Below are positions 1 through 64,000 of a stretch of 64,000 nt of DNA, one piece after another (within the stretch, counting starts at the first letter, position 1; every line of letters begins with the position of its first letter). The notes beneath the pieces were generated by a model that ran no database searches, was not told the DNA's origin, and saw nothing but the letters and a program-made list of their open reading frames with translations. The translations under genes and the position numbers were made by a program. Origin of the DNA: Lepisosteus oculatus (lineage: Eukaryota > Chordata > Actinopteri > Semionotiformes > Lepisosteidae); the NCBI RefSeq assembly GCF_040954835.1, contig NC_090706.1:40805148-40869147 (forward strand). Reading direction: 5' to 3'.

Positions 1-128
1 CTGAATCAAGAGCCTCCTGCGCTGCCACACCCCGTGTGGTCGTCTGAATCCATCTGGAAAGAGTGAGATCAGGTGAAGCGCGTTGAACACGAGCCGGGCT
101 CCTCTAGACGAGTGTTTCTGTGTTCTAG

Positions 129-295
129 CTGCAAGCAGAAGCTATACTTGGAGAAGCTGCCAAACACCAGCATTATCATCCCCTTCCACAACGAGGGCTG
201 GTCGTCCCTGCTGCGCACTGTGCACAGCGTGCTGAACCGCTCCCCCCCGCAGCTGGTGGCCGAGGTCATACTGGTGGACGACTTCAGCGACAAAG
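129..295 (+). CDS. GALNT10: GALNT10 coding exon A (first in window)
   Basis: The acceptor tgttctag ends at 128 and the donor gtaag begins at 296. The exon starts with the last base of a split codon and encodes [12 protein letters not shown] through VDDFSDK. This is the start of the GT-A fold, with the nucleotide-sugar binding strand [10 protein letters not shown]. It ends with the first base of a Glu codon completed in the next exon. Confidence 0.93.
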
Positions 296-3200
296 GTAAG
301 AGTGGGCAGAGCCGGGCAGGGAGAGCAGGCTCCAGGCTCCACGCTTTGGCGCTCTCGGAATCGGTCAGGAAGTAACAACAACAACAACAAGGTGTTCTCT
401 TCATCTAACTTTGCTCCTCTCTTCTTAATAAGCACAAATCCAGGGTTCTACAATATAGCTGTTTCACTGCTGAGTGTGTAGACTTTGCAGGCTGGGGGTA
501 CTTGTCTTCTTGAGCTCCAGGCTGCGGCGGACTGATTGCCAGACTTGGCTCTCGGTAGCTGGAGTCCGTAGGCCTGGCGCGAGGGGAGAGGCGCGGCCGG
601 GGTGAGGCGAGGGTGGCGCGGAAGCCGCAGCAGCAGGCCGCCCATTGCGAACCAACGGAGAAGAGGAAATACGTTGGAGACGTTCCTGCAGGGGGGCCGA
701 TACTGCCGTTACTTCAGGACCCGGGTTCACACCCCTGGGCCTGGACACCCGCTGGCCCGCTGCTGTCCGTCCCAGCTGGGCTGTCGGTTCCGTGATTGGG
801 CCCATAATTGACCCCGTAACTGGTCTACAGACTGTAAACGTTCTGGAGCGCTGCCATTTCATCGCCGCTTCGCAGGTCAACAAAGGTCTGCAGTCTGGCA
901 GCTTTGTGAATGGAAGAACAGTGCTTGCAAAGTTGCCAGTTCAGCACCTTCTTGCCTGTGTTGGATCTTTAACAAAGCAAAGAGTTGACTGGAACAAGAC
1001 CCAGCAGGCCTGGGGGTCCCCAAAGCGAGGTGTGGGGGTGGGACCCCTAATTCAGGACAGGGGTGTCCACATCTTGTGCTGGAGAGCTCAGGGGATCCTC
1101 TAGGCCTGTGTTAAATTCAGTTAACTTGCTTCCTTGCCTTGTGATTTGATCAGTCTGTGTGATCTCCCCCTCTTCCCATGGGTTTCCTCTGGGTGCTCTG
1201 GTTTCCTCCCACAGTTCAAGGACATACAGCCAGTTTGTGTGGCTTCTAGGAATTGCTGCTCCCCAACAACAGTCTTAACAGATGAGTGCAGGAAACCCAA
1301 GAGCCAGATCTCCGCAAACACAACAGTGAGTGCTGTTGGGGCAGTTTCTTCAGCTGAGGCTGCCTGGGCCGAGCACGGAGGTCTCTTTTTAACAACGCTG
1401 AAGCACGAGCCGTCCAGAGCCCGAGAGCGTCGTGTTTCTAGCTCCCACCTGATTCTGCTGCAGTGAACCTTGAAGATGCAGCCCAGCCTTGATGTTCCAG
1501 CTAATCAAAGCATCTAGCTGTTGCGCTGTTAATAAAGACCCCCACTAGGCAGCGGCACAAAAGTTTGCAGCCTGTATGCTGAATGAACAGAAACTGTTTA
1601 ATTGGGATAGAGCTGGGTTGTGCTCATTACTTCTGTTAACGGGGAAGTCTTAACATAGTGGTATATTGTCTGTGAATCCAAAATGTTATACATTCAGTTT
1701 GTCTAGTGTGCCCAACCTGTTTATTTTGCTTTCCTTGGGGACATTTACACAGGCGCTTCAATCATAGAATTCTGCAGCGTCTCACAGGTCCTTCAGTATT
1801 TACGGTTTTCGAGGAAAACAGCAGGTTTTCTCCATTTGAATATTGTCGTTTAGTGCTGGTACTATCCCTGCTGTGTTATTCCTGTATCGCCAGCATAAAA
1901 ACGCTGTCTCCGGATTCGGCTAGAACTGCTCCAGGAGGCCAGCAGAATGTGGAACTATCAGCTCAAAGGAGAGGTTCAGGATGTAACAACCGACAGACTG
2001 TCCTGTTCTGTGTTGACACCTCTTCTGCTAGCGTGGCGCATCTGCCTGGCTCCCCCGTCTCTCACTCAGGGCAGTGGGCTTTGTGCAGCATGCTATTAAA
2101 ATGGGGTGGGTGGAAGCTTAGATTAGACTTACTGCTAAAATTTATCTGATGGGCAGTTAGCCCATAGTGCAGATGCTGTCATCTTTGTTGACTGAGGCTG
2201 GGTGACTGTTTGTTCTAATAATTAAGACAAGGATTTACATACTAGGAAATCCTGGCATTAAGACCTCCTCTGCTGACTCCAACGAGTTGCACAATATCCT
2301 AACAACCAGGATAGACGAGGTGTCATTTCCTGTTTGTGAGGCCCTCCTTAATCGACATCCTGGTGTCAACGAAAAAGAGAGCCCTTGCAAATGAAAGCAC
2401 AAGAGTTTAATGTTGGCAAAGAGCAGTAGGCCATGATCTAGCTCAGGGTCCACAGTTCTGGTCCTGGAGGTCAGTGTGTCTGCAGCAATGTGTCCAGTCC
2501 TGCTCCTGGAGGGGTCAGTGTGTCTGCAGCAGGGCTGTCTAACACTGACCCTCCAGGACCAGGACATCTGCAGCAGGCCTGTCCAGTCCTGGTCCTGGAG
2601 GAGTCAGTCAGTGTGTCTGCATCAAGTGTCCCCAGTCCTGGTTTTGGAGGGTCAGTGTGTCTGCAGCAGGGGTCACCATTCCTGGTCCAGGGGAGGTTAG
2701 TGTGACTGCAGCAGTGTGTCCAGTCTTGGTCCTAGAGGGGTTAGTCAGTGTGTCTGCAGCAGGGCTGTCCAGTCCTGGTCCTGGATGGGGCGTTGCAACT
2801 GATGATTTTAAAGCTGCAGCACTTGAAGAGCTGGCAGGAGCTGTTTGACCGGTCTGATTAAATCCATATAGAGGTGATTCAGGTTATTAAGAGTCTAGCT
2901 GGATGGAAACCCGTAGAGACGTAAGGAACTGGGGAAATTAGAGGATACAAAGTTACCAGTTAGGTTTCATCTGAGATGATGCTGAATTCCTTTCAAGCTG
3001 TTGTAGAATGTGTGTTTGCTGTTTCAATTACAGATGAGGACAGTGCCTTATCTACTGTGAGACATGAAGTCAAACAAAATTTTTATGAAGGGCAAAACCT
3101 TGTTTGTTTTTTTACCATTAAACTGTCAGTCTTTGTTATATCAAAGATACCTGTGGCTTTGCCATCCTGCCTCTTTGCGATCTAATTAGGCCATTGAGTC

Positions 3201-6200
3201 AGAAAGGCCACTTGCACCGTTACCTTATTTACGAGAGAATGTGCATGCCTGGTTAAATACTTGGCAGATGTTTTTTTTCAGATGGCTGCGTCTATCGCCT
3301 CAGCTGACCATTGTACAACAGATGCTTGAACTGGTTGAGTTGGAATAAAAATACTCACTCTTTCTGAATAATAAATGATAATGGGCTCGATTGATTATAG
3401 ATAATCCTGACTGTTCTGCTTCAGGGACCAGACATCAATTTCACCCTGCTTGCTTGTATAATATATTCAGCCTGTTATCACGGGCTTTTTCCTCAATGTG
3501 CTTTTCACTATTATTAAGGTTTTTGTAACTTTACAGTGTCCTGTGAATCTTTTAAAATTTGAGGGTGAAGTTGCCAAATAAAAGATAAAAACAGTGCAGT
3601 GTAAATACAACAATTACTCTTTTTCGTCTTGGTCTAGAAGATATAATCTTCTTTCACTTCATTCCCCCAGAACAAGCTTAATTAGCCTGCCATGATTGCA
3701 TTAATGGATCATAATGCTCCAGATACTGCACAGACTTCATGCTAATCGGATGGGACTAAAACTTACAAATCACTCTTTTTTTCACATTTCTAGCGCCTGT
3801 CATAATGGACACAGAGCAGTTGCTGCCAGAACAATAGGACTGATTTTTACGCCGAACAATCTAACAGCATCCAGAGGGGAAACTAATTGTCCTGTGCTCT
3901 AAGTATCCCAACAGACAAGAAAGACAGTTTCCAAGATGCAGCGCACTCACTGTTGCTGTCAAGAATCATGAATTTCATCCATAATGAATTTAGGACAAAT
4001 GTCTTGTGTTAAAGGAACACACTCCCCTCCTCTCTCTGGTCTTCTTCACTTCTACTCTGTTTCCTTGCTCCTAAACTTTTCGATCAAAGATAGTTTCTAG
4101 GGAATCAGACGGGTCACATTGGAATCAGGGAATTCAAACATGATATGACGCAAGTCCCTCTTCTGACCTTTAAAATCGGGGTCTGTATGGAGCCAGGCAG
4201 GAGCGGCCGTGCCCCATGGCTTGGCGTCTCGTGGGGAGCGCAGCAACACCAGTGCAAGCGAGAGCCCTGCTGACGTGAATGGGGAGCAGACTAGCAGAAA
4301 CACAGAGCACGAAGCAGAGCAGCCACTAACACATCCCTGGGCGGTCAGGCCGAGACCACCGGCATGGAGACACAGTTGGACAGCTGGGGGTCAGCACTCA
4401 TTTTCGTCGTGGCAGGGTGGAAAGGAGCGTGCAGCTTCCTCTTTCTTTCTCTTCTCAGCGTCTGGTCTGCTCAGGCAGCGTGGCTGTGTTTGAAATCGCT
4501 TTCATCGGCGCCTGAGCGACTGATGTAGTGGGGCTCCGCAGCGCGTGTGCTGACCGACGCTGCCCCCGGCCCACGTCGGGGGGCCCCCAGGAGCAGAGTT
4601 CAGCCCCACGATGCTCCACGATCAGTGCGATGTGCAACGACCCCCCCCCTCGCCTCCGAACGGACCTGAATAACCTTTAAATACCCTCCGCTGCACCTTT
4701 GCAACGTGACAGGGGCTGGTTTACCGGTTCGTATTTTTTTGTGCTTACGGAAAACAGTGCCAGTCTTTACTTACAATCTATCCAGAAGTACTGATAGCTC
4801 CTCGCACAGAAAACCCCCGGTCATAACTTTCAGTTGGGGAAAAAAAAACTGTTAAAACTTTGATTACTCACGGGGTGAGGCCTCCGGGGGGGTGGTGTAG
4901 TGGTGATCTGTTTAATAGGCGGGTCGAGGCAAAACGCACAGTCTCAGCCGTAAGGTACTCAACTAGTGCTCTTCATTCACAGTGCAAGAAAGTAATCAAA
5001 ATCCCATCACAAAACGGAAACCTAAGCTCTTTGGGTTTCTAGTTAGACTGGTGCAGTTCCTCCCTGAACACTGAGCAGTTAAGCCGATTACTGGGATCCG
5101 AACACAGTCTCTCCACAAGACCAAAGTTTCAAAATAATCCAAAATAATTTCCAAAACCCACCAACTCTACAGAACTGTGGTCCATGCCTGGGCACTACCT
5201 TCTCCCTCCCTGCTCTGATGGGATTGCACAGCGGAGGGTCTGCCCTCTGTCTCCGAATGGCACAGGTTGACCAGCCTGGCTGCCTTAGTTTCCTGGTTAT
5301 TGTCACTGTTATCTGACAAGTTGTCTTCTCCCAGTTGGCCAGGTGACTGAGGGTGTCAGCTCATTCATGGGAATGTAGATCAGACAAGGATCTGGAATGA
5401 GATTGAACTGGTCCACAAGGGAGCCTACAGGATGTTTCTTTAAGGAGACTCTATAGCACAGTGGAAATTGTTGGAGAAATGTACCAAAAAGATCCAAACA
5501 CATGTGGAATGGAAAGTTGGGTGCATCTAACATCTTTTAAGTATCTATCATCATTTTGACAGTTCCCTGCATTGATGAGTTGATGGGTTGATGGATCAAT
5601 GTCAGAAATGGTTAACAATGCTCTTACAGGAATTTCTCTTTGGTTTCATCTTGCAGAGAGGAATGCACTCACCGTGACGCCTTTCATTGGATCACGTGTC
5701 TTTTAAAATATTTCTTGGTTGAAAGTCCTGGAATTGTGTGTGATTTGCAGCTTTGTGCTGAGTGCATGTTGTCTGCTGTTCAGTTCACACATCACACAGG
5801 TGCAGTTCCCAGAGCGATCCAAGTCAAAGCTCTCTTGTTTGATGTGCAGTGCATTCTTTCCTCGGCAGAAGTAGAGGACTCGTGGTTATTTCATGAGAGT
5901 GCTGGCTTTTTCTATTCTGTAACCTAATCAAAGGCTTTTGAAGACTGAGCAGAGAGAGGCTTTGCAGAGACTCATTGAATGATAATGAGTTAGTAAATCA
6001 CTAATTCTGCCTTTCCTTATAATGTACTCTGATCTTAAATGAACACCTTTCTCATGTGGTGTGATACCTATGAGATAGACTGTGATGTACTGTACATGCT
6101 CAATAAAAGGTGCACGACTGAATAACACTCCTAAACACAGGAGGTGAGGATTTCGGATTATAATCACCTTCTTTCTGGAAGCTGCTGTTGTACCTTTATT

Positions 6201-9200
6201 TGGAAAGCCGAGGGGCTGAGTGGGTATTTCATAAGGCAATCTGAGGATGAAGTGTTCAGTCTTTAATCAGCTTCTCACTAAAGCCAGCATCTTTCATCAC
6301 ACCCGGCTCAATCCACTTCCTACATGCCAAGCAAGTTTTATTCCACATCCAAAGCTGTACCTGCAAATAACAGCAGGAGAACAAATCTGTTTGTATAACC
6401 TATTAAGGAGTGTAGAGTGGAAAAGGCTTCTTACTGGCAAAATGGATAATATAATGTAGAGACTTCACTTAAAATATCATTAACTTACATAATTATGCCT
6501 TGCGAGATAAAGTAAGCACATTTAAAAAGGTGCAAGATCATAATTATGTAAACTTAGGAAGGGTTTTCACAGTAGGTCTTCAGTAGCCTTCATGTTCCTG
6601 TGCTGCCTGACTTACAGTACTTTCCTCTCCTCTCGTGCGAACAGACTGTGCAGGGAGGTGTGGACACTGCCTGTCGTGCAGGGAGGCTGGTCTCTTATTG
6701 CCTTCATTAGAGAAGATGGCAATTCTCTAAAACATCTTAGCACACATGCATATAAATGTGCACAGTGCATATGTATCATCGTGTATCTGCTTTTAATAAA
6801 AATAACAGTGTGACTTAATCTTTTAAAAAATACCATAAATTTACTTTGTTTGGTATCTTCCTCCTATGTCCCAACATTTGTATCTTCCGGTTTCATTTTG
6901 AGAAGCATTTACATGCTTGATTTCGATCATGTGTGTATCATTGACCATACGCATAGTTGTGAAATTCTTCAGCACCACAGGCGTCCTGGTATCCATAGTC
7001 ATCTCAACCGCTCAGCCCCTCCCCTTCAATCACGTCGGGTATCGGCGTCGCCAGTGGAAACCGGAAGGAGATGCCTGAGCGCAAAGCTAGGTGTGTGTGC
7101 GGGGGAACGGCGTCATTCCAGCTGCTCTCCTCGGACGAGGCCTGCTTCAGGGCAGGTTTAACCTGGAGGTGTGGGAACAGACAGCAGCCCTCTTGAGTTC
7201 CGTGTGAAGGAACTTCTGTCCCATTAGCATATTTTCGAAGTGCGTCAGGACAGACCCTGTGTGTCGCGATGGAGGAGAGATGCCCTGGTGACTGCCAGGC
7301 TTTGGATTATTTTACCGCAACATCGTGCGTGAGGATCACAAAAGTCGGCAGCAAGCGGAGTATCGAGCTGAGTGGTGCAGGATGGGTCGCCTCGCTCTGC
7401 CGCTGCGACGGGCTCTGCAGCAACACGCTTGCTTGACTTGAACTCAGCCCTGGCTTTTATGGCCACCTGATCAACCCTGTGCATCTGAGCTGTAGTAATA
7501 CACGTAAACACACCCCTACACTCTTACACACACACAAACACCCCCGCACTCTTACACACACGTTTTACAGCAGTGTTGTTTTACCAGCTGCAGTTACCAC
7601 CTACACTGCCAAGATGAAAAGTCTCGGGCAACTACGTAAGAACGCTAATCCGAGTCCCTAAAATTAATTTACGTATATCCTTTCCTTTTTTAACTTTTTT
7701 TTTCCTTTTGCAAAAGTGAGGTGGGAAAATCAATGCAATAAAACGCATTTCTCAACACTGCCTACTGTCTCTCTCACATGTTCTCTGGCATCACGCACAC
7801 ACCTGCGCGCTCCTAGCTTCCAGATAGTAGCGTTGCCTCTAATGCCAGGTATGGAGATGATACACAGCACTGACAAGGAAGGATACTCTCATCTTACATG
7901 GAGATAGAAGTATTTCACCGGATGTCATTAAAACTGCAAGAAAGGTTAAAAAACTATCGTCCCCTCTAGTTCATTTGGAAGTTACTGTAGTTAATCCAAG
8001 CACCTTAAGGTTCCTAGGATCATCAGTGTTGAATATCTGTATTTATATCATTACTAAGAACAGTAATCCATGTTGTTTTCTGGTCGGTTGTGTACACTTT
8101 GGAGCAAGTAATCCCCCCGTTGTGTATCAGCACATTTATAATGGTGGGCTATGAGAGTTGTAATGGTTTGCTGTTATCCGTGCAGCATCGTTTCTGCGTG
8201 CAGGGAAGGCACGTGGCGAAGTGGAGGTACCCCGAGGATGGAGGGACTTGCAGAATTGGCTGACTAATTCTGGCCCCAGGGCCCAGGTGACTGCGCAGCT
8301 CTAGAAATGATGCAGTTTCCATTATAAATCTTAGTTAAGGAAGTCTCTTGCTTAAGGAAGGTTTTTTTTGCCTTTCATAAAGGGAAGTATATTGTTAGCA
8401 TTAAATTATAGCTGTAGAAGTTTAGCCTTGAAAGTTGCAAGCATTTAATTATAGTAGCTTGCAGATAAACACCGACACGTTCACTCAGAATTATCACCTA
8501 GCACTCAGAAGTCCCTAGCAAAGCCTTACAACATACTGCACCTGAGTGTGTGTGAAACGGAAACATACTGTTGAGTTTTCACACACGTTTTAGGATTTCT
8601 GACACCTTAATGTTTTCGACATTACCATTTTTCTTTAGCCTTCCTTACAGTCAGTACAAAATTGCTTTAATTTGACACTTCGGGAATACTCATGAATCCA
8701 CAAAAAGTCCCTTTTCAGAGGGGCCGTGAGCTGGGATAAGACTTCGTTTTGCCCTGCTGCTCCGTACAAGAGGAGCCACAGGTCAGACGTGGTGACCGGT
8801 TGTCCGAGGAGCCAGTGGTGTGCTGCTTTTTTTTTTAGCTCATCCTGCCAGGAGCTTTTTCTTGTATGACTGGGTTTTTGCTGTTGGCTGGGGTCTGCTT
8901 CCTGCGATGGGGAGCTTTGACATTTATAGTCTCATCTCAGAAAACCTTTCCTGGCAAAGTGACTCTCCATCTTGTTGTCTCCTTTCTTTGAGCTCTGATA
9001 TCCTCTTCAGCTGTGTCTTCTCCCAGAGTTTTCACACAGATGTGACAACTGTAGAGATTCGGTCGGAATATGCAAGCCGTTGCTTGGAAGTTAGATACAC
9101 AAGAAAAGATACACAGATAAAAATGATTTATTTTTCCTTATAAAACAGTAATCACTGCAATGGATAGGCGTCCTGTCCTGAACTGAATTGAAGGAAGCAG

Positions 9201-12200
9201 GTATAAAATAAATGGATAAAACAGTATTCGTTAACGTACATACAGTAGGAAAAAAGTAATTTAGGATTGTCGCATGCTACAGCTATGATAACGCTTGGGA
9301 ACATTTCGAGTTAAAGACCTTCTTAATTTTTCAAGAGGAAGCCCTTGTCAATGCAGACCATGTCACTCAAATTGTGCTTTAAACTTAATCTTTCGACAGA
9401 TCTTGACAGCAGAGCTCAGAGCTACAGTGGAGTTTTTCTGTATTGCATTGTACTTCACTGTCCCTGGGAAGTTAATGCCTTTAGCTTCATCTGGAGAGGA
9501 TCTTAAGAATTATTTTGTACTGTAAAATATACTTCAGGATTCTGCTTCTGCTGCTATCTCTGCTCTCATATCCTTAATAAAGAGTAATGGGTTTGCATAA
9601 GAAAGCAGAGAACTGTTCATTTCTGTGATTAATTGCTTCCAGTTCCAGTAAACTGGATTACTGGTAGAATTGATTGAAGTGAAATTAACAGTGTAGAGGG
9701 ATCCATTAACCTCAGTGAAAGTCTTTTTGTACATTTGCATGAGCGAAGAGAAATGCAGGAGGTGATATGAAATTTCTGTCAAAGTATGTCTATTCTGCAG
9801 GATTAATCTACTTGTTAATCCTTTGCCAGGATAATTCATTGCCTGCACTTGGTAATCTTTCTCTTTCTCCATCTTGACATGAAAAACACAGCTCACACAG
9901 TTGTTTTTGATTGGCGAGCTGAGCGTGTCTCTGCATTCAGGCTAATTACATACCCTTGAGGAAGCCTGGTCAGACTTAGTTACTGATGCAGCCCAGATTC
10001 CAACCCGAGTCTCCAAGCAGGAGCCTGCACAGGCAGAGCCACGTCAGAGCCTGGTTTTGCGATTTTCAAACAGTTCTTATGTGTGCAATTGAAGATTATT
10101 GTAATGAAGGCTACAGTAATCACTGCAGCAACTTTCCATTGTATTTGCTGTCTTGGAGAATTTTTTCCACTTCCCCTTTTAAGACAGTTGAAAGACGTTT
10201 TTATTTAATGCGCATGGGAGCAAAATTCACAGAGATGCTCGGTGTATTTTTCTCAAAGTGAAGTTAACTCAGAATAGCTCTTAAATATTTTTCTGTTGTC
10301 TATCTTGCTTCCCTGTGCTTATCTGACGGGCAACATTCCAAGATCACACTCATCTTCCTATATTTCTATATTTGCCAAAGATAACATCTTTTAACACACT
10401 TGGTTACATATATGTTATTACAGAACACAGGAAGCCCTTGTGTCCAGCATTCTTCCGTTCAAGTCAGTTCTGTGTGTCCACCTTATAAAATGCTGCAGTG
10501 TCAGCAAGAAAAGAATGTACAAGGTTCACCGAGAGCCTCTCAACAGCTGGTTTGTATGAGTGTAATTCTTCTGCTGATGGGTTAGTAACAGATCTAACCT
10601 AGTTATGTCACTGCTTTCAGAAGGCTAGATTTGTATGTCCTCGAGAAGAGTGTTAAGAGCAAGTTAACCTCTCCTCTCTGCACCATGTCCGTCACAAGCA
10701 GCGCCCCTCCGAGAAGCACTCAGATGCCTGCTTCAGCACTCAGCTAAGACACGGCTGCAGTTTGTAAGAAAAAGGGCCATACGTTTTCCAGCAGCTTTGC
10801 AAGAAATGTTTCTGACAGGCTTGAGTCTGCCAGTCATACCCTAAAATAAGATTATCCTCTCCCTGGCTCAAAGAAATATTCTATTCTCACAGGATAAAAG
10901 AATGAATCTTTTCACTCTTGCACAAAGGAGGCTATGGGGGGACCCAAGTCAAGTATTCAGAATCATCAAAGACATCGATAGATTGAACCTAAAGTCTTTG
11001 TATTTCAGATATTTTGGTTTCCTCTTCATGCCTGATGCCACTTAGCTCATTTGCGACAGAATAAGACATTTATTTATGCAAGTTTATGTAGTTTGCACGA
11101 TCATAATTGCAATTCTTCTCAGTCAGTGCAAACACAATTAGGTCATCGGCATGCCAGAGAAAACTTCATTAGGCTCACTTGACCTTATTTTTTTTTAGTT
11201 TATTGAACAGGGACAGAGCACAGCTCTTAAGCTGCATCAGACTTAGCTAAAAACTCAATTTACATCTGCATTCCCTGGGCAGGAGACAGCCAACAAAATA
11301 CAAGACACAGACACAACATAAAAAATACAAAAACAGCACAGCTGCAGGTGTAACTGCCCTTGTATTCACACAGCACTTCCTGCTTGGGCATCTAACAGTC
11401 TGGGAATACAGCTGCAGCTGCTTCACTAGAGGGTAGAGAGGTACTGTATGTGTTACAACTGGTTTGAAGGTTATATGATGCTGGTATTCAGAAGTTTAGA
11501 AATTAAAGCTAAACCTATTGGATATTTGTGAAATAGGATTTGGTAGCGAATAGACAGCACTCCAATTATTCCATGTAGCGCTGGTGGTGACTGCAGAATT
11601 TGAAAGCATTTGAGCGTTGCCCTTGGAGCAGTATAGATAATACCTCTAAAGGTTTTCTCTGGGGGGAAAATATTCTAATTTGCTGGAGCATTTGGCAATT
11701 AAGTCAGAAATAAAGTCCTAAAACTCACAAAGGAGTGTGGCTAGAATTCTTTAAGAGCGGAGGTGATTGTGGATGTTCTGAGCGCAGGGTCCAGAGCCAT
11801 TAGTTATCCGTTGTGATGCCTAACACTCAGCTTTTTTCGGCCATGGGCTTAGAATTTCAAATATATTATTTACATTATAGCTCTTCTGTCTCTTCAGGTC
11901 TCTTCCGTTTTAACGATCACTAGATGTACATATGGAAGTGCAGACATCAAAAGCTATTTAAGTCTGTTTCAATCCTTCGATGTAATGTTTCCACACCACA
12001 GAGGCCCCACCAGAGACTCCCCCCGTTACCCTTCAGAATAAGAGTGTCTAGTCTGCAGTAAATAACTCCATGGACTTCAGGTTGTTTCTGTCAGAAGCAA
12101 TAGTTCTTTCATTTGCAGATCTCTTGCATAATGAACGTGAAGAAGGTACCGCACATCACACAATTGCCTGGAAGCATCAGTAATTGGCTTGATGGAAGTC

Positions 12201-15200
12201 ATATGAAAATCAGATAGATTGCATTTAAAGAAGGCTGGAAATATTTTATGTGCAATTTTGTTGGGAGCCTCTGAACAATTGTGTTTGGGGAGGAGCTGTT
12301 TATAGTCAGAATCCATTCTCTTAAAGGGACAGACTTCATACTAAGTAATTTGAAGGGACTGTGCTTGCCTATGGTTTTAAAGTCGTTGGATAAATCTAAT
12401 ACTGCATTTATGTATTCCATGCCGCAAACTGTCGTGAAATTCACATATAACCACTTCCTCCCCTCCACTGTACCATCATATAATGTTCTACAGTATATAG
12501 TATGTATGGTTAAAAGACCTAAGTAACCCACTCTTATATGATAAAGTACTAATGCATTGGTTGCAAGTTTAAATAACCATAGGGTAAAATAACTGACCAA
12601 CTAAAACAAACAACCATAATCACAAACGTATAGTTATTGGCAAAAATAAACAACGTGAATCCCTCCTATGTGTCCATTGGATACCTGCACTTTCTCTCTG
12701 CCCCACTGTAATCAAAACTGTACAGTCCACTCCAGCCTGTCACTCCCCACCCTGCTGGCACAGAACCTGGAGCTTTTGTTACGATACACAAACTCGAGAC
12801 CACATTGAGATGCGGGGTCTGGGCAGTGAGCACTTCTGCAGGGGGCAGGGAGAGACTTGTTCATTAGCTTGATTCATCTCACAGTCCTAGTCTGCTGTGC
12901 TCGGTTTCATCCCGATCTGTTTGTCTTACATACAAAACCCAGTCTGCCAGGCGGAAGTGCAAATAAGCGAATGTTAAATTCGCAGATGTCAAGACCCTAC
13001 TGTTCTTGTTACCTGCTGGCAGTTTCACAAACAGGTGAAGCATGTGGCCTGTAGGTCTGAAGTCGAAGGGGGCTTCCTGCAGATCTTCATTTGTTGATCT
13101 CTTTTGCTTTACCTCATAAGCCAGGGCAGTAAGGTGGATTGGATGCTTTTGCACTTGAGTTTGCAGCTTTTAAATCAACAGGAGGCTCCAGACGCAGCAG
13201 AGCACTTTTCTCACAAATACACTCACCTAGTGTACCCTAGCAACCGTGGTATGTGAACACAAAGGAAGTGGAGTTAGTGGAGCTGTGGAAGGAATGCTGA
13301 TGGAGAGCTGACACTCTGAGGGTGTCGGCCCCAGCAGGGCGTCCATCATTCTCACACTGCCGCGAATCGGGAGAAAAGATCTTGCATGTCCCTGACTTTA
13401 ATGGTGTTTGTAAATTGGCTTGTCAGGAAACGGCCGAGACTGGCCAAGAAAATTTATCAGCTCGATGAAGGCAAATTGATTTCTTTTTTTCCTGGAGAAG
13501 AATGACCTTCCCGATGGGTTGTGTTGAAAATATGTTGGTGTGGCACAGTGTGCCGTTTTTTCCTCTCCTGGTCCTGCAGTGTGCCCAGCCTCAGTGCTCA
13601 CCCACAGCTCCCACTGAGCAAATCTGAGGGGCATTTACAGTGCTGGAGCAGACAGCTTGTGAGTGATACATGACAGTGGCCGTGTGTTGTTTATATGTAA
13701 ATGAAATGTTACTACAGGACTTGTTGACTAGTGATTTGGACTGGATTCAGGAGTGTTTTCAAAGTGCTGTTTTTTTTTCCAAATGGCTGTTTTTTTTCTG
13801 AACTAAAGCGGGTTTGTTCATTTGCACAAATCACCTTTTCTCTTTTCTTTAAACTTTTCCCCGAACAGTTTTGTATATGAGGAGTTTTGTATTAGACAAG
13901 GTGTCTTAATAGCATTTAGAAATCCTCTGTGATATCCTTTGCCATATTTTGTTTAAAATGGTATCAAAAATGGGAGTGGTATTCATTGTCAATTTCAATT
14001 TGCCTTAGGTCTGTGCTAATTGGCAAATATATGCACAGCTTCACAGGTAAAGCCTTAATCTCCACACGCCTTGAGGCTGTTTCCTGGTGAGCAGTGTCTT
14101 TTCCAAGGTGGGATCAGATTTCCAAAGTGCCTGCTGACTCATGGTAAACTCATGTGCCTCAGCTTGTCTCTGAGGCAGTGCAAGCCAGTTACGGGGAGCT
14201 CTCCCGAGTCTGAGCGACTCCAGACGGGTGTTCAAATGAAAAAGGGGAAGGGTGCCCTTTGGTAATGTCGTGCTGTTGGTGAGAAAAAGGGTGCTGATGG
14301 GCCGGGGGGAGACAAGAGGGGCGCAGCGATGGAGAAATTCTTATTTCAGCCCATCAAGTCCCAGGTGCTTTGCTCTGCGGCTGAGCCTTTTCCTCCCCCT
14401 TCCTTTTTTAATTAGAGCACCTGAAGGCCTCTCTGGAGGAGTACATGGTGCGTTTGCCGAAGGTGAGAATCCTGCGGACGAAGAAGAGGGAGGGCCTGAT
14501 CCGGACGCGGCTCCTGGGAGCGACAGCGGCCAAAGGAGAGGTCATCACCTTCCTGGACTCGCACTGCGAGGCCAACGTGAACTGGCTGCCCCCTCTGCTC
14601 GGTCAGTGGAGCGCCCGCCCTGTGCTGAACACACACTGAACAGTGTTTTTATATCCCCCCTTGCCTGTCACCAGTTAGCGCCGAGGTCATGGTGAGACAC
14701 ACGGCGCATCTGTTCTTCTGCAGTTAGACATCAGACGCTTCCAACACGCAACGACGATGAGAGAGATCAGTCTGGATTATGACACGAGTAGGAGAGTAGT
14801 ACTGCGGTTAAGAAATAAAGTGATATACATACTCCAAAAGTAGTGGGAACGCAAGTTCAGAACTGTTGTTTTTGCTTCACAGTCATTCCATTTGTATTTG
14901 TGTCCGCTACAAACATGCAAGTGCACACCTTTCCCCTCTGTCACCGTGGTGACCGACTCCGCCTTTCCCCTCCCCTGCCACGGTGACCAACTCTGCTTTT
15001 CCCCTCAGTCACCGCGGTGACCGACTCCGCCTTTCCCTTCTGTCGCCGCAGTGACTGACTCCGCCTTTCCCCTCCATTGCCGTGGTGACCGACTCCGCCT
15101 TTCCCCTCCGTCGCCATCGTGTCTGACTCCGCCTTCCCCCTCTGTCGCCGCGGTGACCGACTCCGCCTTTCCCCTCCGCTGCCGCGGTGACCGACTGCAT

Positions 15201-18200
15201 GGCCGTCATCAGCAGATGTGGACACGTGTAAAGGAGGGAGACCTGTCTCTCGGGGATGTTGGCAGCTTAGGAATGTAACATCTGGCAAGGCCCTGCGGTC
15301 ACGGCCACGCCCCCCCCCAGGTTCCTCCAGTGTTTTTTATCACGAGAACAATGAGCACACAATGATTTACAAGTGTGTGTCCTAGTACTTCCATGCACAC
15401 ATTTGAGTTGCATGCATTGGGTTGTGTATCCCCTTTCAGGCAGTAACTGCACAAAGTCTCCATCCCACTGAGCTCACCACTCTGTGTAGCTAAGGGATGC
15501 TTTACCAACCCTTTGCGTGACACTTGCAGTTCTTGCCTGTTCTTGGCATGTTCTAATTTCAGCAAGTATAATGCATATTCAGTTGGATGTAATGTAATGT
15601 TTCATTGACCGTATTTTTAGGTCGTTGTTATGCTGCCCGGTGAAACAACGCACAATAACTCAGCCTGCAGAAGATGACAAATTGTTTCTGTAAAATTCAG
15701 AATTGGTTCTGCTGCTGCCATCACATTTTTACATTACATACGTCCATGACATTGTTAGTTTCAGTAGACAGCAAGATTTATCGTGGTCTCATCTGTCCGT
15801 AAAGGCTTGTTCAAAGCTCTCCTGGCTCATGCTGGCATTTCGAGCAAATTCTGAAACTTTGGGGAGGCACCCCCATCCGGGAGCTGCCCACAGATCGGAT
15901 GTATATTATATTGCATTTGTCATTCGTATGAATCTCGAGGTCATTAATACTAATTGCTTGACTGTGAAGTGAAAATATCAGTTTTGACTTTGTTGTCCCA
16001 GTACTTCTGGAGGCTGTTATCTTTAGGGATTCATTTTTTAAATCGGAGTAAAGTTCGGATTTCTATTAAGGTTTAGTTGTGTGTGTGTGTGAATACGTTA
16101 CGTACTGGATATTTTCTCTTCTGCAAATCTGTTGTGAAATGTTTATTACTCACTTAAAAGAAGGTATGACAGATATAAATATGGAAGAATTTAAGGAGGG
16201 CAAAATTGAGTTCACATGTGAGGTATGTTGATACCTTTTGTTGATTATAATTCTTGGAACTTATAGCTCGAAGGTGATGTGTGTGTGTATGATATAGGTT
16301 CTGTTTCATCTCTATAGATGCTATTTTTGCTCCCAGCATGTTAACTAGTTAACATGGACAGAAAATGTTTTGTTACCATTATAGGAAAAAATTATAGTAC
16401 ATGTGGGGAGATAATTACTTTGGTTTTGAAGGCTTATGTGGAGGTAAATTCCATTAGTCTCACTTCTGGAGTCTGATATATTACTGATCTTACTATTTGA
16501 ACCAAACATTTATTCTTGTAATGTTTGACAATGAAATATTAGTTTTACCTGTTTGCTAAATTTAAATAGGTAACAATCGATAAGACTCTTTGAAAAGTAA
16601 TTGTTCTGAGGACAGAGGAAAGGTTCCAAGTGAGAGGAGACCATTAGGTCTGTCTGGCTTGTCTTGATTTTTACTAGCTAATGGATCTGCAAGCCCACAA
16701 GGGCTTTCGTTACAAGATAATTACAGTAAGCAGCATTTAAAAAAACCGCTCATTGAGAGAGGCACAAGCAGGACGCGCAGTAACTTGCTAAGGACCCACT
16801 CAGCTTGAAGTTAACACCAGAAGCCCTGGGCGTGCGGTGTGGAGGAGTGACTGGAACGTTGTGGGTTCGAGTCATTTCACTCACATTGCTCTCGTATGAT
16901 GCCCAGCTGTATAGGTGGGAGCAAGTATGAGTCACTGTGATATTAATTAGTGATAACAGAGGTCCTAAACACTCCAGAACAGCACTCCTCTCTCTTGACC
17001 CCATAGAGCCACAAGGTCTTCTGGTTGTCATTCAGCCTGAGCTCAGCTAATGGCTTAATTGACTCAGTTATTGACTTAATCACAGTCTCGTCGTCGCTAG
17101 GCTGGAGCTGCAGTAGGATGGCCTGCTGTGCTCTGGCCTGCCCCCACACAGTTTTCCCAGCTTTCAGTTCCAGAGGAGAGTTTTCTGTTGCATTAACATG
17201 GAAAGGAGGGATCTTCTCCCGCTCAGACATCCTTTGGAAATGCTCGGTAGTGCCGGGGAGCTGAGCTTCCAGAGACGCTCCCCTGCTAGGGTTTCGAATG
17301 GGGTAGAGACGTTTCAACCAGCGTGATGTTATCTTTCGCCACCGCCTTCCGGTGCGGTCCGGTGCCAGCCCTAACCCCGCTCTGTCTCCGGCCCTCGGTT
17401 CCAGACCGGATCGCTCAGAACCGCAAGACCATCGTGTGCCCCATGATCGACGTGATCGACCACGACAACTTCGGCTACGAGACACAGGCGGGCGACGCCA
17501 TGCGGGGGGCCTTCGACTGGGAGATGTACTACAAGCGCATCCCCATCCCCCCGGAGCTGCAGAGAGCGGACCCCAGCGAGCCCTTTGAGTGAGTGGCGTC
17601 TGGGGCGGGGGGCCGGGGGGGTTGGGTTTCATGTGCTCGGGGCTCCATCAGCGCTCGCTCGCTTCAGAGGTCAGTACAGTCGACTCGCGGAGGCGATTTG
17701 CAACTCTAAGTTGAAAACTAGATTGCGAGTCCGAATATTCATGGACGATTAAACTAGGGTCTGATTCCGGTGGAGCCGTCTGGGGCTGCAGAATGTAAAT
17801 CAGACAAAAGGGAGCTGCCTGAAGTCAGAGCAGACGTTGCGGGGAATCTCCGCCCCACCTGTAGCTGCCCTCTTCCTCTGCGGGCCCAGCACTTCGGCCC
17901 GTGTGCTCAAGCATCTCCCTGCACCGCCTGCCCTGTAGCTGCTCGCACTTCTGCGTTTGACCCAGGTTTCTTTCGGGCCTGTTAGCGCGGCAGCATTTAT
18001 CCTTTCCAAAGCCCTGATTGTTGTGACGGGCTCACTGCCGGCTGACAGGGTGCGCGACCGCTCGCTCGGCGGACGGGTGTCAAGGAGAAGAGAGCGTGGC
18101 ACCGGCCAGAGCGTGTCACATTGTCCAGAGCGTGTCACATTGTCCAGAGCCTGTCACATTGTCCAGAGCCTGTCACATTGTCCAGAGCGTGTCACATTGT

Positions 18201-21200
18201 CCAGAGCGTGTCACATTGTCCAGAGCGTGGCACCGTCCAGAGCGTGTCACATTGTCCAGAGCGTGTCACATTGTCCAGAGCGTGCCAGCGCTTCTGCTGG
18301 CTTTTTTCTTCCCGCTCTCCCACACCCTGAGCTCGCTGGTGCCGTTACCGTGACGACGGAGGTGGAACTGCGATGCCGGCTCGCTCAGCAGCCCATTAAA
18401 ACCAGGTGGAGGCACACTGGTGACGACCTCGTTAGAGTTCTCAGCCCGGCTAATTGTTTTTCATTGTTCTTCGGACGGCAAACCCTGTCAGAGGGGGGTC
18501 TGCGATGAGACGTTACTAAAGGCAGAAAATGGCTTTAGTGCCGTATACTGTGCATCTTCTCTTAGTCGTCCCTGGACTAAACAGATCCAGATCTAACCTG
18601 TGGCATACAGTATACAAGGGACCTCCGCCAGTGTCCAATTAAAACGATTACTTTCTATTTCATTGCTTTTATTAACTTTTTTATTGGAATACAGCTTGTT
18701 GAGTAGATTTCAGTCCACTGTAGGGTGTAATTTTTATTCCTCTGATCATAAAAAATAAATACTCTGTTAATTAACAGTTCTACTTAATACCTGCTTAGTT
18801 TGCGTTTACTCATGAAAGTCCTAGAGCTTCAGATTTTATCGTGAAAGCGTGTGACCTTATTGATGTGGACAAGGCCCTCGCAAACCGGTTCTTAGTTGAA
18901 GAGGGGAAAAGAATTTGAGGTAGGTAGGTTTATAAATATAAATATGGGTTTATTAATCCCATGAGGGAAACTCAACTGCTACAGCAGCCAGGCACAATAA
19001 ACACAGTACAGTTCAAATGTAGTAATACAATATAATAAATACATTTTTTTAAACAGAATAAAGAATTACAAACAAAACAGAAAAGGCACACACAAAAAAA
19101 GATGCAATACACAGTATAGATATTGCACACTCCCAAGCATATTGCACAGAGTAGGTAACTGTTGCACAGTTGTGGATAATAAATAAATTGCCCATTACAC
19201 TTCCACGTATTGGAAGTGGAACAAATAAAAGGTTGTATCTGAGAGAAGATGAGCAGGTCGCATCAGTACCTTCTTAAAAAGGAGGTTTAGCAAGTTACTT
19301 AAGCTTGCTGAGCTATCTAACGTGCCAAAATAATTTGCTTAATGTGTCTAATTTTCAGCATCTTACATGATTCAATTACTGAAGAACGGTTCTCAGGAAC
19401 TCACAGACAACTTCTCACTACAAATGTGGCTCCAGAATTCATTTACTGTATTAAAATGTTTGCTTCTTACAAATGGCCCATAAATATAACAATAAAATTT
19501 GAACTGTGCATAAACAATAAAGTACTTTGAAGTTTATAGGCTTTGATATACGTGGGACTCTAAATTAGTTTTATTTCACGTGTTGGCAGCAATCTGGTGC
19601 AATTTGCTTTGCTTGGCACTTTAATTACTAATAAAGTTATTTATTAGTGCTCTTGTGTTTTGTTTATATAGCAGCTTTCATATAAAGGTACCCAGGATCA
19701 TTACAAACTAAGGAAGAAAATCAGGATAAAATAAAAATGTCATAAAAAGATGTAAATATATATTTTTTATTTTGACTTGAAAAAAATGTGAAATTTAAAA
19801 AAAACGTGAAAGAAACTGCAGCAGCTGAGACTTGTGGGACACAGATATATGTATGCATCCATAATCAGGTTGTTCCTGGTCAGTACCACACTGGGCCAGG
19901 GCAGGGTACATCCCGGACAGGACACAAGTCCATCACAGGGCAGACACACAGTCAAATACACACACTCTCACACCTAGGGTGTCATGGCAGTTTATGTGGG
20001 TAGAAGGTCCTTTCTGCATCCTGGTACCGTGCCATGCCATTCCGAACTTCATCAGTGATGAGTGTCTTTTAAAAGTCTCTGGCAGCTGGTGCAGCGGGGC
20101 CAGCACAGAGGTTGCTGTTTTCCTAGCTCAGCTGAGAAGCTCTGCAGGCTTGCATGAGCTGGAGGCGCTGTCCCTTCCTGTCTCCCCGAGCCAGCCTGAG
20201 CTTTGTGGTGTCTCCTAGGTCTCCTGTCATGGCTGGGGGGCTCTTCGCCGTGGAGAGAAAGTGGTTCTGGGAGCTTGGAGGCTACGACACCGGCCTGGAA
20301 ATCTGGGGAGGAGAACAGTATGAAATTTCCTTCAAGGTAGGATATTTCACAGCTCAGTAGCAAAGGCATGATGAGGGCCATATCTTTCCCTGAGAGTCAG
20401 CAGGAGACGGCAGGCGCTGCAGGCGCTCGGGACTGAGTTTGAAGACCTCGCTCCACAGGGGAGCTGGCAGCAGGATTTGTGAAGAGGAAGAAAGCCCTTT
20501 TAAATGAGCTCGATGTCGTACAGAACACACACACGCTTCGCAATAACACAGACGCGCACACTCATACACACCCAAAAACCGGTGCTTACTGTAAATCTGT
20601 GTGATTGTATTTTTTTTTTTACGGCTTATTCTTTTCAAAGGGAAAACCTGCCATGTTAAAGTCTACCAATTGGTGTAAAGGAAATAAGCAGCATTACACT
20701 ATTGGGGAATCACTATTTTATCATTGGGTATTAAAATTCAAAACACTTTCCAATAAACAGAATTGTTCTAAATCCAGTTTCCTGTGAAGATACTGAGTGC
20801 ACACACTGGAAAATAACAGATATTTGACATCAGTGCATCAGTGGGCAGTAAACAGTCCCTTGTTGTTCTTGAGCTGGTGTGTGAATAAACCATGTTAATC
20901 AGCAACTAGTCATCAAAACAAACAATTTTAAATAAATTGGAACACTTCCCTTTTTAAATAGCTTTTACTGTTTTCAACATGCTTTCTTTTTTCGCTGGGT
21001 TGAAGATTGAACTCTTCCTGTCTTTCACCAACCTGTTCTTTCCTGCAGTGGTTTGATCCAATGTTGTTTACAAACGAGTCGTCCCAAACGTGTTTCATTA
21101 TGTGCATTGGACTAGAGTGAAAAATGCAAAAACCCCACTCCAGGCCTGCGCAGTCTCTTTATTCAGTATAGTTAAATATTTAAGTGGTAATGAAAAATTG

Positions 21201-24200
21201 AACAGCAGTGAAGGGTGTTCACACAGAGAATTTCAGGACTAGTACAAGGCAAAGTCAGGCAGCGTGTTTATTCAATATTTCCAGACCCTGCAGTTTCTCA
21301 TTAAGCAGTTAACAGCGTTATAAAGGTCTAAACGGCCCTGACACTTGCCCACCAAATTGTCTGTTCCGTGAGCAGCCTGAATGCAGGCTTGTGGCATTTA
21401 ACAGACTTGGATAGAGCTTATCCTCTTAATTGAAAGTGACTGTATTCCATATATAATGTTGTGATCAAGGGAAAAGATAATCAGTGTGGCATGAGTGATT
21501 CTTATATCAGATTTCAGTTTTCATTGCAAAGTCTCCTCCCTCTGAATTTAATCGACGTAATAAAAGGAGCGTAATAATAACAGCTTTTGGCTGGGTCATG
21601 CTATCAGACTCATCGTTAAACTGATTACACTTGAAAAAGCCATTTTTGCAGACTTTATTTTTAAATTGCCGTACCATGGGAGGAGCTCAAGTGACCTGTT
21701 GGTCTGGACTGAAGACCCAGCAGGTCTGGCTCTCTGCATCTTTAAAAGGAATTATTTACCTGTGTTGCACATATTTTAAAACATTCAGTGCTACTGCAGG
21801 TAAGGAACTCACCAAACCAGGAGAAAAGCACTGTATGCTTTTTATCCTTCTTCATTTTGTACAGTACCAAGGATATCGGTTATAATCTGGGGGAAAAAAA
21901 TGCATATATGGGAAAAATGTTTCTAATCCTCTGTGAAGGCTTAAAGAACTCGTAAAGTGCAACAGATCTCCCTCTGAAGTGCTCTTCTCTGTACCCTCGC
22001 TATAAGCTCCTTACATTCCTTAACCAATTGGTATTTCCTTCCCTTTACTGTGAATGTTTTAATTTCCCATGAAGTCGATGCTGCACAGACGAGTGTCGTT
22101 TTTTATGCATCTTCTTCCCAGCCTACTGGATCCTAATATCCAGTCCTGTCTCAGCAGCGTGTGGTCGCTCAGGCACAGTCGCTCTGGCGCTGGGATCACT
22201 CGTGCGGTTGGATTGCTTTATCTGTCTGTTTTGTTTAGGTTGAATAAAATCTGTGGCTTTTATGGGAGGAACATTCATTTTCTACAGTGGTCTTCGACGA
22301 GATTTCTTTCTTAACAGCCCGACTAAATGAACTGGGAGAAAATATTTTTTTCCGTGAAATAACACGGAAAAGGGCTGTCGTCCTGCTTTCGAACACAGAC
22401 CATTACTGCGCGTGCCAGCGGGATTTCGACCATGTGAACACATAAAGAATTTAGGACGATTTCCTTCCAACGTGCAAACAAAGTAGCCATGCTAGAAAAG
22501 GGCTCTGAAATCCGCAGTCTGTTTCCCAATTGCGTTGACTGCATTGTTAGGTCCTGTGTGCAGAGGTTAAAGAAAGTAACTGTCCAGTACCAGGAAATTG
22601 CCTCTGTAAATATGCCAACAAGTCCATGCTGGAAGTTTGGTTTCCCAGGATACCAAAGGCAATGCCGTACTGCTGCCTAGAGGAAACAGGAGTATGAGGT
22701 GTTTAATATTTTAAGAAGAGAACGGCCTACAGTCCTGTCCCTGCTGGCAGGGAGGTCCTTCTCTAACGAGCGTGGGTTAATGAAGGGCTCACGGAGATGA
22801 ACCGCACAGTGTGACAGCGCTGCAGCAGATGGATCTCTCTCGGTGCAGAGCCCCTCGGCGCTCGCCTGCTGCAGCAGGGCCTGGGCTGCCAAGAGCTGTA
22901 AACATCCATTGATACACAGAAGCCGTTACCTTTCTGTCTGTTATTGATCTTTCATTAGCTGCTCATGCAGCTGCGCGGGCTGTGATCTGAATTATATATA
23001 TGCTGTATAAGTGAGTTGTAGTTATTGTGGAGAAACCTTCTGCAGTAGAAGCGGAAGCTTAAGAGTTCTCTTTCACCCAGTCTCTTCTCAGGAGCTGGTC
23101 TCCACTGGAGTGGTGAAGAGTGCAATTAATGCTCAATCCTCCTTGCCAGATGTTAAACGTTTTGCATGAGGAGAATCTCCTGAACATTGCCAGCATGCCT
23201 GGCTTGGGTTATTCACGGCACACGTGGGACAAAACCCTTATTTACCAGCCCGCACTGACAACCCAGCACATGTTACTTCACTTGCAATTTCACCCTGTGA
23301 AATGGGATTTTAAAATGGGAGTTGGGGCTTTACAGATGGAAAGTTCCCATTAGCAGAAAATACCTGGTCGGAGACAAAATGTTGTGTCAGAATACCAGTG
23401 TATTTGTTCTTCAATTTTGTTCCAACACACTTCGCTGACTTTCGCCGGCAGACAGTAGATTCAGTTTCTGATGAAGGGGGCGCTTCAGTCACAGCTGTCA
23501 TGTAGTCTGCAGTTTTATCTTTTTCTTGTCTTGCGGGCAGAAAGAGTATCAAATTAATTGCAGCAGCTGCTGCTGGCTGTGGCTCTAGAGGACCAGCCAG
23601 TGAGACCCTGGGGCCAGACCAGAACCTGCTATTATATCAAATACAGCAGCGAGCAGATGCATCAGCCCCTTCCATTTCCACGGTCGGTTTGGATATGTTG
23701 TGCACATGGATTCACACCATGGCAGGACGTGTCTGAATGAGATCCTGACATCAATTTAAACGGTTAGTTACCTCTCACAGGTCACCTGTTGTATGTTCTG
23801 AGAAGTATCCTGGCAGGTTCCAGAGGGTCTGATTATATCTGCTGGTTGGCGAGTCGCACAAGCGCTCCAGGCAGAGGGGGCACAGCTGCAGGGAGTAAAC
23901 TACCTGAGACTTCTCAGACGCTGTTGAAGAGGACAGATTTCCAGTGCCCAGTCTGGACAGCAGCATTACACGCCCTCTCGGTCTGAGCTGTGCTCCTGTC
24001 TTTTGAACCTGTTTCTTTTTTTAGGTGTCAGAGACTGATTTGCTGATTTGTTCAGTGGACGATTGTTTTCAGTGAGTGTTTGGCGGAGCAGAATAATGGA
24101 CAGCAGTGTTCTGTTAAAAATGCACAAACTGTAGTTTCTGTACTCAGTCATCTGTTTCCTCTGCCCCTCGGAGCACCACCAGCACTGGAGCTGGGAACAG

Positions 24201-27200
24201 TTTGTCTTGCCAGGTTCTCCAGCTGTGGAGCACGATTTGCCTGCTGGTGGAGTGATCTGTACAGTACAGTCGTGCACAGCCTGTGTTTAACTCTTCATGC
24301 GCTGATGTCACCAGGTGTGGATGTGTGGTGGCAGAATGGAAGACATACCATGCTCCAGAGTGGGACATATCTACAGGAAGTACGTTCCATACAAGGTGCC
24401 TGGTGGAGTCAGTCTGGCTAGGGTAAGTAAAATATTAATGCTGTTTGTCCCCATGGGCTTTTAACATGCATGGGAGTATTTCATGTTGAGTAAACCTGAC
24501 TGGCAGAATGAATGTTTTATTCCTCGATGTGAAAGTGATAATGTGCTATCCCATGAATCCTTCGGAAATCTGTTTCATGTCGGTACCTGTGCTGCAGTGC
24601 AGAGCTCCATGTCAAGAGCATGAAAATTAATGAATGAACGAGACGGATTTTAAGTAATTCTCAATTAATTCGCTACCATGCTCTCATTGGTCACCCTCAG
24701 ATCTCTGGTCTTAACCTGGTGTGATGTCACAAATAAGGACAGGAAATCTTAAGGAGATGAATAACCCTGTGTGGGGGGCCCTGTGTCGGACCCCTGTGTC
24801 GGGGGCCCTGTGTGGGGGGTCCTGTGTCGGACCCCTGTGCCGGGGGCCCTGTGTGGGGGGCCCTGTGTCGGGCCTCTGTGTTAGGCCCCTGTGTCGGCCC
24901 TGTGTTCAGCCCGAGATAGTGTCTGGTCTGAAGTGTGGGAGGCCCCTTGCCGAACCCCGTCCTGGTGACAACATCGCAGCGTGACACACATCGTTCCTTC
25001 ATTATCCAACAGGTTAGAACAGCAGAAGGGGGTTTGTCAAACACTCACAGCCTACACATCCAGGGACAGTGGAGCTCCACACGGCTCTGTCAGACAGACA
25101 CCCCTGCAGGAGGCAGGCAGACGGGGAGGGCCGGGTCAGGCAGGTCAATATCTGAATAATTCCCTGTGCTCACAGAGGCTTGGCAACTCCGAGGAAGTCT
25201 GTGTGTGTGAGGGTGTTTCCAGCGGCCTTTCCCCTGTGAACAACCAGTTACCAGGACAGATCAATATCTCCTCTGCCAGTAGCCTATCTGGGCTAAAACA
25301 TTCTCTGTGTACTTCTTTAGTCTGAGAAGGACAAATGGACATCTTGTTGCTTTCTTGTTAATCTAGCCAATACGCCAGACATGTCTGCTGGGCATTGAGA
25401 TTCAAGGCTGAAGAACATATTAACAAAGTTTGAAAAGGTTCATCTATGATTCTTCCTGTTTTTCCAACAAAGGTTTCTAGTTCTTGCATTCTTTGCAACT
25501 AGCAGTGTATTGATTTGGTCATTTGAAAGCTTACTGGATAAGTGACCTTGATGAGGAATTCGCAGTATTGATCCTAACATTAGGTCAAATCCTCACTCCA
25601 GCATAACCTGTATAAATTGGGCTTTCGATTCTTGCCTAGTAAAGTGAAATCTGAATGCATTGATTATCTTCATTACCTCATTACACAATGCCTTGAAGTG
25701 CTTTTTTTATATAGACTTGTTCATATTTGACTGAAGAGCAGACTAGAATATTTTAGTGGGTAAGTGCATTATTTTAAGAAATTAAGCCTCCAGAGCTGCC
25801 TGCCAAAAACTGACTGTATAGAATGCACCACATTTGAACAAATGTATCTCAAAATTGAATTTTAAGGTTTTTTGAAGAACATGCATCAGCCTTGCTACTG
25901 CATGCTTTTTGCTTTTTATTTTTTGTAAAAATTCCTAGTTTTACTTTATTCTGGAGCTGTGCAAGGTCAAGAGTTCTACAGTGAACAACAGAACTGTCCT
26001 TTTCTTATTTTGAATAAACTTTTAGGATTAACTCAGTGCTTCTCATGTGTATTCATTTTTGGCCACTGGCTTTTGGGATCATGAACATTTTTTTTAAGTG
26101 AGTGATCTCACCGGGCTGGACAGAAAGACTTAAAAACCAGCTCTCTTTCCATTGTGCTTATGTTTGCTTTTCTTCCAAGGCATAAAAAATGCATTTCATT
26201 GCCAAAATGTTTAGGCTGACACTCTGCTCAGGTGCCTTCACTGCAGAAAATAAATAATTCCTTGAGCGCTAACGGCCAGTGAATATCTGTTGCTGAAGCC
26301 CTGTTGTTAGATGTTAACTCTCTGGAATCCTTTGAGGAATGACTATGAGGCTTTAGGATCAGTATAAGGGGCGGAGTGGGCCCGTTTCTAACCGTCCTGT
26401 CTGTGAACGTGCTCTCCTGCAGAACCTGAAGCGAGTGGCGGAGGTGTGGATGGACGAGTACGCGGAGTACATCTACCAGCGCAGGCCTGAGTACAGGCAC
26501 CTCTCCGCTGGGGACATGACCGTCCAGAAGGAGCTGAGGAACAGCCTGAACTGTAAAAGCTTCAAGTGGTTCATGACTGATGTGGCCTGGGATCTGCCGA
26601 AACACTACCCCCCTGTGGAGCCACCGGCCGCCGCCTGGGGAGAGGTACAGTCCACACTGCGTCCACACTGTGTCATGATGGGAGAGGTACAGTCCACACT
26701 GCGTCCACACTGTGTTATGATGGGGGAGGTACAGTCCACACTGCGTCATGATGGGGGAGGTACAGTCCACACTGCGTCCACACTGTGTCATGATGGGGGA
26801 GGTACAGTCCACACTGCGTCCACACTGCGTCATGATGGGGGAGGTACAGTCCACACTGCGTCCACACTGTGTCATGATGGGGGAGGTACAGTCCACACTG
26901 CGTCCACACTGTGTCATGATGGGGGAGGTACAGTCCACACTGCGTCCACACTGTGTCATGATGGGGGAGGTACAGTCCACACTGTGTCCACACTGTGTCA
27001 TGATATATTTTTTAATAAAATAATGCTTTTGTTTTCTTTACTTTGAGTGAGTGCCTTGTGTACTGCGAATATGTTTAACTGGACAGTGCTGCAGTACGTA
27101 CAGTATGTACAGGGAGGAGTCCTGAGAAATGTGCGCAGAAATGTTTTCAGTGCACAGACCTGCCGTATGTTCACACACAGCCCCGTGACCCAGCTAGAGG

Positions 27201-30200
27201 TGGTTTTCTAAAAGGGGCACCGCCACCTTGGTCGAACATGTGGGCGTTAAACACTTTGGGGGTGCATCTTCAACAGCTCGCTTACAGTAACCAGGGCGGG
27301 GCGCAGTTTGGGGTTCCCTTCCCTGAGTGTCTGTGTGTGTCTGTTCCAGCTGCGGAACGTGGGCAGCGGCTTGTGTGCAGAGAGCAAGCACAGCGCCTCT
27401 GGCTCCCCCATCAGGCTGGAGGTCTGCGCGGCGGGCCGAGGGGAGACGGGCTGGAGTCACGGCCAGGTGAGTGGCACAGGCCTGGCCTCTGGAGGCCCTG
27501 GCGTCTTGATTCTATCATAGAATAATAACAATAATGATATCTTAACACTAGTACAGTGCTTTTCTGGACACTCCACTCAAAGCGCTTTACAGGTCATGGG
27601 GATCCCCTCCACCAGCACCAGTGTGCAGCCCCACCTGGATGATGTGCCAGTCCGCTCCCCACACACCAGCTCTCAGTGGGGAGGAGAGCAGAGTGATGGA
27701 GCCGGTTCAGAGAGGGGGATTATTAGGAGGCCATGATGGGTAAAGACCAGGGGGAAATTTGGCCAGGACACCAGGGTTACACCCTTGGACCATAGAGAGT
27801 CACCTTTACCCTTTGGGCAAAGTGCATTTCCATGTCGTTTCCATATGTGACACTTGAAGTCCACTGGGTTGATTTTCACAGCGTTGAAGATTTTGAATGT
27901 TTGTATCAAATTCTCTTTCTATCTGCTCCTTAAGCCTGTCCATGGCAGCTGTTAAGACCCAAAATGCATCTGTTTGCTCTTCTCTGGACTGATTCCAGAG
28001 CAGCAGTATGGTCATTTCGTTATTACTGACCTGAACATTCTGATCAGAAAGCACTCCCAAAATGTGACATTTGTCAAAATGAGGTAGACCACATTCCTGT
28101 TGGGTTAAACTCAAACACATACCCTCAGACTGAGCCAGGACTGCTACATCTGACCATCTTGACTTATGCCAAGTGTAAGGACAAAAAAAAGAGAATATGA
28201 TGTATGAAAAACCTTTGAATGTTTGTTGGCGTAAACTTTGCCATGCTGAATTTGTGCAATAAATTTGAACTACATTTTGTTTTCCTTGTTCAGTTGCTAT
28301 GCATTTGAATTGCTTAATCTGTTTTCTGTATTTTTCTTGCAACTGTGATAGCAATCTTTTTTCTAAATATGTTTTTGGAAACTTTGCTTTGCTTTTACAG
28401 TCGTCTGAGACTGCAGGAGACCTTTGGAAAGGGCGTGATCATGAACTGGGGTTTAGAAGCAATTTCGCCAAATCATGTCAGTTTTTAATGACAGTGACAG
28501 AAAGCAATTTAAGCACACTGGAGCACATCAGAGAGAGTTTGTATTTAACATTAAAAAAAGTAAAAAAACATCACCCTGGATTTTGAAGCTGTGACACTTC
28601 GGTTAATGGAAGAATGTTACCAATTAATCTTGTGCCTGACAGGCAAAATAGGCAAATTAAAAAAATGGAAGAAGCTCATTGCAGCACTGAGAACAGACCT
28701 GAATACATGAACAAAGCTGTCAAAAGATTAAATTGGAGGCTGCTACTGCTGCCATATAAACCTGCTACTGTAATAACTGCAAACAGGTTTGCAAAACAGC
28801 AAAACAAACTCAGCTCTTAAAACCCCCAGGATTCTCCTCTGGGAGTGCGCTCCCCTCCTGTGTCACTCTCTTCTGGCAGTGCACCCAATACCTGTGTCAC
28901 TCTCCTATCGGAGTGCACACTCCTGTGTCACTCTCCTCTGGGAGTGCGCCCCCCTCCTGTGTCACTCTCCTCTGGGGGTGCACCCTCCTCCTGTGTCACT
29001 CTCCTCTGGGAGTGCGCGCTCCTGTGTCACTCTGCTCTGGGAGTGTGCACTCCTGCGTCAGCCCCAGCTCTCAGGAAGGGGAAGGCAGGGTGCAGAGCCC
29101 TGCTGCTGGAGCTGGGTGATAACGGGTTGAAACTCCTGTTTGACTTGCAGGTCTTCACGTTCGGCTGGAGGGAAGACATCCGCGTGGGCGATCCCCTGCA
29201 CACGAAGAAGGTGTGTTTTGATGCTATTTCACACAACAGCCCTGTCACGTTATACGACTGCCATGGCATGAAAGGGAATCAGCTATGGAGATACAGAAAG
29301 GTAAGAACAGCCTGTAATCTTGATCATTTTACACCTTAGATACAAAAAGGCTGAACTGCTGTACATCTGTGCTGCTCTTTTATTTTTCTTTTTTTTCAGT
29401 GGGAGCTGTATGAAGTAATTATCTGATTACTGGGCAGGAATTCCCTGGAAGGGGTTTGATAGACTGACTTGAATCATGAAAGCTGATTCCAGAGTCTGTA
29501 TTGATTAGTTATTAGTCTTCAGTGCTTCGCCTGAATCTGGAAGGAAAAAAAAATCTTACTTTCCTCTAGATTTTAGTTATTGTTGCAATATTGGTTTTAA
29601 TTAAAATCATTTTGACTTGGATAATGAATTTCAATTGCCCGGCATCTAGTGTACAAGGGTAATTGAATAGACCCTGTTTGCCTCAGTCTTTTTTTCACTG
29701 CTACTAGTAAACTGGATCAGAATAATTATTTCATCTAGCTCAAGTATAAAATATCAATTTGACTCTTTGCCATGAAGTAAAAGATTTCACTGACAGACCA
29801 TCACTCTCGTGTTTCCTCGGCCTAAGGCATGTTGACACTTTCTTCTTCAGTAATCACCCGGGTGAAGTATTCATTTAAGGTTTTAATTTAACTTATCAAA
29901 ACCATAGTCCCTCATGATATTGTCTGTCGGATGTCTCTCAGATAAATCTAAAGGGGTCCCTAAATTTCCCCCTGCGGTGCTCTGACTCGTTTGCTCTGCC
30001 TGGTCTGCCTCCGGTGCAGCGAGTGACGCCCTGGCTTCTCTCACGGAGTGACTGAACTACCAAACGGGCAGGATGGGGCAGATGGTCTGTGACAAAATAC
30101 CTGTTGTCTCTTTCTTCAGGACAAAAGTATCTACCACCCCATCAGTAACAGCTGCGTGGACGCCAGCCCAGCAGAGAAAAAGGTCTTCATGAACAGCTGT

Positions 30201-30278
30201 GACTCCTCCAAAACACAGCAGTGGGTGTTTGAGAAAACAAACTCCACCGTCTTGGAACTGTTCAACAGAAACAACTGA
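129..30278 (+). CDS. GALNT10: Polypeptide N-acetylgalactosaminyltransferase 10 (partial; nine 3' coding exons)
   Basis: Spliced CDS: 129-295, 14416-14601, 17405-17588, 20219-20336, 24315-24422, 26423-26644, 27350-27466, 29151-29300, 30120-30278. All junctions are GT-AG and the frame is continuous for 469 residues to TGA at 30276. The product aligns closely, from memory, with residues about 135-603 of human GALNT10. The enzyme starts mucin-type O-glycosylation in the Golgi by transferring GalNAc from UDP-GalNAc to Ser/Thr, preferring pre-glycosylated peptides. Visible landmarks (fragment numbering): GT27 N-terminal catalytic half with [16 protein letters not shown] at 15-30, the metal-binding DSH at 103-105, the Gal/GalNAc-T segment [18 protein letters not shown] near 185-202, [11 protein letters not shown] at 208-218, and a ricin-type lectin domain over about 329-469 with QLW and QQW. 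The signal-anchor and stem exons lie upstream of the window. GALNT7 is the nearest alternative, but the sequence and the SAP30L/HAND1 neighbours favour GALNT10. Confidence 0.95.
1160..1235 (-). repeat. Fragment of an ancient dispersed repeat
   Basis: On the minus strand the segment reads like the common fish repeat containing ctgtgggaggaaaccagag followed by cacccagaggaaaccc. The family appears to be the same as that at 19860-20010 and 62080-62326. It is heavily diverged and the exact family name is not assigned. Confidence 0.5.
2447..2786 (+). repeat. Degenerate tandem repeat, unit about 45-55 bp
   Basis: About seven diverged units contain gtccagtcctggtcctggag followed by gtcagtgtgtctgcagcag. 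One unit, at about 2539-2566, is inverted (ctgaccctccaggaccagga). The unit resembles a single copy at 35279-35345, so it probably arose by amplification of part of a dispersed element. Confidence 0.7.
4885..4940 (+). repeat. tRNA-like SINE head fragment (degenerate)
   Basis: The segment ggtggtgtagtggt fits a Pol III A box, and about 30 bases later gggtcgaggc resembles a decayed B box. No cloverleaf or intact tRNA is visible. This is most likely the 5' end of an old tRNA-derived SINE. Confidence 0.3.
9140..9215 (+). repeat. Short dispersed-repeat remnant
   Basis: The sequence atggataggcgtcctgtcct followed by aggtataaaataaatggat resembles the tail of a common fish repeat that usually ends in a run like tggataagcggttaagaaaatgaatgg. 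It is short and diverged, so the assignment is tentative. Confidence 0.3.
10863..11008 (+). repeat. LINE remnant, C-terminal end of reverse-transcriptase ORF (CR1-like)
   Basis: One frame reads [18 protein letters not shown] and continues [16 protein letters not shown]. This resembles the C-terminal tail of CR1-clade LINE polymerases (consensus like LFSLEKRRLRGDLI..FK). No further LINE sequence is evident, so it is a short dead fragment. Related fragments lie in antisense at 27870-27915, 37617-37830 and 41855-41915. Confidence 0.6.
11195..11400. repeat. Dispersed-repeat fragment (family not assigned)
   Basis: An A-rich segment includes tttattgaacagggacagag, then an ACA-rich run (acaagacacagacacaacat). 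This pattern of a T-run followed by attgaacagggacag is typical of dispersed fish repeats. The boundaries are approximate. Confidence 0.35.
14416..14601 (+). CDS. GALNT10: GALNT10 coding exon B
   Basis: The acceptor cttttttaattag ends at 14415 and the donor gtcagt starts at 14602. The exon encodes (E)[19 protein letters not shown] through [10 protein letters not shown]. It contains [12 protein letters not shown] and the DSH metal-binding triad at fragment residues 103-105, needed for Mn2+ and UDP-GalNAc binding in this family. Both ends are phase 1. Confidence 0.95.
14929..15197 (+). repeat. Minisatellite, unit about 34 bp
   Basis: About eight imperfect units follow the pattern gtgaccgactccgcctttcc then cctccgtcgccgcg. 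Units start near 14952, 14986, 15020, 15055, 15089, 15124, 15157 and 15191. The array is GC-rich, with several CpGs per unit, and lies about 330 bp after exon B. Long open frames on the minus strand here are artefacts of the repeat. Confidence 0.85.
16826..16880 (+). repeat. tRNA-derived SINE fragment (degenerate)
   Basis: The sequence gcggtgtggaggagtgactg is followed by gaacgttgtgggttcgagtc. The last part is a good B-box match (ggttcgagtc), in the arrangement common in fish SINE heads. The body is not recognisable. Confidence 0.4.
17405..17588 (+). CDS. GALNT10: GALNT10 coding exon C
   Basis: The acceptor ggttccag ends at 17404 and the donor gtgagt starts at 17589. It encodes (D)[20 protein letters not shown] through RADPSEPF(E), including the [14 protein letters not shown] segment. 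The sequence is nearly identical to human GALNT10. It ends after two bases of a Glu codon. Confidence 0.95.
18092..18289 (+). repeat. Minisatellite, 19-bp unit
   Basis: About ten and a half copies of gagcgtgtcacattgtcca lie in tandem. Variant units read gagcctgtc (two copies) and the shortened gagcgtggcaccgtcca form (two copies). The units are nearly identical, so the array is young. It sits about 500 bp downstream of exon C. Confidence 0.92.
18925..19240 (-). repeat. Dispersed repeat, AT-rich
   Basis: The segment gtttattaatcccatgaggg followed by aaactcaactgctacagcag resembles a very common fish interspersed repeat (tttattgatcccagggggaaattc type). An A-rich stretch with aca repeats follows. 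The minus orientation is inferred from the terminal tttatt. Family and exact ends were not determined. Confidence 0.5.
19640..20010 (+). repeat. Composite of two repeat remnants
   Basis: At 19662-19720, tttatatagcagctttcata resembles a LINE 3' tail. At 19860-20010, gccagggcagggtacatccc, then ggacaggacacaagtccatc and acagggcagacacacag, matches the middle of the dispersed family also seen at 62080-62326. Both are diverged. Confidence 0.5.
20219..20336 (+). CDS. GALNT10: GALNT10 coding exon D (Gal/GalNAc-T motif)
   Basis: The acceptor gtgtctcctag ends at 20218 and the donor gtagga starts at 20337. It encodes (E)[21 protein letters not shown], then [18 protein letters not shown]. This is the Gal/GalNAc-T motif of the C-terminal catalytic half, which helps bind UDP-GalNAc. 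Conservation with human is almost complete. Confidence 0.96.
20337..24314 (+). other. GALNT10: GALNT10 intron (4.0 kb)
   Basis: Donor gtagga, acceptor gatgtcaccag. The sequence is mostly unique-looking and AT-rich. I see no exon, RNA gene or clear repeat beyond short microsatellite-like runs (aca-rich at about 20525-20570). Confidence 0.8.
24315..24422 (+). CDS. GALNT10: GALNT10 coding exon E
   Basis: The acceptor ccag ends at 24314 and the donor gtaagt starts at 24423. Its 36 codons encode [20 protein letters not shown], then [16 protein letters not shown]. The exon carries the WMCGG and CSRVGH elements typical of all GalNAc-transferases. Both ends are phase 0. Confidence 0.96.
24423..26422 (+). 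other. GALNT10: GALNT10 intron (2.0 kb)
   Basis: Donor gtaagt, acceptor gctctcctgcag. It includes the GC-rich repeated block at 24769-24912. The remainder is unique-looking sequence. Confidence 0.85.
24769..24912 (+). repeat. GC-rich degenerate short tandem repeats
   Basis: Units like ccctgtgtcggacccctgtg and gggggccctgtgtggggg repeat with 13-27 bp periodicity. G-runs of four to six bases recur on the plus strand, so G-quadruplex formation is possible. The block lies about 350 bp after exon E. Confidence 0.8.
26423..26644 (+). CDS. GALNT10: GALNT10 coding exon F (end of catalytic domain)
   Basis: The acceptor tcctgcag ends at 26422. The 74 codons encode [20 protein letters not shown] through [12 protein letters not shown], the end of the catalytic domain and the linker to the lectin domain. 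The donor gtacag at 26645 is chosen because the next exon continues LRNVGSGLC, matching human IRNVGTGLC. This donor is the first of nine tandem copies in the minisatellite that starts here. Confidence 0.93.
26637..27006 (+). repeat. Minisatellite overlapping the exon F splice donor, 42-bp unit
   Basis: The motif gaggtacag occurs at 26642, 26684, 26726, 26757, 26799, 26841, 26883, 26925 and 26967. Spacing is 42 bp, except one 31-bp unit at 26726-26756. The first copy is the authentic exon F donor, and the unit includes the last several exon bases (gggagag). The array is open in forward and reverse frames, so long ORFs here are repeat artefacts unless the intron is retained. Confidence 0.95.
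26645..27349 (+). other. GALNT10: GALNT10 intron (705 bp)
   Basis: Donor gtacag, acceptor ctgttccag. More than half of the intron is the 42-bp minisatellite. A canonical AATAAA lies at 27014-27019, directly after the array. Confidence 0.88.
27014..27019 (+). terminator. Candidate intronic poly(A) signal
   Basis: AATAAA is followed by a T-rich stretch (gcttttgttttctttacttt). It lies inside the intron that separates the catalytic exons from the lectin exons of GALNT10. Use of this site is an inference; the hexamer alone occurs often by chance. Confidence 0.25.
27350..27466 (+). CDS. GALNT10: GALNT10 coding exon G (lectin domain start)
   Basis: The acceptor ctgttccag ends at 27349 and the donor gtgagt starts at 27467. 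Its 39 codons encode [20 protein letters not shown], then [19 protein letters not shown]. It begins the ricin-type beta-trefoil lectin domain that binds GalNAc-bearing glycopeptides. It is less conserved than the catalytic exons, as expected. Confidence 0.93.
27515..27800 (-). repeat. Dispersed repeat with AAT-type tail, antisense copy
   Basis: On the minus strand the element ends in aaagcgctttgagtggagtg, tccagaaaagcactgt and an ATT-rich tail. The same family lies in plus orientation at about 60785-61020, and truncated at 48865-48967. The element looks like a retroposon with a microsatellite tail. Shared internal sequence includes ccactgagagctggtgtgtg. Confidence 0.75.
27870..27915 (-). repeat. 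LINE remnant (CR1-like C-terminus)
   Basis: The minus strand reads [20 protein letters not shown], similar to the [10 protein letters not shown]-type tail of CR1-like LINE polymerases. It is a short, diverged fragment and the upstream LINE frame is lost. Confidence 0.5.
28843..29056 (+). repeat. Minisatellite, unit about 30-35 bp
   Basis: About seven imperfect units repeat the pattern cctgtgtcactctcctctgg then gagtgcgc. The array ends about 95 bp upstream of exon H, so it adjoins the likely branch-point region. The units are pyrimidine-rich. Confidence 0.88.
29151..29300 (+). CDS. GALNT10: GALNT10 coding exon H (lectin domain)
   Basis: The acceptor gacttgcag ends at 29150 and the donor gtaaga starts at 29301. 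It encodes [20 protein letters not shown], then [20 protein letters not shown] and [10 protein letters not shown]. The CFDA, YDCH and QLW elements belong to the middle repeat of the ricin-type lectin fold. Confidence 0.96.
29301..30119 (+). other. GALNT10: GALNT10 intron (819 bp)
   Basis: Donor gtaaga, acceptor tctttcttcag. The sequence looks unique and AT-rich, with no repeat or further exon seen. Confidence 0.85.
30120..30278 (+). CDS. GALNT10: GALNT10 terminal coding exon
   Basis: The acceptor tttcttcag ends at 30119. It encodes [20 protein letters not shown] through [13 protein letters not shown], with stop TGA at 30276-30278. It includes the last lectin repeat with QQW. The C-terminus is one Asn longer than the human form as I recall it. 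Confidence 0.95.
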   Translation, partial: DKSIYHPISNSCVDASPAEKKVFMNSCDSSKTQQWVFEKTNSTVLELFNRNN

Positions 30279-33200
30279 AACACCAACTCCAAGGTCTGGA
30301 GTGTATTTTCCTATGGAGCCGGGTATGTGGATATTCTGGGGGAATTTAGAAGGAACATTGGGGACAAGGGATGTTTCTCGGGATTGGTAAAATTGTGATG
30401 GGCAAGCCAGTCTGCATGTGCGCGCTGTAGGAATGCAGACAGCCTGGCCGTCAAATTATGCTGGGATAAAGTCTGAAATGGTCGGGGCAGTAGGGTTTTA
30501 TCTTATTTTGGGACTGATTTACCTACAAGGGTTTTTTTTTGCAGTAGCTTCCAGGTGGTGCAACTGATAGTTATGCATCTCCTTTGTCCCTTGAAGCCTG
30601 TCTTGTGGACGCCGGCAGCTTTGCTCCAAGCACAGCGACCCTCGGCCACCCTTAGGCCTCACAACACATGGCGCCAGCCTGAGACATCCCTGCCACTCCA
30701 GCGGACCAGTCGGCGCGCAGAAAGGGCTGCTCTTAGCTCCCTGTCTGGGGATCAATAACATTTCAGTCCTGCACTGCCACTGTGCATTTGAATGTTAATT
30801 TAACAACTAAATGCACTGCATGTCTTGAAACACCCAGCACACAGAAGCAGATAAATTAGCCATTAGTAATAAGTTAGACAACATTAATAAGATGGCAACT
30901 AGTTTGTGACAGAAGTCCATGTAATACAATTATGTCTAAAACTTTCTTGAACCCCAGCTCTTTGTTTTCAAAAGCTTAGAATCCATTAAAGCATCACAAA
31001 GTATGTTGTCTAAAGGCTTTTAATGCTTAATGGTGGCAGTAGGATCTGGAAAGCAGCTATTAAGACACTAACAGCAGATGTAATCTATGCACCTTTTTAC
31101 ATCTGAAGAGGAAGTGTTTTGAAATATTAAACTGAGATAAAGAATCAAACTCTTTTTTTTTGTTGGGGGAAAAACTGGATAGTGATATTTATGAAAACTC
31201 TGTTTAGCAGTAATACGAATCAGATCCGTCTGGGGGCTGACACGATCATGCCAGTCTGGTTTGCCCAGGTCGCAGCTGTAGGAGGGGCTCACACGGTCGA
31301 ACCTGAGGTGGCAGACTTGAACGAAATCTCAGTGCCTTGCTGGACAAGGGCCGACGCATCCCAGCTCTGGGCCAAGGAGCCTTTTTTAAAGCATTGTTGT
31401 GTGTGTGCGCCCAGCACGTTAGCTTGTAAAGCATTTCTAATGAATGTTAACTTTCTGTGTTTTTCAACTGTAGTATTTGTTCGCTTGGGAAAAGAGAGTG
31501 ACACAGTTTCAGATAACGGTATGTTTTAGGTTTAAAAGGGAACTCCAATTAGAACAACACATTTAAACATATGCAACAGTTGGATAAACGCATACGAAAG
31601 CCCCAACAGCTGTTTGAGTGATTCTGTCCGTGGAGAGTTATTTCTCTCCAGGAAGCTCGACTGTGTTCAAAGCCCCAGCTCTCTTGCACTGACTGCACTT
31701 GCCCTCGTCTCTCTCTTGGGAACCCCCGACCAGAGCCGGGCCTCCGACGACCTCTTGTGGTTGACCCCTGTGTGCTTCAGTCCGAGAGGCTGTACGTCTC
31801 TGAACCAGATTTTTAGGTTTACTTTTGATGGCTGTCTCTTCTCACCACAATACCACCTCTAAGCCTGCTCTCAGAGCCTCCTCCTGACAAATTGTTCTTC
31901 GTCAGTCCTGGGGTGGGACACTTCTAAGGCCAACAGGCAGGTGGCACTCTTCCTGCCAGATCCCAGAAGTCCCAGCCAGTCCACCTGCCTCCTGGCTGGC
32001 ACGGTCATTTATCTGTTTGCAAGAGTGTAGGACCTGTGCCCGGGGCCCTGTTTACATTTGACACTGCTTAGCGGTGTTTTGCAATGAGATGTTTAGTTTA
32101 TTGTTATTAGCAGTACAGTAGAAGTAGGATATTTCAATGTCACTGTTTTTATTTCAAACGGGCTGTTGGGCTGGAGTTCCCTATTAGAACAGTAAGGTCA
32201 TGAGAGAGGGTGGTGTCACTGTCTATTCTGTCAATGTGCTGCTATATCCTAGAGGGGTTAGAAATAATACTGGAGGCTTTTTGGAGTGACAACTTAGCAA
32301 CCTTTAATTAATTATAATGCTCTTTTTAATTATGTGCCCATGTGTGTTTTTTTTCTGCTTCAAGCAGGGTTCATTTTCACTAATAAGCCATTTCATAATT
32401 CTGCCCTATGTCCTACAGTTGAGTTGCAGGCAGGCTGTGATGCAGGTGGGGAAGAACGTTGCTCTGCTATCAGCTCACAGTCTGCTGAACTCACCCCAGG
32501 AGCTCACTCGTGGTTGAAATTACAGACCCAATTTTCAGAACACAAAACAATCCAAAACCCACTGGATTCAATCATTGGGAACATGTGGCCTTTTGAATTC
32601 ATAATTGTGATGCGTGCAAAGCACAGTGGACTAAGTGAAAACCGTCAAAGAGAATCGTGATGGAAGTTAGAGAATGAAATTGCTGCAATATGGATCCTTT
32701 AAACTAGCAGCTACCCAGTCACCTCAGAAACCGTCTGGATCCATGCTCAAATAGTGTCTGTTCTCTCTCGATTTAAACATGGAGTTGGTTTCTCTGAATT
32801 ATCCCACTCAAAAGAGAGAACCTTAGTTCTTCAGGTTTCATTATGATTTCTGTAGTACTTTGATAGTCCTAAAGACAATAAGATTTATTTTTAATCATTG
32901 CTTTAATGATGGGATTCCTTTTTCCTTTTGGTCGTTTATTTCAGATGTCAAGTAGCACATTATCACACATTAGCACAAACCTTTCACTTGAATAATTGGA
33001 TGCTTTTAGCTTCTCTTATCATACTTTCAGAAAATGTGCTCTCTTTAAAAATATCAGGCTTGGTCTGGACAGGTGCTGAAACGTGAATTTCCAATGCCGG
33101 ACTTTTCAGCCTAAAATAAAACATAAAACACACATAGGAATGCGACAGTGGACTTTCTCCAGATCTTCTTGTATAAATATGATTATTGGATCTGAGACTT

Positions 33201-34050
33201 CAAAAATGTTTTACTATTTAAATCAGCTCTGTCTTCTGCAATGCCCTTTTTGAGAATGATTTTAACACTTTTAAAGAAAAGGGTCTGTCATACAGTGTTT
33301 GGCACTTTAAATTAATGCAAACGAACCTGCAAAACTGAATGCTTCCAGCATGTCAATTTAGGGTAGAAAAAGTTTCTAGATTTGGAATATACTTTAATTT
33401 TAACTGGATGTTTTATAGGAGGAATTTTGTAGAATTCTGTCTTACTTGTGGGCATTATCTTATGCTTTCAATGCTGTAATTTTGTGAACTCGGAATTGTT
33501 ATATTTAAAGACTTCATGAAATATATTTGGGCTTAGATGAGCTGAATGGTTTCCTCTCGTTTGTAACCTTTCTAACATCCTGGAGGTGAATCGGAGAGCT
33601 TGTGTGGCTTCGCAGTGGAAGTTCTAGAACCCGTGTGCTTGTTTCAGCTGGGTGGTTCAGGGGATCTCGAAACAATTTGATTTTATTCTAATATGAGATA
33701 TATTTTGGGGGGGTGCTAATTCAATTAATATTTTTATAAAGAGGAAAAATACATCTTTTATACAGTTGAAATTTGATAATTTCCTATTTGAAATACTGTT
33801 CAGCTAAAGTGAAAGAAATGTTTGCATTGTTGCTTTTAATTCACAATATACTGTGTATACTTGGTGTGGAATTATGTTTAGGGGATTAAAGTGCACATTT
33901 TGTATCTCATAAATATCCAATATTTTTTTCTACTGACTTTTAGACACAATGACTGTAAAAAATGTATTTAGATATTTAACAAACTACAACTAAACTGGAA
34001 TTGTATAATATTTTTGCTGAAATGTACAATAAAATGTTTATATATTTGAA
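30279..34050 (+). other. GALNT10: Probable GALNT10 3' UTR (about 3.8 kb)
   Basis: There is no further coding sequence. The region becomes strongly AT-rich, with many ATTTA-like runs towards 33.3-34.05 kb. The end is inferred from AATAAA at 34028. An earlier AATAAA at 33115 could also be used. A long 3' UTR agrees with mammalian GALNT10. Transcript data would be needed to fix the end. Confidence 0.5.
34028..34033 (+). terminator. GALNT10: Likely GALNT10 poly(A) signal
   Basis: AATAAA in the context tgtacaataaaatgtttat, at the end of an AT-rich block. It is followed after about 30 bases by a T-rich stretch (cctgtttttttccttttt) that fits a downstream element. Confidence 0.5.
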
Positions 34051-34124
34051 TTTCTTACTGCCTCCTGTTTTTTTCCTTTTTGGCTTAAAGAATATTTACT
34101 GTTCTCAAAGTTTTGGTGCCCTAC

Positions 34125-34179
34125 CATTATAACAGAGTGCAGTTATAATGCACTCTGGAGAGACCAGTGGTCTCTCCAG
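34125..34179. repeat. Cluster of three interlocking inverted repeats
   Basis: Three perfect arm pairs are visible: cattataac (34125-34133) with gttataatg (34142-34150); cagagtgca (34133-34141) with tgcactctg (34149-34157); and ctggagagacca (34155-34166) with tggtctctccag (34168-34179). The first two interleave in an X-Y-X'-Y' order. The third shares three bases with the second. Confidence 0.9.
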
Positions 34180-34249
34180 TATCTTCAGAGAGCTTTCCAT
34201 CTGTGATAAGCTGGTAAGATAAGATCACATTAGCCATAGATTTTTCTCT

Positions 34250-34500
34250 CTTGAGGAATTTGTCTTTTCGTATACCCCAGCTTGCTCTCCATGAGACACA
34301 CAGACAGGGAGAGAAGCTGGGGGTCAGAGCGCAGGGTCAGACATTTTTACGGCGCCCCTGGAGCAGTTGGGGTTAAGGGCCTTGCTCAGGGGCCCAGCGG
34401 AGTAGGATTCCTCTGCTGGCCGTGGGATACAAACCAGCAACCTTCCAGCCACAGGCGCAGATCCTGAGCCACAGAGCCACCACTCCACCCATAAGGATAG
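34250..34500 (-). repeat. tRNA-derived SINE
   Basis: The minus strand begins with a tRNA-like head: tggctctgtggctcaggatc (A-box region) and, about 40 bases later, a B-box relative ggtttgtatcc. A body with gggcccctgagcaaggccct follows. The 3' part (tgtctcatggagagcaagct, then gacaaattcctc) is shared with the element at 37072-37160, as in SINEs that borrow a LINE tail. Confidence 0.7.
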
Positions 34501-35278
34501 CAGTGTACAATCTAAGGGCTGAAGAAGTGTCCTCATTCGTTCTCGTCCTTGCATTGGCTTGTGCATATTGGGGTGAGGGTCGTAAAAAATACAGGTTACC
34601 CTACGTGTTCATGCCCTGCAGCAACCAGGATCTCATCCCTAGGTGCTCCACATGTAGAAAGGGACTCATTTCATTCACCAGTGAAGCTCAGCTCCTCCTG
34701 GACCAGCTGCCCCACTGCACAGCAGATCAGGGGGACAGAGAGAAGCTGCCCCAGCCCATGTTGCATTAAGGCCAGGACTGCTCAAGCCCAGAGTGAGGTG
34801 GTGGTCTTTTTGAAATGCAGAGTATTTTCATTGTCTTACATCAGCCTGGAAGGAACTGAATCTCCTGAGCAGGATTTCTGAGCTCTGAGTGTGTTGCATC
34901 ATTGGTACATTATCTCTGCTAAGGGCCAGATTGATTAGGCCTTCCCAGACCTTTTCATCTCCTAAAAGTCCCATTTCAAATTGGGATCTTGAAATGTATT
35001 GCTTAAAAAATCCATCTGAAAGGTCTTTAAAAGGAAAGCTTGCAGAGAGAGCTACAAGAGGCCAAGTGAGCATTTGGGAGTTGAAACTGAAAAGATTCCT
35101 CAGATACATGATTAGAATTGGACTGCTTGAAAACTCAAATTTGACTTTAATTAATCTCATTTCCCCCTTAATAAAAAAAATCCAGTCTAGTTCCACTTTG
35201 TTTGTTCCAATGTATATATTAAAACAGATCAGATCAACAGAACTAATCTTCCTTGCTGCCAAATGCATGATTTACTGT

Positions 35279-35470
35279 TCCAGGGCTGGCAGTCCTGCTC
35301 GTGGAGGGCCTGTGTGTCTGCAGGTTATTTCAGCTCGGCTCTTGACTAAAATGAGCTCATTATTGTCCTAACGAGGGCAGTTTAGCAGCTCCTCCCAAGC
35401 TCCTCAGGGGGTGACCACCTGCAGTCACAGCGCCCCCTCCAGGACCAGGAATTTCCCCCTGCTTGTAGAC
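35279..35470. repeat. Dispersed element with inverted ends
   Basis: The left end reads ggcagtcctgctcgtggagg then cctgtgtgtctgcagg. The right end, about 50-70 bp further on, is an approximate inverted copy (cctgcagtcacagcgccccc then tccaggaccagga). The same motif is tandemly amplified at 2447-2786. It could be a small non-autonomous DNA element or two facing copies of one repeat. Confidence 0.45.
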
Positions 35471-37071
35471 ACCACACAGGTGTAGCACGTGGGATCGTGA
35501 CTTTAAGGAAAAAACAAAGAGGAAGTATTAATGTTTCAATAAGTGTAGTGTTTAGCGTTTTTACATCATGCAGCACGGACCCCAGTGCGTAGCGGAATAG
35601 CTGATCAGCTGAGGCAGACAGGAGAAACTGGGAGAGAAGCTTCATCGTTTCGAGATCCACAGCTCATTGCTTCCTTAATGGCCTTCACCAGGCTGTACTG
35701 GTGCAGTCCGAGACTATCAAGGGAAACGGCAACAGCTCATCTCCAGGAAGCTGGTTTGTCTGGCCGATCTGCTGCCCTGGGAACTGCGCTGAGGTGAGGG
35801 AAACAGAGAAAGTCCCCAGTGCCCGCAGAGAGCGACCACAGGGTCGGGGAGGCTCATCCTGAAGACACAGCGCCCTGGAAATGCCAGGCCCCTGGAGTCC
35901 CAGCGCGGTCTTGCATGGTCCTGCAGTTCGGCGGACGATGTTTCCAAGGCTGCGGTACTGGGCTCCATCAGGATGTGGTTCTATCCCGCAGGTCCACGCT
36001 ATCCCCAACGCTCTCCGCCATCCGAGGTGGTCCCACCGTGACACCTGCTCCGCTGAGGGCCCCCGGCCCCTGGCCCCCGGCCCCCAGCCTCCAGACGCCC
36101 CTGCCTCACAATTACTTCTTCTCCGAGGCCACCAGATCTTTGCCACGTTCCTGATGGTGAGTTTTACACCACACAGTGACCGAATCCTTGGATTTCACTG
36201 AAAAAAAACTAGAGTCTTCTGCTGCAAATCACTGCACCAACAAGGGATGGTTTCAGTTCAGGTCAGTGAGCACACCGTGAGCTCCGAAACTGACACGCTG
36301 CCGCCCATCCTCCATTTGGCCAAAGCAACAGAATTATTCTGCTAGCCCTCTGCCTGTAGAGAGAGACACGTGTGAAGGACTGGGCTTTCTCGTCTGAGCA
36401 GCGATTGTCTAGATTGAGTTGTGCGTGTGGCGATGTGGCGTCAGAGCAGTCCTACAAGTTAGCCCGCTGTTCCATATTTGCAACAAACAAATCGGAGATG
36501 GCATTGAAAAAAACATTTTATCTGCGAACTCAAGAGAGCAAATCCTGGAGTCTTTCGTCACACAGAAAAAAAGGGGGGAAACCCAAAATGTCGATGCCGT
36601 GAAAACAGCTCTTGCAAAGCGAAATGAGCAGATAAAAGCCCCTTCCTTTCCCCTGCTCTTCTGGAGGGAACTGTGCGTGATGTCTTCAGGTTCGCGCCGA
36701 CGCTTGGCGGCTTTCTGCGCTGTACAGTGCTGCCAACTGAAAACGCATCGAAACTGTTATATACTGTAATAACATGCTGCTTTATTCCCTGTAAACACAG
36801 AAAAATATATGGAACTCGGATGTGTGGATTAAAAAGCTGTTGTCAAATGTTAATGTTGTATTCATTTTTACAGGACAGGGACTGTGGTCTATGCATTTTC
36901 TAACTTCTAGTACTGTACCTAAACACAGACTTCTGCTGGTGAAAGAAAAAAAAAACATTGACCGTTTTCCGGAAGGAAGCAAGTTCGCCAAGCCAACCGG
37001 CGGGGTGTGGCGCCCTCTGGTGGTCACAGTCAAGTACAGCTGATCGATCGTGACTGACGAAGAAGACAGGG

Positions 37072-37440
37072 TATAAGATCACTTTATTGGCCATATACAA
37101 TTTTTCTTGTACGAGGAATTTGTCTTTTCGCAGACCCCCAACTTGCTCTCCATGAGACACACAGACAGAAAGAGAAGCTTTCAGTTCAGTTCCTTCAGCT
37201 GGTCAAATATAGGACACCCCCTATCAGTGTAGCACTGCTGAAGCAGTTTAGGACCCTGGCGTTGGCCCGGTGGTGCCTTATAGAGTAGAAGCTGTTCTTA
37301 CTGCAGTGCCTCTCGTGATCCAGGGGCAGCATGCTGGCCAGGTTTTCAGCTCTGCTCCAGGTCCCTGAGAAGAGGCCGGGTGCCGGGGGAGATCTGTCTG
37401 TAGGGGTGATAAAACACAGACCGTTCCCTCAGGTTTCGTC
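37072..37440 (-). repeat. LINE-like 3' region sharing a tail with the SINE
   Basis: On the minus strand the element ends with gcgaaaagacaaattcctcg, then tatatggccaataaagtgat. The portion with tctcatggagagcaag and gacaaattcctc is common to the SINE at 34250-34500. Upstream sequence to about 37440 is repeat-like but not identified. Confidence 0.5.
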
Positions 37441-37616
37441 TCATTGAGGTTTTGTTTTCCTCCCCAGCTCGAACGCTAGTCCTTCCGAAGGCACGCCCGC
37501 CCTGGGAAACTACAAGAACCGGGGGCTTTTTCTTAAGATGGCTACAGAATTGCTTCTTCTTGTGTCTTTTGGTCTGGGTTTCACTGTTCTCTTTGAAGAA
37601 ATCCGCTGACTTTGTT

Positions 37617-37830
37617 AGTTCCTAATAGGATCCTGAATGCTTATATCAGGTCCCTTCATAACATTGTCTTTTCAAAATTGGCAAGGTTCAGTTCTTTCAG
37701 CTTGTTAGTGTGGGACACTCCCTTCAGACTGAAGAGACTCAGTTCCCCCAGCCTATCAGTGCAGGACACTCCCTCCAGACTAAAGAGACTCAGTTCCTCC
37801 AGCTTGTGGGACGCTCCTTTGAACCCCAGA
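37617..37830 (-). repeat. LINE remnant with a 57-bp internal duplication
   Basis: The minus strand encodes, with stops, repeats of the type RLGELSLFSL.GVS.T followed by RDLI and AFRIL. This matches the LFSLEKRRLRGDLI-like C-terminus of CR1-clade LINE polymerases. The LFSL-containing unit (57 bp) is present about two and a half times in tandem. Confidence 0.6.
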
Positions 37831-39049
37831 ATGTGTCAGCATGTTCTGAATGCAGGCTTGTGGAAACTGCAGCAGCTGCATCAGCAGGGCTGTGCTGTGA
37901 AAGTCACAGGTGAGAGGAGTGTGTGTGGCCAGTGAGGAAGCCATATACTGTAGGCTGCCCACCTGCGAGTGCTGCCACAGGGGTAGGTTGCATGTCAATG
38001 CTTTTGTCTTGTGGAGCTCTGCCCCATTCCTTGTAGAGACTGGTCAAGTGTGCACAGTACCTGCTCACTGGTCTGTGAGCCCTACTGAAGACAGCATTAC
38101 TTCCAATTGAGTGTGTAAACTAAAGGCACGCCCTCATAATATTTTTTTTTAAAGCTCAAAAGCCAACCTGGACCGTTGACAGTAATGTGTTGTCAGTTAA
38201 GGTTTGATGACGTCAAGCTTTTTAAACATCCACTTATTCACACTGCATCCCCAAAGGGAGTTCTTGTGGTCGTTTAAATAGATCGAAACAGATCATATAC
38301 GAGTTATTTAGGGTGTCTGACTTTTTTCATGTAGAATCACATGCTGTTTGTTCATTACTCTGCGTTTTTGAGTCTGGCAAGGGTTTTAAAATCGAATCCG
38401 AAACTGAGTTTTAAACACTATATTATGATTGCCATCATCACTATTCATCATTATTATGCTGTAGCAATTAGAAACAAACGCAGTATTTCGAAACAAACGC
38501 AGTACCGTCCGGTCGGTGTACCGGAGCAATCGTGCACTGCGCCTCACGCAGTTGGGGAGACAGCCGAAATCATTTGAAAACCAAGCAACTGACAAACTGG
38601 TGAAACATGAGGGGATTTCCTTTGTTACTGCAGTTTCGTTTGCGCTGTTTTTTGGTCCCTTTTGTTATATTTAAAAGGGTGGAACTTGACCGAAAACAGG
38701 GTGAGATCAGATTCGGTAACGGAGCTAAGAGGGGGGAAGACGGACGGTGCGCAGTCAAAAATAACAGAATATCGTACACGCAACTGTCAGATGTCCGAAA
38801 AGCTTTTTTTTTCCAATCGTCCTGCGCTGGCATAATGTGATCGACGGCAATGTAATGTCATGATTAGTGACTGGAGTTGTTGTCGAACAAACACACACCG
38901 ATTGCTCTGGCGATGGGATCGCAAGCGCTCCATGACAACATGCCTGCGCGAGCCCATTGTGGCCGCTTCCTGCGCGAGCCAGCCAGGCACCGACCCTCCT
39001 TTCAAAAAAAACAAATACGACCCGGAATCAAGGAAGTAAGACGTCTTGC

Positions 39050-40157
39050 GAGAGTGACGGGCCCGCCGACCAACCGGGGCGCAGCGTGCGAGCGCCGGCG
39101 CCCGCCCCCCCCGCCCCGCGACCAATCGCCGCTCGGGGGGGGCGGCACTTCCGCTGCCAGGATAGGACATGTTTTATTGTGCGATCAGTTTCACTGAAGA
39201 CTCCTGCAGTTGTTTCTAAGTCCGTGAAATTCGGGTTTCGGTAGGGCAGATCGGCGGTTTTGAAGGAGGACGGGCACGTAGAGACTCGAAATACCCGGTT
39301 CGCCCGCAGGCTTGTCGGCGGAGCCTCGATACGTTGGCGCAGGGGTCCGTGTGCTGGCATTTAATCGGTACAGCCAGCTCAGCCGGCGGCGCAGAAGTGG
39401 AGTCGGGTAGAGTACTGCACTCAGCCTTTTTTCCCTCCCGATTCTCCTGTCACCTCGGCTGCGAACAGCCGCCGCTGCAGGAACTTCGGCCGCTTCTCGT
39501 TTTTCGGGGTCTGGCCGTGCGGCGCCGGTTTCGCCGGGTTCCCGGGCGCGGAGGTGTGGGCATGCCCCAGCGGGCCTGCGGTCAGCGGCAGACGCGGTGG
39601 AGAGTGAGGTTGTAACTGCTGCAGCCAGCGAGAGATCCCCCTCGCTCTGCGTTTTGCACTTGAATGTAGTCTGGCCTCGTACTTTTTTTACCTCGGTCCC
39701 TGTTTTTGGCTTGGTCTAGAAAGCTGTATCCGAACCAGCAAGTCGCTGTGTGATCACTGAAGAGCTTTTCGACTTTTTTTTTCCAATCGGAGAACAGCTT
39801 AGGCGTTATTTTTTCCACCTCAATCGTAGCCTTTTTTTTCCTCCCCAGACTTCATCTAGTCGCGTATCCTTAATCCTCTCTATCTGATATTCGCCCGGAG
39901 TTGTGTGTGTGTGTGTGTTGGTTTTGTTTTTTGCTGCTCCTGCCCTTTTTTTGTGATTGCGTCTCGCACGGCCGCCCTCTTCCAGCGCTCTGGTCTCCTC
40001 GTGAAAGAGTGCATGCTCGCTTGACTGAGGGAAAAAAAAAAGAAGAAAGGAAGAGGAGACGAAGAGGAGGAGGCCGGAACCGGACTGTGTGTGTGCGTGT
40101 GGTGTGTGTGTGTGTCTCTCTCTCGTCCCCCTCACCCGAGTCCGAGACAAAAGCAGC
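39050..40157 (+). promoter_or_regulatory. SAP30L: SAP30L CpG-rich promoter and 5' leader
   Basis: GC content and CpG density rise sharply from about 39.05 kb and continue into the first coding exon. A compact cluster holds a CCAAT box (39122-39126), a GC box (39135-39145) and an ETS-type site, CGGAAGTG on the minus strand (39146-39153), as in TATA-less housekeeping promoters. The start site is probably just downstream, giving a leader of up to about 1 kb. That leader has upstream ATGs (for example at 39562, a 17-codon uORF), GT repeats and a purine tract. Exact start sites cannot be read from sequence. Confidence 0.6.
39900..40125 (+). repeat. GT repeats flanking a purine tract in the SAP30L leader
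   Basis: A (TG)n run lies at 39902-39919. An almost pure purine tract with A10 and GAGGAG runs lies at 40027-40073. A second GT/CT run lies at 40086-40123. All are within the predicted 5' leader, just before the SAP30L start codon. Confidence 0.85.
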
Positions 40158-40343
40158 ATGAACGGGTTCAGCACGGAGGAGGACAGCCACGACGGGCCGC
40201 CGGCGCCGCCGTTTTACGGCCAGAGCTGCTGCCTCATCGAGGACGGAGAGCGCTGCAGCCGCTCCGCCGGCAACGCCTCCTTCAGCAAGCGCATCCAGAA
40301 GAGCATCTCGCAGAAGAAGCTCAAGCTGGACATCGACAAGAGC
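40158..40343 (+). CDS. SAP30L: SAP30L coding exon 1
   Basis: Encodes [20 protein letters not shown] through LKLDIDKS (62 aa), including the first half of the zinc finger. It is slightly shorter than human in the Pro/Ala-rich stretch before YGQSCC. The donor gtaggt starts at 40344. Phase 0. Confidence 0.96.
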
Positions 40344-43300
40344 GTAGGTGGACCCGCCGGCACGCCGCACGCTGGCCCCACGCCTCTTCCGCTTAGTCCG
40401 GGCTGGGGCACCCGGGGTGGTGGGGTGGGTGACGCCGAGGCTGACCCGATGTGCGCCTGGCGGCCTTTTCGCTTTTAAATGCCAAATCGCTGCGCACGGG
40501 TCGCCGCTGTAGTTCGGTCCGGCTCGGCTTGGAGCCCGCAGAGCTGACTCTCCCGGCTGGGGTCCCGCAGCGCCTGAGATCTGGTGCGGGCTAGTCCACG
40601 GCTCCTCCTCCTCCTCCCCCCTCCCTCTCTCCTTCAAACATGGCTGTTGCTAAGGAAGCCCCCCGGGTTGTCCGCGGCCGGGCCGGGAATGCCGATCCCG
40701 GCGCCGAGAGGGAGAGGCGGAGCGAGTCGCGCTGCGGGTATCTGTCCCGCAGCGGATCGGGGGGAAACACTGACGGCGTGTTTTGCGCTGGGCCCGAGTC
40801 CTGAGTGCTGTGCGTCTGCTTGCTCCTAGGTCAGGCATCTGTACATCTGCGACTTCCACAAGAACTTCATCCAGAGCGTCCGGAACAAGAGGAAGAGGAA
40901 GACGAGCGACGACGGGGGCGAGTCTCCTGACCACGACGTCGAAGTGCCAGAGGTACTGGGGGGGGGTGCAGGCGTATTCAGATGAAGCCGCAGATTAAAG
41001 CGAGCACTGGTGACAGACTGATAGGATGTGCGCAGGGCCTGACGTAGATGCTCAAGTGCAGCCGGTGTCCGAGTTCGGCAGTGGAAGGGCTTGTCGCCCG
41101 TGGAGGGCGGTCCTGCCAAAGTCACAGGCCTGATCGATGGGCTGGTGTACCCCAAAGGCGGGGACATCGGCAAGAAGCATGTGTCGAGTTTGACACAGTC
41201 CCTGAGGCGCTGCCGCAAGTGTGAGCAGCCTGTCTGGGTATAATTCCCTGCCCACTGCCTGCAGTGTGGGCGCAGCAGGGCTCTCTGCAAGCCAGTCAGG
41301 GGTCAGATGAGAAGAGGCCAGCCTCCCCATCTTACTGCAGCTAACAGTGTCTCACTGGCCCAGGACAGCTGGCCGCGCAGTCTGTTCCAGACATCCGCCT
41401 CCCGCTCCAGAAGGAAAGCTACGTGTTGGCCGTGCTCGAGCCGTTCGTGCTCAGATGTGTTTTGCCCTTCCAGCTGTGCGTCTTTCTCTTCAGCTCGCGG
41501 TTCCCGGCGCGGGCTGAAGCGCCGAGCACCAGCGGGGGGCGGGGTAGCCGGGGGAGGGGTCTTGTTCCGGGGCTCGCCGGGGCTCGGCGCGGCTCGCTGT
41601 CCTGCTTCAGTGTTTGTCAGCGGTACAGAACATGGCCTGAAGCCAAGGGGAGCACGGAGACTGTGTGAAACTCGAGAAGTGCCGGTCGCAGAACTGCGCT
41701 GTGTGCCGAAGGAAGCCCTGATCCCCGAGTCCTCGGACACGAGTCCAGGGCAGGTGTGGACGTTAGGTGTCCCCACGTCCTTCTAGCAGTGCTGCGGCTC
41801 AGTAGGAAAGATTTGGGAATTAATCTGGAAGCCACTTTAGACCTGCTTTTCTCCTTCAGAAATCTGCTGTGATGGAGGATTTTGAACACCTGTATCAGGT
41901 TTCGCCGATGGACAGCCCTGTGTGGGGTCTCGGCAGCTTTGTGTCTTCATGTGATCGGCACAGCCCTGTCTTCTGCAAGGCAGTCGGCAGTCCAGGCTGG
42001 AATTAACTGCGTTCTTGGTGAATTTCCTGCGAAACAACTAACCTCAAACCAATTGATAATTAAGCATAATGTTTTTGTATTTCAATTAGTTTTTGCTAAA
42101 AAAAAAAACATTTTTACTTCAGAGCCAGATTTGGATATACCCCCTATTGTTAAATAAGGCAAATCTGGTGAATGTGTGCTGCGCTGCGCTGCGCTGCGCT
42201 GCGTCCACGTGCTTGAAAAGTAACCAGTGCAGAAGCTGACACATCTTAATGAGGCCGCTGGCGCTCGATGGCGGCCTGCAGTATTCCATGGAAGACCACA
42301 GTTTGAGCTGTTTCAGCAGCAGTGCTAATGGATTGAAAGTCTTGACTGCTCTCTTTTGTGTTGTTTTGTAGGTTGACTTGTTTCAGCTTCAGGTGAACAC
42401 ACTAAGACGCTACAAGCGGCATTACAAGTTACAGACCCGGCCAGGCCTCAACAAAGCTCAGCTGGCAGAGGTAATGTGTATTTCTGAGTGCACACGCTGT
42501 CCGTTGATAGAGTCTGTAAGTCTTTGCTTCAGTTTCTAGACTGTCGTTTCTTTCTGAAAGCAGTGGCTTTTGCTCTGTAAAGCCTGGTTTTGGCCTGTGC
42601 GTTAGTTTCCATCTCGAAACTGAGATCTGGTGATAAAGTTTCTCCGTGAAGTTTGTTCCACAACAGACACAAATCTACAAATCGCCACAGCTTTCCATCA
42701 TTATTGAATTCGACAGAAGTTTAAAAACTGCAACATAAAAGTTTGTCTCCAAAATAAATGGAGTTTGTCTCCATAGCAATAAAAATCATTCCAGCCTTGT
42801 CTGTAATAACCACGTACAGCCAAAAAAATTCAGTTATCATGGTTTATTGCTTCAGATGAACCCATTCGAGTTCTGCTGTGTAACCCTTGCATATCCTCAA
42901 AGTCGAGTCTTCCTTTTCCACACAAGGGAATGCCTGGCATTTTCTCGGACTTATTGCAGCAGTAAATATTGTTGTGCCCCGTGAACGGGGGGCTTCGGCA
43001 TGTCCTGAACGAAAGGCAGAAAGTTCAGAAGCTTTTCATTCTTCCCTGAGGTCCACACTGGCTCGTTCACCCCTTTGGGAACTTATGATCATAATAATGC
43101 ATTTGGAGCCCCCTCTGCAAAACATCTGTTTCCTGCTCCCCAAAGGTAATCTGGCAGCTGTGACTTCAAATCATTCTGGCTGAGGGCCAGTCGTCCATTA
43201 GAGAGAAAATTGTTCAGAACCTTCTTGTACAAACTTGTTTCTTGAAAAAATAAGCTTATTCCAATTAACTTTGCGGCGTATGCTGCTTTGCATCAGTACT

Positions 43301-45450
43301 CCCAGATGACAAACCGTTCGTGCTTTGTTGTCATAAGGACAGTTAACAGGCATTTTAAAAATATCAAACATGGACTCCCATCGCATGCAAGTTCCTAAGA
43401 CTGGATTGCATTCCTTTAGCTTTAACGTTCACATTATAATTGTGTGTGACTTGACTACTGAAATGAGAAACAAAAGAAAATGATTTCCATCAACTGCTCA
43501 GAGCTCTGTGGCTTGAAAACGGATAATGACATCAGTTGGCTGTGTCAGTGATATAAAAAGCACCAGATCTTCTGGCCAATTATAAACCTTAAACCTTGCA
43601 AAGAAGACTATTATCTTTGCTTTTCAGTGCGAGTGCCAGAAACAGTAACCGTTTCAGACAAAGGCCATACGAAGACGGTAGAAGGGGTGCTTTTCCTTTT
43701 CTTCCAAAAAACAAGATGCGCTTTCTTTCTTTTTTTCCTGACAAGAAAATCAAATGCGTTGCACTGTGTTTCGCTACAGGCAAGGTCTACTGACATCTTG
43801 GTTAAATGACAAACCTTCCCAGCCTCCCCTGGGCCGCTGTGCATTGCGGTGTGAAGACAGGCGTGGGGAAGGAGCTCGTTAGGACACAGCTTGTGGCCTA
43901 AATAAAAGGCCTCGTAGGGGGAAAAGGGAGATTCCTGTTCATACACATTTTAATGCTGAAAGGTTCATGCAGAACTCTTTTATGCCAATGCCAGTTTGTC
44001 ATGAAAATGCTAAATCCTCAACAGCACTGTGGTCTCTCAAATAGACGGATCTACAGATCCCTCACATGTACCATCTCCGCTTTTTAACCATGGTAACTGC
44101 AACTACCTTGGCTGCACAGCCTCATTATATCCAATTTAGCTGTTATATAAACAGGCTCAGTCAGAAGTTTGGATGTAGGCTGTACAGAGAGACTGGGGGA
44201 GAGAACAATATCATTCTTTCTTCTTCTCTCTAATCCCTCGATTCACGAGTACTCCAGAGTGTATGAGTATTCCCCAAACACAGATAACCTGTGGCTGGCA
44301 AAAAAAAGTGCAGCTAAGCATTATTACAAAATTATCATCAAAGGACCATCTTGTTTAAGACAACCGGTGCCAAATTCTGTTACTGCATACGCTGTCAGGC
44401 ACAAGGACTATAAGATTTTGCAGGAGTGCAGGGATCCACAGTAGTTCTGGTGCTGGCTGGAGTTTTTTTTTCTTGCACGCAAGTATCCCACTACGTTACT
44501 TTGCGCTGGTTTGAAATGTACAGTGGGGTGAAGCTGTTGAAATCGAACCCGGTGTTGCTCAGTCAGGGGTTTCCCTTGTCGTTCTGGGAGTCGGCACGAT
44601 GCACGCCACCCCGCAGGAATCGAGCAGTAAACCGCACTGCCTTTCAGACCCTGTGTGAAGTTACTGCTGCGACGCTGGCTTGGCGTACTTGAAAACAGCA
44701 CATTATCTACTGCGGTCTGGCTGGCGCTGGGGGCGGGCCCGGCGCTAGTGTCTGTGCCCAAGGAACATTGAAAAGGCCTGCCAAGTAGTCACTCCAGCCA
44801 TAAAAGTCTCACAAAAGAATCTCCCTGCAGCAGTCTCGTTTGGATAAATTGTGTCATTGATTTGTTTGAAAGGCCTGTTGGCCACTGTCTTTCTGGGCAG
44901 CATTAAAGAAATAAGACTCCCTGTACAGGGCAGTTCTTACTGAACTCAGGCTGCACGCTGTTGTTCACATTGTCCCGATGAGGCAAAAGTGGTGTCTCTG
45001 TCTGAAGGTGAATGTGTTCTAGGATCAGGAAGGGCCAGAATTTCTACAAGCACCTGCGGGTCAGTAGACTGGAGATGTTCTGTCTCCAGCCTGTCCTGAG
45101 GCCAGCTCAGCCCTCAGCGAGGACGTCTCGTGCTCGTGTGAGGTTTCCCGATATCTGCTAGGACAGGGACTAAAGATCGCGAACTTGACCTGAACTTGTG
45201 CAAAGAGAGAAGCTGCAGTTCTCCTTGGAGAAAGGCGGTGTCTTCACTTAACATTTTAAAGACAGAATTTTAACCTATCCTCCCTACAGAAAGCATTAAC
45301 AATGTCTCTTCTTTGTTTTAGACTGTTAGTCGTCACTTCAGGAATATTCCTGTGAATGAGAAGGACACACTGACCTATTTTATTTATATGGTGAAGAGCA
45401 ACAAAAGCCGTCTTGATCAGAAATCAGAAGGCAGCAAACAGCTGGAATAA
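40158..45450 (+). CDS. SAP30L: SAP30-like Sin3/HDAC co-repressor subunit (complete)
   Basis: Spliced CDS: 40158-40343, 40830-40952, 42372-42470, 45322-45450, giving 178 aa (human form 183 aa as remembered). SAP30L is a nuclear and nucleolar subunit of the Sin3A-histone deacetylase complex and binds DNA and phosphoinositides. Residues 24-72 form the atypical C2CH zinc finger: Cys24 or Cys25, Cys33, Cys69 and His72. A basic stretch (NKRKRK, residues 81-86) fits the nuclear localisation and lipid-binding region. The C-terminal half ([20 protein letters not shown] through [16 protein letters not shown]) is the Sin3-binding domain. The start MNGFSTEED matches human SAP30L, not SAP30. A at position -3 supports this ATG, and no in-frame ATG precedes it. 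Confidence 0.97.
40344..40829 (+). other. SAP30L: SAP30L intron 1 (486 bp)
   Basis: GC-rich intron within the CpG island, acceptor cttgctcctag. No other feature seen. Confidence 0.9.
40830..40952 (+). CDS. SAP30L: SAP30L coding exon 2
   Basis: Encodes [20 protein letters not shown], then [20 protein letters not shown] and E (41 aa). It contains the last zinc ligands CDFH and the basic RKRK cluster. Donor gtactg at 40953. Confidence 0.96.
41855..41915 (-). repeat. LINE remnant (CR1-like C-terminus)
   Basis: The minus strand reads [19 protein letters not shown]. This is close to the [10 protein letters not shown] tail seen in the other fragments of this window, and it is antisense to SAP30L. 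Confidence 0.55.
42178..42204 (+). repeat. (GCTGC)n pentanucleotide microsatellite
   Basis: About five perfect copies of gctgc in SAP30L intron 2. Confidence 0.95.
42372..42470 (+). CDS. SAP30L: SAP30L coding exon 3
   Basis: Encodes [20 protein letters not shown], then [13 protein letters not shown] (33 aa). It differs from remembered human SAP30L only at the Leu of RPGLN. It is the start of the Sin3-interaction domain. Donor gtaatg at 42471. Confidence 0.97.
42471..45321 (+). other. SAP30L: SAP30L intron 3 (2.9 kb)
   Basis: Acceptor tctttgttttag. Unique-looking sequence; no coding exon, RNA gene or clear repeat recognised. Confidence 0.88.
45322..45450 (+). CDS. SAP30L: SAP30L terminal coding exon
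   Basis: Encodes [20 protein letters not shown], then [20 protein letters not shown] and LE, with TAA at 45448-45450. It completes the Sin3-binding domain. It matches human apart from conservative changes. Confidence 0.97.
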   Translation, partial: TVSRHFRNIPVNEKDTLTYFIYMVKSNKSRLDQKSEGSKQLE

Positions 45451-45579
45451 GGTCACTGGGTTGTAAAGTACCTGAGGCGGACGGACATGTCAGAAACGAA
45501 GAAGCTCTTGTTCAGCCAAACATTAAGACTGTTCCGGTCGAAAAGGGTATAGCTATAATGTGAATATATATGTACAAAA

Positions 45580-45585
45580 AATAAA
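45580..45585 (+). terminator. SAP30L: Proximal SAP30L poly(A) signal
   Basis: AATAAA 130 bases after the stop codon, in the context gtacaaaaaataaactttta. Confidence 0.55.
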
Positions 45586-47681
45586 CTTTTAACTGAACGT
45601 GGCAGAAGAAGAAGATGTAGTGTTGCTGCAGTAAGAGTGTGTTTTTATTTTTGCTGCCGGGGTGTCGGCCCGCGGTGCTGCACTCGCAGGCCGGCGCGGC
45701 GAACAGCAGTCGGGTTGGCTGGGGAGGAGAGCTGGGGGCCGGCAGGGGGGTCCGCTCACGCCCTGCTCCAGCAGCCGTGGGGATGGGGGTATCTGAGCGC
45801 CTGCAGCTTCCCAGCAAGTGACCTGCACTCCCCCACTCTCAAGGTGTCTCGCAGCGATGACCTCGGCTCCTGTTGATCATGTCTGTTGATTTTGCTGTCG
45901 GTCGTTGAACTGGAAATCATGAAATGCTGACTAAAACAAGAGCCACCTTTTTCTGAAATGCCACACAAGCCCGTTCCTTCCTTTTATTTATTTTTTTATG
46001 TGAGACTGGATGATGGAAGAGGCAGAATTTGATTTTGGGAGGGGGTTGTTACCGTCATTTAATCCAGCCCAGCTCTGAAGGGAGACCTGTGTCTCCAGTT
46101 GGTATGAGATGACGCTGGGCCCACTGCTGTTGGTCTGGAACTTGAGAAGAGTAAAGCTGCCCTTTACTCGTTCAGCAAATGCTCTTTGGACCTGCCAAGG
46201 CTAGAAAGGTTTCCACAATGCAGAACATGAGACTTTGCAGTCTCGTAGACAGATACTGCTTTTAAAGCTTTGCACAGTGTGGGGGTATCTTCTTCCCAGG
46301 TATGGTTTTACACGGCGTTTTGGAAAATTAAGTATGAAAGAATACACTTCCGACCAGCTGATGTTTTTAAGATGTACATTGTGTAAATGACGGAGGTTGG
46401 TGCTGTATCTCTTCACCATTTGTGATTTTCCTTAATTAACCCAGTTCTGAATAGACAGGCGTGACAATCGCGAGGGGTTGATCAGAAGAATTACCTTGTT
46501 TTCAAAGTAAAATACTTAGTGGAACACTTAGTGGAAATATTACAGCATGTGAAACAATGAAACTCTTATTTTTATTTCCGTTTATGGTTTAAGCTCCGTG
46601 GAGCATGTGTAATATCGAATTCCTGGTTGTGTTGCTTTCATTTTTTTACTAGGTTATTTCAAATGTGTTGCCTACACATGTACAGTTAGTAATTTTAGCA
46701 GCACAAACTTTAGTTTTTCTTCCTGGTGGTGTTGGGTCAGGAACTGTGGAAGTGGAGTGGCGCTTGCCCAAGGACAGGCCTTTCCGGACTGCGGGAATGG
46801 CTCTTCTGCTGCGCTTCGTCCGAGCACATGGCGAAACGTCCGGGTGGGAATGCACTGCGATGAAAGGACTGTAGAGCACAAGACTGTTCTTAGAATCCTC
46901 TCGCAGCCCAGGTTAATGGGCTGAACCACTAGCTACACTGTGGGCTGAAGAGCATCATCTCCTTTCCTCCTGGGCTGGAACTCAGCTTTGTTTAAAAGCT
47001 GTGGTGTTCCTGGGTTCAGTGAGGTTATTTTTCCTCTGGCGTGATGTTGGCTCAGAAGACCCTGCGGGAGAATCGCACCGGTCCCGGTTGTTGATGAAAG
47101 GGTGGATCGAAGGAGCCTGTTCCAATTCGACGGCCGAGTACGCGATCAAGTGGCCTCTTGTTCAGTTGGTACTCAATGGGATTTTTTACAGAACACAAAA
47201 GCCAATGTAATAGAAAAATGGGTCTGGTAGCAATTTCCATTTCAATCCATGCCTTTATTTGAGTATATTTTATTAATCTGGAAAGAGATCAACCATGCAT
47301 ATACGCTGCATATATTGGACACAAAGTGGTTCTTACCATGTGATGAACAAGATGTTGTTCCGACAGAGGGGCTGGACGTGCTTGGCAGGCCTCAGTCCAA
47401 GATGTAATGCCTTAGTATGGGGTTTTGTTAGCCTCATTATATTGGAGGCTTTGTATTTAAGACTGTATGTACGAAGTGAAAGAGCTTTTGTCCCCACAAC
47501 ACTTGCTGTATCTTGATGAAGTGTTGATACCCGTTACAGCTGTGCTAGTACACATTAGTGCTGTATACGTTTTGCTGTTTTCTTTTGTTTAAAGGTTTTG
47601 TAAGATGTAAACACACTGGCTGTGCTGTCCTACAATTTGCTGTACTAAACTAGATTGAGGTAGACACCGCTTACTGCTTTT

Positions 47682-47687
47682 AATAAA
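47682..47687 (+). terminator. SAP30L: Distal SAP30L poly(A) signal
   Basis: AATAAA in the context gcttttaataaatgttctgt, followed by a GT-rich downstream element (ggtggtgttgtgtc). Confidence 0.55.
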
Positions 47688-48533
47688 TGTTCTGTGTATA
47701 GTAAACCGGTGGTGTTGTGTCATTGCTGCTGATGGGTCCTGTGCCAGTGTTGTGTTGCCCACAGTTTGGCCGGGGCAGTGTTGTACCCCCGCTGTCCTGG
47801 TTTGGGGGTTCAGTGGTGCTCTCTCGGCTGCTCAGATCCCCAGTGCGGGGGGCTGGACCAGCTCGGGGCTCTGGGGTCCGTTACCCTGGAGACCAGAAGA
47901 GCCAGGCCGTCTGGGAACAGCTCCTCAGGAGCAGCATGGGGTCAGTATTTCTTGACTGTTTTATCAATTTTCTCCCGATCTCAGGTTTGTAATGTGAATT
48001 CTTGCTGTGTGTTTGTTTTTTTTGAGTCTCTCAATATCGTATGCAGTTTTTTATTTCTTATTTTCTTCACTCACTGTGTATTATTGATATCTTCCCACAC
48101 AAGACTCTTTTATTAATTTCTGCAAAGGCATCTTCTAAATGCTAGGATGTATATGTAATTATAAATGTTTTTTTTGTCAAAGCTTTTTCAGTTTCCTCCC
48201 TGTGACTTCGAATGTTACACGTCTCTTAACGCGCGTCCTTTGTTTTTTAAACTGCTGGGTTCTGTTTCTCAAGTATTAAGTACGTGCAGCGCGCCTGCTG
48301 CAGTGGTTTTTATTCAGCTGTTTGTCTTTCAGTGTAAACCAGTGTTCCAACCATCAGCAGTGCACCTGCAGTCGAGTATCAGACGTGCGCTTGCTCTCCC
48401 GTGAACCTGTTGCCCGCACTCCGGCAAAACAGCGGTCCGCCTCTATAGCGCATCACTGATGCGGCCACACGGGGGCAGCATTGTGCCCACGAGTGAATTC
48501 CCTCTGCCTCGCATCCGCCTGATCATGCACTAG

Positions 48534-48555
48534 CGGCGGTGAAGTGGCACCGCCG
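48534..48555. repeat. Short perfect GC hairpin
   Basis: Arms cggcggtg (48534-48541) and caccgccg (48548-48555) flank a 6-nt loop (aagtgg). Confidence 0.8.
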
Positions 48556-48864
48556 TTGTAATGTAGTTGTTTGCTGGATACTGTTGCACGATTGTGCGTT
48601 TATATTATATCGATGCCCTCGATGGGCCGCCAGTAAATTGCCTTGCAGAGTCGCACGCCGATATGAAGGGGCGTGCCTGCAGCGCCGCAGACGGGGTCCA
48701 GTCCGGGACAAAGTCCGCTGCGGTCTTCAGCACAAATACTCACACCGCCGCTGTCGGAAACGCTGTGAGTGCAGAGCTCGCTTGACTACAGCTGACCGCT
48801 CCAGTGAGGAGCAGCCTGTCGTGAAGTCTCGGACTTGAGCGTGTTCAGAGTACTACATCCAGCT

Positions 48865-48967
48865 GGGGCTGCACACTGGTGGTGGTGGAGGGGAGTCCCC
48901 ATTATATGTAAAGCGCTTTGAGTGGAGCGTCCAGAAAAGCGCTATATAAGTGTAAGCAATTATTATT
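48865..48967 (+). repeat. Truncated copy of the dispersed repeat with ATT tail
   Basis: Reads ggggctgcacactggtggtg, then aaagcgctttgagtggagcg, tccagaaaagcgctatataa and an ATT-rich tail. It is the 3' end of the same family as 27515-27800 (antisense) and 60785-61020. Confidence 0.8.
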
Positions 48968-49177
48968 ACAAGCACAGCTGTGTCTTGAGCTGGGCAGGTA
49001 ATCTTATTTTACCCAGTTCTTATTAGGAACAGATCACACTGTAAGGGACTAAACTTTCATTTCGCCGGCTCTGTATTTCCCGCACCTTAAAGGTGGTCGC
49101 CGAATAAACACGTTTGCTACAGTCTCGTGTTAATCGGGGACGAGCCCCTCCCTTTCCCCTGCCGAGAGAGCAGCCCA

Positions 49178-49199
49178 GCCCGGCCCGGCCCGGCCCGGC
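49178..49199 (+). repeat. (CCCGG)n short tandem repeat
   Basis: Four copies of cccgg in a row within a CpG-rich stretch. Confidence 0.9.
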
Positions 49200-51565
49200 A
49201 GAGCTCGGCATCAGAATTAGCACGGGAATACCGCGGCTGGGTCGTTTCAAACAGTCAACCATGCTAGCAGGCATGCAGGTACAAATAGCATTTCCTTGGG
49301 TTTAAACTTTCTGAAAGGTGCCTGTTAGGGCGTGCCTCAGTATACTGTCCATTCCGAGCGCAAATAGATATACACCTACAGTACGCTGCTGCGCCAGAGC
49401 TTTGCATTGCTGCTGTGGGCTGGTTTTACTGTTTTTTTATGCGCAAACACAGTTCACTAGCCGTCTAATCCACGGCAGTGGGCTTTAAACCGCTCTTCCT
49501 GTCGGATGTGTATTTTTGGTGCGGAAATCTTGTCTTTCTGGAGGTGCAGCGAGGAGAAGGAGCATCAGCCCGTGGCAGTGAGGCAGTCGGAGGTGATTGG
49601 TGGGTGTGACCGATGGGCTGCTACAGCACTCCAGGCTGGCTGTTCATATACAGTTGAACTTGATGCGTTGTGATCAAGTCTTTAAACACCCTGGTCCGTG
49701 TGACGTGAAGATGCTTAAAAACCCGTCTCGATCGTTTCTCGCCAAAGCTCGTCCGTGTCAATAAAAAAGCTGTTACAATAGTAGAAACCACACAGGGGGG
49801 CTTAAATACACAGTTCACAACATATATTGTGATTGCTGAATGTGTCTAGGGCGTCTTGAGAATTGCGCACAAGAGCGAATATATCACTTAGACCAAAGCT
49901 ACATAGGAGCGCTGTTGATTGTCAGTTTACATGCAGGTAGACCGAGTGACACATGTATTCCACCATTAACACCTTTAGTCGTTTAGATTTATTATTGTTA
50001 ATACTAAGGAGACAGTGTTATGGAAGTTGTTATTGCAGAACAACGCCAGATTATTGCTCGTGTGAAGTTAAAGTGGTACACACTAGTTTAGACAACGCGA
50101 CTTTTGAAGTCGCTTTTAAATGGTGTATTCACGTATCGTGTCGTTGCCGATTTTTACAAACCTACTGTAAGTGTTTGCAGTCGGGGGTTTGCGCCCATGG
50201 ACCACAATCGTGGTATCGTTTTCGGTTCGCCTGCCTTCCCCGCACGGAAATTTGCGGAAACTGGCGGTGAGGAGGTCGCCCTTCAGGCTGTGGTTTCGGG
50301 TCCGGCCTGTGTGACTGTTCGGTGCCCATTCAGGTACACCCCGGAGAGACGCGGCGGCGGGGTTATGAACAGGGCTGGGCCTGGTAGTTCGATATGTTCC
50401 CTCTCCTAGCGACATTATTCGCCTGCCCTGCCCTGGGCAGTATGAACCGCTGACCTGGCGGACAGGTGCCCGAGGTGCGAGGGAAGGCGGTGATGTTTCT
50501 GATGGCTCGGGTCATGCCAGACGGCGGCTTATTTGCGTGGTTTACACGCAGGAAAGAGCCCTGCTTGCACCCCTGGGCTATAAAGTTCACTGATGTACAG
50601 TTGCTAGATTGCTGGTAGTAAAACTACACAGTTATTATTAAGGTGTTATTTTGGGATTTGTAAGTAATAACCAAGCGAATTAAGACCGATGACGCCAATG
50701 CCATCCATCGACCCTCGTAAATTACATAAAAGGCTTAATCTGGCTGGTTCGTACTAACGTGATGAGAACAAAGGAAAATAACTATAAAATACAACTTCCC
50801 ACATGACAACAGGCCCTAAATCAAAACCTTTCAGTGTATAAGGACATGTATATTAATACGGTTTGTTGTTTGCACTATTTTTTTTTCTAAGACGAGCATT
50901 TAATAAAGTTCAGCTAAAGGTTGATATCCCGTGGGTATCCTCGTGCAGTCCTAAATAGGGGTTAAGTTTGCTTTTTTCCTGTCGTTTCCAGTGTCTAACG
51001 ATGAAGTATATTTAATGGTAGCGTTTCACAGCTGAAGCTCCCGGGACGCGACGCAAAGCCGAGGGTGGGACTGAGCCCCGCCGCGGGTCCCGTGTTCTCA
51101 CAGCGAGAGCGGAGCTCGGGTTACCAAGCAGTAGGGAGACCTTGCCGGGGCGAGCCTGATCGATCTTTGCCTGATCGATGAAGGCCGGGTGAGAAAGTCC
51201 CGGCGATCAGCCCTCCCGCAGGCCCGGGGGCTGTGCAGCACAGTCTGCGGCTAATGAGGACCCCCGCGGGGTCAGACAAGCCCCAGCCCCCTGGCTGCCC
51301 CGAGCGCCCACGCAGGGGGAAGCACACTGGGCCGCTCTCCGTGGCCGCCCTCCCCTCAGGACCGTCGCACCCGGGGGCTGCGAGCTGCGTGGCTTTAATT
51401 CACGACTGCAGTCCTATTTTACTCGCATTTCCCAAAGTTGGGACGTTACTTCGAACATCGTTTCGCATAACAGGCTCAAATATCGGATTTTGTGTTCTCG
51501 TGTTTATTGACTTGATCTGTTGGCAGAAATGAAGCGAGTTCTGCATGGCATTGTGGCCAAAGTCC

Positions 51566-51566
<1 letters not shown>

Positions 51567-51617
<51 letters not shown>
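51567..51617 (+). repeat. (ATT)17 microsatellite
   Basis: Seventeen uninterrupted ATT units, probably polymorphic. Asparagine-rich minus-strand frames across it are artefacts. Confidence 0.98.
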
Positions 51618-53444
51618 GCTAGTATGTGGGGCATTTTTGTTCCGTTTTTCTATCTGAGTTTCAGATCGAGCCTCTTTAATTTTTACCTTTTTCTTTTCTT
51701 TTAACTTTGCGGCATTGATTGGTAGATCATCTAAACTCGTGTTTCCTGGGGTCTTCACACCGGTTTTCACGTGCATTGATTGATACTGTTTTACAGTTTT
51801 ACGTTTTGTCTGGTTAGAGATTTAAGTGAAATGCTGATGTCGTTAGTAACTCTATAACGCATATATACCCCTACAGTTAATACGACAGTGGCCCTCCGGA
51901 TGGACCGAATCGAGCATTCTCTCGTTTGAAACATTTGGTCTTGGCGAGTAAATTAAACCGCTCCCACCCTGTCCGTAAGGCTGCCGGTTCGCTCAGCACA
52001 GTTACCATTTTTTTAACTTCCATCGATCGGCTCTGAAACCCACATGGTGGTAATTTAGTCGTTCAAGTTCCAGCACGATGTGATTTCGCTATTTCTGAAG
52101 GAAACGATAACCGATGTAAAATCCTACCATAAAACACAATCAAGCCGATGATATTTTGCCCATAAATTAAAGATGAGTCGTACGGCGTTTCTCACAAAAC
52201 ATGTTTTGTTTCAGTTCCTTTGTACAGTATGTGACCACTTTCCACCCAAATGACTCTGGACGATATATTCGCTGGCTCTTAGAACAAGTGCAAGAGTCTG
52301 AAACCGCGCTCGGCGCAGGGAGGTGAAAAGGGCCGGAAACTGGGACGGTGCGTGTTCTGGTGACACCGGTTGTAACGTGTCGGGTGCTCCGTCAGCGGTC
52401 CAGATGGGGGCTGTCACGGGTACCCCCGTCCTGGACGAGTCTGATGTCACCCAGGAATCCCGCGCGGCTCCGCGGAGTCTCATCAGCAGCGCGCTGGAGA
52501 TAAAGAGGCCGTCGCACGGAGGGTAAATAAACAGGGGTGGGGAGGAGGAGGGGGCAGTTATCGGCCACAGCGGGCTGGCGAATGGATTTCAGTTCGGCCA
52601 GTTCTGAAGGACCTGGGTGTGCGGGGCGGGTCACCTAATCATCAGGCTGCTCTCACTCATCTAGGCCTAATAATGCCGAAATCTCACATTCTGAAACTTG
52701 CTTGTTAGCTGTCACCTACACATATATGTGTGTTATATATGCGACACACTGTGGTGACGCGGAGCTTCAGTATGTTTGAGCAGACCGACATCTATTGTAA
52801 TAGTATTGGGCAAAACACGATGACATTAAAACAGCTATAACTACAGTATAGTGTGATGATGCCGATGAAAATTGCAATTATTAGCAGTAGATGTTGTAAG
52901 AAGATATTCCGCATTAGGGGACATAGTTGGCGCAGCTTTTTCTCACTAATAATCAGCGAGTACGACACCTGGCCGGTAGCGCGACGCTAGAAATGTTGCG
53001 CAAAAACACCGCTTCTCCTTTGCTCATTTCTTCTGTCGGCACCGGCTTTCGACAAACACAAAATTAAATGTCAAAGGGATCTCTGCGAACGTGTCAAACG
53101 GCTCAGAATGTCAGAATATTATACCTTTAATAATCATGACAGCATGCCCGCCGGTACACGGTGAAAGTGTAGGATTAAAGTTAGTAACTCATTTTGACCC
53201 TGTGCTTTGAAAAGCTCGCATAATAATAATAATAATAAATTCGCAGTGATGCCATAGGCTTTCCATGTTATAATAGATACAGATAAATCTCAGCTGTTTC
53301 TTTCAAATAATAAATTATGACGCTCTAGGTTAAATAATAATTTAAGAGATGGTGCAAACATGAAATAAATGGGTGTTTCGACATGAGTAATTAATGGGTA
53401 ATCCGTGCAATGCGTTTAGATGTATCGTGAATTTCATTTTTCTA

Positions 53445-53450
53445 TTTATT
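53445..53450 (-). terminator. HAND1: Likely HAND1 poly(A) signal
   Basis: AATAAA on the minus strand (forward tttatt), about 434 bases after the HAND1 stop. It gives a 3' UTR of ordinary length. Confidence 0.5.
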
Positions 53451-53883
53451 TCACTAGAAACAAGAATACGGAGAGACACACTGGAGGTAGATTGAGACAT
53501 TCGAATACCACGGATACAGCGTGCGGCTCGTCCGCAGCCGAGCGCGGCCCGGACTGGCCCACGATCCAGACCTCCCGAAACCCACCCGTGCACACGCCTG
53601 AAATGTTCTCGCCGGCCACGGTGCGGGCGCAGTCGTATCTGCGGTCCTTGTGACTGGGCCTGCATCTCGGCAAGAGAAGAAGTTCAGGTTAGCCGGGAGC
53701 GGGGTGTCCGCCGGAGAGGAGCGCTCGGTTTGCCTCCCGAGACGGGCCCGCTGCTCCCTGCGGGCTGAAACCTGCCTCTTGACCGCAAAGTCGCCCGCTC
53801 CGGGAGTCCAAGTGGTTGTATTCCAAGTCTCTGGCGCCTGTATACCGAGTCTTTCTGCGGGGGGGCCGCTCCGCCAGGTACTT
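53451..53883 (-). other. HAND1: Probable HAND1 3' UTR
   Basis: The sequence between the HAND1 stop and the minus-strand AATAAA at 53445 is GC-rich near the stop and AT-rich at the end. Open frames here on either strand are not recognisable proteins. Confidence 0.5.
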
Positions 53884-53979
53884 TCACTGGTTGAGCTCCA
53901 GAGCCCAGACCTGCTGGGGCCAGCCTGTGCGACCTTTCAGTCTCTTCTCGCCGGCCAGAGAGCCCGGAACACCTTCGTT
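53884..53979 (-). CDS. HAND1: HAND1 coding exon 2
   Basis: The minus-strand acceptor cttcttcccacag is directly followed by [20 protein letters not shown], then [11 protein letters not shown], with stop TGA at 53886-53884. The last 16 residues are the conserved HAND C-terminal motif in its HAND1 form. Confidence 0.96.
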
Positions 53980-55605
53980 CTGTGGGAAGAAGAGACGCGC
54001 TTCAGAAACCTCGAACAGCCTCCAGGGCAGAGCCGTCTCCGCCGCATTGCAACCGTTTGAGCGAGGCACCCCAAAAAAGGGACGTCACTTTTTAAATGCT
54101 CCTTACATTTATAGATTTTGCTTTTTATTTCACCTTTTGGCCATGCTGAGGTCCGAGTCAAAATAATTTGGCCGATAACATTAAAAAATATATATACTGA
54201 AAAACAGGATATCATATAATTCCCAATATACTACTGATTAAATTAAATAAACCTAATTGTATTAACCTTAAACGAATTAAATTTGTTTTCGTTTTTTCAC
54301 AAATATTTTCTTAAATAACAATTTCGTAAATCAGTTTTACAACGCAATATTGAACACTGACACAAATTAAAATCTTTTTTTTTTTAGTTTTTAAAGTCTC
54401 ATTCAGCTTTATTCCTTGTTTTCGTTCACGTATATTTTTTCTGTGTTCTGAAATGTTTTAATCTGAAACTAGTAAGCGACTAATCGAGGTTTTGAAATAT
54501 AACCTCGCTTTTGTCGATTTCGAGGTAACGTTTTCTTAATGCGCACTTGAAAATACAGAACTTAACGGGAAAATAAATTTGTAATTGAATCAAATATGTC
54601 TTCATACATCAACACTAGGCACAAAATAATGTAAAAACCGTTTTTAATAATACTGGTACTACGCCTTGGGTGAGACACAGATGAAGTCAGTTTTATCTCC
54701 GAGCCCATTAGCAGTATTAATAACAGCAAATAACATATTGAAGTCGCTTTTTCTCACACGAACAGTACGATTTTGTCGTAGGCACAGGAAACACATCTGA
54801 AAAACATTGCTCGAAAAACGTTATTATTTGTTGAATTTAATCAATAAATTTAAGAGAGATTTATTTTCACTTGAAATTACTAAGAACACATGCACACGCG
54901 TATACAGGCCTGGGTGACATACTGGAAACTTCAGCGGCGCTCAGACAGGGACAAGAGTATTGGAAGAGTAACAGTAGGATAACACTCCGGGCCGGTTTTA
55001 CCTCAAATTGATCAGATTACCTCAGTTGATCACAGTCTTGAAGTGCGCATATACAGTATCACGTGTGCTAATACGGGTTTTATCATTTAAAAATAATTTT
55101 AAAAAAAAACTTTTTAAAAATGCCTCACCGCTTCTCGTTTTCTTTTCAGGTCTCTGTTGTCGAATTTCTTGATTTCAGCCTTAAACCCCTCCGTTTCCCC
55201 AGCGTCTTTCGCCAGCACGTCCATCAGGTACGCGATGTAGCTGGTCGCCAGTCTCAGGGTTTTGATTTTGGACAGCTTCGTGTCCGCGGGGACGTTCGGG
55301 ATGCACTCTCTCAGCTCGGCAAAGGCGCTGTTGATGCTCTCCGTCCGGCGTCGCTCCTTCTTGGGCGCGGAGACCCGTCTTCTGCCCATCCGCCCGTCCA
55401 GCGCCTCCAGCTGACCCTGCTCCGGCGCCGGGCCCGGGACCACGAACTCCGAGCCGTATGAAGGCTGGAGGTGCAGCTCTGGAGTGACCTCGCCATGATT
55501 GACCACCCAGCTCTGAAAGTAAGGGTTATCCTGGTGGCACCGGGACACAAACGGGAAAGGTTCGCGCATCAGGTGGTGGTGCTGGTAGCTCCCGATCAAA
55601 TTCAT
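53884..55605 (-). CDS. HAND1: HAND1 bHLH transcription factor (complete)
   Basis: Spliced CDS: 55605-55129 joined to 53979-53884, giving 190 aa. HAND1 is a Twist-family bHLH factor that dimerises with E-proteins, binds E-boxes and patterns heart and lateral mesoderm. The N-terminus [17 protein letters not shown] and the C-terminus [16 protein letters not shown] are diagnostic of HAND1; HAND2 has WPQHVWALELKQ. The bHLH spans about residues 82-134: basic region KKERRRTES, helix 1 [13 protein letters not shown], loop [10 protein letters not shown], helix 2 [19 protein letters not shown]. Thr88 and Ser90 correspond to the phosphorylated Thr107/Ser109 of mammalian HAND1. The protein is about 25 residues shorter than human, mostly because the His- and Ala-rich N-terminal runs are absent. 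The ATG has G at -3 and is the first in frame. Confidence 0.97.
53980..55128 (-). other. HAND1: HAND1 intron (1.15 kb)
   Basis: Donor gtgagg (55128-55123) and acceptor cccacag (ending 53980). Strongly AT-rich sequence, with no repeat or gene recognised. The single-intron structure and its position after the KRKRE segment match mammalian HAND1. Confidence 0.92.
55129..55605 (-). CDS. HAND1: HAND1 coding exon 1
   Basis: Encodes 159 aa from [10 protein letters not shown] to LKRKREA, including the complete bHLH domain. The open frame continues four codons into the intron, so the exon end is set by the donor gtgagg and the HAND1 alignment. Confidence 0.97.
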
Positions 55606-55982
55606 GTCGGCAGCTGGCTGGGGAAACAGAGTCCGGACGAACCCCGCCTGAAGCCGAGTGTCTTCTCCCCTCTCGCAGCTCGAACCTCGCCTTTACAGGG
55701 TCTCCATGGGCGAACCCGAAGGGGGTGGCGAATTCTCAAACTCGGGGGTGCAGCAGGATCACGAACTCGTCGCGGCGTGTTAGAAAATAGCCTGAGAGCA
55801 TTTTCACAAAGCAGCCCTTTTCCGCGTGTCGCCTGTGTTGAAATTAAAAACCGGCACTGACATACTGTCAGTCAGTGTGAGAGAAATAAAGGATATATGA
55901 GTGTGAGTGAGAGAGAGAGATTCCGATCTGCTGTGCGGCAAAGTTCCTTGTTCTGCTGAATCGCGAGGTTGCAAATTTAACC
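55606..55982 (-). promoter_or_regulatory. HAND1: Predicted HAND1 5' UTR with three upstream ORFs
   Basis: If transcription starts about 28 bases after the TATA-like box, the leader is about 375 nt. It contains three closed upstream ORFs on the minus strand: 55863-55804 (19 residues), 55801-55736 (21 residues) and 55707-55693 (4 residues). None overlaps the main start codon. Such uORFs often lower or regulate translation; here this is inference. Confidence 0.45.
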
Positions 55983-56006
55983 CTTCTGAAGGTGAGGAGG
56001 CCCACG

Positions 56007-56014
56007 CTTATATG
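56007..56014 (-). promoter_or_regulatory. HAND1: Candidate HAND1 TATA box
   Basis: The minus strand reads caccatataagcg, a good TATA-like element about 400 bp upstream of the HAND1 ATG. It would place the start site near 55980. No equally good TATA element was noticed closer to the gene. Confidence 0.5.
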
Positions 56015-58595
56015 GTGTAGAAACAGGGCGCTGTGCAGCTGACCAATGGAGAGGGCGACAGGGGATGAGGGAGGAGATCTGACGGCCCTGACAGACCCGC
56101 AAGGCTAACGGTACAGCCCGCAGACCGCTGCGCGCCGACGCACAAGGCAGCAGTGAAACCTTTAAACGGCGGACGGTGACACAGGCGACGATGCCTCATA
56201 TATCCCCAAAACGCAACTTGCTGGACAAGTGTCGCACTGTTTGGTTTTGTTTTTTTTTTCCCGTGACTTCATAGTTATTTTTTCATTTTTATCTAAAAGA
56301 CCTGGTGTTAAAAAAAAACCCTTTCGCCTTTGTGCTGAGAACGCAATATGAATTTATTCGCATGTCGAGATGCCCCTGGTTTGAATAATAAAAGCCTTTG
56401 CCAGCAGACACGGCTCCGCGAGCGCGTGACGGGTCCTGTGCTGGGAGGCCAACGGAATGACCAGCCGGTCCGGCCGCAGCGGCAGCAGGGCTCGGAGAGG
56501 CCGGACTTCAGAACCACAGGGCAAGGGGCGAGATACAGCCACAGAGCGTCTTCAAGCGCCCCCAGCATAAAATAACAACAACAACAAGAAGAAGAATATT
56601 ATAATTATTATTATTGTTGTTGTTGCTGTTGTCTGATTATAATAATTACATAGTAATAATATTTATATATAATAATAATAACGAGGTTCATATTATTAAC
56701 AACCCTGAAGATTATTATCCCCATAACCTTATCAATATAAATATAATCGTATTATATAAAGTATCCTGATACTTTTCAAAGGCTTTTCTTCAGTTATTAG
56801 GATCGAAGACTGTCGGAAAATGTCTGTTTTTTTTTAAATTGGAGATCCTGACCAAACGGACTCGAGGAAGCCGAACGGCGCCCTCTCCTTTTTCAAGTTT
56901 ATTTTCTTACGTTCAACAAAACACGAAATGTCGTTAATTGCTACTGAAAAGATGGGGATTATTGTATATAAAATTCCCAGTCAGTGTTTTCTGTGACGAG
57001 CCGAACACCGGCGGAGTTGTGTCACGGCCCTGAGGTCGTTTCCCAGCTGTTTTCCCAGTTTCCGGGGGGTTTCGGACACTCGGGATGCACGAACACGTGG
57101 GTCGAAACCTCTGTACGAGGAGATCTGTTGCGTCGGGAGAAAAGTTCCTGAATTTTACCGAAAGCCCGAGTTTGAGTGTAGTCTTCAGTCCCTCATCTAA
57201 TATCCGAAGACAACACGCACTTGCAGAGACACGGCTCGGGTTCCAACAGTCCACTCGAACTTCCTAACCTGTCTGTTAAATGTGAACGACTAAAAAAAAA
57301 ACTTTGATTTTAATTCCGTTGTCTGTTCGTTTTTTTTGTTGTTGTTGTTGCATTTTTAAAAAACTAAATTGTATGAACGGGTTCTAATAAATTATAGATA
57401 CAATCATTTGACGTTAAAGCAATAATTTGGTGTCGTTTTTACTTAACTAAAGAAATACATTGCGAATTCGCTATTAAAATTGAGAATTTAATACCAATGC
57501 CATGGTGACGGACTCTTAAGGGTATGAAATCCATTATATAATGCCCCCGATTTCATTCCAGGTCAGTTTAGCCAATACGCCTGGACTCGGGTTCGAGTAC
57601 TGTGTGTACAGTATGTTCTCTTTCCACGGGTCAAAGGCGCGCAGATCCCCGCGGCCTCTCTGTCATCTGTTCGCATTTTCCCCCTATTAGGCGAGTCCAG
57701 CAGCCAGGCCTGGTGACACCTCGCTTGCCGGCCGCCAGGCTAAACTGACCCACGCGTTTGTCTTGCGTGAGAAAGAACGATCAGACCTTATGAAAGAAAG
57801 CAATAAACGAAAAGCAGCGAAGCCCCTTCGCTCTGTTGCCCGAGAGGCCCGTATCGATGCATCACCTGCACCGTGCAGAGCCGGCCTGAGCTGCAAGCGG
57901 GTCCCCCACTGCACGTCACGCGGTGCCCGCTGTGGGAGCTGGGCGCGCGTGCGAACCCACCGGCTGAAGGGGGGCGCGCGGGTTATCGCTCCCGCCGCGC
58001 GAGACCTGTCCCCCCTCGGCCCGACATTCCTCCACTGCGCGCGCCGCGCACGGCTGGCTTATCTGCAGGAGACGAAAACATTATCCCATTACATTACATG
58101 ACCTTGACGCTATTTAGAAACCATTTACTGCATTTCTTATCTAAATATAGCAATAAATCAGCGCTCCCCGGTTCCAGTTAAACAGATATTCCGTGAAAAG
58201 CGGCTCTGCACAGCCACTGTTTATATTACAGAGAAGGTACAGATTTTGACTGTCTTCTCTCCTCTCATGTCAGCGGACGGCATCAAATAAGTATCCGCTC
58301 TTTCGCCGACTGCAAATTTCACGATTCAGTTTTAATGACAACGGCAATAATGCAAGCGACGTCTGTCGTGATTCTCTCCGGAGGACCAGACAGAAATCGG
58401 GAGTGTCTTGGCGATAACTTTGTCAAGACAAAGCTTTCTGACAAAACGACCCTACAAAATGATGCAGAATTCCATATTGGGATCTTGCTAATTATCCCTT
58501 CACAACAGACATTATTGTACAATGTCAATGTCTTGTATATGTATACAAAGTATTGTATAATGTCAATTATAATGTATAATTGTATAAACCCTCAC
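56015..58595. other. HAND1 upstream region, proximal
   Basis: No gene supported. It contains simple repeats (56572-56700), an AT-rich stretch and a GC-rich, CpG-dense patch at about 57.85-58.06 kb. It probably includes HAND1 regulatory sequence, which cannot be resolved by eye. Confidence 0.65.
56572..56632. repeat. Inverted microsatellite (AAC)n - (ATT)n - (GTT)n
   Basis: An (AAC)5 run is followed by AAG and ATT runs and then by (GTT)n. The AAC and GTT runs are complementary and can form a hairpin with an AT-rich loop. Confidence 0.85.
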
Positions 58596-58710
58596 ACCTG
58601 AAGAAGGCTCCACGACCGAAACGTTGTGTTTTCTTTCTTCTTTTTTTTTCAGCAGGAATAAGCCTATTACTTGTTCCTTGCAGCCTACGCAGGCTGACGC
58701 AGCTACCCAG
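58596..58710 (+). repeat. Dispersed repeat with GAAGAAGG...CCGAAACGTTGTG motif
   Basis: Contains cacctgaagaaggctccacg, then accgaaacgttgtg, a T-run and agcaggaataagcctattac. This matches a repeat type that is common in fish and amphibian genomes. The family name was not determined. Confidence 0.6.
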
Positions 58711-60784
58711 CTGAACTATTGTATATTCGAGTTGAACAATAAAAATGGAAGATTGCAGAGGCCGCGGTAGGGCATTCAATCACTTATAAATTAAGAGGTT
58801 ATTGTTCTGAAACAGACATTGCACACTGTATTTTATAGCGGTCTCTTAAACAATTTTTTAAAAATAAAATCTAATACAAATCTGCTAATAACATAAACAT
58901 GGCCACATAACTAATTCGTTTGCTAAGCAGTAATGACAGCCGCGAGAAACACAGAGCACGCATCTGTTCATTCATTTTAACCAAAGGCCATTTCTGCGCA
59001 CGTACAGTGTGTTTAAAATCCGGAGTGTTTCAGATCGATTCTAGGATATTTCTAGATTGGCGTGTTTGTGTGTACCGTCGTAAAGAAAGGTGTTCATACT
59101 TACAGTGTCACTAACAGGCAGTTTTAATGTTGTGGGCGGCGCAAGTCGCCCGTGCTTTGCTGGGGAGGTCGTTTGATTTCGCGTTGAAATGTCAAACTTG
59201 CACTGTTCCGCACATGACCTGTTGAGGATGGTGTCTTGGCTTCCTAACCCGTGTCATACGTACTAACTTATAAACTGGAAGGCCAAGTTAGATAAAGAAA
59301 ATGATTTCCAGTTGTTGATAGAATGCTATGCTGCTCTTCACATTCAGTTTTTCCGATCCCGAAAAAAAAATGTATATACCTAGATTCATAATTTTCTTAC
59401 TTTTTCATCTAGTATTCTTCTGGCCATGTTTTGTTAGAAAACAGACGCAACCCTTCAGTCGAAAAAGGAAAAAGCACAAATCGTGACATTCTCAATTAAG
59501 ACATTTACTAACCAGATCCGAGAGGCAATACCAATCCCCACAGTTCTCTGCGGCCGACACCTCCCGGAGCCCGGAGTATCGTAGGTTTCCCCGACTCCGA
59601 AGGCTTTGTTTTTGCACAAATGCGTGAGACGGGGTTTTATTAACGACTGCACGTATTCTGGCGGAAAAGTTACCGTTTCCTTTTCAGTTTCATATGACAA
59701 CCATCCACGTAACAGCCATCCCGAAAGAACAAGAACATCTGTGAGCGCCTGTTCTGTCATCGAGAATTCGGTTTCTCCGCTGTGGGTGATTTTGTACAGT
59801 TCATAATCCCGGAAGTGCTGCAGAACTTTGATTTGGTTATTAATGCCTTTTTTTTTATTCCTTGCGTTATGCCAGCCAGAGTTTTAATGCATTTTTATGC
59901 AAAGGACATATGCAAAGTTTTCATTTTAGATTTTTAAACGGAATTGAAAACTTAAAACGTTCAGTCTGTAGCGCAATATATCCCACAGGAATCATTGAAT
60001 AAACAACATATTTTCTGCTAGTGTTTTTCGTTTTTATCTTGGTATTTGCTTTTCTAAAACACCGCCGCTTCACTTTAACCAATAAAGATAAGTGTTTCAA
60101 AGGAATGCAGAAAAAGTGGCTGTTTTCAGACAGTTTCCGTGCAAAGGCTACTTTTTGTTTACAGCTGTGATGTGACAATGCGAGGCCTTGGCGCCCTTTG
60201 CCCTGATTTATGCTGTGTATACCGGACAGAAGCTTACCTTGATACGCCAAGACCTCTGGTTGGATTTAGCTCAGATCTTTTTCTTAACCAGCCCTTACTG
60301 CCAGACCACCAACAGCAGCCAAATAATTTTTCTACAACAATTCAGTCAAAGATTCCCCTGTTTGACAATATTTGGCTACTCAGGTCTTTTGGAACATACC
60401 AGATCATTTTTCCCTCTTGCTAAAAGGTTTGATTTGATATTCTGAAACACTCCAGATCAATGGCTGTGGGTCTGTGTGCTGGACCTCAATGTTGCTTACA
60501 TTCTGATCCATACGAAATTGGACAGCAGCCTTATGGGGGTACAGGGTAGCCAGAAGCAAGAATAAAAAGCCTGCAAACCCGAGCAGGAATCAGACACATT
60601 CACGATATACCACCACTTCGAAATGTAGTTCCTTGCAATTCTTTATTGCAAATGAGCTCAGTCACATGAAACAACTCACATGTCTAAAAAGAAGATTTTC
60701 TGCCGGTTCTACAAGGGCTCGACTCTTCAGTCTGAAAGACTGCTGAATACATTACTGAAAGCTCACCCTATCACCTGGCCTATC
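58711..60784. other. HAND1 upstream region, middle
   Basis: No gene, RNA gene or clear repeat recognised. An open frame at 60188-60445 (+) has no recognisable homology and no supporting splice or promoter context. A 21-bp stretch (acattactgaaagctcaccc plus t) is duplicated at about 60747 and 60791. Confidence 0.6.
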
Positions 60785-61020
60785 ACCTTTACATTACTGA
60801 AAGCTCACCCTGGCCTTTACCCATCATGGCCTCCTAATAACCCCCCTCTCTGAACTGGCTTCATCACTCTGCTCTCCTCCCCACTGAGAGCTGGTGTGTG
60901 GGGAGCGGACTGGCGCATCATCCAGGTGGGGCTGCACACTGGTGGGGTGGAAGGGATCCCCATTACCTGTACAGCACTTTGAGTGGAGTGTCCAGAAAAG
61001 CGCTATATTAATTATTAAAG
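60785..61020 (+). repeat. Dispersed repeat with ATT tail, sense copy
   Basis: Runs from cccatcatggcctcctaata through ccccactgagagctggtgtg to ctttgagtggagtgtccaga, then aaagcgctatattaattatt. It is the reverse complement of the element at 27515-27800, with few differences, so this family was active fairly recently. Confidence 0.8.
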
Positions 61021-62079
61021 CAACTCAGTTGGGAAGCACGTGCAAATGGAAAGCACAAGCATGGGAATAAATATGAAAAATATAAAACTTGCTATCATCT
61101 GCAGCTTTGTTCCTCTTTAGCTGTTTGCGACATGGGCTTGGAAGAGTTAAAAGAGAGCAGGTCCATGCTTGTTCCTCTCCGTAGGAATCCCCTGCTCATT
61201 AACAGCAATAAATGGAATTTCGATATGAGAATACCCCTACTTTACTGGTACAGGACATTACAAGCAGTTAGATTGGATGCAGGTGATGTTAATCTAATAG
61301 CGTAATGAAGCTACACTCATAAACCAGGGGTTGCTTTTATGCTGGGAGGGAAGAAGCTGTAGGAGTGCCTTCTGGGGCTGTACTGTAGTTCAGGTTTGGA
61401 CGTAGAGCTCTAATCGCCATCTTTAACACCAGGTTTTATTCATGAGTCCACTTTTCATCACCCTAATCAGTTACTTCAGCAGCATGCATGAAAATATTGA
61501 AAAGGATTCATCAGATGAAATACATTGACCACAGAATGACTTGATACTAGTGGGATAATCCACACAACAGTATCCCACATTCACAGCGTGGCAGTGTCTC
61601 TCCAGGGGCTGACGGTCCAGTTCATTACCTTGTCCGTCACGCGGGAGGTTTGCGTGCTGCGGAGCACAAGGAACAGTATCTCTTATGTGAACGGGGACGA
61701 AGTCGCAGTGTTTGGGCTCAGCTGGTAAATCTAGATACAGTCAGTCTGAAAAAACCCAAAGGATACATCAGAAACCAGGACAGACCCTCTTGGAGTACCG
61801 AGGGGCAGGTCTTTAACTTCATCACAGACGTACAGTGAATGAAATGTACAAATGTTTCAGATCCAGCATGAGTGAATTGTCTTTTCCTCATATCTTCTTC
61901 TACAGGACACTGAACAAAAGCTATGTGCAAGCAGAGGTTGGCTGTCGTACGTAAAATAACTGATGTGTGTTTTGTTGTTGTCTGAGACAAGAGCTTTGGA
62001 TGTTTCGGGGAAACAACAGGGAAGTGTGTTGTACTCCAGGTACTTTGAATTATCAGAAAAAAGTTGAAAATTGTTTCAG
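61021..62079. other. Unassigned non-coding region
   Basis: No gene, RNA gene or repeat could be supported in this stretch. Confidence 0.6.
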
Positions 62080-62326
62080 CACCCCAGAGCTGCCTCCAGA
62101 CACTCAGGGTGCCTGGTGGGACCACACCCTGGGTTTCCCTCCAGTCCACCTCTGGTCACAATCAACCCAGCCAGCAGCTCTGGGGGAAGCAGGAGAGAAA
62201 GCAAGCAGCAGGAGAACATCCTTGTGAGCACACAGAGCATGCAGACTCCACACAGAAGGGTCACCAGTCTGTTGAATCCGGGACCCAAGAGCTGTGAGGC
62301 AGCAGTGCTTGAACACCACACCATTG
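62080..62326 (+). repeat. Dispersed fish repeat (gaggcagcagtgct type)
   Basis: Contains agcaggagaacatccttgtg, then gcatgcagactccacacaga and agctgtgaggcagcagtgct, the typical 3' part of a widespread fish repeat. Related pieces lie at 1160-1235 (antisense) and 19860-20010. Confidence 0.65.
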
Positions 62327-63520
62327 TATTAACCTACAAAAATAAAAAGGAAAAAGTCCAATTAAATTCCATGTTTTTAGTGGCAATTTTAAAGATGACA
62401 TTTATACACAAGACAAAGTTACAAAGAACAGGTGTGAGATAATATAAATACACTTTCTTGTTTTCAGTAGAATTAAAGAATTACTGTCTGGTCTGTGAGG
62501 CATTTAAAGTCTTGCCTGAATGGAAAAGTACTTGTTCCATCTAAAGTAAGAGGATACTACTCTAATGGTCTCAACTGTTGTTCAAGTAAAGAGGAACAAA
62601 CCCCTTAAAATGTGTGGAATAACTCTCTTATTTTTACACTGTAGAGAGTCTAAGAAGAGATTTAAAACTCTTTATGAAAAGTACAGAAGCTCTGCTGTCA
62701 GAAGTTCTCCTTTAAAGTTTTGCAAGTAAAGCTTCAGGCCCACGGAACGGACTGTATCGTATGACTCTAAAATCTGCAAAATTATTTTCCATACCTTTTT
62801 CCACAGGGAGCTCTGGGCGAGTCTGGGGAAAGTGTATTGTGGACATTGGTATTTTAGGAACATTCAGAACCAAACCAGATTTAAAAAACGTTAGAATCCA
62901 GGAAAGAACAGTGGACTGAAAGGCCGTCTCTCATACCGGGCCTCTCTTGTTTTTGTATCGTTAGCAAAAATAACTCTGGCCTTTTCCTTTTAAAAACATT
63001 TTTCTTTGGGTAGAATAAGATTTGTTTTTTTATACTAATCGTATGATTATTCTTTGCCGTTTCTTTTCACTCTTCTTTTTTTTAAAGATTTATCATAACC
63101 TTAATCCAACATCTAATGTCTGCTAACATTCTGTCTTTCTTGGGGTTTCTTGATTTGGGTAAATCACAACATAGGTTCCAATATTGGCTATCAGGAACAT
63201 TGTACCAAATCTTTAATATAATGTTATGAACTGTTGATTTTTTTCAGGGTTTTTCTTTTTGACACCATCTAAATAAGTCTTCGACTTTTTATTGACTGAT
63301 CCTTTGACCAAGTAACATTAAAATTGTGGAATTCCTATTAATTAAATTAAAATCAGTCGCTTGAGAAAGAGTTTGTGGGAAGACCTGAGAGTCACACAGT
63401 TCTATGCTGGCTAATCGATGTATTGTAAAGTCAGACCAGTGTACTCTTGACAGATCAGTCCTAAATCATTCCGGGAGACGTGTGTTCTGTTTAAAAAAAA
63501 CACGTCGTAAAAATGTGTGC
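62327..63520. other. AT-rich non-coding region
   Basis: AT-rich sequence with T-runs. No gene or distinct repeat seen. Confidence 0.6.
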
Positions 63521-64000
63521 GCTAACATCTTTTCCTGCAGAAGCAGAGGACCGATTTTGTTTCGGTCCCAGCTTTCCTCGGGCAGCGCCGTGTGCCCCTC
63601 ATGCTTGGTGCTACCCCAGCAGGTCCGCGCCGGCGCCGGCGCCCAGGGGACCAGGAGAGCTGCCGACCCGCCCAGCACCGCCCGGGGGGCGAGGGGGAAT
63701 TCTGCCGGCTCTCGGCCGCTGTCTGGACGGCTCTGCGAGGCCGGGCCCTGAGAAAAAGCAGACGCGGGCGCCGGGGCCTTTTTTCCTCCTTCCCTTTTCC
63801 TCGCAGATTTTTTATGGCAGCTCTGCTGACACATGACCTTTGTGATGCATTAGGCAGCGAGCGCATGATCACACAGGAGAACAGCAGCTACGTACCTGCG
63901 GATAGAGGGCTTGTGCTCTCCTGGGAAAACTCCCTGAGTGATAACAAACCAAACGTTTGAATTTATATCCCTTACATACCTCCATGCTCTAATCCAATCA
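63521..64000. other. GC-rich block and candidate regulatory element at the window edge
   Basis: 63560-63790 is CpG-dense. It is followed at 63800-63955 by low-complexity-free sequence with several transcription-factor-like motifs (ttttttatggc, TGACCTTTG at 63834-63842, gataac). Frames on both strands are open but not recognisable as proteins. It could be a distal HAND1 enhancer or the promoter of the next gene outside the window. Confidence 0.35.

Follow-up and report, generated by a model that had tools for sequence, protein, structure and literature searches.

The GALNT10 exons and a minisatellite at a splice donor

The analysed window is a stretch of 64,000 bases (C11:40805148-40869147 of a 1.2-Gb assembly, with the contig end about 1.4 Mb away), in which GALNT10 exons follow each other in order along the forward strand, from before position 295 up to 30278. 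Human GALNT10 (PDB 2d7i) was the top match for each exon query, with the exons spanning the catalytic as well as the lectin parts, congruent with an assignment to this gene. On the basis of the gene, the source is a vertebrate, probably a ray-finned fish. Translated, 26411-26650 aligns with residues 352-431 of the 2d7i chain and 27347-27469 with residues 429-469, the two alignments joining at W-G-E/L-R-N-V (the slash denotes the exon boundary throughout). The first of these exons, E-f (26423-26644, 222 nt), holds the end of the catalytic domain and terminates in GAG, as delineated from the 2d7i alignment, the donor position and a paralogue comparison. The second, E-g (27350-27466, from the 2d7i alignment), opens the lectin part with LRNVGSGLC and is preceded by a good, normal acceptor at 27349. 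Two further exons were computed on the same strand, E-h at 29151-29300 and the last coding exon through the stop codon at 30120-30278. The initial annotation located the site between the catalytic and lectin parts, and the 2d7i alignment agrees, with the domain boundary itself being one that we take to lie at the E-f/E-g junction. Within the assembly, the most similar paralogous exon (L002, 79% identical) ends where E-f does, with GAG/gtaagc, and adjoins a further copy at 51%; we presume that L002 is probably GALNTL6 and that its neighbour is GALNT7-like.

Spanning the end of E-f and the start of the following intron is a forward-strand minisatellite of nine copies (26636-27004, 369 bp), for which Tandem Repeats Finder reports a period of 42, 9.0 copies, 91% matches and a score of 624, a tandem repetition far beyond chance. 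The unit measures 42 bp, except for one copy of 31 bp, and the first copy starts within the last 9 bases of E-f. The unit thereby holds the authentic exon/intron boundary, as concluded from the repeat call together with the 2d7i alignment and the exon end of the paralogue. All nine copies read GAG/GTACAGTCCACACTG, with the identical donor 9-mer GAG/GTACAG, so the downstream copies retain an intact donor, and the gt dinucleotides lie at 26645, 26687, 26729, 26760, 26802, 26844, 26886, 26928 and 26970, with successive spacings of 42, 42, 31, 42, 42, 42, 42 and 42. The anatomy of the GALNT10 array, namely a repeated boundary with an equivalent donor in each of nine copies, is real and exactly as first described.

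The copies vary at 5 of the 42 columns, in addition to a single 11-bp deletion in copy 3. An assembly error is a very improbable source of the array or of its number of copies: copies 4, 6, 7 and 8 are identical, and reads could thus be mis-stacked, but copies 1, 2, 3, 5 and 9 each bear their own marks, one of them the clean 11-bp deletion, and the array occupies just 369 bp inside a 42.3-Mb contig. The whole array matches once in the assembly, in a search that omits very common words.

Origin of the array and the role of chance

Sequence comparison indicates that the exon gave rise to the repeat unit and not the reverse, since the exon-side bases of the unit correspond to the codons for the conserved W-G-E, which the exon shares with the paralogous exon L002. 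At position -4, copy 2 keeps the exon-like A and copies 3-9 have G, a pattern that fits growth of the array away from the exon. A short tandem duplication may have taken the last 8-9 bases of the GALNT10 exon together with about 33 intron bases, and subsequent amplification to nine copies would have generated an intron with nine equal, weak 5' splice sites. The 11-bp sub-repeat deletion in copy 3 would then have set the limit to the number of in-frame donors.

Selection on the donor was considered and is unsupported: none of the 5 variable columns falls in the 9 donor columns of the 42-column unit, and such invariance across the copies is expected by chance (P about 0.28). Chance may also account for the position of the repeat. 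With a filter of period 10-120 and at least 2.8 copies, the window holds 7 arrays over 1615 of its 64,000 bases, and random placement would put 0.4 of its 16 splice junctions inside arrays (16 x 1615/64000, calculated by hand). That one of the 7 covers an exon boundary has about one chance in three and is not very improbable, and a donor inside an array is automatically repeated with it, thus requiring no special cause. The array is probably tolerated rather than selected.

For comparison, under the same filter 20 hand-picked 10-kb samples contain 5 arrays over 317 of 200,000 bases, placing the minisatellite density of the window at about 16 times that of the sampled stretches. Another array in the window, a 34-bp minisatellite of about 6.5 copies (28833-29060, TCTCCTCTGGGAGTGC...), ends some 90 bases before the E-h acceptor (29151); its units are pyrimidine-rich with AGs and could supply alternative acceptors.

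The nine donors, their products and the choice between them

Joined to the E-g acceptor exon at 27350, donors 1-3 maintain the normal frame without a stop. Donor 1 (26645-26650), the authentic boundary according to the 2d7i alignment and the donor scan, adds nothing, while donor 2 (26687-26692, +42 nt) and donor 3 (26729-26734, +84 nt, opening the 31-bp copy) add 14 and 28 residues, respectively. The remaining six shift the frame, with additions of 115-325 nt that are each 1 mod 3: donor 4 (26760-26765, +115 nt), donor 5 (26802-26807, +157 nt), donor 6 (26844-26849, +199 nt), donor 7 (26886-26891, +241 nt), donor 8 (26928-26933, +283 nt) and donor 9 (26970-26975, +325 nt), the last copy. Both in-frame insertions and the frame shift of donors 4-9 through the 31-bp unit had been proposed initially, and both are borne out by the joined sequences. 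Unspliced read-through from E-f, across the array and into the following intron, meets its first in-frame stop at 27044-27046 on the same strand.

In the products of donors 4-9, translation would end 79 nt upstream of the final exon junction. The usual limit for nonsense-mediated decay is 50-55 nt before that junction, and with a stop at this distance the mRNA from these donors is predicted to be degraded. If donors 4-9 took a large share of the transcripts, little GALNT10 mRNA would result and the array would lower or tune expression through decay. This is congruent with six of the nine donors shifting the frame, and with the reported preference for the proximal donor when both of two sites are occupied by U1. 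We nevertheless regard it as unlikely, since the other open coding exons look normal, which is ill-suited to a gene strongly damaged in the long term.

Donor scoring, proposed in the initial annotation, was performed with a rough matrix of approximate donor frequencies and with U1 pairing, indicating that the array donors are weak and of equal strength across the nine. By this rough matrix the array donor scores 0.07; the window contains 8 GALNT10 donors, and this is the lowest value among them (the others range from 0.81 to 8.07). Of the 3993 GTs scored in the window, 8.6% reach at least this value. Its U1 pairing energy of -6.9 is the third weakest of the 8, after E-b (-6.3) and E-c (-6.8). 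Apart from the array donor, two GALNT10 donors are also weak, at 14602 and 17589, with TCG/GTCAGT (C at +3) and TGA/GTGAGT. Among the 81 GTs examined at 26560-27349, four outside the array, at 27047, 27200, 27240 and 27103, obtain slightly higher scores than its donors. Moreover, the donor 9-mers are predicted to be mostly base-paired, with a chance of being unpaired of 0.004-0.047 in a 120-nt window and 0.0007-0.07 in a 200-nt window. The 120-nt window leaves donors 1 and 2 least paired (0.043 and 0.047); at 200 nt donor 2 alone stands out (0.07), with donor 1 falling to 0.006.

Our best explanation, which we hold with about even confidence, is that amplification of the boundary provided nine equal, weak donors of which donor 1 is the main one, donors 2 and 3 leak, and donors 4-9 feed decay. 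Donor 1, as the sole donor preceded by real coding exon, would give most of the mRNA. Leakage through donors 2 and 3 would keep the frame and lengthen the linker between the catalytic and lectin parts by 14 or 28 residues, and the frameshifted mRNA from donors 4-9 would be removed by nonsense-mediated decay. Alternative donor use in the array is plausible, supported by the close parallel of human IFI6, where downstream repeat units have been reported as used donors. Against a leaky set of donors speak the poor scores of all nine, their predicted pairing and the four slightly higher-scoring intronic GTs. In vitro, duplicated donors at high SRSF1 or U1 reportedly favour the intron-proximal site, and this also counts against our explanation, as such a preference would select donor 9, which is out of frame.

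A rival that we consider somewhat less probable is that the array is inert in splicing, with donor 1 alone being used through exon definition and coding-exon enhancers and copies 2-9 representing an ordinary intronic minisatellite. Only copy 1 follows a coding exon of 222 nt, which donors 2-9 would lengthen to 264-547 nt; minisatellites are frequent in the window and display no sign of function; and the invariance of the donor is, as described above, expected by chance. On the other hand, nine identical 9-mers leave no difference in strength to separate the donors, and downstream units are reported to be usable in human IFI6.

Splicing between copies would run from the GT of one to the AG of a second, in the manner proposed for introns that arise when AGGT segments are duplicated in tandem. 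It would draw on the AG/GT present in the unit, and PMC4974935 offers a model and multi-copy cases. We rejected it as exceedingly improbable, since the copies contain no usable acceptor with a pyrimidine tract before the AG: by eye, each AG is preceded by the G-rich CATGATGGGGGAG, and the acceptor at 27349 is a good one.

The array may act as a length-set switch of the reading frame. The units before the 31-bp copy would fix the number of in-frame donors, and gain or loss of units in the population would alter the length of the GALNT10 linker and the share of mRNA directed to decay. We give this proposal little credence. Nine identical and evenly spaced donors with one shared acceptor would allow the spliceosome's choice by position alone to be tested cleanly, because sequence strength cannot differ among them. 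If donors 2 and 3 are used, a fast-changing repeat would be lengthening a glycosyltransferase linker; if they are not, the array shows the degree to which exon context overrides sequence.

Similar arrays in the genome and known parallels

The assembly was also searched for three AGGTRAGT motifs spaced 12-42, with the motif read backwards as a control. Matches numbered 884+1131 for the donor motif vs 319+122 for the reversed motif in the 1.2-Gb assembly. A genome-wide excess of donor-bearing arrays was however rejected, as counting by array over one shared 234.0-Mb span (C1 to early C4, among the matches listed) gives 6 clusters for the donor motif vs 9 for the reversed one, the excess reflecting a few long arrays. 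The upstream ends of 8 listed clusters were inspected, including one (L044) in which the array fills its piece and starts beyond it. Among the other 7 listed clusters, L040 (C3:10929100-10930300) is the only one whose open frame ends in a unit-like donor (18 of 25 bases). The frame terminates in ...DRTGMIYR with the donor ACAG/GTGAGG, and a CAG/GTGAGT array follows within tens of bases; the open reading frame has no Pfam or PDB match. From its sequence, L040 is a possible second exon-seeded donor array, with the exon being putative. Another cluster, L043, has open frames too, in GC-rich and simple-repetitive sequence. Separately, C4:2399552-2404340 harbours tandem repeats that extend over at least 4.8 kb, with the consensus donor CAG/GTGAGT about every 38 bp.

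In the open-licence literature searched we found no earlier report of the GALNT10 donor array. The human genes IFI6 and CBS nonetheless already provide examples of minisatellites spanning a donor, and GALNT10 shares the anatomy of both. The IFI6 (6-16, G1P3) minisatellite, with a unit of about 12 bp, was reportedly described by Turri, Cuin and Porter in 1995. As in GALNT10, repeat units downstream of the boundary carry donors, and PMC4526556, citing Turri 1995, describes two of them as being used, giving three mRNAs. The GALNT10 unit differs in its length of 42 bp and in that six of the nine donors are out of frame; moreover, downstream use is reported for IFI6, whereas GALNT10 is known from sequence alone.

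The human CBS VNTR of 31 bp is designated c.1444_1467+7(16_21), with 16-21 copies in people according to PMC2630376. Each copy carries the boundary, as in GALNT10, the unit by its name comprising the final 24 bases of the exon and the intron up to position +7. The CBS copies are more numerous and shorter and belong to another gene, with population variation documented there, whereas the GALNT10 array is seen in one assembly.

Two further systems are related less directly. Intron gain by tandem duplication of AGGT segments, described for ATP2A1 and fission yeast genes in PMC4974935, resembles the GALNT10 array in that the duplicated segment holds AG/GT; in GALNT10, however, an existing boundary is amplified and no new intron is indicated. 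Likewise, variable internal tandem repeats in human segmental duplicates have minisatellite units, near 30 bp, that lie at exon-intron boundaries and alter intron structure, according to PMC2812944. The location at the boundary is shared with GALNT10, and the difference lies in the novel introns that distinguish the paralogues there.
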